Made by a program: the position numbers and the translations under genes | The notes under the pieces: generated by a model | What the model was told of the DNA's origin: nothing | Databases searched by the model: none | What the model saw: only the letters and a program-made list of their open reading frames with translations | Assembly (NCBI GenBank): GCA_012729395.1 | Contig: JAAYDF010000283.1 | Coordinates: forward strand, 1 to 51,218 | Length of the DNA stretch: 51,218 bases | Origin: Phycisphaerae bacterium | Lineage (GTDB): Bacteria; Planctomycetota; Phycisphaerae; UBA1845; PWPN01 | Reading direction: 5' to 3' | Shown: positions 1-51,218 of the stretch, piece by piece | Layout of the letters: every line of letters begins with the position of its first letter | Position numbering within the stretch: position 1 is the stretch's first letter

Positions 1-14
1 CCCGCGAGCCCGCA

Positions 15-163
15 GGGTGCATCCGAATTTCAGGGGCACTGGGTGGCACTGGTCTGTACCCAGACCAGTGGCTGTCCGCATTTGGCCACGGGTCGGAGCA
101 CCGACCCATGCCACCCTCGATACTTCGCCTTTGGCAACTTGCCACTGAACGGCGGATGCACCC
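15..163. repeat. Nested inverted-repeat (cloverleaf-like) element
   Basis: The outer arms gggtgcatccg (15-25) and cggatgcaccc (153-163) are exact reverse complements. Inside them gggtggca (41-48) pairs with tgccaccc (109-116). Three compact hairpins sit within: cactggtctg/cagaccagtg (47-56 with 61-70, 4-nt loop), gggtcgg/ccgaccc (90-96 with 101-107) and ggcaa/ttgcc (133-137 with 139-143). No convincing gene lies here. Either a mobile structured repeat or a structured RNA upstream of metK is possible. It resembles in design the element at 23176-23277. Confidence 0.75.
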
Positions 164-191
164 GAGCCCGCAAAGGCCTGGGCGGCTACCC

Positions 192-220
192 TTGCCAAAA
201 AGCAAGCAAGTCCTTACTAT
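192..220 (+). promoter_or_regulatory. Probable housekeeping sigma-factor promoter of metK
   Basis: The hexamers TTGCCA (192-197) and TACTAT (215-220) are separated by exactly 17 bp and lie 64 bp upstream of the metK ATG. Transcription would start near 227, giving a leader of about 57 nt. No SAM-riboswitch-like fold was recognised in that leader. Confidence 0.6.
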
Positions 221-283
221 ACTGGCCCCTTGTTGGCCGGTGATACATGGGTGCGAGCCGGCGATACTGTGTTCCCTTTGAGC

Positions 284-1522
284 ATGAAAGGCACAACCTT
301 GGCCAAGACCAACCGTAATCATACGTATCTGTTCACGTCCGAGTCCGTTTCCCAGGGCCATCCGGATAAAGTCTGCGACCAGATCTCGGACGCGATCCTG
401 GACAGCCTGCTCAAGCATGACCCGCACGCCCGCGTCGCGGCCGAGACGATGGTCACCACGGGCCTGATCGCGATAGCCGGCGAAGTCACGGTGCACAACA
501 CCGCCGCCAACCTGGCCCTCGCCGATGCCGAGCAGACCGCCCGCCAGACCGTCCGCGAGATCGGGTACGACGACCCCGCCACCGGGTTCGACTACCGGAG
601 CTGCGCGGTCATCCGGGCGCTGCATTCGCAATCGGCGGACATCAGCCAGGGCGTCACGCGCCGCAAAGGCAAGGCGCAGGGGGCCGGCGACCAGGGCCTG
701 ATGTTCGGCTTCGCCTGCCGCGAGACCAAGGTTCTGATGCCGCTGCCCATCCATCTGGCCCACCGGCTGGTCGAACGGCTCACCACCGTCCGCGAGCAGG
801 GCCAACTCAAGTGGCTCCGCCCCGACAGCAAGAGCCAGGTCACCGTGGAGTACAACAGCGACGGCGTGCCCTGCCGCCTGGACACCATCGTCATCTCGAC
901 CCAGCACACCGAGGATGTGCTCGACCGTACGGGCAATATGTCCGACGCGGCCCGCAAGCAGATCATCGATAAGGTCATCCGCCCGGTCGTGCAGGCCGAG
1001 CGGGCCGACCTGTGGTCCAACCGCATCCGCTTCCACATCAACCCGACCGGCCGGTTTGTGGTCGGCGGGCCGCACGGCGACTCCGGACTCACCGGGCGCA
1101 AGATCATCGTGGATACCTACGGCGGACGCGGTCGCCACGGCGGCGGCGCGTTCAGCGGCAAGGACCCCAGTAAGGTCGACCGCTCGGCCGCGTACATGGC
1201 CCGCTACATCGCCAAGAACATCGTGGCCGCCCGACTCGCCGATCAGTGCGAAGTGCAGCTCGCCTACGCCATCGGTGTCGCCGACCCCGTGAGCGTGCAC
1301 GTCGATACCTTCGGCACGGCCCGGATCGACGAGGCCCGCATCACCAAGCTCATCCGCGACCAATTCCCGCTCGATCCCGAGGGGATCATCCGCCACCTGA
1401 AGCTCCTGCGGCCGATCTACCGCGAGACCGCCCGCAACGGGCATTTCGGCCGGACCGGCCCGGGCTTCACCTGGGAGAAGACCGACAAGGCCGCCAAGCT
1501 GCGCCAGGCCGCAGAGAAGTAG
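284..1522 (+). CDS. metK: S-adenosylmethionine synthetase (MetK)
   Basis: Cytosolic methionine adenosyltransferase, which makes S-adenosylmethionine from methionine and ATP. The 412-residue product has the family hallmarks in order: the N-terminal [20 protein letters not shown] stretch (residues 17-36), [12 protein letters not shown], the phosphate-binding [13 protein letters not shown] and the glycine-rich [19 protein letters not shown]. Length is slightly above the usual 380-400. An in-frame codon upstream at 230 would add 18 residues of no family character, so the ATG at 284 is chosen; no strong Shine-Dalgarno precedes it. A promoter at 192-220 suggests monocistronic transcription, and a long hairpin follows the stop. 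Function is certain; only the start is open. Confidence 0.97.
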
Positions 1523-1555
1523 ACAACCGTCCGCAAGGGCGCGTCACGACTCATC

Positions 1556-1627
1556 GTAGCGGTCGCCCTCTGCGTGGCCGGCGAATTCGCAAAGAACACG
1601 CCGGTCGCCGCAGGGGGCGACCGCTAC
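1556..1627. repeat. Long hairpin repeat downstream of metK
   Basis: Arms of 19 bp at 1556-1574 and 1609-1627 are reverse complements with one mismatch, and an inner ggccggcg/cgccggtc pairing continues the stem. No T-run follows, so a classical terminator is unlikely. The right-arm 16-mer gggggcgaccgctacg (1613-1628) recurs exactly at 12555-12570, and a related piece lies at 41784-41797, so this is a dispersed repeat family. The rest of the 1523-1741 gap shows nothing else. Confidence 0.7.
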
Positions 1628-1741
1628 GTCGTTTGGTGAACCGCTGTCACAGGGCGCGACCGCTGATGGGGCGAACTACCACCCGCGACTCCATCCGATG
1701 GCCAGGGCGTGCACCCCGGTCGCGGGCCGATGTCCGCGCGT

Positions 1742-2335
1742 TCAGTTGCCGGGGCTTTGAATTCGCTGGCTGAACAGACCTTCGAGCTTCTGGATCGCCT
1801 GCACCACGTCGCGAGGGCTTTCCGTCGCGCTGAAGCTGCCGGTGAAGCGGGCTTGGCCGAACGGCTCGATCGCGTCGCCCATGCGGAATCGCGGCGAGAG
1901 CGAGCCCGACTCGAACTGCCCGGTCAGCAAGCCGGTGTGCTTGTCGAGATTGAAGCTGATGAAGGCGGTCCCGTCGTAGCGGACGCCGGTCGGCGGGGTG
2001 AGCATGGCATACTGCACGCGGGCGTTGATCTGGGTGGCCTCGACGAAGGTGGTGCCCGGCCGCGGGTTCCAGAAGCTCTTGACGTGCACGAGTTGGGTGA
2101 TGGTCTGTGTGGGATCGACGCTGCTGGGCCGGTCGGCCCACAAGACGAGATCGAGCGTACCCCCGGGGCTTTGCCGGTAGAAGACTCGCCGAAAGTCGGC
2201 ATAATGCTGCTGCGGCGCTCCCTGTTCGTCATAGGTGGTCAGGTCGAGTCGTCCTCCCGCCGAACCGCAGCCCGCGATGAGCGACCCGCAACTCGCCACC
2301 AGCAGCAATCCCAGACTCGATATCCCTCGTTGCAT
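1742..2335 (-). CDS. Hypothetical lipoprotein
   Basis: A 197-residue protein with a short hydrophobic signal and a lipobox LIAGC (residues 19-23), so it is probably lipid-anchored at Cys23. The mature part has no family I recognise. It is rich in beta-type segments, with repeated phrases such as TGLLTGQFESGSLS and DGTAFISFNLDKHTG that would suit a beta-sandwich. It stands alone between metK and the mqn genes, convergent with metK. Product type (lipoprotein) is well supported; function is unknown. Confidence 0.75.
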   Translation of the reverse strand: MQRGISSLGLLLVASCGSLIAGCGSAGGRLDLTTYDEQGAPQQHYADFRRVFYRQSPGGTLDLVLWADRPSSVDPTQTITQLVHVKSFWNPRPGTTFVEATQINARVQYAMLTPPTGVRYDGTAFISFNLDKHTGLLTGQFESGSLSPRFRMGDAIEPFGQARFTGSFSATESPRDVVQAIQKLEGLFSQRIQSPGN

Positions 2336-2374
2336 GAAACCGCTTCCTGAAAGCTGAACGAGCGTTCAAAGAGC

Positions 2375-2459
2375 CGCGGGCTTCAGCCCGCGCGGTGCCC
2401 GTGTGTGTGCGTCGCTCCAATCGCGTTCCAAAGGCCGCGCGGGCTTCAGCCCGCGCGGC
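2375..2459. repeat. Two TTCA-loop GC hairpins
   Basis: The first hairpin is CGCGGGC-TTCA-GCCCGCG (2375-2392). The second, at 2434-2459, has a perfect 11-bp stem, GCCGCGCGGGC against its complement, around the same TTCA loop. Both share the core GCGGGCTTCAGCCCGC. They lie between the lipoprotein gene and mqnA, with no T-run beside them. This looks like a REP/BIME-type intergenic palindrome pair. Confidence 0.75.
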
Positions 2460-2561
2460 TCGTTGGCTGAAAACCGCACGCGTTGGTCGCCCCGGACAGT
2501 CTACCGGGCGAACGCACGGGTGCCAATGATCGCCCAACGCGCATGCCGCGGGGCATCGAGC

Positions 2562-2567
2562 TATAAT
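2562..2567 (+). promoter_or_regulatory. Consensus -10 box abutting mqnA
   Basis: A perfect TATAAT ends 7 bp before the mqnA ATG at 2575, so transcription would begin at or next to the start codon. No clear -35 box is visible at the right distance. There is no Shine-Dalgarno, as expected for a leaderless message. Confidence 0.5.
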
Positions 2568-2574
2568 CTCCCCC

Positions 2575-3390
2575 ATGACCTGCGATACCCATGCAACGAT
2601 GAACCCACAGGCCGAGGTGAAGCTGGGCGTGGTCGCGTTCCTGAACTCGCGACCGCTTATCGAGGGCCTGGACCAAGACGCCGACATGGGGCTGCATTTC
2701 GCGGTTCCGTCGGCCCTGGCGAGGCTGCTGCGCACCGGGCGAGTCGATGCCGCCCTGGTGCCGGTGATCGATGTGGCCCGATCCGGCGGGCGATGGGAAA
2801 GGATCTCGACCGGGGGCATTCTCAGCGACGGCGAGACGCTGACCGTCCGCGTCTTCTCCCGTGTGCCGCCCGAACGCCTCGAGACCTTGCACGTGGACGG
2901 CGACTCGCACACCTCCGTGGTGCTCGCCCGGCTCATTTGGCAGCACTGGTACCGCCGACTGATCCAGATCCTGCCCCTGCAGGAGCTTGCCTGTGCGGAG
3001 GCGTGCGCTTCCGTGCTGTTGATCGGCGACAAGGTGGTGACGGATCGGCCGCGGGGCTTCGATCACGAGGTGGATCTGGGCTTGGCGTGGAAACAGTGGA
3101 CCGGGTTGCCGTTCGTGTTTGCCGTCTGGGCGGCCAATGCGGGCGCGCCTGGCAACGCCGCCCTGAGCCGACGACTGGACGAAGCGCGCGACCGTGGCGT
3201 CGCTCGAGCGGCCGACCTCGCGAGAGAACACGGCCCACTGCGCGGCTGGCCCGCCGACTTGGCCGTCCGGTACCTCACCCAAAACTTGAGCTTCCGACTT
3301 ACCCCCGAGGCGGTGGAGGGCATGCGGCGGTTCATCTCCCTGGCCACCGCGGAGGGCTTGGCCGTGGGTGCGGAGGAGCGGGTCACATGA
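2575..3390 (+). CDS. mqnA: Chorismate dehydratase MqnA (menaquinone, futalosine pathway)
   Basis: MqnA dehydrates chorismate to 3-enolpyruvyl-benzoate, the entry step of the futalosine route to menaquinone. The 271-residue product shows the family's start LGVVAFLNSRPLIEGL, the DAALVPVIDV segment, a DGETLTVRVFSR segment and the DSHTSVVLARLIW helix of the periplasmic-binding-protein-like fold. The ATG at 2575 sits 8 nt after a perfect -10 box; an in-frame ATG at 2599 is an alternative that still keeps the whole conserved domain. The stop overlaps the mqnC ATG (ATGA), implying translational coupling. Other pathway genes (mqnB, mqnD, mqnE) are not in the window. Confidence 0.95.
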   Translation: MTCDTHATMNPQAEVKLGVVAFLNSRPLIEGLDQDADMGLHFAVPSALARLLRTGRVDAALVPVIDVARSGGRWERISTGGILSDGETLTVRVFSRVPPERLETLHVDGDSHTSVVLARLIWQHWYRRLIQILPLQELACAEACASVLLIGDKVVTDRPRGFDHEVDLGLAWKQWTGLPFVFAVWAANAGAPGNAALSRRLDEARDRGVARAADLAREHGPLRGWPADLAVRYLTQNLSFRLTPEAVEGMRRFISLATAEGLAVGAEERVT

Positions 3391-4538
3391 GCGTCACCGC
3401 TGATCCTTCGCGCGCGCCGGCTACCCAACCGACTTTGCCGCGGCTTACCGAGGCCGACGCCCTCGCCCTCTACCAGGACTGCTCGATCCACGAACTCGGC
3501 CGCCGGGCACACCAGGCCGCCCAACTCCTGCACCCCGAGCCCTACCGCACCTACGTCGTGGACCGCAACATCAACTACGCCAACTGGTGCACGGCCAAGT
3601 GCATTTTCTGCAACTTCAAGGCCGATCCACCGGACCGCGGGCCTTCCCGCCCCGGACTGCCGCCCGGCTATGTCCTGAGCTTCGAGGAGATCGGCCGCAA
3701 GATCCAGGAACTGCTCGATATCGGCGGTACGCAGATCCTCATGCAGGGCGGGCTGGTGCCGCCGGAGATCCTCGGCTTCGACTGGTACCTCGACCTGCTG
3801 CGGTTCATCAAACGCGACTTTCCACGCATCCACGTGCACGCCTTCAGCCCGCCGGAGATCTTCGCGTTCCACCAAGTGTTCGACATGCCCGTCCGCGATG
3901 TGCTGCTGCGGTTGCGGGACGCCGGGCTGGACACCATCCCCGGCGGCGGAGCGGAAATCCTCGTCGATCGCGTCCGCGACATCATCAGTCGCGGCAAGAC
4001 CCGCACCGACGAGTACCTCGAAGTGATGCGGCAGGCCCACCTGATCGGCATGCGCACCAGCATCACCATGATGTTCGGGCACATCGAGACCATCCCCGAA
4101 CGGATCGAGCACCTGCGCCGCGTGCGCGACCTGCAGGATGAGACCGGCGGGTTCACCGCCTTCATCTGCTGGACCTTCCAGCCGGAGAACACCCCCCTCG
4201 GCCGGATGCCCCAGCGACCGGCCGACTGCACCGACCCGCCCGACGGCAAGCATCTTGTCCTGGCCGGGGCCCATGAGTATCTGCGCACCCTGGCCCTGGC
4301 CCGGTTGTTCCTCGATAACGTGCCAAACGTTCAGGCTAGCTGGGTCACGCAAGGACCGAAGATCGGCCAGCTCGCCCTCTTCTTCGGGGCGAACGACATG
4401 GGTTCGGTGATGATGGAAGAGAATGTGGTCTCCGCGGCCGGCACGACCTTCCGGCTCAGCGAAGACGAGATCCGCCGGCTTATCACCGACGCCGGCTGGC
4501 AACCCCACCGGCGAAACTGCTACTACTCGCTCATATAG
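3387..4538 (+). CDS. mqnC: Cyclic dehypoxanthinyl futalosine synthase MqnC (radical SAM)
   Basis: A radical-SAM enzyme that cyclises dehypoxanthinyl futalosine in menaquinone synthesis. The 383-residue product carries the cluster motif C68-x3-C72-x2-C75 inside NINYANWCTAKCIFCNF, followed by GGTQILMQGG, the PGGGAEI segment, and the C-terminal MMEENVVSAAGT block that separates MqnC from MqnE. The ATG at 3387 overlaps the mqnA stop by 4 nt. Its 3' end overlaps the convergent gene at 4531-4839 by 8 bp. MqnE is the nearest alternative but fits the C-terminus less well. Confidence 0.94.
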   Translation: MSVTADPSRAPATQPTLPRLTEADALALYQDCSIHELGRRAHQAAQLLHPEPYRTYVVDRNINYANWCTAKCIFCNFKADPPDRGPSRPGLPPGYVLSFEEIGRKIQELLDIGGTQILMQGGLVPPEILGFDWYLDLLRFIKRDFPRIHVHAFSPPEIFAFHQVFDMPVRDVLLRLRDAGLDTIPGGGAEILVDRVRDIISRGKTRTDEYLEVMRQAHLIGMRTSITMMFGHIETIPERIEHLRRVRDLQDETGGFTAFICWTFQPENTPLGRMPQRPADCTDPPDGKHLVLAGAHEYLRTLALARLFLDNVPNVQASWVTQGPKIGQLALFFGANDMGSVMMEENVVSAAGTTFRLSEDEIRRLITDAGWQPHRRNCYYSLI

Positions 4539-4839
4539 TCTTGGTCAGGGTCGCGGCTTCGGCGGTGATCACCACGCATGCGCCGCTGGGGTCGCGAAGG
4601 CGGACCTTGACCCGACCGAGTCGGCGGAGCTTGTCGCGCTCGGTCTCTTTGGCGATGTAGACGATCTCGGCGTTCACCTTGCGGTCGCCCTTGAAGAACA
4701 TCTGCTGCAAGCGCTTCTTGACCGGGGTTGAAGCCCGGCCCTTGTCATCGTCCCACTCCGACCATTCCGGCACCGGGATGGGCGGCTCGACGCGAACCTT
4801 GGTGCCCGCGGAAAGGTCTCTACCGTTACCGACTGCCAT
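4531..4839 (-). CDS. Small hypothetical protein
   Basis: A 102-residue soluble protein of no family I recognise. It is basic and charged, with VKKRLQQMFFKGDRKVNAEIVYIAKETE in the middle (cited here in two parts: VKKRLQQMFF and NAEIVYIAKETE) and a C-terminal RVKVRLRDPSGACVVITAEA that looks like paired beta strands. The reading frame extends further upstream, but a GGAGG box 12 nt before the ATG at 4839 fixes the start. It is convergent with mqnC, overlapping its end by 8 bp, and divergent from udg. Coding status rests on the ribosome site and tight packing. Confidence 0.65.
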   Translation of the reverse strand: MAVGNGRDLSAGTKVRVEPPIPVPEWSEWDDDKGRASTPVKKRLQQMFFKGDRKVNAEIVYIAKETERDKLRRLGRVKVRLRDPSGACVVITAEAATLTKTI

Positions 4840-4967
4840 AATGCGATCGTTCCTCCGTTGTCTGCGACCGTGGGGAGGCGGTCCAGGTGTGCCCGCCGGG
4901 TGTGCCCGCCAAGCAGTCCCGTATTGTAGCTGTTTTGCCCAGCCGATGCGAGCCTCGCCGGCAGGGA

Positions 4968-4996
4968 TTGACGGGCTCGCCCGCCAGGGGTACACA
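4968..4996 (+). promoter_or_regulatory. Promoter of udg, probably leaderless
   Basis: TTGACG (4968-4973) and TACACA (4991-4996) are 17 bp apart. The -10 box ends 7 bp before the ATG at 5004, so the transcript would start at the initiation codon. No Shine-Dalgarno is present. Confidence 0.6.
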
Positions 4997-5003
4997 AAGC
5001 CGC

Positions 5004-5765
5004 ATGTCGAACTCCCCCGATCACAATCTCAGTGCCGCCCTGGCCCGTTCCCTCGAAATCGACCTTCTCCTGGGCGTGCGTGCCGTGCCGCTCTCGCTGG
5101 CCCGTGCCTCAGGAGTCAGGAAGCCCGGCAAGCAGGGCAAACCGGTTCCCGCCGCGGAGATCGCTCGCCGAGCACAGGCCCTCAAGGAACTCGACGAACA
5201 GCAAGTCAAGACATGCACCCTCTGCCCATTGCACAAAACCCGAACCCAAACGGTCTTCGGGCAGGGCAACCCCGCCGCACGCTTGGTGTTCGTCGGCGAA
5301 GGGCCGGGTGCCGACGAGGACGCCCAGGGGATCGCTTTTATCGGGCGGGCCGGCCAGCTACTCACCCGTATGATCGAGGCCATGGGCCTGACCCGCGATG
5401 ACGTGTTCATCTGCAACATCGTCAAGTGCCGCCCGCCCGGCAACCGTGACCCGCATCCGCAAGAGGTCTCCACCTGCTGGCCCTACCTCGACCAGCAACT
5501 GCAGATCATCCGCCCGGAGGTCATCGTCGCCCTCGGCAAACCGGCCTCGCAAACCTTGCTGCGCAGCACCACGCCCATTGGCCAACTGCGAGGCCATTGG
5601 CACGACTACTACGTCTCCGGATCGCCCACCGTCGGCGAGCCGACCCCGCTCATGCCCACCTACCACCCCGCCTACCTGCTCCGCACGCCAAGCGACAAGA
5701 ACAAGGCATGGTCCGACCTCAAGCAGGTCATGCAACGCCTCGGCCTGCCCTTGCCCGCACGCTGA
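5004..5765 (+). CDS. Family 4 uracil-DNA glycosylase
   Basis: Removes uracil from DNA, starting base excision repair. The 253-residue product has the [4Fe-4S] ligands C71-x2-C74 and C142-x15-C158, motif 1 GEGPGADED (residues 98-106) and the C-terminal TYHPAYLLR block, all features of the family 4 (UdgA-like) glycosylases that carry an Fe-S cluster. A non-conserved lysine- and alanine-rich N-terminal extension of about 65 residues precedes the domain. The ATG at 5004 was chosen because a promoter places the transcript start there; the frame upstream lacks family character. Hairpins at 5800-5905 follow the gene. Confidence 0.93.
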   Translation: MSNSPDHNLSAALARSLEIDLLLGVRAVPLSLARASGVRKPGKQGKPVPAAEIARRAQALKELDEQQVKTCTLCPLHKTRTQTVFGQGNPAARLVFVGEGPGADEDAQGIAFIGRAGQLLTRMIEAMGLTRDDVFICNIVKCRPPGNRDPHPQEVSTCWPYLDQQLQIIRPEVIVALGKPASQTLLRSTTPIGQLRGHWHDYYVSGSPTVGEPTPLMPTYHPAYLLRTPSDKNKAWSDLKQVMQRLGLPLPAR

Positions 5766-5799
5766 GCGGGGAGGTGCTGAGTACTGACCACTGAGCGAG

Positions 5800-5905
5800 C
5801 CGGGGACGCAAGTCCCCGGGTCATCACGGATTCGGATTCACGATCCGCGATCGGTCATCACCGATCACCGGCAACGCAAACCGAGCCGGGGACGAAAGTC
5901 CCAGG
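5800..5905. repeat. Two GNRA-loop GC hairpins after udg
   Basis: CCGGGGAC-GCAA-GTCCCCGG (5800-5819) has a perfect 8-bp stem. A second copy, CCGGGGAC-GAAA-GTCCCAGG (5886-5905), has one stem mismatch and is followed by TTTTG. Both loops fit GNRA. A covarying relative lies at 11754-11773. They may serve as 3'-end hairpins for udg. The rest of the 5766-6053 gap shows nothing else. Confidence 0.75.
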
Positions 5906-6053
5906 TTTTGTCACGGGATCGAGTGTCGCAAGCGAGAACCAACCCGATTCTGATACAGAGCACGGTGTGGACGGCCTGGCGATAACGCCGGGGCCTTCAA
6001 CTGTACGTCGTGCGACAATCGGGTCTTCTGCTGGGCAACCAGCCTGGCCCGGC

Positions 6054-7310
6054 TTACTTGCGGGCGGCCTCGATGAGGATGCGAGCGGTGGACTCGCGCA
6101 TGACCCGGGCATCAGGCAGCCGGCCGGCGCCGAGCGCCTCGCGCACATCGCGGCCGCTGATCGGGATCGGTTTCCAGCCCTTCTTGCTGCACTCGTCAAC
6201 CAGCCCGACCCGGCCAAGCTCCTCGTAGTACGCGGCGAAGCCCACCTTCACCGGCTTGATATGCAACTCGCCGGTCAGCTCGTCGAAGATGCGCTGGGCG
6301 GCCAGCGGGTCCCAGATGTCCGTGCCGTCGTCGTAGGGAGCATCCGCGTGCTTGCGGCCGATGATGATGTCGCTGAATCCGAAGTTCTGGCGGTAAATGC
6401 CGTGCATGATCGCCTCCTTCGGCCCGCCGTAGAACATCTTGATATCCAACCCGAGCAGCAGGGCCACGTCGTTGATGTCATGCCCGGCCTTCTGCCAGAG
6501 AGCCTCGTCCTTGTCACCCTGACCGAGCTGCCGCTCGTCAAGGAGTGCCCGGTAGGTGCGCATGCGGGTGGCGGCGTCGACGTCGTCGGACTTGGTCTCG
6601 CCGATCAGCGGATTGAGGACCACGCCCGCGTAGAATCCTTGCCTAGTGAGAACTTCTACGCCGTAGACCATGGCGTATTCGTGGGCCCGGTGGAGTGGGT
6701 TACGAGTCTGGAAGGCCACGACGCGCTGGAACTTGCGCTCGGCGAACAGGGCCCGGGTCTCTTCCGGCCGAAGGACGTATTGCCCGTACTCGGGATGCTT
6801 GGGCTGGGGCAGAACCTCCACTTCGCCGCCGACCAGCATCTCGCGCTCGTCGCCGAGCACCATGCGAGCACCCGGGTGGTCGGTGCGCTTCGTCTGGTAG
6901 ACGGATTCAAGGTAGGCCATCTTGTCGTAGGGGAAAACGTCGTCGACTCGCAGGCGGCCGACGGCCCGGCCGGCGGAATTGGTCAACCGCACCTTCTGGC
7001 CCGGACGCAAAGCCGAGCCCTGCTCCTTGGCGACCGGCAGCGAGATGGGGATGGACCACGCGTACTTGCCGCCGTTGTGGGCGATGTTCACGTCCTTGAG
7101 GACCTGGTCATAGACCGCCTTGACCATCGGCCCGGTGAGCGGGCTCAAGCCGCCGTCGCCCATGCGATATACGCTGGAGAGGTCGGCGTCGCTGACCGGC
7201 AGGGCCGGCAGGGTCGCGATCTCTCTGCAAAACTCCGCCTGGCGATCGGGGGCGACAGTGCGATTCACCGGCCGTTCGAGGCCGCCATGTGCTGGTACCA
7301 AGTCTGCCAT
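6054..7310 (-). CDS. sat: Sulfate adenylyltransferase (ATP sulfurylase)
   Basis: Catalyses ATP + sulfate to adenylyl sulfate (APS), the first step of sulfate activation. The 418-residue product has the PUA-like N-terminal region and the catalytic QTRNP (201-205) with HRAH (207-210), then [16 protein letters not shown] and [11 protein letters not shown]. No APS-kinase domain is fused. The frame is open for 139 codons upstream, but GAGGT lies 6 nt before the ATG at 7310 and the family begins just after it. No aprAB, cysC, cysH or dsr gene is near, so assimilatory or dissimilatory use cannot be decided. It lies downstream of thrS-infC on the same strand, 355 bp away. Confidence 0.95.
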
Positions 7311-7489
7311 TTCTACCTCAATGTATATGCCTGAATCCCTTGTTTGCTCCGCGCAACTCGCCTGGTCAGTAAGGACGATCCCGTGGGCGATGTCCCCGGC
7401 TTCGGCGACTGCCTGCCTGGATCGCAAAGTGTAGCGATGCGAGGCGGGCAACACCACCTCACAAACATTTGACCGCGAACCGGCATTCG

Positions 7490-7600
7490 GTGACAGAATC
7501 GGCGGGCGTGCCGATCCACCGCGGACCGAGTCAACTTGCTGATGAATGTGCCCAAACGTATGGGACGAACAGCAACAAGTGGCCATGGTCCCGGCAGGCT
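7490..7600 (+). repeat. Dispersed repeat copy A (upstream of sat)
   Basis: A 49-nt stretch (7490-7538) matches 30007-30055 at about 84 percent by eye. The 16-mer ggaccgagtcaacttg (7523-7538) recurs exactly at 12448 and 30040. The following gcaacaagt...gcc segment also matches the copy near 12490. It fills part of the 7311-7665 gap; no open frame or clear promoter for sat was found in the remainder. Confidence 0.65.
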
Positions 7601-7665
7601 GACGGCCGGCGGGCATGGAACGCCCCGGCGAGTCACAGCCCCCGTGGGATCCCCTCGCTGGCGAA

Positions 7666-8202
7666 TCAGGCCGGGCCAGCCTCCTTCGAGGCACCCGATC
7701 CCGTAGCCGTCTTCTTGGCCGGGGCAATCACCATAATCAGCCGACGGCCTTCGCTGCGGGGCGGACGTTCTACCTTGGCCCGCTCACCCAAACCCTCGAC
7801 AATGCTGTTGAACATCTCGAAGCCGAGGTTCTGGTGAAACCGCTCGCGGCCGCGAAAGATCATGGTGAACTGGACCTTGTCGCCCTTCTCGATGAAGCCG
7901 ACCGCCTGGTTGAGCTTGATGTTCCGGTCGTGATCGCCGATGTCCGGATGGAGGCGGATCTCCTTGAGCTTCTGCTCGCGGCTCTTCTGCTTGCGCCTCT
8001 TCTGGCCATACTTGAACTTGCCGTAGTCCATGATCCGGCAGACGGGCGGACGCTCGGTGGGTGCGATCTCGACGAGATCCATACCGGCCGATCGTGCCCG
8101 AGACATGGCCTCGTCGGTGGGCATGACCCCGAGCTGCTCGTTGTTTTCGTCGATCACGCGGACTGGCGAAATGCGGATCTGCTCGTTACAGCGATGATTC
8201 AC
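7666..8202 (-). CDS. infC: Translation initiation factor IF-3
   Basis: IF-3 binds the 30S subunit and checks start-codon pairing. The 178-residue product shows the N-terminal domain ([20 protein letters not shown]), the linker [18 protein letters not shown] and the C-terminal domain ([28 protein letters not shown]), plus a short Ala/Lys-rich tail. The coordinates use the GTG at 8202. However, AAAGGA (8222-8217) sits 14 nt from that GTG but only 8 nt from an in-frame ATC at 8208-8206, two codons upstream, so the true start may be AUC, a non-canonical codon type known for infC autoregulation. It follows thrS as usual, but rpmI and rplT do not follow it. Confidence 0.96.
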
Positions 8203-8260
8203 GGCGATGGCTCAATCCTTTCCATGCAGGCACACTCATTTCTGGCGTCTACACTACGCC

Positions 8261-10450
8261 TCATTCGGATGAGGGGGCTCCAGCGGCCTGCGAGCCCGCG
8301 CCCCGCTCCATGGTCGTCAGTTCACGGTTAGCGACCTCGCGAACGCACCGGGCCACAAAGCCTTCGAGTGGCTCTGTGCCGATGGTTCGCCCGGTTCGGT
8401 CGTTCACGTTCACCGTGCCGTCGGCCGCTTCCTTCTCCCCCACCACGAGGATGTAGGGAATACGCTGTTGCCGCGCGGCGTGCTTCTTCGGCCCGATCTT
8501 CTCCGCCGAGGTGTCCAACTCCACCCGCAAGCCCGCGGCTCGCAACCGATTACAGACTGCGGTCGCATGGGCGGCACTCTTCTCGCTGATCGAGGCCACA
8601 TACACCTGCACCGGGGCCAACCACAGCGGGAACGAGCCAGCAAAGTGCTCGATCAGTATACCCACAAACCGCTCCAGGCTGCCAAACGGCGCCCGGTGGA
8701 TCATCACCGGCCGGTGCGGGGTATTGTCCGAGCCGATGTAGCTCAGATCGAACCGCTCCGGCAGATTATAATCGACCTGAACGGTGCCTAACTGCCACTC
8801 CCGCTCGATGCAGTCCTTGACCACGAAGTCGATTTTCGGACCGTAGAACGCCGCCTCGCCGGTCTCCTCGGTGAAGCTCATCCCGCTTGCGCGGACCGCC
8901 TCACGGACCGCCTGCTCGGCCAGGGCCCAGTTTTCGTTGCTGCCGACGTACTTGTTGCTGGCCGGGTCACGCAGCCCAATCCGTACCCGATAATTGCCTA
9001 AGCTCAGCAGGTCCAAGACTTTGCGAGTGAGCTGCACGCAACCGGTGATCTCGGCCAGCAACTGGTCGGGCCGGCAGAAGATGTGGGCATCATCCTGCGT
9101 GAACCCGCGGACCCGGGTCATCCCGGACAGCTCGCCGCTTTGCTCGTAGCGGTAAACCGTGCCGAACTCGGCCAGCCGGATCGGCAGGTCGCGGTAGCTG
9201 TGCGGCTCGGACGCGAAAATCCGAATGTGGTGCGGGCAGTTCATCGGGCGGAGCAGGTAGCCGTCCGACACGTCGAGCCGGTTCTCGATCCGGCGAATAA
9301 CCGCGTCGCGACCGTGGGCTGCCGCCTCGGTCAGCTCCTTGTGGAACTCGGGATCAGCCTGGCGCAGGTCATCCATGCCGGGCAGCCGGTCGATCGTCAC
9401 CGGGCCGTCAGCGGACAGCTTGCGCAGCTCTTCCCAGAGCAGGTTGAACTGCTTGTCGGCCTCGTTCTCCCAGACCGGCGGGAACTGACTGTCCTTGTAG
9501 TAGGGGAAGTGCCCGCTGGTGCGGTAGAGACCAAGCTTGCCGATCTGCGGGGTGTAGACCATCTCGTATCCGCAGCGGACCAGCTCCTGCCTCAGGAAGC
9601 TTTCCAGCTCGTAGCGGACGCGGGCCCCCTTGGGTTTCCAGAGGATCAGCCCGCTACCGACCAGCGGGTCGATGGTGAACAGGCCGAGTTCCTGGCCGAT
9701 CCGGCGATGGTCGCGTTTGCGAGCCTCTTCGAGCTGCGTGAGGTAGTTCTTGAGGTCCTTGGGTGTTGGCCAGGCGGTGCCGTAGACGCGCTGGAGTTGT
9801 TTGTCGTTCTGGTCGCCGCGATAGTAGGCCCCGCTGACCTGCATGACCTTGAAGGCCCCGATGCGGCCGGTGCTGGGCACATGTGGCCCGCGGCAGAGAT
9901 CCTCGAAGTCCTCGCCCGGGCGGTTGCCGGTAACGTAGAAGCTCAATTCGCCGTCGGCCCGCTCGGCGTTGTCCACCTTGTAGCGGTTGCCCTCCTGGCG
10001 AAGCCGGGCCATGCCCTCGTCGCGCGAGACGCAATAGCGGGAGAACGGCCGGTCGGCCTTGACGATCTCCGCCATGCGGGCCTCAATGGCCGGAAAGTCG
10101 TCCGGCGTCAGCGGGCGGTCGAGGTCGATATCGTAGTAGAAACCGTTATCTACCGGCGGGCCGTAGACCAGCTTGGTCGAGGGGAAAAGCGAGCAGATGG
10201 CCTCGGCCATGACGTGGGCGGCACTGTGGCGCATCACGTACAAGCTGTCGGGGTGATCCGCTTTGGGCGTGAGGATCTCGATTCGGCAATCGCGGTCGAT
10301 AGGCCGGCCGAGGTCCACGATCTCATCATCGATCTTGCCGGCGATGGCTGCCTGAGCGAGACGCGGCCCGATGCGTTGGGCGACGTCGGCGACGGTCGAG
10401 CCGGCCGGCATTTCGAGAACGTTGCTGTCAGGAAGGGTTACGCGGGGCAT
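8261..10450 (-). CDS. thrS: Threonyl-tRNA synthetase
   Basis: Charges tRNA-Thr. The 729-residue product has a TGS domain (about 1-62), an editing domain with HSAAH (75-79), a class II core with RPMNCPHH (zinc Cys about 405), the AAFYGPKIDF segment and a C-terminal anticodon-binding domain. It is nearly 90 residues longer than the usual 640. Most of the excess is an insertion at about residues 325-395, between the YYKDSQF strand and the PMNC motif, rich in charged residues. The glycine of the common PMNCPGH is replaced by histidine. Start: ATG at 10450 begins the TGS strand; ATG at 10465 is possible. The next gene downstream is infC. A promoter and leader hairpin lie upstream. Confidence 0.96.
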   Translation of the reverse strand: MPRVTLPDSNVLEMPAGSTVADVAQRIGPRLAQAAIAGKIDDEIVDLGRPIDRDCRIEILTPKADHPDSLYVMRHSAAHVMAEAICSLFPSTKLVYGPPVDNGFYYDIDLDRPLTPDDFPAIEARMAEIVKADRPFSRYCVSRDEGMARLRQEGNRYKVDNAERADGELSFYVTGNRPGEDFEDLCRGPHVPSTGRIGAFKVMQVSGAYYRGDQNDKQLQRVYGTAWPTPKDLKNYLTQLEEARKRDHRRIGQELGLFTIDPLVGSGLILWKPKGARVRYELESFLRQELVRCGYEMVYTPQIGKLGLYRTSGHFPYYKDSQFPPVWENEADKQFNLLWEELRKLSADGPVTIDRLPGMDDLRQADPEFHKELTEAAAHGRDAVIRRIENRLDVSDGYLLRPMNCPHHIRIFASEPHSYRDLPIRLAEFGTVYRYEQSGELSGMTRVRGFTQDDAHIFCRPDQLLAEITGCVQLTRKVLDLLSLGNYRVRIGLRDPASNKYVGSNENWALAEQAVREAVRASGMSFTEETGEAAFYGPKIDFVVKDCIEREWQLGTVQVDYNLPERFDLSYIGSDNTPHRPVMIHRAPFGSLERFVGILIEHFAGSFPLWLAPVQVYVASISEKSAAHATAVCNRLRAAGLRVELDTSAEKIGPKKHAARQQRIPYILVVGEKEAADGTVNVNDRTGRTIGTEPLEGFVARCVREVANRELTTMERGAGSQAAGAPSSE

Positions 10451-10508
10451 CTCAACTGAAACCATCCTTACAAAAAGAATCGGCACCGGACTCACGTCAC
10501 GCATGGCG

Positions 10509-10539
10509 GACACATCGCTGATGAGCTCGGCGATGTGTC
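10509..10539 (-). promoter_or_regulatory. Perfect hairpin in the thrS leader
   Basis: gacacatcgc (10509-10518) and gcgatgtgtc (10530-10539) form a perfect 10-bp stem with an 11-nt loop, about 60-90 nt before the thrS start and within the predicted leader. In enterobacteria ThrRS represses its own mRNA through tRNA-like hairpins. Here the loop shows no Thr anticodon mimic, so a regulatory role is only inference. Confidence 0.45.
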
Positions 10540-10699
10540 ATCTCAAGCCGTCGTGCGCGTCGTGAGTGCGATGCCGATCAAGATTCTGCCCTTACTTGCG
10601 CTTTGGCGCAGAGCATACGCCACCTGGGCGGCCGGTCGAACCCTGAAACCCGGAACTTGCGGCCGAATGACTACTTACCCTGGTGACCTGTCCACCATC

Positions 10700-10729
10700 A
10701 GCATAGAGCACAGGGCACCATCGGGTCAA
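10700..10729 (-). promoter_or_regulatory. Probable thrS-infC promoter
   Basis: Read on the minus strand, TTGACC (10729-10724) and TATGCT (10705-10700) are 18 bp apart. The start near 10693 would give a leader of about 243 nt holding the hairpin at 10509-10539. The remaining part of the 10451-10814 gap shows no gene. Confidence 0.5.
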
Positions 10730-10814
10730 GAGGGGGGTCGCATCTTGCGGCGGGAGATGATACCGTCCAGGCAAGGCCGGCGGGCGGCCGGGGACCTATC
10801 GAGGAGAGGCCATC

Positions 10815-11303
10815 ATGGCGGTCAGGCGATCCGCAGACACAGGGCGTGGGGGGACCGGAGGGGTCCGCATGATCGACGTGGGGGGTAAACGCTCGACGCG
10901 TCGGGAGGCGACGGCCAGTGCGCGGGTGGTCATCGGGGCGGATGCCCTGCGGCGGCTGCAGGCCGGCCGGATCCCCAAGGGGGACGTGCTCACCGTCGCC
11001 CGGGTGGCCGGTATCGCCGCCGCCAAGCGCACCGCCGACCTCCTGCCGCTGTGTCATCCGCTGCCGATCAGTATGGTCGAGGTGGATGCGGTGCCTGAAC
11101 CGCCCGAGGCCGTGGCCATCCTGGCCCGGGTGCGTGTGCAGGCCCGGACCGGCGTGGAGATGGAGGCCCTGACCGCGGCGGCTGTGGCTGCCCTGACGGT
11201 CTACGATATGTGCAAGTCAGTCAGTCGGGCAGCGGAGATCACCCACGTCCGGCTGGAGAGCAAGAGCGGCGGTCGGTCGGGGAATCTCGTCGCGAAGAGG
11301 TGA
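10815..11303 (+). CDS. moaC: Cyclic pyranopterin monophosphate synthase MoaC
   Basis: Acts with MoaA in the first stage of molybdenum-cofactor synthesis, converting the MoaA product to cyclic pyranopterin monophosphate. The 162-residue product has MIDVGGKRSTRREA, the LLPLCHPLPIS motif, TGVEMEALTAAAVAALTVYDMCKS and KSGGRSG, all typical. GAGGAGAGG ends 5 nt before the ATG at 10815. The first 18 residues precede the conserved start and may be extra. No other moa or mob genes are near. It is divergent from thrS and followed 61 bp later by the DUF971 gene on the same strand. Confidence 0.95.
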   Translation: MAVRRSADTGRGGTGGVRMIDVGGKRSTRREATASARVVIGADALRRLQAGRIPKGDVLTVARVAGIAAAKRTADLLPLCHPLPISMVEVDAVPEPPEAVAILARVRVQARTGVEMEALTAAAVAALTVYDMCKSVSRAAEITHVRLESKSGGRSGNLVAKR

Positions 11304-11364
11304 ACCGGTCGGCGGTTTGACCGCGGATCGTCGTGTTCTTCTGTGGATCGAGCCGGGGTTCTGT

Positions 11365-11733
11365 ATGTCCGAGCAGAGGTCTGATGATGTAGCGTTGACC
11401 GCGGAGCAATGCCGGCCGACGGGGTTGGATATCGAGATGGCCCGGCAGGTGCTGCGGATCACCTGGGCCGATGGGGTGACCCACGACTACCCCGCGGCGT
11501 TTCTGCGTCGCCACTGTCCCTGTGCCGCTTGCCGAACGGAGTATGAGGAGCAGTCACGGACGCTTTTGCCGGTGCTATCACCTTCACAGACCACGCCGGT
11601 GATGGTGACCGGCGGGCATCTCGTCGGCAACTACGCGCTGCAACTGGAGTGGAGCGACGGGCACGCCACGGGGATTTACGATTTCAGGCTGTTGCGCCGT
11701 CTGGCGGCGGATCTCCCGCGGACAGGCGGTTGA
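11365..11733 (+). CDS. DUF971 / GBBH-like N-terminal domain protein
   Basis: A 122-residue protein with the DUF971 pattern: ITWADGVTHDYPAAFLRRH, the cysteine cluster CPCAAC with TEYE after it, and a closing LQLEWSDGHATGIYDFRLLR. The family is known as the N-terminal domain of gamma-butyrobetaine hydroxylases, and as stand-alone or Mrp-fused proteins thought to bind zinc or serve Fe-S chemistry; its exact role is unsettled. A TTG at 11317 would extend it by 16 residues, but the ATG at 11365 is nearer the domain. Same strand as moaC, 61 bp apart, so possibly co-transcribed. Confidence 0.85.
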   Translation: MSEQRSDDVALTAEQCRPTGLDIEMARQVLRITWADGVTHDYPAAFLRRHCPCAACRTEYEEQSRTLLPVLSPSQTTPVMVTGGHLVGNYALQLEWSDGHATGIYDFRLLRRLAADLPRTGG

Positions 11734-11753
11734 CTCAGGATCGCGGGCGGGAC

Positions 11754-11796
11754 CCGTGGACTTGCGTCCACGGCTCGCGATTGCGTCCACGGCTCG
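11754..11796. repeat. GNRA-type hairpin plus direct half-repeat
   Basis: CCGTGGAC-TTGC-GTCCACGG (11754-11773) is a perfect 8-bp hairpin. Read on the minus strand its loop is GCAA, and it equals the hairpin at 5800 except for one compensatory pair. The 16-mer ttgcgtccacggctcg (11762-11777) is repeated at 11781-11796. It separates two convergent genes and could end either transcript. Confidence 0.7.
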
Positions 11797-11805
11797 GAGC
11801 GTGGC

Positions 11806-12297
11806 TTACTGGTCGGTCACGAATTCGCCGTTGACCTCGACGCGGGTGAAGAAATCGCCGCCAATGTCATACTCATCGATGAAGATGAAGCTGATCGTAT
11901 CACCGCAAAGGTAATCGTGCTCGTACCATACCCACGGTCCGTTGTCGCTCTCGTACCCTTCCGTGTCGGACAACAGCATGATGGCGTAGTCTGAGGCGAT
12001 GGTGCCGGCGTCGGCGCAGTAGAAGGTGTAGGTCGCTACCTCGCCCGGAGCCAGCGGCGGATCCACAACCACCCAGTTGGCTTCCTGGATGAGATCCTCG
12101 TAGACGGTCAGATCCGCGCGGGGATCGACGAACAGCCGCGGCTCGATCGGATACTCGGTCTCGTTCACCAACTCGATGTCGACCGTGTTCATCACCGGAA
12201 ACGGCACCCACGTGCAGTCGGCCCCCATGACGGCGACCGCGGTGACGGTGCAAAGCAACCACCCGGCGATACGAAGCATGGTCTTTTGTGTACGCAT
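11806..12297 (-). CDS. Hypothetical exported protein
   Basis: A 163-residue protein with a clear export signal (basic MRTQKTMLR, then the hydrophobic IAGWLLCTVTAVAVMG). A cysteine follows (GADC) but the lipobox is not canonical, so lipid anchoring is uncertain. The mature part is acidic, rich in aromatic and aspartate residues, and contains the segments NTVDIELVNETEYPIEPRLF and GEVATYTFYCADAGT, which would suit a small beta-sandwich. GGAGG lies 6 nt before the ATG at 12297, so the start is secure. No family was recognised; it is convergent with the DUF971 gene. Confidence 0.75.
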   Translation of the reverse strand: MRTQKTMLRIAGWLLCTVTAVAVMGADCTWVPFPVMNTVDIELVNETEYPIEPRLFVDPRADLTVYEDLIQEANWVVVDPPLAPGEVATYTFYCADAGTIASDYAIMLLSDTEGYESDNGPWVWYEHDYLCGDTISFIFIDEYDIGGDFFTRVEVNGEFVTDQ

Positions 12298-12447
12298 AGC
12301 AAGCCTCCGGAATGTGGACGAGGGGAGATCTTCAAAGGTTCCTTACGCGGCACCTCTTATGGTACGCGTGTTCGAGGGTGATGGCAACCCGCCGGGCCAT
12401 CCTGCGGTAGGTCCGCGAAAGCAGCGGCGGAGAGAGCGACTTGCCAA

Positions 12448-12570
12448 GGACCGAGTCAACTTGTTGATGGACGGGTCCAGACGTCGACAGCAACAAGTTG
12501 CCCTGGCCCTGGCGAAGAACAGGCCGGTCGGCACAACCTGTCCGCTGAGGCGGAGGGGGCGACCGCTACG
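12448..12570 (+). repeat. Dispersed repeat copy B and hairpin-repeat fragment
   Basis: This carries ggaccgagtcaacttg (12448-12463), shared exactly with copies at 7523 and 30040. It also holds a perfect inverted pair, CAACTTGTTG (12457-12466) and CAACAAGTTG (12491-12500). At 12555-12570 lies gggggcgaccgctacg, identical to 1613-1628. So two repeat families meet in this gap (12298-12587), and no gene was seen in it. Confidence 0.65.
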
Positions 12571-12587
12571 ATGAGTCGGGAATCGTT

Positions 12588-14597
12588 CTAGCGCTCCGGT
12601 TCGAGTGGGATGGGAGCGTCGAGGTCGCTGGGGCGGTTATCCGCGGCGGCAGGGGGGGCCGCGGCTTCGGGCACCTGCTGCTCGCGGGCTCGCAGACTGA
12701 CCCGGTCGGCCTGTGGGCTCGGGGGCAGCGGCAGCCACAGGCAGCGCATGAGCAGGGCCAGCGGTAGTACGCGTCCGAGCAGCATGGCCAGCATGACCGC
12801 CACCCGGCCATGCACGGAGAGCTGCTGCGTCAGCCCTGTGGAGAGCCCCACATTGCAGGTAGCGCTGACTGCCTCGAACAGGCAGACCAGCGGCGAACCG
12901 GTCTCACGGTAGATCAGCACGAGGGCGCACAGGGCGGCCAGGCCGCACAGCGTCACTGCGATCGCCGCCGCGAGGATCATGCCCTGCTGCCTGCCGATCT
13001 GCCGAGGCGAGAGCTCCCCGGCACGCAGCGTGCGGCCCGGCGAAACGAGAGCGGATAACAACAACAGCAGCATGGCGATTCTCAGACCGCCGGCCGTCCC
13101 GCCCACACCGCCGCCGATCAGCATGCCGAGCATCATCACCGTGCGCGTCGCCGGCGAGAGCGAGGCCTCGTCGATGCGCACGGTCCACATCCCGCCGCCG
13201 CCCGTCGAGGTCGCCAGGAACGCGGACGCCAGCCATTGCTGGGCCGGGGGCATACTTGCCAATCGCTGGGCCTCCGCCCGCTGTGTGGTTTCCGGCGAGT
13301 GCCGGGTTGCAGTCACCGGGGCGGTGGTTGGCAGCATGAGTCGGCCGGGCGTATCTTCGCGTGGGAAGCGAAGCTGATACGCGGTGGAGTTCTCGATGAA
13401 GCGGATCGTGAGTGTGCCGACGGTCAGCAGTCCGCCGGCCGCCAGCAGGGTGTAGACCGTGTGCCGCGAGAGGTAGCCGATGCCCAGCCCGCGATAGCGG
13501 GTGCCGCGGCGAGCCAGGTCGTACAGCACCGGTCCGCCCAGGCCGCCGAGGATCATCAGCGGTAAGATGGCCGCGTAAACCGCGTGAGCCCCGCCGTGGG
13601 GAATGAGGCTGTCGGGGGTAAGGGTCAGGCCGGCGTTGCAGAAGGCGCTGACCGCGTAGAACGCGGCTGGGAAGAGTCGCTCCCACGACCATGCGGACGC
13701 GTCGCCATCGGTGCCGGCTCCCGGCGAGATCAACAAAGCCGCCCCGATGATCTCGAGCACCAAGGCGATGGTGACGGCGAAGATCACCAATCGCCGCATG
13801 CCACGCGGCGAAGTGTCGTCGTCGATACCTTCCCAACCCACCAGATTCCGCAATCGCCAGCCGGCACAGGTGCCGATCACCAGTGCCGCCAACCCACCGA
13901 TCTGCATGAGTACCAAGATGGCGATCTGGCCTGGCCGGTCGAACTCGGCGCCGATGTCCTGCCGTGTGAGGGCCGTCCCGGTGAGGGCGGCGACGGCGGT
14001 GAAGGTGCAGTCGAGGGTGTGCACGGCCAGCTTGTAGGCCGGGTAGGCACTGTCCCACTCCGCGGGGTGAGCGTCCTTATTGCCCCAGCAGACCGGTAGC
14101 GAAAGAATCGCGCCACCGAGGATGCACGCCCCGATGGCCGCGAGCAGCAATCGCGTCCCCGCGTGCGACGGTCGGCCGATCGCCCCGCCGTGGATCAGGA
14201 AGCGCAAGCCATTGCTCACGCAGGCGGCGCCGGCGGTCAGCAGGCAGTAACCGGCCCCCAGCTTGAGAATGAGCGGCTCGCGCGTGTGATCGAGTGCCCA
14301 CCAGGTTCCCGCCGCTGCCAGGAGCAGGAAATCAGGCCACCAGCGTTTGAATCGCTTCGCCGAGCCGGCCAGCGGCACGAACATCAGCAATCGGCTCAGG
14401 GCGAATGTGCCCAGCGAGAACGCCAGGAGCAGGCGGATATGCTCGTCGCTGACCGGCGGCTCTTCGAAGCCCAGGACCAGCCCCAGCCCGATCGTGCCGC
14501 TCAATGCCGACAGCCACCAACTGCATCGGCTGGCAGGCGGCGTGCGCGAGAGTCTAAGCTGTGTGTTCACGGCTTGTTGCTTCTCCCGAGGCGACAT
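12588..14597 (-). CDS. TrkH-family potassium uptake protein
   Basis: A large inner-membrane protein (669 residues, about 12 hydrophobic segments) of the Trk/Ktr/HKT K+ transporter superfamily. The four pore-loop repeats can be followed: FTAVAALTGTALT, YAVSAFCNAGLTLTPDSL, ATSTGGGGMWTV and FEAVSATCNVGLSTGLT, with GGGVGGTAGGLR before the last membrane pair. A linker of about 70 residues sits before the third loop, and a proline-rich cytosolic tail closes the protein. Some pore residues depart from the usual pattern. No trkA or ktrA partner is in the window. ATG at 14597 chosen over TTG at 14612; neither has a strong ribosome site. Confidence 0.85.
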   Translation of the reverse strand: MSPREKQQAVNTQLRLSRTPPASRCSWWLSALSGTIGLGLVLGFEEPPVSDEHIRLLLAFSLGTFALSRLLMFVPLAGSAKRFKRWWPDFLLLAAAGTWWALDHTREPLILKLGAGYCLLTAGAACVSNGLRFLIHGGAIGRPSHAGTRLLLAAIGACILGGAILSLPVCWGNKDAHPAEWDSAYPAYKLAVHTLDCTFTAVAALTGTALTRQDIGAEFDRPGQIAILVLMQIGGLAALVIGTCAGWRLRNLVGWEGIDDDTSPRGMRRLVIFAVTIALVLEIIGAALLISPGAGTDGDASAWSWERLFPAAFYAVSAFCNAGLTLTPDSLIPHGGAHAVYAAILPLMILGGLGGPVLYDLARRGTRYRGLGIGYLSRHTVYTLLAAGGLLTVGTLTIRFIENSTAYQLRFPREDTPGRLMLPTTAPVTATRHSPETTQRAEAQRLASMPPAQQWLASAFLATSTGGGGMWTVRIDEASLSPATRTVMMLGMLIGGGVGGTAGGLRIAMLLLLLSALVSPGRTLRAGELSPRQIGRQQGMILAAAIAVTLCGLAALCALVLIYRETGSPLVCLFEAVSATCNVGLSTGLTQQLSVHGRVAVMLAMLLGRVLPLALLMRCLWLPLPPSPQADRVSLRAREQQVPEAAAPPAAADNRPSDLDAPIPLEPER

Positions 14598-14717
14598 TCG
14601 GCCGCGATCCAAGCGTCCAACTCAGCCGGCCGCTTCCTCACGGTCGCCCCCCCGTAGCCTGCCCGACGGGCATCGCAAACCCGGCATGGCCGAAAAACGC
14701 GGCCCCTCGCTGGCGTC

Positions 14718-15107
14718 CTACTTCTTTCCGTAGACGGCCGCCGGGTCAAACAGTTTCTCCGCCACGATCGACCATTGTCCTGTGCCCGGGTCCAGCCGCC
14801 GGTAGAAGCAGTTTCGGTAGCCCTCGTGGCATGCCGCCCCGTGCTGCTTGGCCTTGATCAGCAGCGTGTCCTTGTCGCAGTCGATCAGGATCTCCTGGAT
14901 GTCCTGCGTATGCCCGCTGGACTCGCCCTTCATCCAATACTTCTGCCGCGACCGCGACCAGAAGTGCGTCTTGCCGGTGCGGATCGAGTCCGCCAGGCTG
15001 TTCTTGTTCATGTAGGCCATCATCAGGACCTCACCCGTATCGGCATCCTGCACGATGGCCGGGATGAGCCCGTTGGCGTCATATTTCAGGTCTTCGATTC
15101 CCTGCAT
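14718..15107 (-). CDS. hisI: Phosphoribosyl-AMP cyclohydrolase HisI
   Basis: Opens the purine ring of phosphoribosyl-AMP in histidine synthesis. The 129-residue product has the family's [20 protein letters not shown], the [19 protein letters not shown] block, SGHTQDI and the zinc-binding [11 protein letters not shown] near the C-terminus. No HisE domain is fused. GAGGGG lies about 4 nt before the ATG at 15107; an upstream frame extension would fall in the AATCTC repeat tract and is rejected. It stands alone among repeats, with no other his gene nearby. Confidence 0.95.
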
Positions 15108-15114
15108 AGAACCC

Positions 15115-15225
15115 CTCAAATCCCGAATCTCAGATCTCAAATCCCAAATCTCAAATCCCGAATCTGAGATCCCGGATTCCGAATCTGAAATCTCAGATTC
15201 CGAATCTCAAATCCCGAACCGTCAC
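15115..15225. repeat. Degenerate AATCTCAAATCCC tandem tract
   Basis: About 110 bp is built from short units such as aatctcaaatcccg and aatctgagatcc, with changing spacing. It contains AATCTGAGAT and its complement ATCTCAGATT about 20 nt apart. A second short tract of cacacaggca units follows at about 15240-15285. The unit is too short and irregular for a CRISPR array. It fills part of the hisI-recG gap (15108-15456). Confidence 0.8.
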
Positions 15226-15325
15226 CATTCACGAGTCAAGGCACACAGGCACACAGGCACAAAGCCACACAGGCACAGAGAGCACAGCCCGGCGAAGCTC
15301 GCTTCCAGCCGCCCCATCTGTATTT

Positions 15326-15345
15326 ATCTGTGGGCACTTCTTCCT
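15326..15345. repeat. Copy of the 47.8-kb repeat arm
   Basis: The 20-mer atctgtgggcacttcttcct is the exact reverse complement of 47879-47898, which is part of the 24-bp inverted repeat beside tatD. The flanking bases (catctgta...) also resemble that element in degenerate form. Confidence 0.65.
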
Positions 15346-15456
15346 TCTACCCACGGATCACGTTGGCAAACGACGGATGGGCTGAGCAACCACCGTCTCA
15401 GGCTCTTGCGCTCTTGCTTCTCGCAGCTCACTTCTCAGCATCCGCTCTCCACTTTA

Positions 15457-17616
15457 TCACCCGACCTGCATGAACGCCACCTTGTCGCGGAAACGGCGGC
15501 GCAGCTCGGCCCGCAGGGGCTGGTGGATGGGCCGGGTCAGTCGAGGATCCTGCCGCACCAGTTCGGCCGCGTCGTCGCGGGCCCGCAGCAGCAGCTCGGC
15601 ATCCTCGACCAGGTTGGCGACGCGAAACTCGGGGAAGCCGTGCTGCCGGGTGCCCAGCAGTTCACCCGGGCCGCGCAACCGCAGATCCTCCTCGGCGATC
15701 CGGAACCCGTCGTTCGTGCCGCACAGTACCTTGAGCCGTTTGCGGGCCAGGTCGCCCATGCGGTCGGCCATGAGCAGGCAGATCGAGGGCTTGTGGCCGC
15801 GCCCGACGCGCCCGCGCAACTGGTGCAGGGCGGACAGCCCGTATCGCTCCGCGTGCTGCACGACCATCACCGTCGCGTTGGGCACGTCGATGCCCACCTC
15901 GATCACCGTGGTCGACACCAAAACATCAAGTCGATGAGCGGCAAACGACTTCATGACCGCCTGCTTCTCCTGCTTGTTCATCCGCCCGTGCAACAGCCCG
16001 ACGCGCGTGCCCGGCAACAGGTCGTGGGCTACATGACCCATCTCGACCGTGGCCGCCTTGAGGTCCAGACTGTCCGACTCCTCTACCAGCGGGTAGACGA
16101 TGTACGCCTGCTCACCTTCGGCGATGCGCCGACGGACAGCCAGCCACGCCTGGGCTTCGGATCGGGCATCCACCAGTCGTGTGAGCACGGGCTGTCGGCC
16201 GGGCGGCAACTCGTCGATCGAGGACACGTCCAGATCGCCGAACACGGTCATGGACAACGTCCGCGGAATGGGCGTCGCGGTCATCACCAGATAGTGGGGT
16301 TCGCGCGAGGTGCGCGAGTCGGTGACCGAGTCCCCCGCCTCGCTGTTCTTGAGCCCGATGCCCTTGAGCGTCGCCCGCTGGGCCACGCCGAACTTGTGCT
16401 GCTCGTCCACGACCACCAGCCCGAGCGAGGCGAAACGCACCGTTCGTTCGAGTAACGCCTGCGTGCCGACCAGCAGATCAATCTCGCCCGCCGCCGTCGC
16501 CGCCAGCAGCCGTTGGCGCTCGGCCTTGGTGGTTCTGCCGGTCAGCAATCCGCGGCGCACCCGGCTGCCAGCCAGGTACTTCTCGATGTTGGCATAGTGC
16601 TGAGAGGCGAGCACTTCCGTCGGGGCCAGGATCGCGCACTGGTGGCGATTGGCGACAGTGACCAGAGCGGCATAGAGGGCGACCACCGTCTTACCGCTGC
16701 CCACGTCGCCCTGGAGCAGTCGGGCCATGGGCCGCGACCTGGCCAGGTCCGCGACGATCTGGCGGATGACCCGGTTCTGGGCGGCGGTCAGCGAGAAAGG
16801 AAACCGCAAGCGAATGCGCTGGTCGATTTTCTCGGTGAGCGGCAACTCCGGCGCCCGCGCCCGGGCCGCCGACCAACGCCGTTGCAGCGAGATCGCCAGT
16901 TGCATGAGCAGCAGTTCTTCGTACGCCAGTCGCCGGCGAGCGGGCTCGGTCTCTTCCAGCGAGGTCGGCCGATGCAGCATGCGGATCGCTTCCGCCCGAG
17001 GCGGCAGCCCGCGCTGTCGACACAGCTCGGCCGGTAGCGGCTCCTCGATCGCAGTCACCGCCTCGTCGAGCACGTGATCCACAATGCGGGCGATCTGCGC
17101 CGAGGTCAGATTCGCCGTCGCCCGATAGACCGGCACCAGTCGACCGAAGTGCCACGAGGCCGGGTCCGCCTTCGGATCCAGCCACTCGATCCGCGGGTTG
17201 GCCATGTGGGCCAGGTCGTTCTCCACGCCGATCTTGCCGTACAGCCGCACCACCTGACCGCGCTCCAACCGCTGCCGCATGTGCGGAGCGTTAAACCAGG
17301 TGATCCGGGCGCGACCCGTGCCGTCGCTGATCGTGGCCCGCAGGGTGGACTTCACCTGGCGCCCGAAGCCCCCCTGCCAGCGCACTTGGTCCACCACGCC
17401 GATGATGGTGGCCGGCTCGTCCAGCCGCAGTGTGTCGATCCGTTGCGGCGGACCCTGGTCTTCGTAACGGAAGGGAAAATGCTGGATCAGATCGCCGACC
17501 GTCTGGACACCCAGTTCGCCGAGCAGGCGGGCTCGATACGGCCCGACCCCGCTCACAAACTGCACCGGCTTATCGAGGGGAGATTGGATCGGTCTGTCGA
17601 TGGGGGAAGAAGACAC
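15457..17616 (-). CDS. recG: ATP-dependent DNA helicase RecG
   Basis: Branch-migrating helicase for stalled forks and Holliday junctions. The 719-residue product has the N-terminal wedge/OB region (VSGVGPYRARLLGELG; ATIIGVVDQVRWQGG), then superfamily 2 motifs: Walker A GDVGSGKTVVALYA, the box VVDEQHKFGVAQR, MTATPIPRTLSMT, and the C-terminal STTVIEVGIDVPNATVM and QLRGRVGRG. The start codon is GTG at 17616, with only a weak GGGGC upstream. Length suits the family (about 690-720). The LysM lipoprotein is upstream on the same strand. Confidence 0.96.
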   Translation of the reverse strand: MSSSPIDRPIQSPLDKPVQFVSGVGPYRARLLGELGVQTVGDLIQHFPFRYEDQGPPQRIDTLRLDEPATIIGVVDQVRWQGGFGRQVKSTLRATISDGTGRARITWFNAPHMRQRLERGQVVRLYGKIGVENDLAHMANPRIEWLDPKADPASWHFGRLVPVYRATANLTSAQIARIVDHVLDEAVTAIEEPLPAELCRQRGLPPRAEAIRMLHRPTSLEETEPARRRLAYEELLLMQLAISLQRRWSAARARAPELPLTEKIDQRIRLRFPFSLTAAQNRVIRQIVADLARSRPMARLLQGDVGSGKTVVALYAALVTVANRHQCAILAPTEVLASQHYANIEKYLAGSRVRRGLLTGRTTKAERQRLLAATAAGEIDLLVGTQALLERTVRFASLGLVVVDEQHKFGVAQRATLKGIGLKNSEAGDSVTDSRTSREPHYLVMTATPIPRTLSMTVFGDLDVSSIDELPPGRQPVLTRLVDARSEAQAWLAVRRRIAEGEQAYIVYPLVEESDSLDLKAATVEMGHVAHDLLPGTRVGLLHGRMNKQEKQAVMKSFAAHRLDVLVSTTVIEVGIDVPNATVMVVQHAERYGLSALHQLRGRVGRGHKPSICLLMADRMGDLARKRLKVLCGTNDGFRIAEEDLRLRGPGELLGTRQHGFPEFRVANLVEDAELLLRARDDAAELVRQDPRLTRPIHQPLRAELRRRFRDKVAFMQVG

Positions 17617-17676
17617 AGCCAGCCCCAGATCGCACCACGCTATCGAATCGACAGACGCTCAAACGCGCGTCAAACA

Positions 17677-17699
17677 GAGCCGCGACCGCCAAGGAGCGG
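17677..17699. repeat. 23-bp dispersed repeat (copy 1)
   Basis: Positions 17677-17699 match the reverse complement of 23503-23525 at 22 of 23 bases. It lies between recG and the LysM lipoprotein gene. Confidence 0.6.
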
Positions 17700-17814
17700 A
17701 TCCTCCACGCACCGCCGTCGATCGGGAACACAACCGTCGACCGGCAACCGGCACATCCGCACCGCGAGCGCAAGAGAGCGGGCGCTGCATATCGCCGCCG
17801 ATTATCACGGCGCG

Positions 17815-18279
17815 TCAGGGGATGACCAGCCGTGTTCCCGGCTTGATCTTGTTCGGATCGCTGCCGATGGCCTTGCGGTTCGCGTCGAAGATCCGCCGCC
17901 AGTTTTTCGTCGTACCGTAGTACTTCTGCGAGATCTTCTGCAGAGTGTCGTTCTTCTGGACCACGTAGGTCCGGGACGCCCGCTGGGGCGCTGCCGGTGC
18001 GTAGTTCTGCGGAGGCTGCTGGCGCGGCGGGGGTTGGGTGGCCTCGGCCTCAGTCAGCGAGGTATCCACGGCCGGTGCCGGCTGAGGAGCTGGTGCCGGC
18101 GTCTCTGCTCGAACAGGCTGAGGCTCAGGCGCCGGAACCTGACTCTCCGGGAACGGCTCGGGCACGGGTTCCTGAACGGGTGCCTGGGCGATCGGTTCCT
18201 GCCGCTGCTCCTGGCATCCGCTTACCAGCACCAGGGCCAGCAATCCCAATCCGACAGTCCATGCGGTTCGTGTGCGCAT
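17815..18279 (-). CDS. LysM-domain lipoprotein
   Basis: A 154-residue envelope protein. The signal peptide ends in lipobox LVSGC; a proline/glutamine/alanine-rich spacer of about 70 residues follows; a single LysM domain (about 104-153, TYVVQKNDTLQKISQKYYG ... IKPGTRLVIP) closes it. LysM domains bind peptidoglycan, so the protein probably bridges a membrane anchor and the cell wall. Several ATGs lie close together. The one at 18279 has GGAGAG 7 nt upstream, whereas the next ATG abuts that box. Function beyond wall binding is unknown. Confidence 0.85.
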   Translation of the reverse strand: MRTRTAWTVGLGLLALVLVSGCQEQRQEPIAQAPVQEPVPEPFPESQVPAPEPQPVRAETPAPAPQPAPAVDTSLTEAEATQPPPRQQPPQNYAPAAPQRASRTYVVQKNDTLQKISQKYYGTTKNWRRIFDANRKAIGSDPNKIKPGTRLVIP

Positions 18280-18353
18280 GTTCATTCTCTCCATGAAGGT
18301 TCTCAACCCGGACACCGATCATAACCCCGCGCGCTCCCAAGTCAATGTGCGAG

Positions 18354-21257
18354 TCACCCCTCCGGCGGGCCGAGAGCCGCCCGCAGTGTGGACATCGCCT
18401 GCCGGAGAATCTCGCGCTGCTCGGGCGGAGCCACGAGATAACGCACGATTTCGTTGGCCTCGAGGACCCGGTACGAGCCGGCAAACCGGGCGGGCTCCAC
18501 ACTCCCCAGGCAATCGAGCGTCTGAATCGTCGAGGGCACATGCAGCATCTCCAGGGTTGTCATGGACATCCCCGACGGTCGCCAGAACGCCGCTACCGCC
18601 CCACCGCTGTCCTTCTCGAAATAGAGCATTCGACCGCCACCTTCGACATCGATCCAACGTTGCAGCGTGGCATCGTTGAGCAACTCCGCCAGCAGGTCGA
18701 ACGCCACCAGCGCCGGCCGGGGCGACAGATCAGCCTCGTGCAGCCGCTGGTGCCCGTCATCGTGAATCGACCGCGGCGGGTCCAGGGCCAGCGCCTCGCT
18801 GCAGATCATCTGCGCACCCGCCAACGTGCGAATCAACAGACCGCGAACCAGTCGGGATGCCGACCGGACCGGGTCTTCCGGTTCCGGCAACAGGGTCAAC
18901 AGATCCGCCGCCTCGCCCGGCAGACCGCCGACCGACATCTCCCGCCACCGCCGAACCGGTTGACCATCCAGCCTCACCGGCACGCCCAGATCCCACACCG
19001 CGGCCCCCGGCGAGCGATGCCGTCCAACGCGATCCAGGTAGCTCTCCGCCTCCTCAGGATGTGTATCCCATTGCCTGCGAATGCCCCAAACCACGCTCGA
19101 ATCCGGGGCCGCACCGGCTTGCCCCTCGGGCAGGTTCGCCAAACTCGACAGATCGGAGACCAATCGGCAACCAGGCGCCTGAATCGTCAGCACTTGGCGT
19201 ACCCAATCCAACTCGCCTGACGCCCCGGACTCCGGCGCCGGCACCGACAGGCCGAACGGCTGCACCTCACTACTCGCCAACCAACGCTCGACGAAGGGAA
19301 GACGATCCTCCGGCCGACGTGGCAGATCGAGCCTCGCAACCGCCTGGACTCCCGTGTGCTCGCAGACCTGCATGAACACCTGCCAGGCGGCGAAGTCCCA
19401 ATCCCGTGCCCCACGACCCAGGCGGCCGGCCGACACGTCGACCCGCAGCCAGCCCGAGCCAAGATGCGTCGTGAACCGTGAGACATTCAGCCCCGCAGCC
19501 GTGAGCCCGAAAAGGTTGCCCATGGGTACCGGATCGAACATCGCGATCACCGCAAGCGGCAACGTGGCTTGCGAGACGATGGCCGACTCGCCCGGCTGAC
19601 CGGCCCAGAGCGTCGCCAGCACGCGGTAATAGCCTCGTGGCAGCTTCGCGCTGAGACGCTCGGTCAGCACGCCGCCCTCCGGCAGGACCGCCACCTGCGT
19701 TCGTGTGGCCACAACGCGATCCCACGCGTCGACCACGTCCACTGCCAGATGACCCACCGGGCCGGCCGGTTGGCCGCGGACCGGTTCCGGCGCGGACGTC
19801 GCACCACCCTCGATCATCGCCGCTCGAATCAAACTCGGATCCGCCACCAGCCGAACGGCGAACCGCACTTCCTCGCCCGCGTCGGCCAGGTTGCTCAGAT
19901 CTCCAGGCTCCCGGGCGGGGCCCAACAAGCCAAGCTCCACCGGCGAGGAACCAACGTAGTCCAGGGCGATCGGCCGGTCTGTCAACGCCACCGCGTCCAG
20001 CCAGCAGGCGTTCGCCTCGGTCTCGCCATCGCCCGCGAATGAGAACACCAGCTCCGCCGTGGCCAACTCCGCATGCTCCGCGAACGTGGTCGCGCCTGCG
20101 GTCAGCCGACCCGTGTAACGCTGCCAACCCGAGGTCAGTGGGTAGCTCGCCTGTCCCAGCGTTCGTGTGGCCGTCCGCAACGTCACCGTCAGCATCGTCG
20201 TCCGCGCCGACCGGCTGTGGAACGTCAGGAACCACTCGGTTGGCTGGGCGGCCGGACCGGCCGGCTGCCGCGTCAGGTCCAACGGCCCGAAGATCACCCC
20301 CGCCGATACGGACAGCACATCCAGCACCAGCGATTGCGAGCCGACTGCCGCTTCACCGGCAAAACGCCAGTTCACAGGTACCGTGAGCGGATCGCCGTTC
20401 GGCCAGCGACCCGTGCCGCTCGTCAGGAAGGGAGTCGCGGCCGTCTCGAAGTTCCCGTCTTTAATGAGGTTAACAACCGGGCGGGCCGGGGCGTCCGGCG
20501 CCGGGGTGGCGATGGACTCGCTCCCGCCCGGCATGCGTGCCGCCGACACACGAAGCTCCGCCAGGGTGATCATCGCACCGGGTCGCTCCGCCAGGATGGA
20601 GAGCTTCACGCGTCGCAGCTCCGGCCGACACCGCAACCCATAACGCCGCCATTCCCATCCAGGCGATACCCCCGCAGCCAGCGGTAACGACACCAGCCGG
20701 GTGGCTCCCGAAGCGTCCGTCGCCACAAGCGAGATGTTCATGCCTTCCAGGGCGTCGTGCCGCTTCACCGATCGGCAGGTAAACCGCAGCTCCAACCGCA
20801 AGTAGCCCCCGGCCAACCGGGCGGCGTCCAACTCGCGCTCGATACCGCATACCTCCCGCATATCCGGCGGGCCGCGGAGCTCGATCGCGTGCAGACCCTC
20901 AAGCACCAGCGGCCGAATCGATGGGAAACTCACCATGTTCCAGTCGGGCACCGCCGTTGAGCCCGCCCGGGCGAAGTCCTCCGCCAGCAGCTCGACCCAG
21001 TCGGCGGCCGCGATCTCGTGGCGTCCGCGGGTCGCGTCGTCCAGCCGGCCATGGTCGGGCAGCCAATCGGCGGTGAGAGCCTCGCGCCGCGGGGAGACAT
21101 CGACCAGGGTCAGCGGGACGGTGGGGTCGGCCGGCTGCTGCAGAACCTCGCTGATCGGCAAGAGGCAACCCGTCGCCCCCAGCAGACAGGCCGTCAGTGC
21201 GCCTACGCAGCATCGCTTGCGGAGAGGGACCAAGCTGCGTTGGGTGTGGTTGCTCAT
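18354..21257 (-). CDS. Large hypothetical lipoprotein
   Basis: A 967-residue protein with a signal peptide ending ACLLGATGC, probably lipid-anchored at that cysteine. No family is firmly recognised. The first two thirds read as beta-rich modules: VNLIKDGNFETAATPF starts a segment of carbohydrate-binding-module type, ending in a WLDAVALTDRP strand. The last third (after AMFDPVPMGNLFGLTAAGLN) has alternating helix/strand text such as THLGSGWLRVDVSAG and VQAVARLDLP, which could be a degenerate TIM-barrel of glycosidase style. Start ATG at 21257 lacks a strong ribosome site. Role unknown; extracellular polysaccharide binding is a guess. Confidence 0.75.
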   Translation of the reverse strand: MSNHTQRSLVPLRKRCCVGALTACLLGATGCLLPISEVLQQPADPTVPLTLVDVSPRREALTADWLPDHGRLDDATRGRHEIAAADWVELLAEDFARAGSTAVPDWNMVSFPSIRPLVLEGLHAIELRGPPDMREVCGIERELDAARLAGGYLRLELRFTCRSVKRHDALEGMNISLVATDASGATRLVSLPLAAGVSPGWEWRRYGLRCRPELRRVKLSILAERPGAMITLAELRVSAARMPGGSESIATPAPDAPARPVVNLIKDGNFETAATPFLTSGTGRWPNGDPLTVPVNWRFAGEAAVGSQSLVLDVLSVSAGVIFGPLDLTRQPAGPAAQPTEWFLTFHSRSARTTMLTVTLRTATRTLGQASYPLTSGWQRYTGRLTAGATTFAEHAELATAELVFSFAGDGETEANACWLDAVALTDRPIALDYVGSSPVELGLLGPAREPGDLSNLADAGEEVRFAVRLVADPSLIRAAMIEGGATSAPEPVRGQPAGPVGHLAVDVVDAWDRVVATRTQVAVLPEGGVLTERLSAKLPRGYYRVLATLWAGQPGESAIVSQATLPLAVIAMFDPVPMGNLFGLTAAGLNVSRFTTHLGSGWLRVDVSAGRLGRGARDWDFAAWQVFMQVCEHTGVQAVARLDLPRRPEDRLPFVERWLASSEVQPFGLSVPAPESGASGELDWVRQVLTIQAPGCRLVSDLSSLANLPEGQAGAAPDSSVVWGIRRQWDTHPEEAESYLDRVGRHRSPGAAVWDLGVPVRLDGQPVRRWREMSVGGLPGEAADLLTLLPEPEDPVRSASRLVRGLLIRTLAGAQMICSEALALDPPRSIHDDGHQRLHEADLSPRPALVAFDLLAELLNDATLQRWIDVEGGGRMLYFEKDSGGAVAAFWRPSGMSMTTLEMLHVPSTIQTLDCLGSVEPARFAGSYRVLEANEIVRYLVAPPEQREILRQAMSTLRAALGPPEG

Positions 21258-21478
21258 GCCTGTTTCGTGACTCGCCCTGCTGCCCGTCGAATCGACCCCA
21301 GCAGCGTCCGGATACCCGAACGTCTCAGGATGCAAAGATACTGCCTTGGAAGCAAGGTGTTAAGTGAACCAGCGAGCAAGGAAGATCGCGGGCGATCCCG
21401 GGGTGACAACCGGTTCGTCATTCCCGGTTGTGCGTGCGGTGAGCAGCAAGTCCAGAAACCTTCAGGCGGTAGACCGCG

Positions 21479-21548
21479 ATGACGTACGCGCTCACGCCGC
21501 GAAGCGGCAAGCCGAATGGTGTGTTTGCCCCGCGAAAGTATACGTCAT
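21479..21548 (-). repeat. 70-bp MITE-like element (copy 1)
   Basis: The ends read atgacgta (21479-21486) and tacgtcat (21541-21548), terminal inverted repeats. The reverse complement matches 45400-45470 along its length (for example tttcgcg, ggcaaacacac and gccgcttcgcgg), and the similarity runs a few bases past the ends. It lies in the gap 21258-21609, which otherwise shows nothing. Confidence 0.75.
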
Positions 21549-21609
21549 GCTTGCGCGGCCCCGGTCGCCTCTTTCCGTTTTTCCCCATCAGCCTTTCGCC
21601 TTCCCCACC

Positions 21610-22365
21610 TCACGTCTGCGGGGGATCGATCGGTGTGGGGATTTCCCAGGGGCTCAGGGCGGCGACCATGTCCTTGATCCCGAGCGGGCGCGGCAACGCG
21701 TACAGCTCGCCGTATCGGTAGCCGCAGCGCATGCCATCGACGCCGGCGGCACTGAGGATGTAATGCTTGATCCCCTCCCAGCGCTCGCCGGAGAACTGCG
21801 ATTGGTAGCAGCGGACCGCTTCGAGCTTGCGGTCGAGCGTATTCTGGATGTCGACCACGAACTGGGCGGGGAAATGGTGGGCCTCCGCCGCCGACGGGAT
21901 GGGCCGATACACCAGATGATCCACGCGATAGGGTTCCGTCCCGCCGAACCGGTCGTTCCAGCGGGTCAGTTGGGCGTAGAACCGGGCGGCCTCGGTGATG
22001 AGCTGGGCTTGGTAGTGGTCCGGGGAAGCGGAGACGGTGCGGCCAGCCAAGCCCACCAGAATCCGCGGGCGGTAGCGCCGCAGCACGGTCGCCAACGCAT
22101 AGCGGGCGGCTGGCGTGTCCATCAGCTCACGATTGGTCAGCGGAAGAATCTCGCACACCTGGGCACCGAGGATCTTGGCCGCCGTCTGTGCCTCGGCCAG
22201 CCTGGCCTCGACCGATCCTCGAGGCGTCGGCTCGCCGTTAGTCAGGTGAACCATGCCCACCCGGTACCCTTGATCTACCAATGACGCGATTGTCCCGCCG
22301 CAGCCAATCTCCAGATCGTCCGGGTGCGGAGCGGCAAATACGATATCCAACAGCTCTTCACTCAT
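21610..22365 (-). CDS. PIG-L family (LmbE-like) deacetylase
   Basis: A 251-residue zinc-dependent N-acetylglucosaminyl deacetylase fold. The metal motif HPDD (14-17, in AAPHPDDLEIGCGG) opens the protein, followed by MVHLTNGEPTPRGS, an ASPDHYQAQLITEA helix that carries the second histidine, and a closing GYRYGELYALPRP. This layout is closest to BshB1-type enzymes that deacetylate GlcNAc-malate in bacillithiol synthesis, but no other bsh gene is present, so the substrate is left open. Start ATG at 22365 has no strong ribosome site. Confidence 0.88.
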   Translation of the reverse strand: MSEELLDIVFAAPHPDDLEIGCGGTIASLVDQGYRVGMVHLTNGEPTPRGSVEARLAEAQTAAKILGAQVCEILPLTNRELMDTPAARYALATVLRRYRPRILVGLAGRTVSASPDHYQAQLITEAARFYAQLTRWNDRFGGTEPYRVDHLVYRPIPSAAEAHHFPAQFVVDIQNTLDRKLEAVRCYQSQFSGERWEGIKHYILSAAGVDGMRCGYRYGELYALPRPLGIKDMVAALSPWEIPTPIDPPQT

Positions 22366-22521
22366 GCCATCTGACTCACACCATATGCCCGCAACTCATC
22401 TCTGCGCCGTCGCTTCCTGCCCTCTCCCCCTACCTTTGGCCTTCAGCTTCCCCCCCCTTTCGGCCCGCCAACTATAGGTTCCCGCCCATCACCGAACAAG
22501 CCATCAAGCCAAACATGGCAT

Positions 22522-22558
22522 GCCTGCAAAGCGCCTCCCCGGACGCTTGCATGCAGGC
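22522..22558. other. Imperfect hairpin in the 22366-22705 gap
   Basis: GCCTGC (22522-22527) pairs with GCAGGC (22553-22558). An inner AAGCG/CGCTT stem continues it, with a bulge. No T-run follows. Nothing else was recognised in this 340-bp gap, and no good promoter for the next gene is visible. Confidence 0.4.
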
Positions 22559-22705
22559 TGAACCAGGCAATCGAGGCGCTCCGGCGGCGTTTATGTTTCT
22601 TGGCTTTCTGGCCGAAGTAACAGCGGGAGGCTGGTGCGTTTGCGGTCGGAGACCGGCCGCGTCATGTGACACTATATGTTGTGCGAACCACAGAGGAGAT
22701 CCGCT

Positions 22706-23137
22706 ATGCGATTCTCGCCATTCTTCTACCGGGGCATGGGTTGCGCGTTGCTGCTGGCGGTGATATCGGGCTGTCCGGCTCCCGCGCCGGAGCGAACGAA
22801 CAACCAGGGTGGTGGGAGCATGGTGACGGTGGCCGCCAAAATCCTTTCGGATCCTGCGGACCCCCCTATCGGCCAATTCAATGCCGACGAATGGCAGGTT
22901 GTGGCTGACAACCTGACGACCATCGCGGGCATGATCGGCGTGCCATTGCCCGCCGAGGTGGCCGCCCGGGATTTGTCGGACGAAGAGGCTGAGGTGATCG
23001 TGGACTTCTTGCAGGCCAACGGCGTAGCCAACATGTCGGACCTCACGGCCCTGGCTCAGCAGGTCGGATCGGGCGAAGTGGAGCTTCCCCAGACGTTGAT
23101 CGACCTGGCCGTAGCCATGGGTTTCCATTGGGTATAG
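22706..23137 (+). CDS. Small hypothetical lipoprotein
   Basis: A 143-residue protein with signal peptide and lipobox VISGC. The mature part is acidic and helical, with IGQFNADEWQVVADNLTTIA and DLSDEEAEVIVDFLQANGVA segments that look like helix-turn-helix bundles. No domain was recognised. GAGGAG lies 7 nt before the ATG at 22706, so the start is secure. A clear intrinsic terminator 61 bp after the stop indicates a monocistronic unit. Confidence 0.78.
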   Translation: MRFSPFFYRGMGCALLLAVISGCPAPAPERTNNQGGGSMVTVAAKILSDPADPPIGQFNADEWQVVADNLTTIAGMIGVPLPAEVAARDLSDEEAEVIVDFLQANGVANMSDLTALAQQVGSGEVELPQTLIDLAVAMGFHWV

Positions 23138-23175
23138 CCCGGCCCGCGTGCCTGGTGGGGTGCGTTTTCTGTTGA

Positions 23176-23277
23176 GGGGCAGGCCTCATTCGTGTGGGCA
23201 CTGCTCTGTGAGCAGTGTTTTTCGGGGGAGAGGCACTGCTGACACAGCAGTCGCACGCGACGGCGCGTGCCTGCCCC
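23176..23277. repeat. Second multi-hairpin (cloverleaf-like) element
   Basis: The outer arms GGGGCAGGC (23176-23184) and GCCTGCCCC (23269-23277) are exact complements. Within are three hairpins: CACTGCTC/GAGCAGTG (23199-23217), ACTGCTG/CAGCAGT (23235-23251) and GCACGCG/CGCGTGC (23253-23270, sharing one base with the outer arm). The design of an outer stem with three inner hairpins echoes the element at 15-163, and both hold a GGCACTG hairpin. Confidence 0.7.
23199..23222 (+). terminator. Intrinsic terminator
   Basis: CACTGCTC, a TGT loop and GAGCAGTG form a perfect 8-bp stem followed directly by TTTTT, 61 bp after the stop of the 22706-23137 lipoprotein gene. Confidence 0.7.
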
Positions 23278-23502
23278 CCAGCCGCCACGGTTCGCAGGAT
23301 GCACTCTGCATGGTGCGGCTTCACCGGTCGCCCGTGCGGACACCGCCCGGTTTGCGTTATCATGCCGGGGCATGAGCCCTAATCCGCCAAGAGTATGCGT
23401 GAAGAGTGGTCGGTCCGATGAGAGCCGCGCTCGCCTGCCCTTCACCTCGCGCAGCGATGTCAAGGGTGAGGAAGCGGTTCCGCTGGGCCGCGCTGAGGGG
23501 AA

Positions 23503-23525
23503 CCGCTCCCTGGCGGTCGCGGCTC
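23503..23525. repeat. 23-bp dispersed repeat (copy 2)
   Basis: It matches the reverse complement of 17677-17699 at 22 of 23 bases. An AGCGGTTCC/GGAACCGCT inverted pair overlaps it on the left. It lies just before the chosen start of the PrcB_C-like gene. Confidence 0.6.
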
Positions 23526-23551
23526 CGCTTAGGGTTACGGCTCTGCCTAGG

Positions 23552-24040
23552 ATGGCGGCTTTGCTTGTCATCGGGATGGTGGGGATCCTTCTGGTCGCGG
23601 GCACGGCCTGCACAACCCACCGCCCCACGGCCACCCGCGAGGCCGACGTGGCGGAGGATTTGCCGATCCTGTGGCAGAAGAGCGGCCTGTACTCACGTCT
23701 CAACCGTCGTGTCCGGCTCGTGGCCCGGGATGCCCGCACACTCGCCCAAATCCCGATCGCCGAGATCCCGGTCGACTTCCGCACGCAAATGGTCTTGATC
23801 GCGGGCCTGGGGCCCACGCCCAACAGCGAGCTGGGCATCGCCATCGTGCGGGTATGGCAAGAGGGCACCCGCATCCGCGTTCAGGAGCGTTCATTGCACC
23901 CCGGGGTGGACCGGGCGACCGGCCTTGAGCCCGCCAGCCCCTGGACGATCGCCATTGTGCCCCGTAGCGAGCTGAACGTGGACGGTTACGACACACGAGT
24001 ACCCCGCGGTGCGTTGGCGGATCACCCCGGATCCCGATGA
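23552..24040 (+). CDS. Exported PrcB_C-like protein
   Basis: A 162-residue protein with a strong hydrophobic leader (MAALLVIGMVGILLVAGTAC), exported and possibly lipid-anchored though the lipobox is poor. The mature part has the pattern of the PrcB C-terminal domain: PVDFRTQMVLIAGLGPTPNS, IAIVRVWQEGTRIRVQE and a final PWTIAIVPRSE strand. The frame is open far upstream, but that DNA contains dispersed-repeat sequence, so the ATG at 23552 is preferred; no strong ribosome site marks it. The next gene lies 82 bp downstream on the same strand. Confidence 0.65.
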   Translation: MAALLVIGMVGILLVAGTACTTHRPTATREADVAEDLPILWQKSGLYSRLNRRVRLVARDARTLAQIPIAEIPVDFRTQMVLIAGLGPTPNSELGIAIVRVWQEGTRIRVQERSLHPGVDRATGLEPASPWTIAIVPRSELNVDGYDTRVPRGALADHPGSR

Positions 24041-24122
24041 TTGTCAGTGTGGCAGCAAAACTTCGCCGCGGGAGGCTCCTCGTCTTGGGGTGTCGGGGCG
24101 GCAGGGTTACCGGAGTCGGCGG

Positions 24123-25061
24123 ATGGATGTCAGTCAACCCACTGATCGGGCGGAGTCTCGCGCGGCACTGGCCATTCTTCTGGACCGCCCTGGTCTGTCG
24201 GCGGGAGAGCTGGACGAGCACATCAGCGCTCTGGTCCGCTACGCCGACCGGCGGGGTCTTTCGCTCGACGCCTGTCTGGTGGCCCGGGATCGCGGCCGCA
24301 TGGTTTCCGCTTGTCTGTGTATTGACTCACCTGGCCGGGTGTCCAGCGTGTTCATTCCGATGCTTGAGCGTTATCTGCGGCCCTCGGATGCCATACGGGG
24401 CTTGCTGAACGAATCCGCCCGCTTGGCCGGGCAACGCCGGGTTCAGATGATGCAGGCGATGGTGTCTCCGGACGCGGCCTTGGAGGCCGGGGTGTACCGC
24501 GAGTCGGGTTTTGATTGGTTGGCGGAGCTGATCTACATGGACTGCGACACCAGCCGACCGATTCGTCTGCCCAATGGGTTACCGGAGTTGCGATGGGTGT
24601 CCTACGGTTCAGGGACGCACGAACTTTTCTCGCGGGTGGTGGAAGGCACGTACGTTGGCAGTCTGGATTGTGTGGCCCTGAGCGGTGTGCGGGCGATCGA
24701 GGATATTCTGGCGAGTCACCGGGCGGCTGGCGAGTTCGATCCTTCCTCCTGGCTGGTGGGTTTGGCGGGCGATGAGCCGGTGGGCGTCGTGCTGGTGGGC
24801 CGGATTCCGGAGCGTTGGGCTCACGAAGTGGTGTACATGGGAGTCCTACCTTCTTGGCGGGACGGAGGTTATGGCACGGTGTTGCTTCGCGAGGCGTTGC
24901 GTCGGGCTAGGGACGCGGGCATGACGGTGCTGACGCTGACCGTGGATGCCCGCAACGTGCCGGCCCAGCGGTTGTACCGGCGCTTCGGTTTTTGGGAGAC
25001 TTCGCGTCGCAGTGTGTGGATGCGTCTGCTGCCGGCCATGGAATCCGGCTCGAAGGCCTGA
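24123..25061 (+). CDS. Tandem-GNAT acetyltransferase
   Basis: A 312-residue protein with two GNAT folds. The C-terminal one is complete: SSWLVGLAGDEPVGVVLVGR, then VVYMGVLPSWRDGGYGTVLL with the acetyl-CoA loop pattern (R-x2-G-x-G, R at WRDGGYG), and VDARNVPAQRLYRRFGFWE. The N-terminal half (LVARDRGRMVSACLC, ESGFDWLAELIYM) is a weaker GNAT lacking a clear CoA loop. Such double-GNAT layouts include mycothiol synthase, but the substrate cannot be told here. ATG at 24123 chosen. It is the last gene before the putative origin. Confidence 0.85.
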   Translation: MDVSQPTDRAESRAALAILLDRPGLSAGELDEHISALVRYADRRGLSLDACLVARDRGRMVSACLCIDSPGRVSSVFIPMLERYLRPSDAIRGLLNESARLAGQRRVQMMQAMVSPDAALEAGVYRESGFDWLAELIYMDCDTSRPIRLPNGLPELRWVSYGSGTHELFSRVVEGTYVGSLDCVALSGVRAIEDILASHRAAGEFDPSSWLVGLAGDEPVGVVLVGRIPERWAHEVVYMGVLPSWRDGGYGTVLLREALRRARDAGMTVLTLTVDARNVPAQRLYRRFGFWETSRRSVWMRLLPAMESGSKA

Positions 25062-25117
25062 TCTTCCTTGTGGAAGTGATCTGAGGGTTGTGTTCGGCGG
25101 TGACGAGACTTGCGTTC

Positions 25118-25280
25118 TTACCCACGGGTTATCCACACATGAGGCGGCGTCGCGTGGATAAGTTTTTTGTGGACGCGCAACTTCCGCAGTGGCCGAAAAC
25201 TCGATTTCCACGGGTGTTGCGGTTCGCACATCGCCTGATTTTTGTGTTGATTTCATTAAAGGTCATCATTAAGTTACGCC
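25118..25280 (+). other. Candidate chromosomal origin (oriC)
   Basis: This lies upstream of dnaA. A perfect DnaA box TTATCCACA is at 25129-25137. Near-boxes are TTACCCACG at 25118-25126, TTATCCACG on the minus strand at 25153-25161, and a weak TGTGGA at 25168-25173. An AT-rich tract (about 25231-25275, with attttt, gattt, cattaaa and cattaag) in otherwise GC-rich DNA could be the unwinding element. The 25062-25566 gap holds no gene. A lone -10-like TATGAT at 25368 may serve dnaA. Confidence 0.7.
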
Positions 25281-25566
25281 CTGGTTCGACGACAACAGCC
25301 GTGGCGAGTGGAAGCCACGCGACGGTTCCAGGAAGGCGGAAGTAGCCAACCGGCAGGCGGTTTGGAGTATGATGATCAAGGGCGAAGTGACGATCAATTC
25401 TCCGCCACTCGGGCGTTGGTAGTGTTGCTCTGATCGCAGGACCGTGCCGACCTCACTCACGGGAAGGGAACCTGATTCCGTCTGTCGTTCCTGGTTGTAT
25501 CCGCGCTCATTGACTGTTTGCCGGGAGTCTCCCTTTTTTCGCCGAGGGCGAGAACAGGAGCGGTGT

Positions 25567-27153
25567 GTGTTGGTTCCCCGCATAGATACCACGACAGCGA
25601 TTCAAACGAAGATAGCCGAGCGATTGGGGCCGCAGAAGTACAAGGTGTGGTTCAAGAATGCCACGCAGATCGCGGTGGCCGCCGGCCATGTCAAGGTCAG
25701 CGCGCCGAACGCTTTCATCTGCGGGTGGATTGAGCGGCATTTTTCCGAAACCTTGGCGGAGATTATCGAGGAAGTCACCGGCCAGCCCCATGCCGTATCG
25801 TTTGGTGTGGATCCCAAGCTTCTACCGGCATTGAAGAAGCGGCAGCTCAATTCGCAGGCCGACTATGTCGCCAACAACCCCGAGCGGGTCGCCCGACAAC
25901 GGCGCCGGCAGGGAACTCAGCCGGTGCGGCGTGTGTTGCGTGGGCGATTTGACGATCTGGTGGTTGGGCCGGCCAATGAGTTGGCGGTATCTGTCGTTCG
26001 GCGGATCGCGGACCAGGCGGGCGACGCTTACAGCCCGGTTTTCGTGCACGGCGGATGCGGGCTGGGCAAAACGCACCTGCTCCAGGCTCTGGCCAACGAA
26101 TTGGCCGGCAAGCGTCCCGACTGCCGTTGGCAATACCTGACGGGCGACGAGTTCACCAACGAATTCATTCTCGCGATCCGCACGAACAACGTTGAGGCTT
26201 TTCGGCAGCGTTACCGGCCCGTGGATGTGCTGATCATCGACGACATTCATTTCCTGGCCAACAAGAAGGCGACGCAGGAGGAGTTTCTGCACACCTTCGA
26301 CGCGATCGACAGCCGGCACAAGCAGATCGTGCTGGCCTCGGATACGCACCCGAAGCTCATTGGGCAGTTCAGTGAGCAGCTCGCCAACCGATTCATGGCG
26401 GGCATGGTGGTGCGTTTGGAGGTTCCGGACTTCGCGATGCGTTGTGAGATTCTGCGTCGGCGTGCGTTGGCGGTGACCGCGCAGCCGGTGCGCGACGACG
26501 TGATCGCGTACATTGCCACGCATCTGAAGGCCAATGTTCGCGAACTCGAGGGCTCGTTGCTGAAGCTGGCCATGTTCAGTGCGGTTTCTCACCAGCCGAT
26601 CACGCTGTCGCTTGCCCGGCGTGCGCTGGCGGATTACATGGAGCGGACGCAGCGCATTCTGGGGCTCGATGAGATCGATCAGACGGTGGCGACCTACTTC
26701 GGGCTGACGCCCGCCGACCTGCACACGTCGCACAAGTCGCGCACCATCGCCTTGGCCCGGAACATTGCCATGTATCTTGCCCGCAAGCACACGGACATGA
26801 GTTACCCGGAGATCGGGCGTTTCATGGGCAACAAGAACCACTCGACGGTGATTTTGGCGAATCGCAAGATTACCAAGTTGGTCGCGGCGGACGAACGGGT
26901 TCGCCGGCAGACGCCGGCGGGCGTGTGCGAGGAGTCACTGCGCGAGATCATCGCCAAGGTTGAGCAGCAACTGGGGCTGGTGACTGGGCAGGCCAAGTGC
27001 GAAGTGATGCCGCCCCGGCAACCCAAGGGTGGTGAGGTTGGGCGAGCGGTGATCGAGGCCCGACGACTGCCGCCGGCTTACCGGCTGGGTGATACCTCTT
27101 CCGGGGCAATGGTGTCCGCCGCCGAGGCAGGGTCGCGCATTGCCGCCGGTTGA
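25567..27153 (+). CDS. dnaA: Chromosomal replication initiator DnaA
   Basis: Binds DnaA boxes and opens the origin. The 528-residue product has domain I (about 10-90, KVWFKNATQI), a short linker, the AAA+ core with Walker A GGCGLGKT (162-169) and IIDDIHFL Walker B, and domain IV with the DNA-binding HKSRTIALARNIAMYLARKH and GNKNHSTVILA. About 90 residues follow HSTV, longer than usual, with basic and alanine-rich text. The start is GTG at 25567, 6 nt after AGGAG; the upstream open frame has no family character. dnaN and recF do not follow; the next gene is convergent. Confidence 0.96.
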   Translation: MLVPRIDTTTAIQTKIAERLGPQKYKVWFKNATQIAVAAGHVKVSAPNAFICGWIERHFSETLAEIIEEVTGQPHAVSFGVDPKLLPALKKRQLNSQADYVANNPERVARQRRRQGTQPVRRVLRGRFDDLVVGPANELAVSVVRRIADQAGDAYSPVFVHGGCGLGKTHLLQALANELAGKRPDCRWQYLTGDEFTNEFILAIRTNNVEAFRQRYRPVDVLIIDDIHFLANKKATQEEFLHTFDAIDSRHKQIVLASDTHPKLIGQFSEQLANRFMAGMVVRLEVPDFAMRCEILRRRALAVTAQPVRDDVIAYIATHLKANVRELEGSLLKLAMFSAVSHQPITLSLARRALADYMERTQRILGLDEIDQTVATYFGLTPADLHTSHKSRTIALARNIAMYLARKHTDMSYPEIGRFMGNKNHSTVILANRKITKLVAADERVRRQTPAGVCEESLREIIAKVEQQLGLVTGQAKCEVMPPRQPKGGEVGRAVIEARRLPPAYRLGDTSSGAMVSAAEAGSRIAAG

Positions 27154-27189
27154 ACGGCCTTGCCCATGGCGATCACGTACGAACGGGGC

Positions 27190-27219
27190 GGTGATCGCAT
27201 GCGGCGATGACCGGTTTTT
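27190..27219 (+). terminator. Candidate dnaA terminator
   Basis: An imperfect stem GGTGATCGC/GCGATGACC (one mismatch) is followed by GGTTTTTC, 36 bp after the dnaA stop and before the convergent enolase-superfamily gene. Confidence 0.45.
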
Positions 27220-27233
27220 CCATGCCAAGTATT

Positions 27234-28454
27234 CTACAGCGACCGGCGCATCTGCTCGAGGCGGTTTTCGTCGACTGGGGCCGCGAGGCCCGCGCCCGCG
27301 GGCACGGCGAGCGTGCCATCAACGACCTCGAATGGTGTTTTGAGAATGCTGCCGCTGAGAAACTGCGGGCCGTTCAACGCGGCCGGGTACTGCAGGTCGT
27401 AGGCGCCGTACAGCAACAATGAGGCGGCCAGAGACAGGTCGGGGTCGGTCAGGCCGCTACCCAGGAACATGAGCCCGCGGTCCAGGGCCATCTCGATCTG
27501 TCGGCATGCGTCGGTGAGACCGGCACATCGAGCGGGCTTCATGGCCACGCCGTCGAGCATGTCGAGTTTGATGAACTCCTCCAGATCGGAGGAATGCACA
27601 AGGCTTTCGTCGAGGATGATGGGCAGGGCGCCTTGTTTCTTGAGTTTCTGGTAGCCGGTGATGCGATTGGGGCGCAGCGGTTGTTCGAGGACGGCGGCGC
27701 CGGCGTCGGCGAGTTTTGGGGCGACGGCCAGGGCGGTGGCTTCGTCGTAGCCGCCGTTGGCGTCGGCCCAGAGGAAGCCGTCGGGAACCAACTGTTTGAG
27801 CATGCGGCACAACTCGAGGTCGAACGCGGGGTCGGGGGCGACCTTGATGTTGAAGTGGCGATAGCCTCGCTGTCGGCCTTCCTCGATCAGGCGAGGCACG
27901 TCGTCGAGCGTTTTGGGATTCAGCGTCCAGCTCAAGGTGATGCGGTCGCGACCGGTGCGCTTCCATCGCTGGGCGGCGGTGCGGCCGAGGTGCTTGCCGG
28001 TCAGATCGAAGAGGGCCAAGTCGATGCCCGCCTTGCAGATCGGCTGCCCGGTCGAGAATGACGGGGCGATGATGGTGTTCATGGCCGCGTGGATGGCGTC
28101 GATGTCGAAGGCGTTGAGCCCGAGCATGACGGGTGTCAAGTAGCGGTCGATGGTTGTTTGGACAGTCTCGATGGTTTCGTAGCTCCACTTGTGGGTGGGG
28201 ACGCTTTGGCCCCAGCCGACAGAGCCGTCGTTGGCGGTGATTTTGACGACGACGGTTTGGCGGCCGAGCGGTTCGCCTCGCGGGCCTTCGAAGAACTTGA
28301 AGCGACCGACGGTGGGGTAATTGACCGGGAAGGTCTCGATGCGTGCGATTGCGAGATCGGGCATGGTTTCACCCCTCGTGAATGCAGAGAGATACGCGGC
28401 CCCCGCCAGGCCGGCGGTCCGCGCCAGAAACTGCCGTCGTGTGGAACGTGCCAT
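27234..28454 (-). CDS. Exported enolase-superfamily enzyme (muconate-lactonizing type)
   Basis: A 406-residue protein with a twin-arginine signal (STRRQFLARTAGLAGAAYL), so probably exported folded. The barrel has the superfamily residues: Lys204 in HFNIKVAP, metal ligands Asp231 (WADANGG), Glu257 (LEQPL) and Asp282 (ILDES), and Lys306 (AMKPARCAG). The first position of the usual Lys-x-Lys is Asn202. Relatives include muconate cycloisomerases, dipeptide epimerases and racemases; the exact reaction is open. Start: of two ATGs in a row, that at 28454 is 6 nt from GGGGAGA. An exported oxidoreductase and a PHP protein follow upstream on the same strand. Confidence 0.88.
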   Translation of the reverse strand: MARSTRRQFLARTAGLAGAAYLSAFTRGETMPDLAIARIETFPVNYPTVGRFKFFEGPRGEPLGRQTVVVKITANDGSVGWGQSVPTHKWSYETIETVQTTIDRYLTPVMLGLNAFDIDAIHAAMNTIIAPSFSTGQPICKAGIDLALFDLTGKHLGRTAAQRWKRTGRDRITLSWTLNPKTLDDVPRLIEEGRQRGYRHFNIKVAPDPAFDLELCRMLKQLVPDGFLWADANGGYDEATALAVAPKLADAGAAVLEQPLRPNRITGYQKLKKQGALPIILDESLVHSSDLEEFIKLDMLDGVAMKPARCAGLTDACRQIEMALDRGLMFLGSGLTDPDLSLAASLLLYGAYDLQYPAALNGPQFLSGSILKTPFEVVDGTLAVPAGAGLAAPVDENRLEQMRRSL

Positions 28455-28480
28455 CATGGTTCTCCCCGCAGGACCCAACG

Positions 28481-28545
28481 GACTTGTTCGCGTCTCGGAC
28501 CTGGCGAACTTGTTCGTGTCTCGGACCTAGCGAACTTGTTCGTGT
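28481..28545. repeat. Three direct 26-bp repeats
   Basis: The unit gaacttgttcg.gtctcggacct.gc occurs three times with a 26-bp period (near 28481, 28506 and 28532; the last copy is partial). It lies just upstream of the enolase-superfamily gene. There are too few copies and no spacers for a CRISPR array. Confidence 0.7.
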
Positions 28546-28643
28546 TGTCCCTTTGCCCCTCCGTCCCTCTACCCCCTATCCAGTGAGCGGTCACCCCCGC
28601 CTCGAGTCTCGGTCCTTCCAACGACACGTTGTCTTGGTCCGCG

Positions 28644-29873
28644 TTATCCCGGGCGGATTGTGCGGTTGGCCGGATCGTAGACCATGCGTGTGCCGGCATA
28701 GCGGGCGTCGGCGGCGAGGATGGTCGCGACCGAATGCTGGTGCCCGTACTGGATATCGGCGTTGGGTCGCTTGCGGGAGCGTATGCACTCGAGCCAGTTG
28801 CCCATGTGGGACTCGTTGGGGTCGGAGGCGATTTTACGTTCCTCGATTTTCTTGGGATCGGCCCCGCCGGCTCCGGAGATGGTCCATTTTTCGAGATCCA
28901 TGGTGCCGGCCGTGCCGTGGAGGGTGAAGTGCACGCCGAGCGAGTTGCCCAGCCCCATGGCCCAGCTCATGAGGTAGCCTTCGGGGTATTCGATGAGAGT
29001 CTGGAAGGTGTCGTCATGCTCGCGGCCGTCCTCCCAGACGTACACGCCGCCGTGGGCCACGGCACTGGCGGGGTAGGTGGAGCCGGTGATCATGTGCACG
29101 GCATCGGAATAGTGGGCCATCCACAGACCCGAGAGGCCGTTCGTGCACAGTTTGTAGAGGTGCCATCGCCGCAGGAAGCGAGGATCGAAGGGTACCTTGG
29201 GCCGGTTGAACAGGAAGGCGTCCCAATCGACGTCGCCGGGCTTGCAGTCGTCGAATCCGCGGGCCCATCGCGGCGCGTTGACGAACATGGCGGCTGAGAT
29301 ACGGTTGAGCTTACCGAGGATGCCGGTGGCGAACTCACGGCCGGCGGCCTTGAATCGTCCTTCGCTGCGGCGTTGGGTGCCGACCTGTACGACGCGTTCG
29401 TGTTGCCGTGCGAGGTTGAGGGCTTCATTGGCCTCGGCGAGGTTGATGGACATGGGTTTCTCGACGTAGACATCTTTGCCCGCTTTGAGGGCGGCGATCA
29501 TGATGGGAGCGTGTCCGAAGTCGGGCGTGGCAACGACCACGGCGTCGAGGTCGTTGACTTCGAGCAAGTCCTGGAATCGAGTGAACTTCCGCGGTTCGCG
29601 GCCGAAGTGATCGTTGACTCGGGCGGCGCACTTGTCCAGGTTGGGCTTCCAGACGTCGCAGACGGCGATGATTTCGGCGTTATGTTGCTTGCTGAGCTTG
29701 AGGATCTCTCCGGTGAGGTACTGGCCGCGGTCGCCGGTCCCGATCATGCCGATCGCGAGTCGTTCGTTGGCCCCGACGGCAGCGTGTGCGGCGAGGGTGC
29801 CGGTGCCCAGAATGGCGGCGCCGGCGGAAGCGCTGGCGAGGAAACCTCGACGGGTGATCGCGTCTGCAGACAT
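28644..29873 (-). CDS. Exported Gfo/Idh/MocA-family oxidoreductase
   Basis: A 409-residue NAD(P)-dependent oxidoreductase with a twin-arginine signal (TRRGFLASASAGAAILG, residues 7-23). The Rossmann domain begins IGMIGTGDRGQYLTG, and the family EKPMSINLAEAN segment carries the catalytic-region lysine. The C-terminal domain has GLWMAHYSDAVHMITG and SDPNESHMGNWLECIRS. Many such enzymes act on sugars or sugar acids; the substrate is not known. AGGAGG lies 9 nt before the ATG at 29873. It may be part of an exported catabolic set with its neighbours. Confidence 0.92.
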   Translation of the reverse strand: MSADAITRRGFLASASAGAAILGTGTLAAHAAVGANERLAIGMIGTGDRGQYLTGEILKLSKQHNAEIIAVCDVWKPNLDKCAARVNDHFGREPRKFTRFQDLLEVNDLDAVVVATPDFGHAPIMIAALKAGKDVYVEKPMSINLAEANEALNLARQHERVVQVGTQRRSEGRFKAAGREFATGILGKLNRISAAMFVNAPRWARGFDDCKPGDVDWDAFLFNRPKVPFDPRFLRRWHLYKLCTNGLSGLWMAHYSDAVHMITGSTYPASAVAHGGVYVWEDGREHDDTFQTLIEYPEGYLMSWAMGLGNSLGVHFTLHGTAGTMDLEKWTISGAGGADPKKIEERKIASDPNESHMGNWLECIRSRKRPNADIQYGHQHSVATILAADARYAGTRMVYDPANRTIRPG

Positions 29874-30006
29874 GGGGTTGTACCTCCTGCGTCATGAGTT
29901 GAGTGGCAGCCCGGCCTTGCGCCACAGGCGGCAGATTGGGGCGGCCCGGTTGGGGCAGTCTACCACAGGCGAACCATGGGCAACAGTGCGGAAACCAAGG
30001 CCTGGC

Positions 30007-30060
30007 GTGACCGAATCGCCCGGGGTGCCGATTTGCCGAGGACCGAGTCAACTTGTTCAT
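30007..30060 (+). repeat. Dispersed repeat copy C
   Basis: Positions 30007-30055 match 7490-7538 with about 8 differences in 49, and share the exact 16-mer at 30040-30055 with copies A and B. It lies upstream of the Gfo/Idh gene in the gap 29874-30115, which has no gene. Confidence 0.65.
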
Positions 30061-30115
30061 TGACCTGTCCATCAGCCGATCGGTCAGCTCGGTCGGGTCG
30101 AGTTCGTGCCGGTGG

Positions 30116-31201
30116 TCAGAACGGCACCGCGAGCCGAACCTCGAGTCTGCGGTCGGGGGCGGTGACGAAGTTCGTGGCCCGGTATTCCAGGTCGACCTTC
30201 TGGGCATCTTCGCCGGGTTGCTCGAAGCGAACCAGGCTCGTGGACCGGGCGGGCAGTCGGATCTTCGCGGGCCGGGCGGAACCGGTGGATTCCAGCTCGA
30301 TATCCAACTCGGACACGTTGACCACTTCGGCACAGACGTCTCTGCTGGAGCGAGCGTGCGGCGGGCGGATCTGCACGCAGGCGGCGAACAAGGCGGCGAG
30401 TTCGGGCTCGCGGCCGATGAGCTGGTTGCGATACCACACAGCGGTTCGGCCGGCTTCGAGGGCTTCGCGTAAGCTCTCGACGGTCTTGTCGCGGGCCAGA
30501 ATCAGCGTCAAGGTGCGATGGTTCTCGACGGTGCGGGATAAATGGTCGTAGCTGGGGCTGTGAATGTCGGAGTAGCCGACGAGCACGAGGTTTTTCTCCA
30601 GCGCCCAGCCGTGGGCCTCGGCGTAGTACTCGTTTTCGTTGCAGATTTCGATGGCGTGCATCCACTTGCGTTCGTAGAGGGTGGTTTGCTCTTGGCCCCA
30701 GCGGCCGCGTTCGGGGCCCTGCCAGCCGGGATGATTCCAGGTGACGAACGCATTCTGCCGGTGGGCCTGCTCGAAGACCTCGTAGAAGTCTTTGGTGTCT
30801 AGGGGGTTGACGTCCTGGAGGAAGATGGCGTTGAAGTGGCCGGGCGGCGTTTCGCGGGTAACCTCGGCACCGCGGATGAGAAGGATGCTCTTCTCCCGAG
30901 CAAGGCCCTGTGCCATCTCGTAGGGGCGATTATGGGCGGTGGGTATGTCCCGTTTGAAGGGTTGGTGTTCGATATGGTCGGTGATCGAGATGGCGTCGAG
31001 CCCCTCGCGCCAGGCCTCATCGACGCGAAGGGTTGGCCAGACCTGACCGTCCGAGAAGACGGTGTGCATGTGCAGATCGCACTTGAGGGTACGTCCGTTG
31101 GGCAGGTCGGGGAAATGAATCTCGCGTCGGACATCTTGCCCCAAGGCGAAGGAGGGCATCGACAGCAGAAGAACCACCACAACCAGATTCTTGAGTTTCA
31201 T
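30116..31201 (-). CDS. Exported PHP-domain phosphoesterase-like protein
   Basis: A 361-residue protein with a cleavable signal (MKLKNLVVVVLLLSMPSFALG). The PHP metal motif KCDLHMHTVFSDG opens the domain. Further ligands are visible in ISITDHIEHQ, LIRGAEVTRE, WNHPG and VGYSDIHSP. Family members are metal-dependent phosphoesterases or tryptophan/carbohydrate-linked hydrolases; substrate unknown. A C-terminal beta-type region of about 100 residues (IELESTGSARPAKIRLP) follows. GAGAGGT about 4 nt before the ATG at 31201 supports the start over an upstream frame. Confidence 0.88.
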   Translation of the reverse strand: MKLKNLVVVVLLLSMPSFALGQDVRREIHFPDLPNGRTLKCDLHMHTVFSDGQVWPTLRVDEAWREGLDAISITDHIEHQPFKRDIPTAHNRPYEMAQGLAREKSILLIRGAEVTRETPPGHFNAIFLQDVNPLDTKDFYEVFEQAHRQNAFVTWNHPGWQGPERGRWGQEQTTLYERKWMHAIEICNENEYYAEAHGWALEKNLVLVGYSDIHSPSYDHLSRTVENHRTLTLILARDKTVESLREALEAGRTAVWYRNQLIGREPELAALFAACVQIRPPHARSSRDVCAEVVNVSELDIELESTGSARPAKIRLPARSTSLVRFEQPGEDAQKVDLEYRATNFVTAPDRRLEVRLAVPF

Positions 31202-31290
31202 ATCGACCTCTCGAGGCAAGGCGACCTTCGGCCGCGACAAACCGTCGCAGCACCCACACGCATCTCGCGGTCGAGAGCAGCGGCACGACC

Positions 31291-31310
31291 CCGCGCCAAC
31301 GTTGGCGCGG
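31291..31310. promoter_or_regulatory. Perfect 20-bp palindrome
   Basis: CCGCGCCAACGTTGGCGCGG is its own complement with no loop. Part of the flanks (cgacc/gtcg) continues the symmetry. It lies 90 bp upstream of the PHP gene start and 42 bp past the fliM stop. It could be an operator for the PHP gene or a hairpin ending fliM; no T-run follows. Confidence 0.5.
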
Positions 31311-31351
31311 TCGCGGGAAAGGTGACGCCAAACCGCTCTCAGCGGCTGATT

Positions 31352-32359
31352 CTAAAGGGATTCCTCGTGGTCTGCCAACTTGGTGACTCGCAGGGCACGC
31401 GCACCCTTGTGTTGGTAGAGGCGTCCCGCAAATTTGTTGCGATCTTCGACCTGGAGGATGAGCTCGCTGCTGGCGGGTTTCTTGGTCGCGATAATGTCGC
31501 CGGGCTGCAGGTTGAGCAGCTCGTTGACGGTGATGCTGGTCTGGGCGAGGAAGGCCCGGACCTCGACCTCGGCCATCTTGAGGTGCGAGGCCAGTTGCTC
31601 GCGTTGTTTGGGGCTGGATGCCTTGCGCTGGTAGGCAAGCCAGCTCTGGGTGGCCAGCTTGCCCATCACCGGCTCGATGACGTTGAAAGGTAGGCAGAGG
31701 GTGAGTGTGCCTGCCCGAGTGCCCATTTTCAATTCCAGCCCGATGACCACCACGACTTCGTTGGGTGCGACGATCTGCACCAAGTGCGGGTTGGATTCGG
31801 TCTCGGAGAGCTGGAAGCACACCTGGACGAGATTGGACCAGACCTCGGTGAGGCTTCCCAACGCCCGGTCGGTGATCCGCTTGACGAGGCGCCATTCGAT
31901 GGCGGTGAGCGGCCGCTGGGGGATGAACAGCTCCGCGTTCGATCCACCGAGCAGGCGGTCGATGATCGGGTAGATAATCAGCGGGCTGATTTCGAGGCAC
32001 ATCTGGCCTTCCAGGGGCGAGGCGGTGAGCAGGTTGAAGCAGGTGGGGTTGGGCAGCGAGTGGATAAACTCGCTGTAGGTCAACTGCTCGATGGTGGCCA
32101 CGCGGACTTCGACGATGGTTCGCAGGAAGTTGGAGAGGGACGCGCCGAAGTTGCGGGCGAAGCCTTCGTGGATGGCTTCGAGCGAGCGCATCTGGTCTTT
32201 GCTGACACGTTCGGGCCGCTTGAAGTCGTAGGTGCGGACTTCCTGCTGTCTGGTCCGCGCGCGGCTGCTGTAGGCTTCGGGTTCAGACTCGTCGCCGATC
32301 CCCGCGTCGACAGCCGACAGCAGGGCATCGACTTCGGATTGGTCAAGGACATCCGCCAT
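31352..32359 (-). CDS. fliM: Flagellar motor switch protein FliM
   Basis: C-ring protein that binds CheY-P and FliG and sets rotation direction. The 335-residue product has the N-terminal LDQSEVDALLSAV CheY-binding segment (5-17), the middle domain (ARNFGASLSNFLRTIVEV, LIIYPIIDRLLGGSN) and a C-terminal SpoA-type domain (SITVNELLNLQPGDIIATKK). AGAAGG sits 6 nt before the ATG at 32359. It is the only flagellar gene in the window; fliN, fliL and flhAB are absent, so the locus is split from other motility genes. Confidence 0.95.
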   Translation of the reverse strand: MADVLDQSEVDALLSAVDAGIGDESEPEAYSSRARTRQQEVRTYDFKRPERVSKDQMRSLEAIHEGFARNFGASLSNFLRTIVEVRVATIEQLTYSEFIHSLPNPTCFNLLTASPLEGQMCLEISPLIIYPIIDRLLGGSNAELFIPQRPLTAIEWRLVKRITDRALGSLTEVWSNLVQVCFQLSETESNPHLVQIVAPNEVVVVIGLELKMGTRAGTLTLCLPFNVIEPVMGKLATQSWLAYQRKASSPKQREQLASHLKMAEVEVRAFLAQTSITVNELLNLQPGDIIATKKPASSELILQVEDRNKFAGRLYQHKGARALRVTKLADHEESL

Positions 32360-32458
32360 GTTGGGCCTTCTCTCTGTCAGTGCCCCCGCCGGTCGGATGG
32401 TGCGCTCGTTGTGGGCTCGCGCAACCGGTGGGCGCGGAGGCTGCCCGCAGCAGTGTGC

Positions 32459-32466
32459 TTATCGGA
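32459..32466 (-). promoter_or_regulatory. Possible sigma-28-type -10 box of fliM
   Basis: On the minus strand TCCGATAA matches 7 of 8 bases of the flagellar sigma-28 -10 (GCCGATAA). A TCAA lies upstream but at a spacing about 2 nt off the norm. It sits 100 bp before fliM. Weak evidence. Confidence 0.3.
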
Positions 32467-32719
32467 CAATTATCCCCCCTGTCTTGAACACGGCCCGGTG
32501 CCAAAACCCCTTCGCGCCGGACCATGCCAAGCTCGCCGCCAAGTCGCCGTGGTGTAAGCCGTTTTCGAGCGGCGTTCTCATCCGCTACTTTCCTCGAAAC
32601 AGGAGCTTACGACTGGTTGCGATCCTGTGAGATACTCGGCTGCCTGGGCCGTTTTGTGCGGGCGATCGCGGGGTTGGCCGCTTGCCGACCCGGGCTGGAT
32701 CGGGCCGATGGCTTGCCGC

Positions 32720-32749
32720 TTCAAGGGTTTCTGATGCCCCACGGATAAT
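32720..32749 (+). promoter_or_regulatory. Possible promoter of the ABC/GTPase/Fe-S cluster
   Basis: TTCAAG (32720-32725) and GATAAT (32744-32749) are 18 bp apart, 228 bp before the GTG at 32978. The rest of the 32360-32977 gap shows no convincing gene or repeat. Confidence 0.35.
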
Positions 32750-32977
32750 CGCTCGTATACCACAGCCCGGCCGGCATTCCTCGTCGCAGTGTCGGGTTTG
32801 TGGCCCCACTGAGACGTTTCTTGTTTTGGCACGACATGTGCTTTCGGTCGCTCCACAGTGCCGGGCCGCGTGGGGCGGTCACGGCCGATGCCTCTGGAGC
32901 CGGCAGACCGACGGCGGTTGTCGCTCGTCGGGTCGGCGGGTCGGAGGCGGACAGCATCATGGAATGGGGGATCCTTC

Positions 32978-33787
32978 GTGGAAATCGAATCCATCACCAT
33001 TCACGGCGGACGCGGCAAAGACGGCACTGCCGAGCCCGTCAGCGAGGTGACACTGCGGATGGGTGACATCGTGAGTATTGTCGGCCCGACGGGGTGCGGG
33101 AAGACGACGCTCATCAACGACATCGAGCTGTATGCTCAGCTCAACACGCCATCCTGCCGCCGAGTCCTCATCAACGGCGAACGCCCTCCGGAGGAACTGA
33201 GTTGGGATCCGTCACGGAATCCCATCGCGTTGATCTCTCAGCACACCAATTTCCTGTCCGACATGCCTGTCGCCCAGTTCCTGGCGACGCACGCGGCGAT
33301 TCGTCAGAGCGCGGATCGCGACCACATCGTAGAGCGGACGGTCTCTTTTGCCAACCAGCTCACCGGTGAGCCACTGATTCTCACCAATCCCATGACCGAG
33401 CTATCCGGCGGGCAAACGCGGGCCTTGCTCATCGCCGACGCGGTAGTCATCGGGAACTCGCCTGTCATCCTGCTTGATGAGCTCGAGAACGCCGGCATTC
33501 ACCGCACGAAAGCGCTCGATCTTCTCCGCGGGTACCGGAAGGTGTTCATCTTCGTGACGCACGATCCGCGGATCGCGTTGCTCAGTGATTACCGCATCGT
33601 GATGAAGCAGGGCGCCATGCAGAGGGTGATCATGACCGAACGTGAAGAGCGACTTGTGGCGGAAGATATCAAGAAGATCGACGATCTGCTCTTGAGCCTG
33701 CGGCAACGTATTCGCGAGGGCGATCGTCTGAGCGAAGAAGTGGTCAGGGAACACCTGCAGAACCTCGGCTACATGCCGGCCGCGTGA
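32978..33787 (+). CDS. Stand-alone ABC-type ATPase
   Basis: A 269-residue nucleotide-binding subunit of ABC type. Walker A GPTGCGKT (36-43), a Q-loop region LISQHTNF, signature LSGGQTRA, Walker B VILLDE and the switch VFIFVTHDPR are all present. The residues after Walker B (ELENAGIHR) differ from the usual DEP-T-SALD text. No permease or binding-protein gene is adjacent, so a non-transport role is likely. The start is GTG at 32978 with GGGGGAT upstream. The HypB-like GTPase starts 22 bp after its stop, and a Fe-S protein follows. Inference: ATP-driven activation or metal insertion. Confidence 0.85.
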   Translation: MEIESITIHGGRGKDGTAEPVSEVTLRMGDIVSIVGPTGCGKTTLINDIELYAQLNTPSCRRVLINGERPPEELSWDPSRNPIALISQHTNFLSDMPVAQFLATHAAIRQSADRDHIVERTVSFANQLTGEPLILTNPMTELSGGQTRALLIADAVVIGNSPVILLDELENAGIHRTKALDLLRGYRKVFIFVTHDPRIALLSDYRIVMKQGAMQRVIMTEREERLVAEDIKKIDDLLLSLRQRIREGDRLSEEVVREHLQNLGYMPAA

Positions 33788-33809
33788 ATCACTCCGGGAG
33801 ATAGTATTG

Positions 33810-34511
33810 ATGAAAGCAGTTATTTGTGCCGGTCCACCCACCAGCGGCAAGACAACCATCCTCAAACAGGTCACGAAACGGCTCCTGCGGAATGGTCATC
33901 GACCCGCGTATCTGAAGATCGATGTCCAGTATGCTGATGAAGACACGCTCTTTGCCGACGAGTTTGGCATCCCGACCCGGAAGGTCTACTCGGGCGAGTT
34001 GTGTCCGGATCACTGCAACGTGATGGTCCTTGGCGAGGCGGTCGAGTGGGCCATGGAGAACGATTGTGATTTCCTCTTGGTCGAGACGGCGGGGCTGTGC
34101 CTGCGCTGCTCGCCTTATATCGAGGGTTCACTCGGTCTTGTGGTGATCGAGGCGACGAGCGGTATGAACCTGCCCCGCAAGATTGGTCCGATGCTTTCGC
34201 TGGCGGATGTGGCCATCGTCACCAAGATCGACCTCGTCTCGCAGGCGGAGAGAGAAGTGTTTCGTGCCCGTATTCTTGAGGCGGTTCCCACCGTGCGCGT
34301 GATTGAAACGGACGCGTTGTACGGCATTGGTGTCGACCCGCTTGTGAGCCGGCTGATAGCGAGCCCCGATGTCGCGTATCCGCTGTACCTTCGCGGCAAC
34401 CCGCCCGTGGGCACGTGCACGATCTGCGTCGGCAAGAAGGAGATTGGGTGGAAGCAGCACTTCGGCGTCGTCCGTCCGCTCGAGGGCGATATGTTCTACC
34501 GGGGCGAGTAG
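33810..34511 (+). CDS. HypB/UreG-like GTPase
   Basis: A 233-residue SIMIBI-class P-loop protein. Walker A GPPTSGKT (8-15), Walker B/G3 DFLLVETAG and the guanine motif TKIDL match the metallochaperone GTPases HypB and UreG. Extra cysteines (ELCPDHCNV, GLCLRCSPY and a C-terminal GTCTICVGKK) could bind metal or a cluster. No hydrogenase, urease or CO-dehydrogenase gene is near, so its client is unknown. ATG at 33810 follows GGGAGA by 8 nt; it is 22 bp after the ABC ATPase stop and probably co-transcribed. HypB itself is possible, but the His-rich or CxxCGC N-terminus is missing. Confidence 0.82.
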   Translation: MKAVICAGPPTSGKTTILKQVTKRLLRNGHRPAYLKIDVQYADEDTLFADEFGIPTRKVYSGELCPDHCNVMVLGEAVEWAMENDCDFLLVETAGLCLRCSPYIEGSLGLVVIEATSGMNLPRKIGPMLSLADVAIVTKIDLVSQAEREVFRARILEAVPTVRVIETDALYGIGVDPLVSRLIASPDVAYPLYLRGNPPVGTCTICVGKKEIGWKQHFGVVRPLEGDMFYRGE

Positions 34512-34649
34512 GCGTCATTGGCCGGGTATGCCGCCGGAGTACGATAAGTTTCTTTCAAAGCACTGAAGAGGTTACGAGTATACCGTGTCGTCCCGCGGTA
34601 TGTTGTATCCTTCGCCATGGTTTGTGTCAGCACACAGGAGATGTCCGCG

Positions 34650-35384
34650 ATGTCTATCGATACCAGCTCCAAAGAGTCCATTCTGAGCAGTCTGCCGGGG
34701 TTCGATTGTGGGCTCTGCGGTTCGCGCACCTGCGAGGAGTTCGCCGATCGGATCATGCGAGAGTCCGGCGAGACCAGGCGGTGTGTGCATTTGAAGGATG
34801 GGCGGTTGTCGGGTACGGCGGTTGCGCCTCGCGTTGAGTCGTCGGCTGAATTGCCTTCTTCGCCCTGCGGTTTGGGATGTGCCGGCTGCGACCGCGGCGA
34901 CGTCGTCGAAGGGGTCTCCTGGCATGATTCGCTGGGCAGGGAGTACGATTTCATCTTGGACACATTCGCCAACGAGCCCGGCCCGCGTGAGACGATCCTT
35001 CTGCACAACCCGCGGATGACCTGGGAGATGGAGATCAAGCGTGGCGACATCATCATCGGGAGGCCCCTTGGGATGTCCTGCGGTTGCCCGATCACGCATT
35101 GCGGGGTGGTGATGAATGTCGAGCCAAGAACGGGTGTGATTGTCTGGTGCGTGACGGGGCCGCTTCAGCCGAGAGCCGGCGATCACAAGGATATCGGCTT
35201 CTACTCGGCCGAAGCCTATGAGGGGCTGGTCCGCGATACGCAGAAAGAGCTCAAGATCGGGATGCGATATTGGTTCATGCCGCGTCGATGCATGTTGCAG
35301 TGGCGACACAGCGGGCTCGTGAATTTCATGAGCCGCACGAAGGAGGGCATGCAGATCCGCATCGAGGGCCTTTACATCGGCTGA
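34650..35384 (+). CDS. Multi-cysteine [4Fe-4S] protein
   Basis: A 244-residue protein. The N-terminus has C20-x2-C23-x4-C28-x16-C45 (LPGFDCGLCGSRTCEEFA onward), the spacing of the Fe-S domain found in RnfB and corrinoid Fe-S proteins. Two more cysteine groups follow: PCGLGCAGC and MSCGCPITHC, enough for further clusters. The C-terminal half (RGDIIIGRPLG, GVIVWCVTGPL) is of a type I do not recognise. The chosen ATG at 34650 has AGGAG 9 nt upstream; ATGs at 34617 and 34641 are in frame. It sits 138 bp after the GTPase, same strand. Probable electron donor or scaffold of the trio. Confidence 0.82.
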   Translation: MSIDTSSKESILSSLPGFDCGLCGSRTCEEFADRIMRESGETRRCVHLKDGRLSGTAVAPRVESSAELPSSPCGLGCAGCDRGDVVEGVSWHDSLGREYDFILDTFANEPGPRETILLHNPRMTWEMEIKRGDIIIGRPLGMSCGCPITHCGVVMNVEPRTGVIVWCVTGPLQPRAGDHKDIGFYSAEAYEGLVRDTQKELKIGMRYWFMPRRCMLQWRHSGLVNFMSRTKEGMQIRIEGLYIG

Positions 35385-35440
35385 CGCTGGTGGTGAGTGA
35401 TCCGCCCCGCAAGCCGGTCGGCCAAGCACGCGGTCGGTGT

Positions 35441-37126
35441 CTACGCGCCCGCGAGCAGTGTTGCCGGTGCGCGTACGGCGGTGGCCGCCCGGTATGCGGC
35501 CTGGACCTCGGTGGCGTTCTCGCAGGGCAGTTCATCCAACACATCGGCCAAGTCGCGAGCCAGTTGCCGGAAGTGTTCCTCTTGTGCACAGAAGGCGGCG
35601 ACCACGTCGGGGTCGAAATGGGAGCCGGCGTCCTCGCGGATGATCGCTGCCGCCTGCTCGTGCGGCATCGCTTCCTTGTAGACTCGTTTTGAGGTTAATG
35701 CGTCATAGACATCGGCGACGGCGACGATACGAGCCGACAGAGGGATCGCCTCGCCCGCCAAGCCGAACGGATAGCCCTTGCCGTTGTACTTCTCGTGGTG
35801 GTGGTAGGCGATCTCCATACCCATCTGGAGGAAGTCCTGCGTGCGTCCCTGCTGGATGAGGTTTCGGATGGTATCGCCTCCAAGGATCGAGTGGCGTTTC
35901 ATGGTCTCGAACTCGTGTGGGGTGAGCCTTCCGGGCTTGAGCAGGATGTGGTCGGAGATACCCACCTTCCCGATGTCGTGGAGCGGGGACGAGCGGACAA
36001 TAGTCTCGATGAAAGACTTGCTGATCACCGTGGCGTACTTTGGGTTGGTGGCGAGGTGCTCGCTGAGCAGGCGGCAGTACTCCTGAACGCGTTCGAGGTG
36101 GGCGCCGGTTTCGGGATCGCGGTGCTCGGCGAGTTTGGCGAGGGCGAGGATGGTGGCGTCGCGGGCCTCGTTGCGCTCGCGGAGTCGCATCTGGTTGCGG
36201 AGGGCGATGGCGGAAGCCTCGGCGAGGGTCCGGAGAAGGGCGAGTTGATCGGCATCGAACGGTTGCTGGCCGGCGGGCTCCGCGAGATTGAGTACACCGA
36301 CCGGCCCACTGGGCGTCAGCAGGAGAGCCGAGACCAGCGGCACACTATTGAACACAAGTCCGTCACGCCGATCGCCGTATTGGAGCAACTCATCCCGGGT
36401 GTTCAGCACGACGCTCTGCAGATCGCGGAACACGCGTCCCGAGATGGGCTCCCCGATGGGAACATGGGTACGTTCGACGGTTTCCTCGTTCAGGCCCACG
36501 GCGGCCTGTATCCAGAGGCCACCGCCCTGGGTGACGGGAAGCATCAGGGCCACGCGCCCGCAGTTGAGCATCTCCGCGGTTGTCTGAACGACAAGATCGG
36601 CAACCAGGTCGAGGCTGTCCAGGCCGTTGAGGTCGGTGACGAAGCGGTGCAGCCGTCGGATCGTGGCGGTGCGCTGGGTCACGCGTTCCTCGAGCTCAGC
36701 GTTGAGCGTTCGGAGTTCGGCGGTCAAGAGTTGTTCCGAGACCACCAGTCGGTATTGTTCGAGAGCCTCGTCGATTGCCCGCTCAAGCATGTCGATCGGG
36801 CAAGGCTTCTGCAGAAAACGGAAGATGTGGCCTTCGTGCAAGGCGGTGACCGCGATGCGGAGTTCGGCCCGACCGGTCAGCATAATCGCAACCATGGTCG
36901 GAGCGATCGCGTGTGCCTGCTGAAGGAACTCCACGCCGTTCATTTCAGGCATGCTGTAGTCGGTCACCACCGCGGCGAAAGGTCCTTGCTCGCGGATCAG
37001 GGCGAGCCCCTCCGGGCCGCTGGTTGCCGTGGTCAGATCGAACTTGCGGCGAAGCTGGCGCCGGAAGCCTTCCAGCACGTTGGACTCGTCGTCTACACAC
37101 AGGACTCTTCGGCATACGGACTCCAT
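35441..37126 (-). CDS. REC-GAF-HD-GYP response regulator
   Basis: A 561-residue regulator. The receiver domain has Asp56 as phosphoacceptor (VVTDYSMPEMNG) and the FLQKPC lysine. A coiled coil (EERVTQRTATIRRLH) leads to a GAF domain (about 165-315). An HD-GYP domain ends it, with SSPLHDIGKVGIS, YHHHEKYNGKGYPFGL and ARIVAVADVYDALTS. HD-GYP domains hydrolyse cyclic di-GMP, and the metal and GYP residues are intact. ATG at 37126 has GGAG 7 nt upstream, 11 nt after the HDOD gene stop. It is the last gene of a kinase-HDOD-HD-GYP operon. Confidence 0.93.
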   Translation of the reverse strand: MESVCRRVLCVDDESNVLEGFRRQLRRKFDLTTATSGPEGLALIREQGPFAAVVTDYSMPEMNGVEFLQQAHAIAPTMVAIMLTGRAELRIAVTALHEGHIFRFLQKPCPIDMLERAIDEALEQYRLVVSEQLLTAELRTLNAELEERVTQRTATIRRLHRFVTDLNGLDSLDLVADLVVQTTAEMLNCGRVALMLPVTQGGGLWIQAAVGLNEETVERTHVPIGEPISGRVFRDLQSVVLNTRDELLQYGDRRDGLVFNSVPLVSALLLTPSGPVGVLNLAEPAGQQPFDADQLALLRTLAEASAIALRNQMRLRERNEARDATILALAKLAEHRDPETGAHLERVQEYCRLLSEHLATNPKYATVISKSFIETIVRSSPLHDIGKVGISDHILLKPGRLTPHEFETMKRHSILGGDTIRNLIQQGRTQDFLQMGMEIAYHHHEKYNGKGYPFGLAGEAIPLSARIVAVADVYDALTSKRVYKEAMPHEQAAAIIREDAGSHFDPDVVAAFCAQEEHFRQLARDLADVLDELPCENATEVQAAYRAATAVRAPATLLAGA

Positions 37127-37137
37127 GTTCATGCTCC

Positions 37138-38379
37138 TCACGCGGTCGCGTCGGTCATGGTCTGCTGGATTGTCTTGTCGGCCAGTTTGGTCCAAGCGTC
37201 GAGTCGGTTCGCCACTTTGATCCGCCGCAGATAATCGAGGTCCAGCCGCCCCTGGTAGGACAGGGCGCCTTCGTTGGTTTCGATCCAGCCCTCTTGAGTC
37301 AGTAGCGCATCGGCGACGTGCACGCACGTGGCCGCACACACCCCGTTGTAGTGGATGGCCGCGGGATTGTGGTGCAGGGTGATCGCCTCCACGATTCGCG
37401 GGGGCAGGCCCCAGAGCCCGAGCAGGTATCCACCCACTTCAGAGTGCGTCGCTCCCAGAATGTCCTGCTCCATAGCCCAGAGGTTAGTGGTACTTTGTTC
37501 ACAGGAGGCCAGCAGCGTGGCGAAGCGGTCCGGCATGTTGAAAGCCAACAGCAGGATGCCGACGTCGTGAAGAAGCCCGGCGGTGAATGCTTGATCGGGC
37601 CGATCGCCGGTTTGGTTCTCGGCCTTGCTGATAAGCCGGGCCACCTCGGCGACAACCAGCGAGTGTCGCCAGAGACTCTCGAAGTTGAACCCGGGAATCG
37701 GCTTGGTGGGCTGGAACTGCTTGAAGACTCTCTCCCCCAGGACGAGTGCCTTGATGCGTACAAGCCCGAGGAGGGAGACGGCGTGCTCGATACTGGAGAC
37801 TCGCCGGCCAAGCCCGAAGAACGATGAATTCACGAGCTTGAGCAGTTTGGCGGCTATGCTCATATCCCTGCGGATGATGGTTGCGATGGTGCGGGCATCG
37901 GTGGATTCGGATTGGGCGGCTTGCACGATATCGAGATACAGCGAAGGGAGACTCGGCAAGGTATTGCAGACGGTGACCAAGCCGCGCACCCACTCGTTGT
38001 GCAGGCCCTGCTGGAGCGAAGATGCCCGGGCGACGGCGTTCTTGAGTGTTTCTGCGTCCACGGGTTTCATCAGGCATTGATGGGCGCAGTTCGCGGCTCG
38101 TTCGGAGAGGCCTTCGTCGGCTTGCCCGGTCAGGACGATGCGGGCGGTGATGGGGTACGCCTCGGTCACACGTTCCAGCAGGTCTGCGCCGTCGAGACCG
38201 GGCATGCGCAGATCGGTCACCAGTACATCGAAGGCGCCCTGCGCCATGCAGGCGAGAGCATCGTTGCCACTGGTGACGAAGGACATGTCCCATTCGTCGC
38301 GCAGCTTGCGGAGCATGCGGCGCAGCCCGTCGATCACAAAGGGCTCGTCATCCACGAAGAGAATGCGTTTTTTCCTCAT
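37138..38379 (-). CDS. REC-HDOD response regulator
   Basis: A 413-residue protein. The receiver domain has the acidic pair DD (10-11), phosphoacceptor Asp56 (VTDLRMPG) and CLMKPV lysine. The HDOD domain (about 135-330) is marked by LPSLYLDIVQAAQSE, LKLVNSSFFG, HAVSLLGLVRIKAL and the helical HSLVVAEVARLI, FTAGLLHDVG and EVGGYLLGLWGLP. HDOD proteins are signalling scaffolds with no known catalysis. Its ATG overlaps the kinase stop (ATGA), so translation is probably coupled, and the HD-GYP regulator follows 11 nt later. Confidence 0.92.
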   Translation of the reverse strand: MRKKRILFVDDEPFVIDGLRRMLRKLRDEWDMSFVTSGNDALACMAQGAFDVLVTDLRMPGLDGADLLERVTEAYPITARIVLTGQADEGLSERAANCAHQCLMKPVDAETLKNAVARASSLQQGLHNEWVRGLVTVCNTLPSLPSLYLDIVQAAQSESTDARTIATIIRRDMSIAAKLLKLVNSSFFGLGRRVSSIEHAVSLLGLVRIKALVLGERVFKQFQPTKPIPGFNFESLWRHSLVVAEVARLISKAENQTGDRPDQAFTAGLLHDVGILLLAFNMPDRFATLLASCEQSTTNLWAMEQDILGATHSEVGGYLLGLWGLPPRIVEAITLHHNPAAIHYNGVCAATCVHVADALLTQEGWIETNEGALSYQGRLDLDYLRRIKVANRLDAWTKLADKTIQQTMTDATA

Positions 38380-40460
38380 ACGTCGCCCTGCCTTGATTCC
38401 GCGCCAGCGGGCATGCGTACGGGGATGCGGATGACGAAGGTGGTGCCCGTGCCGGTTTCCGTGTCAAAATCGATCGTTCCGCCATGCCTGCGGACCACGA
38501 TCTGGTGGGCAATGTTGAGTCCCTGCCCGGAGCCCTTGCCCACGGCTTTCGTCGTGTAGAACGGGTCAAAGACCTTGGCGCGAACCGCCTCGGGAATACC
38601 TGCGCCGGTGTCGTGGATCGTGACCTCCACCTGGTCCGCGATGTGCCGGGTGCGGAGGGTGATGGTACCTCGCCGGCCTGTTTCGGCGATGGCCTGGGCC
38701 GCGTTCACCAGCACGTTCAGGAAGACCTGGTTCATCTCGCTGGCGAAGCATTCCACCGGAGGAAGCTGGCCAAAGTCGGTCTCGATATCCGCCACGTATT
38801 TGTACTCGTTGCGGGCTACGGTCAACGTACTCTCGAGGGCATGATTGATGTCGACCGCCGACACCTCGCCGCGGTCCACGTGCGAGAAGTCCTTCATGGC
38901 CCGAACAATGTGGGTGACACGAGCGACCCCTTCGAGACCCTGGGCAATGGCTTTGGGTGTGTCCTCGATGAGGAAGTCCAGATCGCACTCGCTTGCAGCC
39001 GCCTCAATGGCCGAAATGGTCTCCTCGGTGGGCAACCCGGTTTTGACCAGTGTGACCAATTCGCGGTACTTGTTCTGAATGTTCAGCAGGTCGTCGAAGC
39101 TTTCCGACAGTGCTCGCAGATTGTCGCCAACGTACTGAATGGGGGTGTTGATCTCATGAGCGACCCCGGCGGCCAACTGTCCCACGGAAGCCAGCTTCTC
39201 GTTGTGCAGCAGTTGCCGCTGGGCGGCGAGCAGCCGCTCACTGTGTTTGGCCACCAAGTGCTCGAGCTGTTGACGGTGTGTGGCCAGTTCCTCCTCGATC
39301 TGCTTGCGGTGAGTGATATCACGGATGACGGCGGTCACGAAGTGCTGGCCGGCGGCCTCGCCCGCGGAGAGCGAAACCTCAATGGGGAATAGCTCGCCAC
39401 CGCGGCGCGCTGCGCTGAGCTCGAGCAAGCGACTGATTGTCCCGAGCGGTGTCTTGGTAGCCAGGTAGAGGCTGAGCAACTCGTCGTACCCGCGGCGTTG
39501 CTCGGGGGGCAATAAGGTGGAGAACTTCTGCCCGACCATCTCCTCCGCAGTGCGTCCGAACATGGCTTCCGCGGCGGGGTTGAAGGTCAGGATGACGCCG
39601 GCGGAGTCCGTGGTGATGATGGCATCCTGGCTGCTGTTGATCGTGGCATGCAGAAGGGCCTCGCTTTGGGTTCGTGCCTGGCGGGCACGCTGGTTCTCGT
39701 TCAACTGGGCGTGATACAGCGCGCTGGTCACTGAACTGGCGACCAGGATGACAAGCAGCACGGCGATGAAGGCTATGCTCAACAATCGGCTGGTCGCGAT
39801 GGCCCGTCGCCACTCATCAGCATGGTAGTTCACGCCCAGGATCGCCTCGACGTGGCCCGCTTCGTCGAGCAGGGGGACCGCGGCGCTGATCCAGGTACCC
39901 CAGGAATCGGTGTGGGGCGAGTCATTGAAGTCCGGTTTGCCCCGCAGCGCCGTGCTCATGCCTGGCGTCGGCGAGCCGAAGGGCGTGCCGATAGGCGTGC
40001 GTGCTTCGCGATCCCCGCTGTAGCATCCATCGCCGTCGTAGTCGGTCTCGGAATCCACCAGCAGGGCCACCGTGCCGTCCGCGAGAGGGCGAAGCGTATA
40101 GATGTCGGCGACGACGGGTTTGGCCTTGAGCCAGCGGATCTGGGCTTCGATCATCCGGAGGTACTGGGGATCCTGGGGATCGGTATCCAACGACAACCGC
40201 GAGTGCCCCATTCGGGATAGATCCATGGCGTATGTGCGGGCGAGTCCTTCGAGCAGCATGCGGACGTGATGGCGTTTCTGGTTGCCTGCGTGGTTGACCA
40301 GAAACCATCCGCCCATCAGCACGGCGGCGGCCAGGCACCAGACGAGGGGCGATATCACCCGCAGCCTGCGCCAACGCCTGGCCGTCCATTCAGTCAGGCC
40401 AAGCCCCAGCAGCGCAAGGGCGCCAAACAGCAGGTAATCAAGCGAAGAGCCAAACCCCAT
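38376..40460 (-). CDS. Membrane PAS sensor histidine kinase
   Basis: A 694-residue kinase. Two membrane segments lie near the N-terminus (about 8-24 and 36-56). A periplasmic sensor (about 57-225) holds DIYTLRPLADGTVALLVDSE and AVPLLDEAGHVEAILGVNY, which resembles a Cache/PAS-like ligand domain. A third membrane segment, a PAS domain (267-387), the phosphohistidine box GVAHEINTPIQYVGDN (His about 435) and the ATPase (NAAQAIAETG, DTGAGIP, GSGQGLNIAHQIV) follow. There is no attached receiver. ATG at 40460 follows GGGTGAG; GTG at 40469 is possible. It leads the operon with two receiver proteins as likely partners. Confidence 0.93.
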   Translation of the reverse strand: MGFGSSLDYLLFGALALLGLGLTEWTARRWRRLRVISPLVWCLAAAVLMGGWFLVNHAGNQKRHHVRMLLEGLARTYAMDLSRMGHSRLSLDTDPQDPQYLRMIEAQIRWLKAKPVVADIYTLRPLADGTVALLVDSETDYDGDGCYSGDREARTPIGTPFGSPTPGMSTALRGKPDFNDSPHTDSWGTWISAAVPLLDEAGHVEAILGVNYHADEWRRAIATSRLLSIAFIAVLLVILVASSVTSALYHAQLNENQRARQARTQSEALLHATINSSQDAIITTDSAGVILTFNPAAEAMFGRTAEEMVGQKFSTLLPPEQRRGYDELLSLYLATKTPLGTISRLLELSAARRGGELFPIEVSLSAGEAAGQHFVTAVIRDITHRKQIEEELATHRQQLEHLVAKHSERLLAAQRQLLHNEKLASVGQLAAGVAHEINTPIQYVGDNLRALSESFDDLLNIQNKYRELVTLVKTGLPTEETISAIEAAASECDLDFLIEDTPKAIAQGLEGVARVTHIVRAMKDFSHVDRGEVSAVDINHALESTLTVARNEYKYVADIETDFGQLPPVECFASEMNQVFLNVLVNAAQAIAETGRRGTITLRTRHIADQVEVTIHDTGAGIPEAVRAKVFDPFYTTKAVGKGSGQGLNIAHQIVVRRHGGTIDFDTETGTGTTFVIRIPVRMPAGAESRQGDV

Positions 40461-40663
40461 CGCGCTCACCCGTCATCGTGGTGGCTGGGCAACCATTGGC
40501 CACAGGCCGATGGTACCCCATGTTCTTGTTTGTCCGAGGAGATCCGACGTCACCTCTCTGTTCATCGAATATGTAGGCCAATGACATGAGTTGGCTTAAC
40601 GGCAATGATTACAGGCTCACGGGAATCGCGCCGTGAACGTGACCCGCGCGGGATCGTGTCGCC

Positions 40664-40709
40664 CTGTGGCTCGCCGCAAGGCCCGCTGAGCAACCACAGA
40701 GGTTTTTTT
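40664..40709 (+). terminator. Hairpin with T-run
   Basis: CTGTGG (40664-40669) and CCACAG (40694-40699) pair with an inner CTC/GAG, then AGG and TTTTTTT. It lies upstream of the nitrilase gene and could end a leader transcript or be an attenuator. The rest of the 40461-40802 gap holds the promoter at 40719. Confidence 0.4.
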
Positions 40710-40718
40710 ATCGAACCA

Positions 40719-40747
40719 TTACCCGCGCCCGTGACACTCGATACAAT
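40719..40747 (+). promoter_or_regulatory. Possible promoter of the nitrilase-family gene
   Basis: TTACCC (40719-40724) and TACAAT (40742-40747) are 17 bp apart, 55 bp before the ATG at 40803. The -10 is good and the -35 weak. Confidence 0.45.
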
Positions 40748-40802
40748 CCACCCACGGTCCGCGGACCCAGATGGCGGCCGGTGGACTGAAAGCGAGGCAA
40801 TC

Positions 40803-41774
40803 ATGTGGCGACTGCTGACAAGGATCGGCATAACAGCGATGCTTCTGCTGCCGGGCTGGGGGCGGGCCGTGCATGCCCAGCCCGCGTCGGCCACGCGACC
40901 GGCGGCGACACAGCCCACCGGGGCGGGCGCCAGGACCGTGCGCGTGGCGGCCGTGCAGTGCTCTTCGGATCTGGGCGAGGTCGAGGCGAATCGCGCCAAG
41001 CTGGCCGGCTTGGCCGAAGAGGCTGCTCGTCAGGGGGCAAAGATCATCGTCCTGCCCGAGACCGCAGTCACCGGATACCTGTCTCAGGATCTCAAGACAA
41101 ACTGGCATCTGCCCGGCTGGCCGCTTGAACGAACCTTCCGGGGCAAGGATCCGTTACCCACGGCCGAGCCGGTGCCAGGCCCTTCGACCGATTTCTTCTG
41201 CCGGCTCGCCGACCGGCTCGATGTGTATCTCACCATTCCCCTGCTGGAGATCGATCGCACGCCGGCCACCCAACCAGAGAGTGATGGGTTACCGCGGCTG
41301 TTCAACACCGTCTGCCTGGCATCCCCCGAGGGCAGGCTGGTCGCCCACTATCGCAAGCTGACCCCCTGGCCTTACCCGGAAAAGTCGTGGGCCACGGCGG
41401 GCGATCGCGGCGTGCAATGCTATGACACTGAGTACGGCCGGGTGGGCTTGGCCATCTGTTACGATATCCACAACATCCTGGAGCAGTACGAGCCCCATCA
41501 CATCTGGGCACTGCTCTATCCGATCGCCTGGGTGGATGAGAACCACCCGGCACCGTGGTTCTGGCATCGGTTACCCGAGCGTGTTCGGCCGTTCGGCGTC
41601 TATCTGATCGGAGCAAACTGGAGCGTCGATAAGCCGCAACCCTGGTTTGGCTACGGCTTCTCTACCATTCTCTCGCCCGCCGGTGAAGTGATCGCCTCGG
41701 CGCACAGCCTCTACGGCAGCGAGATCATCTACGCGGACATCCCGACCAGCACCGCCGGCAGAAGCCAGCGATAG
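40803..41774 (+). CDS. Exported nitrilase-superfamily (C-N hydrolase) protein
   Basis: A 323-residue protein with a signal peptide (GITAMLLLPGWGRAVHA). The Glu-Lys-Cys triad of the carbon-nitrogen hydrolases is in place: Glu86 (LPETAVTGY), Lys185 (HYRKLTPWP) and Cys219 (AICYDIHN). Family members cleave amides, nitriles or N-carbamoyl bonds. The export signal resembles extracytoplasmic branches such as the biotinidase/vanin type, but substrate is unknown. GCGAGG lies 5 nt before the ATG at 40803. It stands alone, divergent from the signalling operon. Confidence 0.9.
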   Translation: MWRLLTRIGITAMLLLPGWGRAVHAQPASATRPAATQPTGAGARTVRVAAVQCSSDLGEVEANRAKLAGLAEEAARQGAKIIVLPETAVTGYLSQDLKTNWHLPGWPLERTFRGKDPLPTAEPVPGPSTDFFCRLADRLDVYLTIPLLEIDRTPATQPESDGLPRLFNTVCLASPEGRLVAHYRKLTPWPYPEKSWATAGDRGVQCYDTEYGRVGLAICYDIHNILEQYEPHHIWALLYPIAWVDENHPAPWFWHRLPERVRPFGVYLIGANWSVDKPQPWFGYGFSTILSPAGEVIASAHSLYGSEIIYADIPTSTAGRSQR

Positions 41775-41914
41775 AACGGACCACGTCGTAGCGGTCGTTC
41801 TTCCCCGACGCGGCGGACAGGCAGTGGCGACCGGCGCATTCATCGCCTGTGCGATGGCTAAAACAGGCCAATCGCTCTATATGGTGGCTTGAAATGCCCT
41901 AGCGGCAATCGGCC

Positions 41915-44443
41915 TCAGGTGCCGTCGCTGACGTTGCCGGCCCCGACGGGTTCCTCGGGTTTGTCGGCGTCGGGCGCGTCGGCGAGGCCTTTGAAGGTCA
42001 GCTGCTGTTCGCCGTCCTCGTCGGTGCGCGTGGTCACCTGGATGCGATGCTTGCCCTGATACTCGCCGCGGAGGATGGCCTCGCTGAGCGGGTCCTCGAC
42101 CTTGTTCTCGATCGCCCGCCGCAGAGGCCGAGCACCGAACTTCTCGTCCGTCCCGTTCTCGATGAGGAAGTCCTTGGCGGCTTGCTCGACGACCAGCTCG
42201 AAGCCGCGCTCCGCCAGCCGCTTGGCCACCTTGTTCAGCTCGAGTTCCACGATGTGCACCAAATCGTCGTGGGTCAGCTTGTGGAAGACAACCAGCTCAT
42301 CGACGCGGTTGATGAACTCGGGGCGAAAGTGGCGTTCGACTTCGCCCTGGAGCATGGTCTTCATCTTCTGGTAGGAGACGTTCTCGTCTCGCTTGCCGAA
42401 GCCGAACTCGCCCTGACTGGTGATGCGGTCGGCACCGATGTTGCTGGTCATGATGAGGATGGTGTTCTTGAAGTCAATATGCCGGCCGAACGAATCGGTC
42501 AGGCGGCCTTCCTCCATGATCTGCAGCAGCATGTTGAACACGTCGGGGTGGGCCTTCTCGATCTCGTCGAGCAGGACGACGGAGTAAGGCCGGCGGCGGA
42601 TGCGCTCGGTGAGCTGCCCGCCCTCTTCGTACCCGACGTACCCGGGCGGAGCACCGATCAGCCGGCTGACGTTGTGCTTCTCCATGTACTCCGACATGTC
42701 CAGGATGATGAGGGCGTCTTCGTCGCCGAACATGAACTCGGCCAGGCACTTGGCCAGGTAGGTCTTGCCCACGCCGGACGGCCCAATGAAGATGAAGCTG
42801 CCCATCGGCCGGTTGGGATCCTTGAGCCCGCTGCGTGAGCGGCGAACGGCCCGGGCGACGGCCTGGATGGCCTCGTCCTGGCTGATAACCCGCTTGTGCA
42901 ATTCTTCCTCGAGGTTGAGCAGCCGCTGCACCTCGTTCTTCTCGAGGCGCGTCAGCGGCACGCCGGTGATGCTGGATACGACCGTCGCGATGGTCTCGTC
43001 ATCGACAACGCCGTCCACCTCCTTGGCCCGATCGCGCCACTCGCGCTGCAACTCGTCTTTGCGGGCCCGGGAAACCTCGGCTTTGTCGCGCAGCTCGGCG
43101 GCGCGCTCATAGTCGGCGTTCTTGACCGCCTCGTCCTTCTCCATGATCAGCCGCTCGATATCCCGCTCGAGTTCGGCGAGGTTCGGCGGTTTGGTCATGG
43201 TCTTGAGCCGGACGGCGGCACCGGCCTCGTCGATCACGTCAATGGATTTGTCCGGCTGAACCCGCCCGGTGATGTACCGGTCGGACAGCTCGACCGCCTG
43301 GAACAAGGCCGAATCGGTGATCTGCACGCGGTGGTGGGCCTCATACCGGTCACGCAGCCCCTTGAGGATGAGGATGGTCTCCTCGCGGTTGGGTGCCTCG
43401 ACGACGATCTGCTGGAAGCGCCGCTCGAGGGCCCCGTCTTTCTCGATGTACTTGCGGTATTCGTCGAGCGTCGTCGCCCCGATGCACTGGATCTCGCCGC
43501 GGGAGAGGGCGGGCTTGAGCACGTTCGAGGCGTCGATGGCCCCCTCAGCCCCGCCGGCCCCGACCAGGGTATGCAGCTCGTCGATGAACAGGATGACGTT
43601 CCGCGCCCTGCGAACCTCGTTCATCACCGCCTTGATGCGCTCCTCGAACTGCCCGCGGTACTTGGTGCCCGCGACCATCATGGCCAGGTCAAGCACCACG
43701 ATGCGCCGGTCGGCGAGTAGCTCGGGGATCTCGTTGTTGACGATCTTCTGGGCCAGGCCCTCGACGATGGCTGTCTTGCCCACGCCGGCCTCACCCAGCA
43801 GCACCGGGTTGTTCTTCTGTCGGCGGCAGAGGATCTGGATGACCCGGTCGATCTCTCGCTGTCGCCCGATCACCGGGTCGAGTTTGCCCTCGCGAGCCAT
43901 CTCCGTCAGGTCTCGGCCGAAGGAATCGAGAGCGGGAGTCTTGCTCTTGCTCTTCTTAGGGTCGCCGGTCGGGCCGACCGCCGCAGCGGCCTCCTCGTTC
44001 TCGATACCCGCGCCCAGGAGATTGAGGACCTCCTCGCGGACATCTTCGAGCCTTAGACCCAGGTTCATCAGCACCTGGGCGGCCACGCCGTCCTGCTCGC
44101 GCAGCAGGCCGAGCAGCAGATGCTCGGTCCCCACGTAATTGTGGTTCAGGCTGCGGGCTTCCTCGATGGCGTACTCGATGACCTTCTTGGCCCGCGGCGT
44201 TTGGGGGAGCTTGCCCATGGTGACCATGTCCGGGCCGCGCTTGACCAGCTTCTCGACCTCCAATCGCACCTTCCGCAGGTCGACGTCCAGATTCTTGAGG
44301 ACGTTGGCCCCGACGCCGGAGCCTTCCTTCACCAGACCCAAAAGGATGTGCTCCGTCCCGATGTACTCGTGGTTGAAGCGCTGGGCCTCCTGGTTGGCGA
44401 GGGCCATGACCTTGCGGGCGCGATCGGTAAACCTTTCAAACAT
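41915..44443 (-). CDS. clpC: ATP-dependent Clp protease ATPase ClpC
   Basis: HSP100 unfoldase that feeds proteins to ClpP. The 842-residue product has two Clp-N repeats ([14 protein letters not shown] and [14 protein letters not shown]), AAA domain 1 ([15 protein letters not shown]), a UVR motif ([15 protein letters not shown]) typical of ClpC and absent from ClpB, AAA domain 2 ([15 protein letters not shown]) and a C-terminal D2-small domain ([11 protein letters not shown]). CAGGAG is 6 nt before the ATG at 44443. The promoter at 44532-44560 is strong; no CIRCE or CtsR-type operator was recognised. No mcsAB or clpP gene is adjacent. Confidence 0.96.
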
Positions 44444-44531
44444 GTTGCACTCCTGCCAGTTCAACGCATCGGTTGATACGCCCCATTATTCCGGTAACAC
44501 CGGCGAGCAAGGCCTTTGGATGAGGCACACG

Positions 44532-44560
44532 ATTCTAGCACTGTGCCACGGGCCCTTCAA
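44532..44560 (-). promoter_or_regulatory. Extended -10 promoter of clpC
   Basis: On the minus strand TTGAAG (44560-44555) and TAGAAT (44537-44532) are 17 bp apart, with the extended -10 bases TGC directly before TAGAAT. The predicted start near 44525 gives a leader of about 82 nt. It lies in the 44444-44636 gap. Confidence 0.6.
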
Positions 44561-44636
44561 GCAAGGGCTCTCATCGCGCATTGGCCGCCGAGCCATCGGC
44601 TATATCGGTTGCCTGGTGGCACAAGTTGCGGGCTTT

Positions 44637-45209
44637 TCAGGGCTGTGGAGGCTGGTTGGCGGATGTCGGCGTTGCCTTGCGGACCGGTGGTGGCACGGAA
44701 TCCAGGCCGGCTTGGATCTGCGAGGCGTGATGGCCGTCCACATCCAATCGAGCGACGGCGCGCCACGCCCGGCGAGCACGGGTGCGGCCGGCGGTGCGGG
44801 TCATGAACTCGGCCCAGGCCAGACGGGTGTGGATGTCGGTATCGTCGATCGACAAGGCCAGGCGCAGGGCGGCCCGGGCGGACCGCCAATCCCGACGAGC
44901 TTGGGCACGGCGGGCCAGCCGACGCAGCACGGTCAGTTCACGATGCAATCCGGGGTCGGAGAGAAACCGGTATCGCAGCACCAGCATTCGCTGAGCCGCC
45001 AGCCATACTGCCACGGCCAGCAGACCGGCCGCCAGCGTGATCCCCGGGACCACGACCGCAGGGGCGATCAGCAGCCCGCAGACTACGCCCTGGATGCCCA
45101 GCATGAACGCGCCGGCCAAGACCGTGCCCAGCCACAACCTGCCCAGCAAGATCAACCCGCTTCCCGGGACCACGATGTTCATGGCGCCTGCCAATGCGAA
45201 TCTGCTCAC
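44637..45209 (-). CDS. Small membrane protein with helical tail
   Basis: A 190-residue protein. Two or three hydrophobic segments (NIVVPGSGLILLGRLWLG, VLAGAFMLGIQGVVCGLL, ITLAAGLLAVAVWLAAQ) are followed by an Arg-rich, helical, TPR-like cytosolic part (LHRELTVLRRLARRAQARRD; SARAALRLALSIDDTD). No family was recognised. The open frame reaches into a tandem-repeat tract, so the start must be downstream of it: GTG at 45209, or ATG at 45182 as an alternative. It lies upstream of clpC on the same strand. Confidence 0.65.
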   Translation of the reverse strand: MSRFALAGAMNIVVPGSGLILLGRLWLGTVLAGAFMLGIQGVVCGLLIAPAVVVPGITLAAGLLAVAVWLAAQRMLVLRYRFLSDPGLHRELTVLRRLARRAQARRDWRSARAALRLALSIDDTDIHTRLAWAEFMTRTAGRTRARRAWRAVARLDVDGHHASQIQAGLDSVPPPVRKATPTSANQPPQP

Positions 45210-45235
45210 GGTGGCCAGTATAGCGTGGAATGCGG

Positions 45236-45372
45236 GAGGCTGAAGGCTGAGGGCCAAAGGCGGCAGACTGAAGGCCAAAGGCTAAAAGGTGGAAAGCTGA
45301 AGGCGAGGGGCTGAAGGTGGAAGGCTGAAGACTGAAGGCTGAGGGCTGAAGACGAAAGGCTGAAGTTGGGGG
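45236..45372. repeat. GGCTGAA tandem tract
   Basis: About 135 bp is built from degenerate units such as ggctgaa, gactgaaggc and ggtggaaagctgaa. It is strand-asymmetric (purine-rich on +). It precedes the MITE-like copy at 45400. The whole 45210-45757 gap holds repeats and no gene. Confidence 0.8.
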
Positions 45373-45399
45373 GTGGGTGGTGACTGGGGCGGCGCACGC

Positions 45400-45470
45400 A
45401 TGACGTATTACTTTCGCGAGGCAAACACACGATCCGGCGTGCCGCTTCGCGGGGCAAGCGTGCATGTCAT
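45400..45470 (+). repeat. 71-bp MITE-like element (copy 2)
   Basis: Terminal atgacgta (45400-45407) and atgtcat (45464-45470) are near-inverted. The body aligns with the reverse complement of 21479-21548, including tttcgcg, ggcaaacacac, gatccggcgtgccgcttcgc (the last 20 bases with small changes), and matches continue a few bases outside. Confidence 0.75.
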
Positions 45471-45522
45471 CGCGACGCGGAGTCGAAGGTTGAGCGGATC
45501 GCTGCTCATCTCACGCGGAAAA

Positions 45523-45542
45523 CCGGGGGTTGTCACCCCCGG
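45523..45542. repeat. GC hairpin of REP type
   Basis: CCGGGGGT-TGTC-ACCCCCGG is a perfect 8-bp stem with a 4-nt loop, similar in build to the hairpins at 2375, 5800 and 11754 but with a different loop. It lies in the repeat-rich 45210-45757 gap. Confidence 0.6.
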
Positions 45543-45757
45543 CTCACTGACGGGCGTCGTTTCCGGCACACGTGCGGTCGTCATCCCCCCGGCTTACTTG
45601 CGGTTGTCACCTTCGGTGCGTCCATGTTGGCGATGACGCGCGGGCTCGCTGCCTTGACTTGCCGACAGGGGGTCAGATAATGCGGTGGTGGTAATGGTTC
45701 CTCTGGGTACACCTCGGCAGGTTGGTTCTGCATCCTGCCTGTCAAATGTTGGCGACT

Positions 45758-46345
45758 ATGTTCACGCAATACTCATGCCGGTACGGTTTTCTTCTTGCGG
45801 TGGTGGTTCTGTGGTCGGCCGGTGGCTGCGGGGAGAGTACCCGGTCGCCGGCGGGTCGGCTGACGCGGGCGTCGGGACAGTTCGCCAGCCGTCGGATTCC
45901 CGACATGGCTGTTGATCGGGTGCGACCGCAGGCGGCGCGCGTCTTCCAGCAGCATTTCCGCATCGATCCGGCCCTGTCCACCGGTGATATGTTGGTTTCC
46001 CGTCCGATGGAGACGACGGAGCGCGTGGGCACCGGTCGGGTTCGCGACGTGCTTGGTTCGCCCAACCGGCACCGGCTGATGGCGACCTTGTGGATCAGTC
46101 AGGCGGGTTCGGACGTTGTCCTGCAGTGCCAAGTACGGGTTGAGCGTTTGGATACGGCCGAGCGGGCGGCCTTCGCTCGCGAGATGGGGGACGATCGCCC
46201 GACGGACACGCCGATTGACCGGCACGGGGCCTCATCGGCCAGCGTGCGCGAGGAGTGGGTACCGGCCGGCCGGGAGCGCCAGACCGAAGCGGATATCCTC
46301 GATCAACTCATGGATCGATTCGTGGGTACCCAGCCGGCACCCTGA
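45758..46345 (+). CDS. Hypothetical lipoprotein
   Basis: A 195-residue protein with a signal (RYGFLLAVVVLWSAGGC), probably anchored at that cysteine. The mature part, with QAARVFQQHFRIDPALSTGD, LMATLWISQAGSDVVLQCQV and a C-terminal RERQTEADILDQLMDRFV, matches no family I know. ATGs at 45746 and 45758 are both possible; the latter places the signal best. folE begins 27 bp after its stop, so the two may be co-transcribed. Confidence 0.7.
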   Translation: MFTQYSCRYGFLLAVVVLWSAGGCGESTRSPAGRLTRASGQFASRRIPDMAVDRVRPQAARVFQQHFRIDPALSTGDMLVSRPMETTERVGTGRVRDVLGSPNRHRLMATLWISQAGSDVVLQCQVRVERLDTAERAAFAREMGDDRPTDTPIDRHGASSASVREEWVPAGRERQTEADILDQLMDRFVGTQPAP

Positions 46346-46372
46346 GTTTCTGCCCTCACACACGGAGATCCC

Positions 46373-46972
46373 ATGATGACGCCGGGTGATTCAATCGCTT
46401 CCACCGGGGTGGATCTGGAGCGCATCGCGAGAGCGGTACGGGAGATTCTCTCGGCCGTGGGCGAGGATCCCGATCGCGAGGGGCTGCGGGATACGCCGCG
46501 ACGGGTGGCTCGCATGTATGCCGAGGTGTTTGAAGGTTTGCGGCAAGACCCGGCCTCACATCTGCAGACGGCCTTTACCGAAGAGTACGATGAGCTGGTG
46601 GTGCTGCGTGATATCCCCTTCCACTCGATGTGCGAGCATCATCTGTTGCCATTCGAGGGGGTGGCCCACGTCGGCTATCTGCCGGACGGCCGGATCGCGG
46701 GGATCTCGAAGCTGGCCCGGGTGGTGGACGCGTTCGCCCGTAGGCCGCAGGTCCAGGAACGGCTGACCAACCAGGTTGCGGACATTCTCATGGAGCGGCT
46801 GGCGGCCAAGGGCGTCGCGGTGATCATGGAGGCCACGCACACCTGTATGACCTGCCGTGGCGTCAAGAAGCCCGGCAGCATCATGGTGACCTCGGCGATG
46901 CGTGGGCGGTGCAAGTCGGACGCCCGCACAAGAGGTGAGGTACTCCATTTGCTGGGTAATCTGTCTCGCTGA
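46373..46972 (+). CDS. folE: GTP cyclohydrolase I
   Basis: Converts GTP to 7,8-dihydroneopterin triphosphate, first step of folate and queuosine-type pathways. The 199-residue product has the zinc ligands Cys87 and His90 (SMCEHHLLPFEG) and Cys158 (THTCMTCRGV), with the GISKLARVVDAFARRPQVQE helix. GGAG is 5 nt before two adjacent ATGs (46373, 46376). It follows a lipoprotein gene by 27 bp and converges on tatD. No other fol or que gene is near. Confidence 0.96.
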   Translation: MMTPGDSIASTGVDLERIARAVREILSAVGEDPDREGLRDTPRRVARMYAEVFEGLRQDPASHLQTAFTEEYDELVVLRDIPFHSMCEHHLLPFEGVAHVGYLPDGRIAGISKLARVVDAFARRPQVQERLTNQVADILMERLAAKGVAVIMEATHTCMTCRGVKKPGSIMVTSAMRGRCKSDARTRGEVLHLLGNLSR

Positions 46973-47033
46973 GGAGACGGCAGGCTGGGCCCGGTGGCTG
47001 GGTGTTGCCTGTCTGTTGGGTCTGCGATGCGGG

Positions 47034-47822
47034 CTACTTTTCGCCGATGCGGAAGAATCGCAGGGCGTTGGCCGTCGCGGTGGCGGCGAGGGACTCGAAG
47101 GTCGTGCCCAGCAGGCCGGCGGCGAAGCGGATGGTGTGCTCGATGTGCCGGGGCTCGTTGGGCCGCAGGTGACGAATGGGCTCCGGAGAGAGGTATGGGG
47201 CGTCGGTCTCGAACATGAGGCGGTCGAGCGGCGTTTCGGCGCAGGCCTGGCGGACGGTGTCCGACTTGCGGAAGGTGACCACGCCGGAAAACGAGGTCCA
47301 CCAGCCGTGCTCGCGCAGCTCGGCGGCTTCGGCGGCGGTGCCGGTGAAGCAATGGAACACCACCGGGCGATCCGCGTAGCCCGCGTCGAGGAGGATGCCT
47401 ACCACGTCGTCGTGGGCCTCGCGGCAATGGATGACCACGGGTAACCCTGCCGAGCGGACCGCATCCAATTGTCGGCGAAACACCGCCCGCTGCACTTCGG
47501 GCGGGCTGAAGTTGTAGTGGTAATCAAGTCCCATCTCGCCGGCGGCGACCACGCCGGCTTCATCGTTCCACAGCGTCCGCAAACGCGCGAAATCGGCCTC
47601 GGTCACATTCGCGGCCTCGTGCGGATGAAAACCGGCCGCGATCCAGAGCCGCTCATGCCGATGGCTCAAAGCCATCGCGGGGTCGAAATCGCCCGGCGAG
47701 CAGGCCACGGTGATCATCCGCGACACGCCCGCCGCCTGCGCGTCCGCCACCACCTGATCGCATCGCTCGCCCAGGCCCGCGAAGGTCAAATGGCAGTGCG
47801 TGTCAAACAGCTCAATTGGCAC
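47034..47822 (-). CDS. tatD: TatD-family metal-dependent hydrolase
   Basis: A 262-residue TIM-barrel hydrolase of the TatD DNase family (3'-5' exonuclease type in E. coli). Metal-ligand segments are FDTHCHLTF, GEMGLDYHYNF, VVIHCREAHDD, VVFHCFTG and MFETDAPYLSPEP. The start is GTG at 47822, with AGGAGAGG 2 nt upstream. It lies downstream of yraN on the same strand, but a 24-bp inverted repeat separates them. Confidence 0.92.
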   Translation of the reverse strand: MPIELFDTHCHLTFAGLGERCDQVVADAQAAGVSRMITVACSPGDFDPAMALSHRHERLWIAAGFHPHEAANVTEADFARLRTLWNDEAGVVAAGEMGLDYHYNFSPPEVQRAVFRRQLDAVRSAGLPVVIHCREAHDDVVGILLDAGYADRPVVFHCFTGTAAEAAELREHGWWTSFSGVVTFRKSDTVRQACAETPLDRLMFETDAPYLSPEPIRHLRPNEPRHIEHTIRFAAGLLGTTFESLAATATANALRFFRIGEK

Positions 47823-47845
47823 AACCTCTCCTTTGCCTCATCTGA

Positions 47846-47911
47846 GTCCATCTGCGTGATCTGTGGGCAGAAAACCGGAGGAAGAAGTGCCCACAGATCA
47901 CGCAGATGGAC
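47846..47911. repeat. Perfect 24-bp inverted repeat
   Basis: The arms 47846-47869 and 47888-47911 are exact reverse complements (beginning gtccatctgcgtgat and ending atcacgcagatggac) with an 18-bp loop. A 20-mer of the right arm and loop is repeated in inverse form at 15326-15345. It lies between tatD and yraN (gap 47823-48010). Confidence 0.85.
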
Positions 47912-48010
47912 ACAGATGATTCGGCGAGTGACGCGATGGCCACCTCCTCCGTTTCCTCTGTTATCTCCTTGTTGCAGCATCTTCCACCCACGATGCTCAT
48001 GGCCGGCCGA

Positions 48011-48379
48011 TCATGGGTCCACCGTAAATGCTCCGGGCAGGTGCTCCACGTGCATGGCGTTTTGCTCATCCACGGTGATGGCCACCACGTCGAAGCGGCA
48101 GGCCCGGCCCTGCGACCCGGTCTGGCGGAGAAAGCACTGCGCGGTACGGGCAATGTGTCGTTGCTTGGCGGGTGTGACCGCGTCCTGAGGGTCGGCGTGC
48201 ACCCGCCCGACGCGGGTCTTCACCTCGACGAACACAATGACGTGAGTGTCAAGCGCAACAAGATCAATCTCGCCGGTGGCGCTGCGGTAGTTGCGGGTCA
48301 CGATGCGATAGCCGAGGCGGCGAAGGAACCGCTCGGCGTGGTCTTCCCCGGCCTTGCCCAGCTTGGCACGATCATCCAT
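48011..48379 (-). CDS. yraN: YraN / UPF0102 family protein
   Basis: A 122-residue endonuclease-fold protein of unsettled role. The family pattern is complete: LGKAGEDHAERFLRRLGY, TGEIDLVALD and VFVEVKTR (the restriction-endonuclease-like D...E-x-K core), then PAKQRHIARTAQCFLRQ. The gene sits after rplS (24 bp downstream), the place it often takes in bacterial rplS-rnhB-yraN clusters. Start ATG at 48379. Confidence 0.93.
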   Translation of the reverse strand: MDDRAKLGKAGEDHAERFLRRLGYRIVTRNYRSATGEIDLVALDTHVIVFVEVKTRVGRVHADPQDAVTPAKQRHIARTAQCFLRQTGSQGRACRFDVVAITVDEQNAMHVEHLPGAFTVDP

Positions 48380-48403
48380 CGCGGGGACTCCGCGACGCGG
48401 GCA

Positions 48404-48784
48404 TCACTCGGCCGCGACGGCCTCGCCCTTGGTGATGCGTTTCCTATCCTTGACCCGGCGGGCCTTGCCCACGCGGTCGCGGAGGTAGTAGAGCTTGGCC
48501 CGGCGAACGTGGCCGGCTCGCACCAGCTCGACCTTGGCGATCTTCGGCGAATGCAGCGGGAAGATACGCTCGACGCCCTCGTTGTTGACGATGCGCCGCA
48601 CGGTGAACGTCTCGCCCATGCCCTTGCCACGCCGCCCGATCACCACCCCCGTGTACGGCTGGATCCGCTGCTTGTTGCCCTCGATGATCCGCACGTGCAC
48701 GCTGACGGTATCCCCGATCCGGAACTCCGGCGGATTCTCGTTACGGTCCGCCTGCTCCACCGCCTTGATCAATGGATGCATCAT
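48404..48784 (-). CDS. rplS: 50S ribosomal protein L19
   Basis: A 126-residue L19, at the 30S-50S interface. [50 protein letters not shown] and [14 protein letters not shown] are the family blocks. GGAG lies 8 nt before the first of two ATGs (48784). It is preceded by trmD and followed by yraN on the same strand. Confidence 0.97.
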
Positions 48785-48850
48785 GGATGTCGCTCCTTGG
48801 CCGACGAATCGTGACGATACCGCCGATGCCGGCTCATACCTGCCTGTTCC

Positions 48851-49558
48851 TCAAACCGAATCATCCGCCCGCCGGCGGAAGGCCTCCCAGAGATCCGGGC
48901 GGCGCTCCTGAGTCCGCTGCCTGGCCTGCTCCTGACGCCACTGCTCGATGCGGGCATGATCGCCGCTGAGCAGGACCTCCGGCACGGCCATGTCGCGGAA
49001 TTCCCGCGGCCGGGTGTAATGCGGATACTCGAGCAGGCCCTCACTGAAGGACTCGTGCTCGACCGATTCCTCATCGCCCAAGGCTCCCGGCAGCAGTCGC
49101 ACGACCGCGTCCACGAGAACCAGGGCCCCCGCTTCTCCCCCGCTGAGTACATAGTCGCCGATCGAAATCTCCCGCGGCCTGAGCCCCAGGCGGATCCGTT
49201 CGTCGAAGCCCTCATAGTGCCCGCAGATCACCAGCAACCGCGGCAGGCCCGACAGCTCGCGGGCCATATCCTGCGTCAGCGGCTCGCCTTGAGGCGAGAG
49301 CAGGAGTCGCTCGGCTGGTGTGGGGTCATCCCGCTCGATCTTCTCCACCGCGTCGAAGAGCGGGGGGCACATCATGACCATGCCCGGCCCACCTCCGAAT
49401 GGGCGGTCATCCACACTGCGATGCCGATCCGTGGCGAAATCCCGGATGTTCGTGCAGACGATGTTGACCAACCCGTTGCGCTGCGCCCGACCGATGATGC
49501 TTGCCGCGAGGAAAGGGGCCACCGCCTCCGGGAACAGCGTCAGCACGTCAATCCGCAC
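48851..49558 (-). CDS. trmD: tRNA (guanine-N1)-methyltransferase TrmD
   Basis: Methylates G37 of tRNAs next to the anticodon, a knotted SPOUT enzyme. The 235-residue product has [43 protein letters not shown] and the C-terminal [19 protein letters not shown]. The start codon is GTG at 49558, with AAGG close upstream and 10 nt after rpsP. rimM, which usually sits between rpsP and trmD, is missing. Confidence 0.96.
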
Positions 49559-49568
49559 GGCCTTCGCC

Positions 49569-49829
49569 TTACGCTGAAGCTTGAGCCTTGATCCCCGCCT
49601 TCTTGATCAGATGGCTCACCGTTTCGCTGGGTTGGGCACCGACGCCCAGCCAGTAGGCGATCCGCTCGTTCTTCAGGTTGCAGCGCATCTCCGGGTTCTT
49701 GTGCGCGGGGTTGTAATGCCCGAGCTCCTCGAGCACCCGGCCATCCCGGGTGCTCCGCACGTCCACCGCCGCCACCCGATAGGAAGGCTTGTGAGCCCGA
49801 CCGGTCCGCTTGAGACGAATCCGCACCAT
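49569..49829 (-). CDS. rpsP: 30S ribosomal protein S16
   Basis: An 86-residue S16 ([57 protein letters not shown]). The ATG at 49829 has GGGAG about 10 nt upstream. It is the first gene of an rpsP-trmD-rplS-yraN-tatD run. A promoter at 50103-50131 gives a leader of about 270 nt. Confidence 0.97.
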
Positions 49830-50102
49830 GCCGCTACACTCCCTGACTTTCCGTGTTCACCTAGCGTGCGATCCCAAACCGGCGTCATCCGGCGTGGCAC
49901 CGGACCTCGGCGAGCTCGGTCGAGCCGCGTCTCGCCGGTGCTCCTCAGCCCTCACCTGCCGGTGATGGCGACGAACCCGATACGGCCGGGGCTCAGCACG
50001 CACTCATACCCATTCTCGCCGCCAACCCGGCCGGTTCTGTAACCGCACCTGCGGCCCACCCGCCTGGGCACGGTCGCCCCGGCGCGCTGGCAAGAATCGG
50101 GG

Positions 50103-50131
50103 AGTATACCAAGGACTGCCCGGTTGAGCAA
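50103..50131 (-). promoter_or_regulatory. Promoter of the rpsP operon
   Basis: On the minus strand TTGCTC (50131-50126) and TATACT (50108-50103) are 17 bp apart. The start near 50096 leaves about 270 nt before rpsP. The intergenic region 49830-50270 holds no gene; a lone -10-like TATACT at 50192-50197 on the + strand may serve the epimerase gene. Confidence 0.6.
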
Positions 50132-50270
50132 ATCCCCGGCGGCCGAGGAATCGGGAGCTCGGGATAGGTAGGCGAGGCCGGGCGACGGGAGTATACTGCC
50201 GCACGACACGGCGTGGTCGGCAGGTTACCGGGCGCGGCCGAGGGCAACTCACCTGAGGATGGAGCGGTCA

Positions 50271-51194
50271 ATGAGGGTCCTTATCACGGGTTCCAGCGGT
50301 CAGATCGGGACCAACCTGGCTCTGGCGCTAATGGCACGAGGCGATGAAGTTGTCGGGATCGACCGGCGGGCCAACGAATGGACGGACCAGATCGATACTC
50401 GCCAGATCGATCTGCTGACTACCAAGCCGGAAGATATGCCGGAGGGACCGTTCGACGCGGTCGTCCACCTGGCGGCGTACGCCAAGGTCTTCGAGCTGGT
50501 CGAGATGCCGTGGCGGGCACTGGAAAACGTGTCTGTGTGCTTTAATGCCCTGGATTATGCCCGGCGGCACCGCATCCCGATCATTTTCGGCAGCTCGCGG
50601 GAGGTCTACGGGGACATTCATCGGCACGTGACCGAGGAGGCCGAGGCGGACTTCGTCGTGGCCGAGAGCCCCTACTCGGCCAGCAAGATCGCCGGCGAGG
50701 CGTTCATCTACTCCTATGCCGAGTGCTACAAGCTGCCGTACATGGTCTTCCGGTTCAGCAATGTCTACGGCCGATTCGACAACGACATTGAGCGCATGGA
50801 ACGGGTGCTACCGCTGTTCATTCGCAAGATTGCCCAGGGCGAGCCGATCACCGTCTTCGGCCGCGAGAAGGTGCTGGACTTCACCTACGTCGACGACTGC
50901 ATCACCGGCATCATGCTGGGCCTGGACGCTCTGGTAGCCGGTCGGGTGACCAATCAGACGATCAACCTGGCGTATGGGCAGGGCAGCACGCTGGTGGACG
51001 CGGTGAACATCATCGCCCTGTCTCTGGGCAAGAAGCCGGACGTGACCTACAAGCCGGCCCGGCCTGGCGAGGTCACCCGCTATGTGGCGGATATCTCCAA
51101 GGCCCGTACGCTGCTGGGTTACGATCCGCAGACCCCGCTGACGGCGGGTATCCCCAAGGGGATCGAGTGGGCGAAGTCGTTCGGTGGGCTGTGA
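50271..51194 (+). CDS. NAD-dependent epimerase/dehydratase (extended SDR)
   Basis: A 307-residue nucleotide-sugar epimerase-type enzyme. The NAD loop ITGSSGQIGTNLALAL opens the Rossmann fold; the catalytic YSASKIAGEAF (Tyr-x3-Lys) and the upstream GSSREVYGD supply the Ser/Tyr/Lys set. GEPITVFGREKVLDFTYVDD is the usual sugar-nucleotide segment. The substrate is probably a UDP- or dTDP-sugar, unassigned. ATG at 50271 has GGAG 6 nt upstream; an ATG at 50259 lies in the ribosome site itself. The gene is complete, and the window ends 24 bp later. Confidence 0.92.
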   Translation: MRVLITGSSGQIGTNLALALMARGDEVVGIDRRANEWTDQIDTRQIDLLTTKPEDMPEGPFDAVVHLAAYAKVFELVEMPWRALENVSVCFNALDYARRHRIPIIFGSSREVYGDIHRHVTEEAEADFVVAESPYSASKIAGEAFIYSYAECYKLPYMVFRFSNVYGRFDNDIERMERVLPLFIRKIAQGEPITVFGREKVLDFTYVDDCITGIMLGLDALVAGRVTNQTINLAYGQGSTLVDAVNIIALSLGKKPDVTYKPARPGEVTRYVADISKARTLLGYDPQTPLTAGIPKGIEWAKSFGGL

Positions 51195-51218
51195 TCGACT
51201 CAAACCGACCGACGCGGC

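Follow-up and report, generated by a model that had tools for sequence, protein, structure and literature searches.

A mobile element upstream of metK in a Phycisphaerae bacterium, with a REPIN-like core and probably an ISKra4-type transposase as its mover

The window, that is, the whole analysed stretch of 51,218 nucleotides from a Phycisphaerae bacterium (contig JAAYDF010000283.1), opens with a 149-bp repeat that is followed by a predicted promoter and by metK. The features are listed below, with the basis of each given in parentheses.

6–14, no strand: left copy of a 9-bp target-site duplication, GAGCCCGCA (flank comparison)
15–163, + strand: whole MITE of family A, 149 bp (copies, ends, duplications)
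15–38, + strand: left terminal inverted repeat (arm alignment, end search)
41–116, + strand: cloverleaf core, a REPIN-like doublet (fold, alignment, covariance search)
41–48, + strand: head GGGTGGCA, paired with 109–116 (fold, paired changes)
50–67, + strand: hairpin 1, 50–56 with 61–67, extending to 47–70 (fold)
68–89, + strand: middle arm, the variable spacer of the doublet (fold, spacer comparison)
90–107, + strand: hairpin 2, 90–96 with 101–107 (fold)
109–116, + strand: inverted head TGCCACCC (fold, paired changes)
140–163, − strand: right terminal inverted repeat, the promoter-facing end (arm alignment, junction counts)
164–172, no strand: right copy of the 9-bp target-site duplication (flank comparison)
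192–220, + strand: sigma70-like promoter match, −35 TTGCCA at 192–197, 17 bp, −10 TACTAT at 215–220 (prediction)
284–1522, + strand: metK (S-AdoMet synthetase domains)
23158–23306, + strand: copy of the family B MITE with flanks TGCCTGGTG and TGCATGGTG, 8/9 alike (sequence match)

Arm alignment and folding bear out the ordered arms and hairpins that the initial annotation had reported at 15–163. The outer arms (15–38 with 140–163) are 24 nt long and 83% complementary, with the outermost 11 positions exact, and the inner arms (41–72 with 85–116) are 32 nt long and 78% complementary, with the outermost 8 exact. Ten of ten pairs are formed in the hairpin 47–56/61–70 and 9/10 in the hairpin 87–96/101–110. 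The + strand folds into a closing stem, an inner 8-bp stem and three arms, the third of which is 68–74/83–89; a small hairpin near 130–142 is weak. As single-stranded DNA the fold has an energy of −48 kcal/mol, compared to −25.0 kcal/mol (sd 2.7) for 200 shuffles, none of which was as good (z −8.5), and the order is thus indeed far above chance. For RNA the z value is −7.7 on either strand, again equalled by 0/200 shuffles, and the minus strand prefers a longer hairpin over the cloverleaf. The stretch has no coding capacity, and it is also correct that no gene accounts for it. A tRNA-like cloverleaf was rejected, as ARAGORN gave no tRNA match, and an Rfam scan of the element yielded no family at gathering score. 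The earlier reading of a real, ordered, cloverleaf-like repeat before the metK promoter therefore stands and the tests proposed with it were apt, but it offered no mechanism.

One of these tests, a search of the genome for further copies, gave dozens of them. In the genome to which the window belongs (G000, 5.74 Mb in 370 contigs), the copies of what we call family A are mostly 95–100% identical, and, counting distinct junctions that have 90 or more flanking bases, there are 26 on the right and 27 on the left. One copy, at 88% identity, carries a 16-bp insertion, and a piece in contig C269 shows 89% identity across 78 bases. In the copy at C312:47587–47751 (L025), hairpin 1 is larger by 16 bases and can still fold. 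At about 1276–1384 of C269 (L051) there is an old, diverged A-like core, in which hairpin 2 reads GGGTCTG/CAGACCC rather than GGGTCGG/CCGACCC, a paired change within the same genome. Many contig ends fall inside family A sequence, and C296 terminates with the same 127 bases that open the window, which means that the window starts at an assembly break on a family A repeat.

Complete copies of family A are flanked by 9-bp direct repeats. At least 7/9 positions agree in 14 of 15 complete copies, nine of them exactly, while mismatched-pairing controls gave 0/210, and repeats of 7, 8, 10 or 11 bases show chance identity only. The single failing copy (L003, C218:6243–6391) has the left flank of L024 and the right flank of L026, and would thus be a product either of recombination between copies or of misassembly. 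According to a home-made gene caller, 0/14 copies with full flanks lie inside a gene; in L025, as in L013, a predicted gene edge reaches 8 bases into the element.

A relaxed end search in G000 exposed family B, which also measures 149 bp and has A-type ends, with a different body. Its full-length matches are 81–96% alike, and 33 right and 24 left junctions were obtained. The 9-bp duplication is found in register, with at least 7/9 positions, in 11 of 19 near-complete copies (controls 0/342), and some of the remaining copies fail because their aligned end is slightly shifted (L062, L095 and L098, by eye). The minimum-energy fold of family B is a single long branched hairpin without a cloverleaf, and its body, read by eye, follows a two-hairpin plan. 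Target-site duplications are accordingly present in both families, and family A has in addition many copies, a length within 70–300 bp, terminal inverted repeats and no coding capacity. Since neither family carries a gene, both are MITEs. Window 15–163 is one copy of the family A mobile element, which is not specific to metK and is inserted before many unrelated genes.

Some other repeats were observed alongside. Two family B copies (L080 in C141 and L081 in C169) are broken near the left end by a TA-bounded inverted repeat, TAGAGC...GCTCTA. The window has a strong palindrome, CGTAGCGGTCGCC...GGCGACCGCTACG, at 1555–1627, 3′ of metK, which resembles the body of the nested repeat with TAGAGC(A/G)TTTCACGC ends in these two copies and is perhaps a TA-target MITE. 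Another B copy (L058, C109, about 46975–47247) is split by an insert of ca 155 bp with its own 18-nt inverted arms. At C188:1900–2030 (L077), and also in L076 and L078, there are four tandem units of ca 33 bp carrying CGTGTGGCACTGCTCTGTGAG, the hairpin head of family B, there outside any MITE.

The element had been placed just before the metK promoter, and the promoter match does lie downstream of it, with TTGCCA 28 bases past the right junction. A consensus scan of 15 right ends of family A gave nine strong promoter matches, eight of them located 26–28 bases past the junction and the ninth at 21, and the right ends of family B gave 6/19, at 26–29. The left ends gave 0/14 for A and 3/19 for B, the latter at 12, 47 and 48. 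All junctions were then counted for TTG at 25–29 and TAnnnT at 47–53, windows that were set after the consensus scan of the A and B ends had been seen. At the right junctions of family A, TTG occurs in 18/26 (rotated mean 2.6, maximum of 2000 rotations 12) and TAnnnT in 15/26 (mean 1.8, maximum 7). For family B both occur in 19/33, where 2000 rotations gave a mean of 2.5 and a maximum of 10 for TTG, and 2.0 and 8 for TAnnnT. The left junctions show TTG in 2/27 (A) and 2/24 (B), and TAnnnT in 0/27 and 0/24, respectively. Right ends of both families thus lie mostly 27–28 bp before a −35 box and left ends do not, and this preference explains the position before the metK promoter as one case of a rule. 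The gene at the right end reads away from the element at 17/21 A sites, where ca 0.65 is expected from the intergenic lengths of the window; this orientation alone is weak evidence, and the promoter position is the main evidence. Products were scanned for 10 of the 22 right-end genes (21 A sites and metK), and comprise S-AdoMet synthetase, a class II tRNA synthetase, AccA, PilM, an ABC ATPase, an SSF symporter, a SurA-like rotamase, an RF-1 domain protein, YbjQ and a trypsin/PDZ protein.

The same two windows, now fixed beforehand, were applied to an ISKra4 insertion sequence (IS) from another genus of the same order (G015), for which 12 matches were listed and 10 were taken. On the right side TTG is present in 4/10 (p 0.0035) and TAnnnT in 7/10, as high as in 0/2000 rotations, and on the left side the counts are 2/10 and 0/10. 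Exact 9-bp duplications flank 8/10 copies. These ten copies (L214–L223) have identical 24-nt ends, yet the promoter signal is on one side only. According to PMC3942029, the insertions of TnGBS and related ISs are oriented one way and lie 15–17 bases before the −35 region, whereas some ISs of the ISKra4 group insert upstream of −35 from both sides, and unequal ends are suggested to set the orientation. The one-sidedness of the G015 IS sits badly with that suggestion.

How should the element at metK then be read? Since metK is a gene with known riboswitches, the strong RNA fold beside it could be taken for a structured RNA or riboswitch of this gene. However, the copies precede unrelated genes, target duplications flank the element and Rfam gave no match. 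Lying upstream of the predicted promoter, the element is moreover not part of the leader transcript from that promoter, and we regard such an RNA as extremely improbable. Another option is a domesticated control element, that is, copies kept because the folded DNA upstream of −35 regulates genes. The constant distance and orientation at many promoters, together with the direction of the right-end genes, speak for it. However, the ten downstream genes scanned are functionally mixed, and high copy identity fits recent spread. Target choice alone suffices for the spacing, because the ISKra4 IS of another genus has it too. This scenario is therefore unlikely.

The inner 76 nt (41–116) occur also apart from the MITE. 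They are common to two loci of another genus in the same family (G012), where the ends are not shared. With a covariance model of this core, counted on both strands, matches at E up to 0.01 were obtained in 17 of 150 genomes, including G000 and G075. Setting these two aside leaves 15/148, some with single weak matches, of which one or two could be due to chance. The match in G075 (L210, C335:1–126) is on a contig of another family's genome that opens inside an A copy, and its right flank, GATCCCTTC, is the left flank (target duplication) of a half copy in G000, so this contig is probably mis-binned. Among the matches listed, the distinct places number 21 in G083, 20 in G411, 6 each in G024 and G383, 5 in G056 and 4 in G268.

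Across genomes the plan of the core is the head GGGTGGCA, a hairpin, a spacer, an inverted hairpin and TGCCACCC. In seven loci of G411 the arms are 99% alike, as compared to 0.30 for the spacers (14–30 nt) and 0.30–0.31 for the flanks. In six loci of G024 the corresponding values are 0.84 and 0.78 for the arms, 0.25 for the spacer and 0.27–0.29 for the flanks. Direct repeats next to the core are not conspicuous in either genome. In G083, conservation extends to the spacer (0.78), and by eye 6/7 loci have the core between flanks of the CTAGAGCGTGTTA..TAACACGCTCTAG type. CTAGTGC-type flanks surround the core in G411, clear in L186 and partial in L182 and L184 (by eye). The flanks in G083 and some G411 loci apparently resemble TA-bounded MITEs of the IS630/mariner type.

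Paired changes in relatives, another check proposed earlier, were also found. In 64 distinct rows (36 sources, both strands; L197, L198, L200, L204, L206, L209 and L210 left out) fitted to the model, changes on both sides are seen in 22 of the 29 pairs, and 94.1% of the cells are paired, compared to 76.7% in shuffles and 35–44% when slid. The support from an unfitted alignment of seven sequences is modest, with 96.0% paired versus 93.5% and two pairs changed on both sides, a number reached by 67/500 shuffles. The core alignment A2 leaves out L006, L016 and L025.

Judged from these sequences, the core constitutes a module of its own, in which two inverted hairpins are combined in REPIN-like fashion and have their GGGTGGCA heads paired, and its presence apart from the MITE in related genomes suggests that it was either captured by the MITE body or gave rise to it. 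As in REPINs, two inverted palindromes and a variable spacer form a dispersed unit, most clearly in G411 and G024. The heads are GGGTGGCA or near it, and not the GTAG or CGTC tag. A RAYT-type enzyme would be the obvious guess for the mover of the doublet, and no RAYT-like motif was seen in the 494,919 bases of loci scanned. One could go further and regard the whole 149 bp as a REPIN moved by a RAYT enzyme, in line with the anatomy of the core. The 9-bp duplications contradict this for the whole element, although not for the core. The ends are also unlike the core heads, and the scanned loci have no RAYT motif, which makes this reading highly improbable.

The reading that we favour, and hold with good confidence, is that 15–163 is a MITE of family A with a REPIN-like core, which an ISKra4-type transposase in trans has inserted upstream of a promoter. 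Duplications of 9 bp with GGG ends, which we take to suit ISKra4, were the lead to this mobiliser, and the duplication length, the end type and the target choice point to the ISKra4 family, which is Mutator-like. In this mechanism, a Mutator-like DDE transposase of that family would recognise the GGGTGCAT ends in trans and place the element just upstream of sigmaA-type promoters. Neither the promoter nor the gene would be disrupted, and the tolerance of metK or accA to the element would thereby be understandable.

The NCBIfam ISKra4 model has matches in 32/101 genomes including G000, eight of which are over the cut-off of 205 bits. Among the loci whose ends could be read, exact 9-bp duplications, equal in length to those of family A, flank the ISs of G011 and G015, which exceed the cut-off, and that of G253, which does not. 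ISKra4 elements likewise share the insertion before sigmaA promoters, although at a spacing unlike the published one. The ISs of G253 and G288 (176 and 173.5 bits, below the cut-off) begin with GGGTGCAT at both ends. They are the two of the eight ISs compared that have it, and their bases 9–24 are not significantly alike; the IS end search covered inverted repeats starting with GG in L121–L149.

In G000 itself the model gave three weak matches of 76.5, 63.9 and 33.9 bits, two of which are adjacent fragments in C70 while the third is in C316, and neither the model nor the end searches found an intact ISKra4 gene with family A ends there. The exact ends GGGTGCATCCG gave no autonomous partner in G000. 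The relaxed patterns gave A and B copies and no such partner among the matches listed (105 counted), besides a diverged 160-bp element at C316:23342–23501 and matches inside other sequence without a partner end. One contig-scan match for A-type ends, within a coding stretch, looks like chance and was dismissed.

That no ISKra4 gene flanked by fitting ends turned up in G000, and that the inner parts of the ends are not significantly alike, could indicate that the same MITE is moved by a transposase of a non-ISKra4 family. G000 has three DDE_Tnp_1 matches, namely an ISAs1 beside a B copy, an IS1380 and a third at C194, the last scanned for inverted repeats only. However, no GGGTGCATCY pair flanks any of the three among the end matches listed. 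In both the length of its duplication and its oriented spacing to promoters, the MITE agrees with the G015 IS, an ISKra4 element of the same order. A non-ISKra4 mobiliser has therefore a rather small chance.

With an ISKra4-type mobiliser, family A would function like an ISKra4-type MITE with a REPIN-like doublet as its body. A broader interpretation, which we put forward tentatively and with some doubt, is that the cloverleaf is a portable module taken up repeatedly by unrelated transposons as MITE body, ISKra4-type here and apparently IS630/mariner-type in G083 and some G411 loci. Here it would be coupled to a promoter-seeking transposase, so that folded DNA is set one way ca 27 bp upstream of −35 at many promoters. 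If this is true, the host could gain a ready-made, shared upstream control element. The promoter-placed junctions concerned are 26 of family A and 33 of family B, in which the body follows the same plan with two hairpins. They show promoter targeting by gene-less elements of two families, at a distance that exceeds the published one by about one helical turn, and provide natural material for studying how promoters are located by a transposase. The shared core also links REPIN-like doublets and MITEs, small-repeat classes that are usually handled separately.

Literature searches on MITEs of the ISKra4, TnGBS and ISLre2 types, cloverleaf MITEs, REPINs combined with MITEs and Planctomycetes repeats brought up, among the papers listed, no title or abstract describing such an element, and a search with the head sequence as letters gave none on the subject among the matches listed. 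Of the known systems, the prokaryotic Mutator-like elements of PMC3942029, namely the ISKra4 group (p-MULT 4) and TnGBS/ISLre2 (p-MULT 3), share with families A and B the GGG ends and the insertion just upstream of sigmaA promoters, and the same-order ISKra4 ISs share the 9-bp duplication. Unlike them, A and B have no transposase gene, lie 27–28 bp from −35 instead of 15–17 bp, and are one-sided, whereas both sides are reported there for the ISKra4 group. REPINs (PMC3116915) and REP families (PMC3733652) resemble the core in that two inverted palindromes are joined by a spacer of lower conservation, fold together and show compensatory changes. The core differs from REPs in that its head is GGGTGGCA where those have a GTAG or CGTC tag, and from REPINs in that no RAYT was found in the scanned loci and that it is embedded in a MITE with target duplications. 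Finally, the bacterial MITEs ERIC and NEMIS, named in PMC3733652 and PMC3116915, are like family A short, gene-less and strongly folded, with inverted ends and many copies near genes, but family A has other ends, a strict oriented promoter spacing and a multi-arm core common to other repeats.
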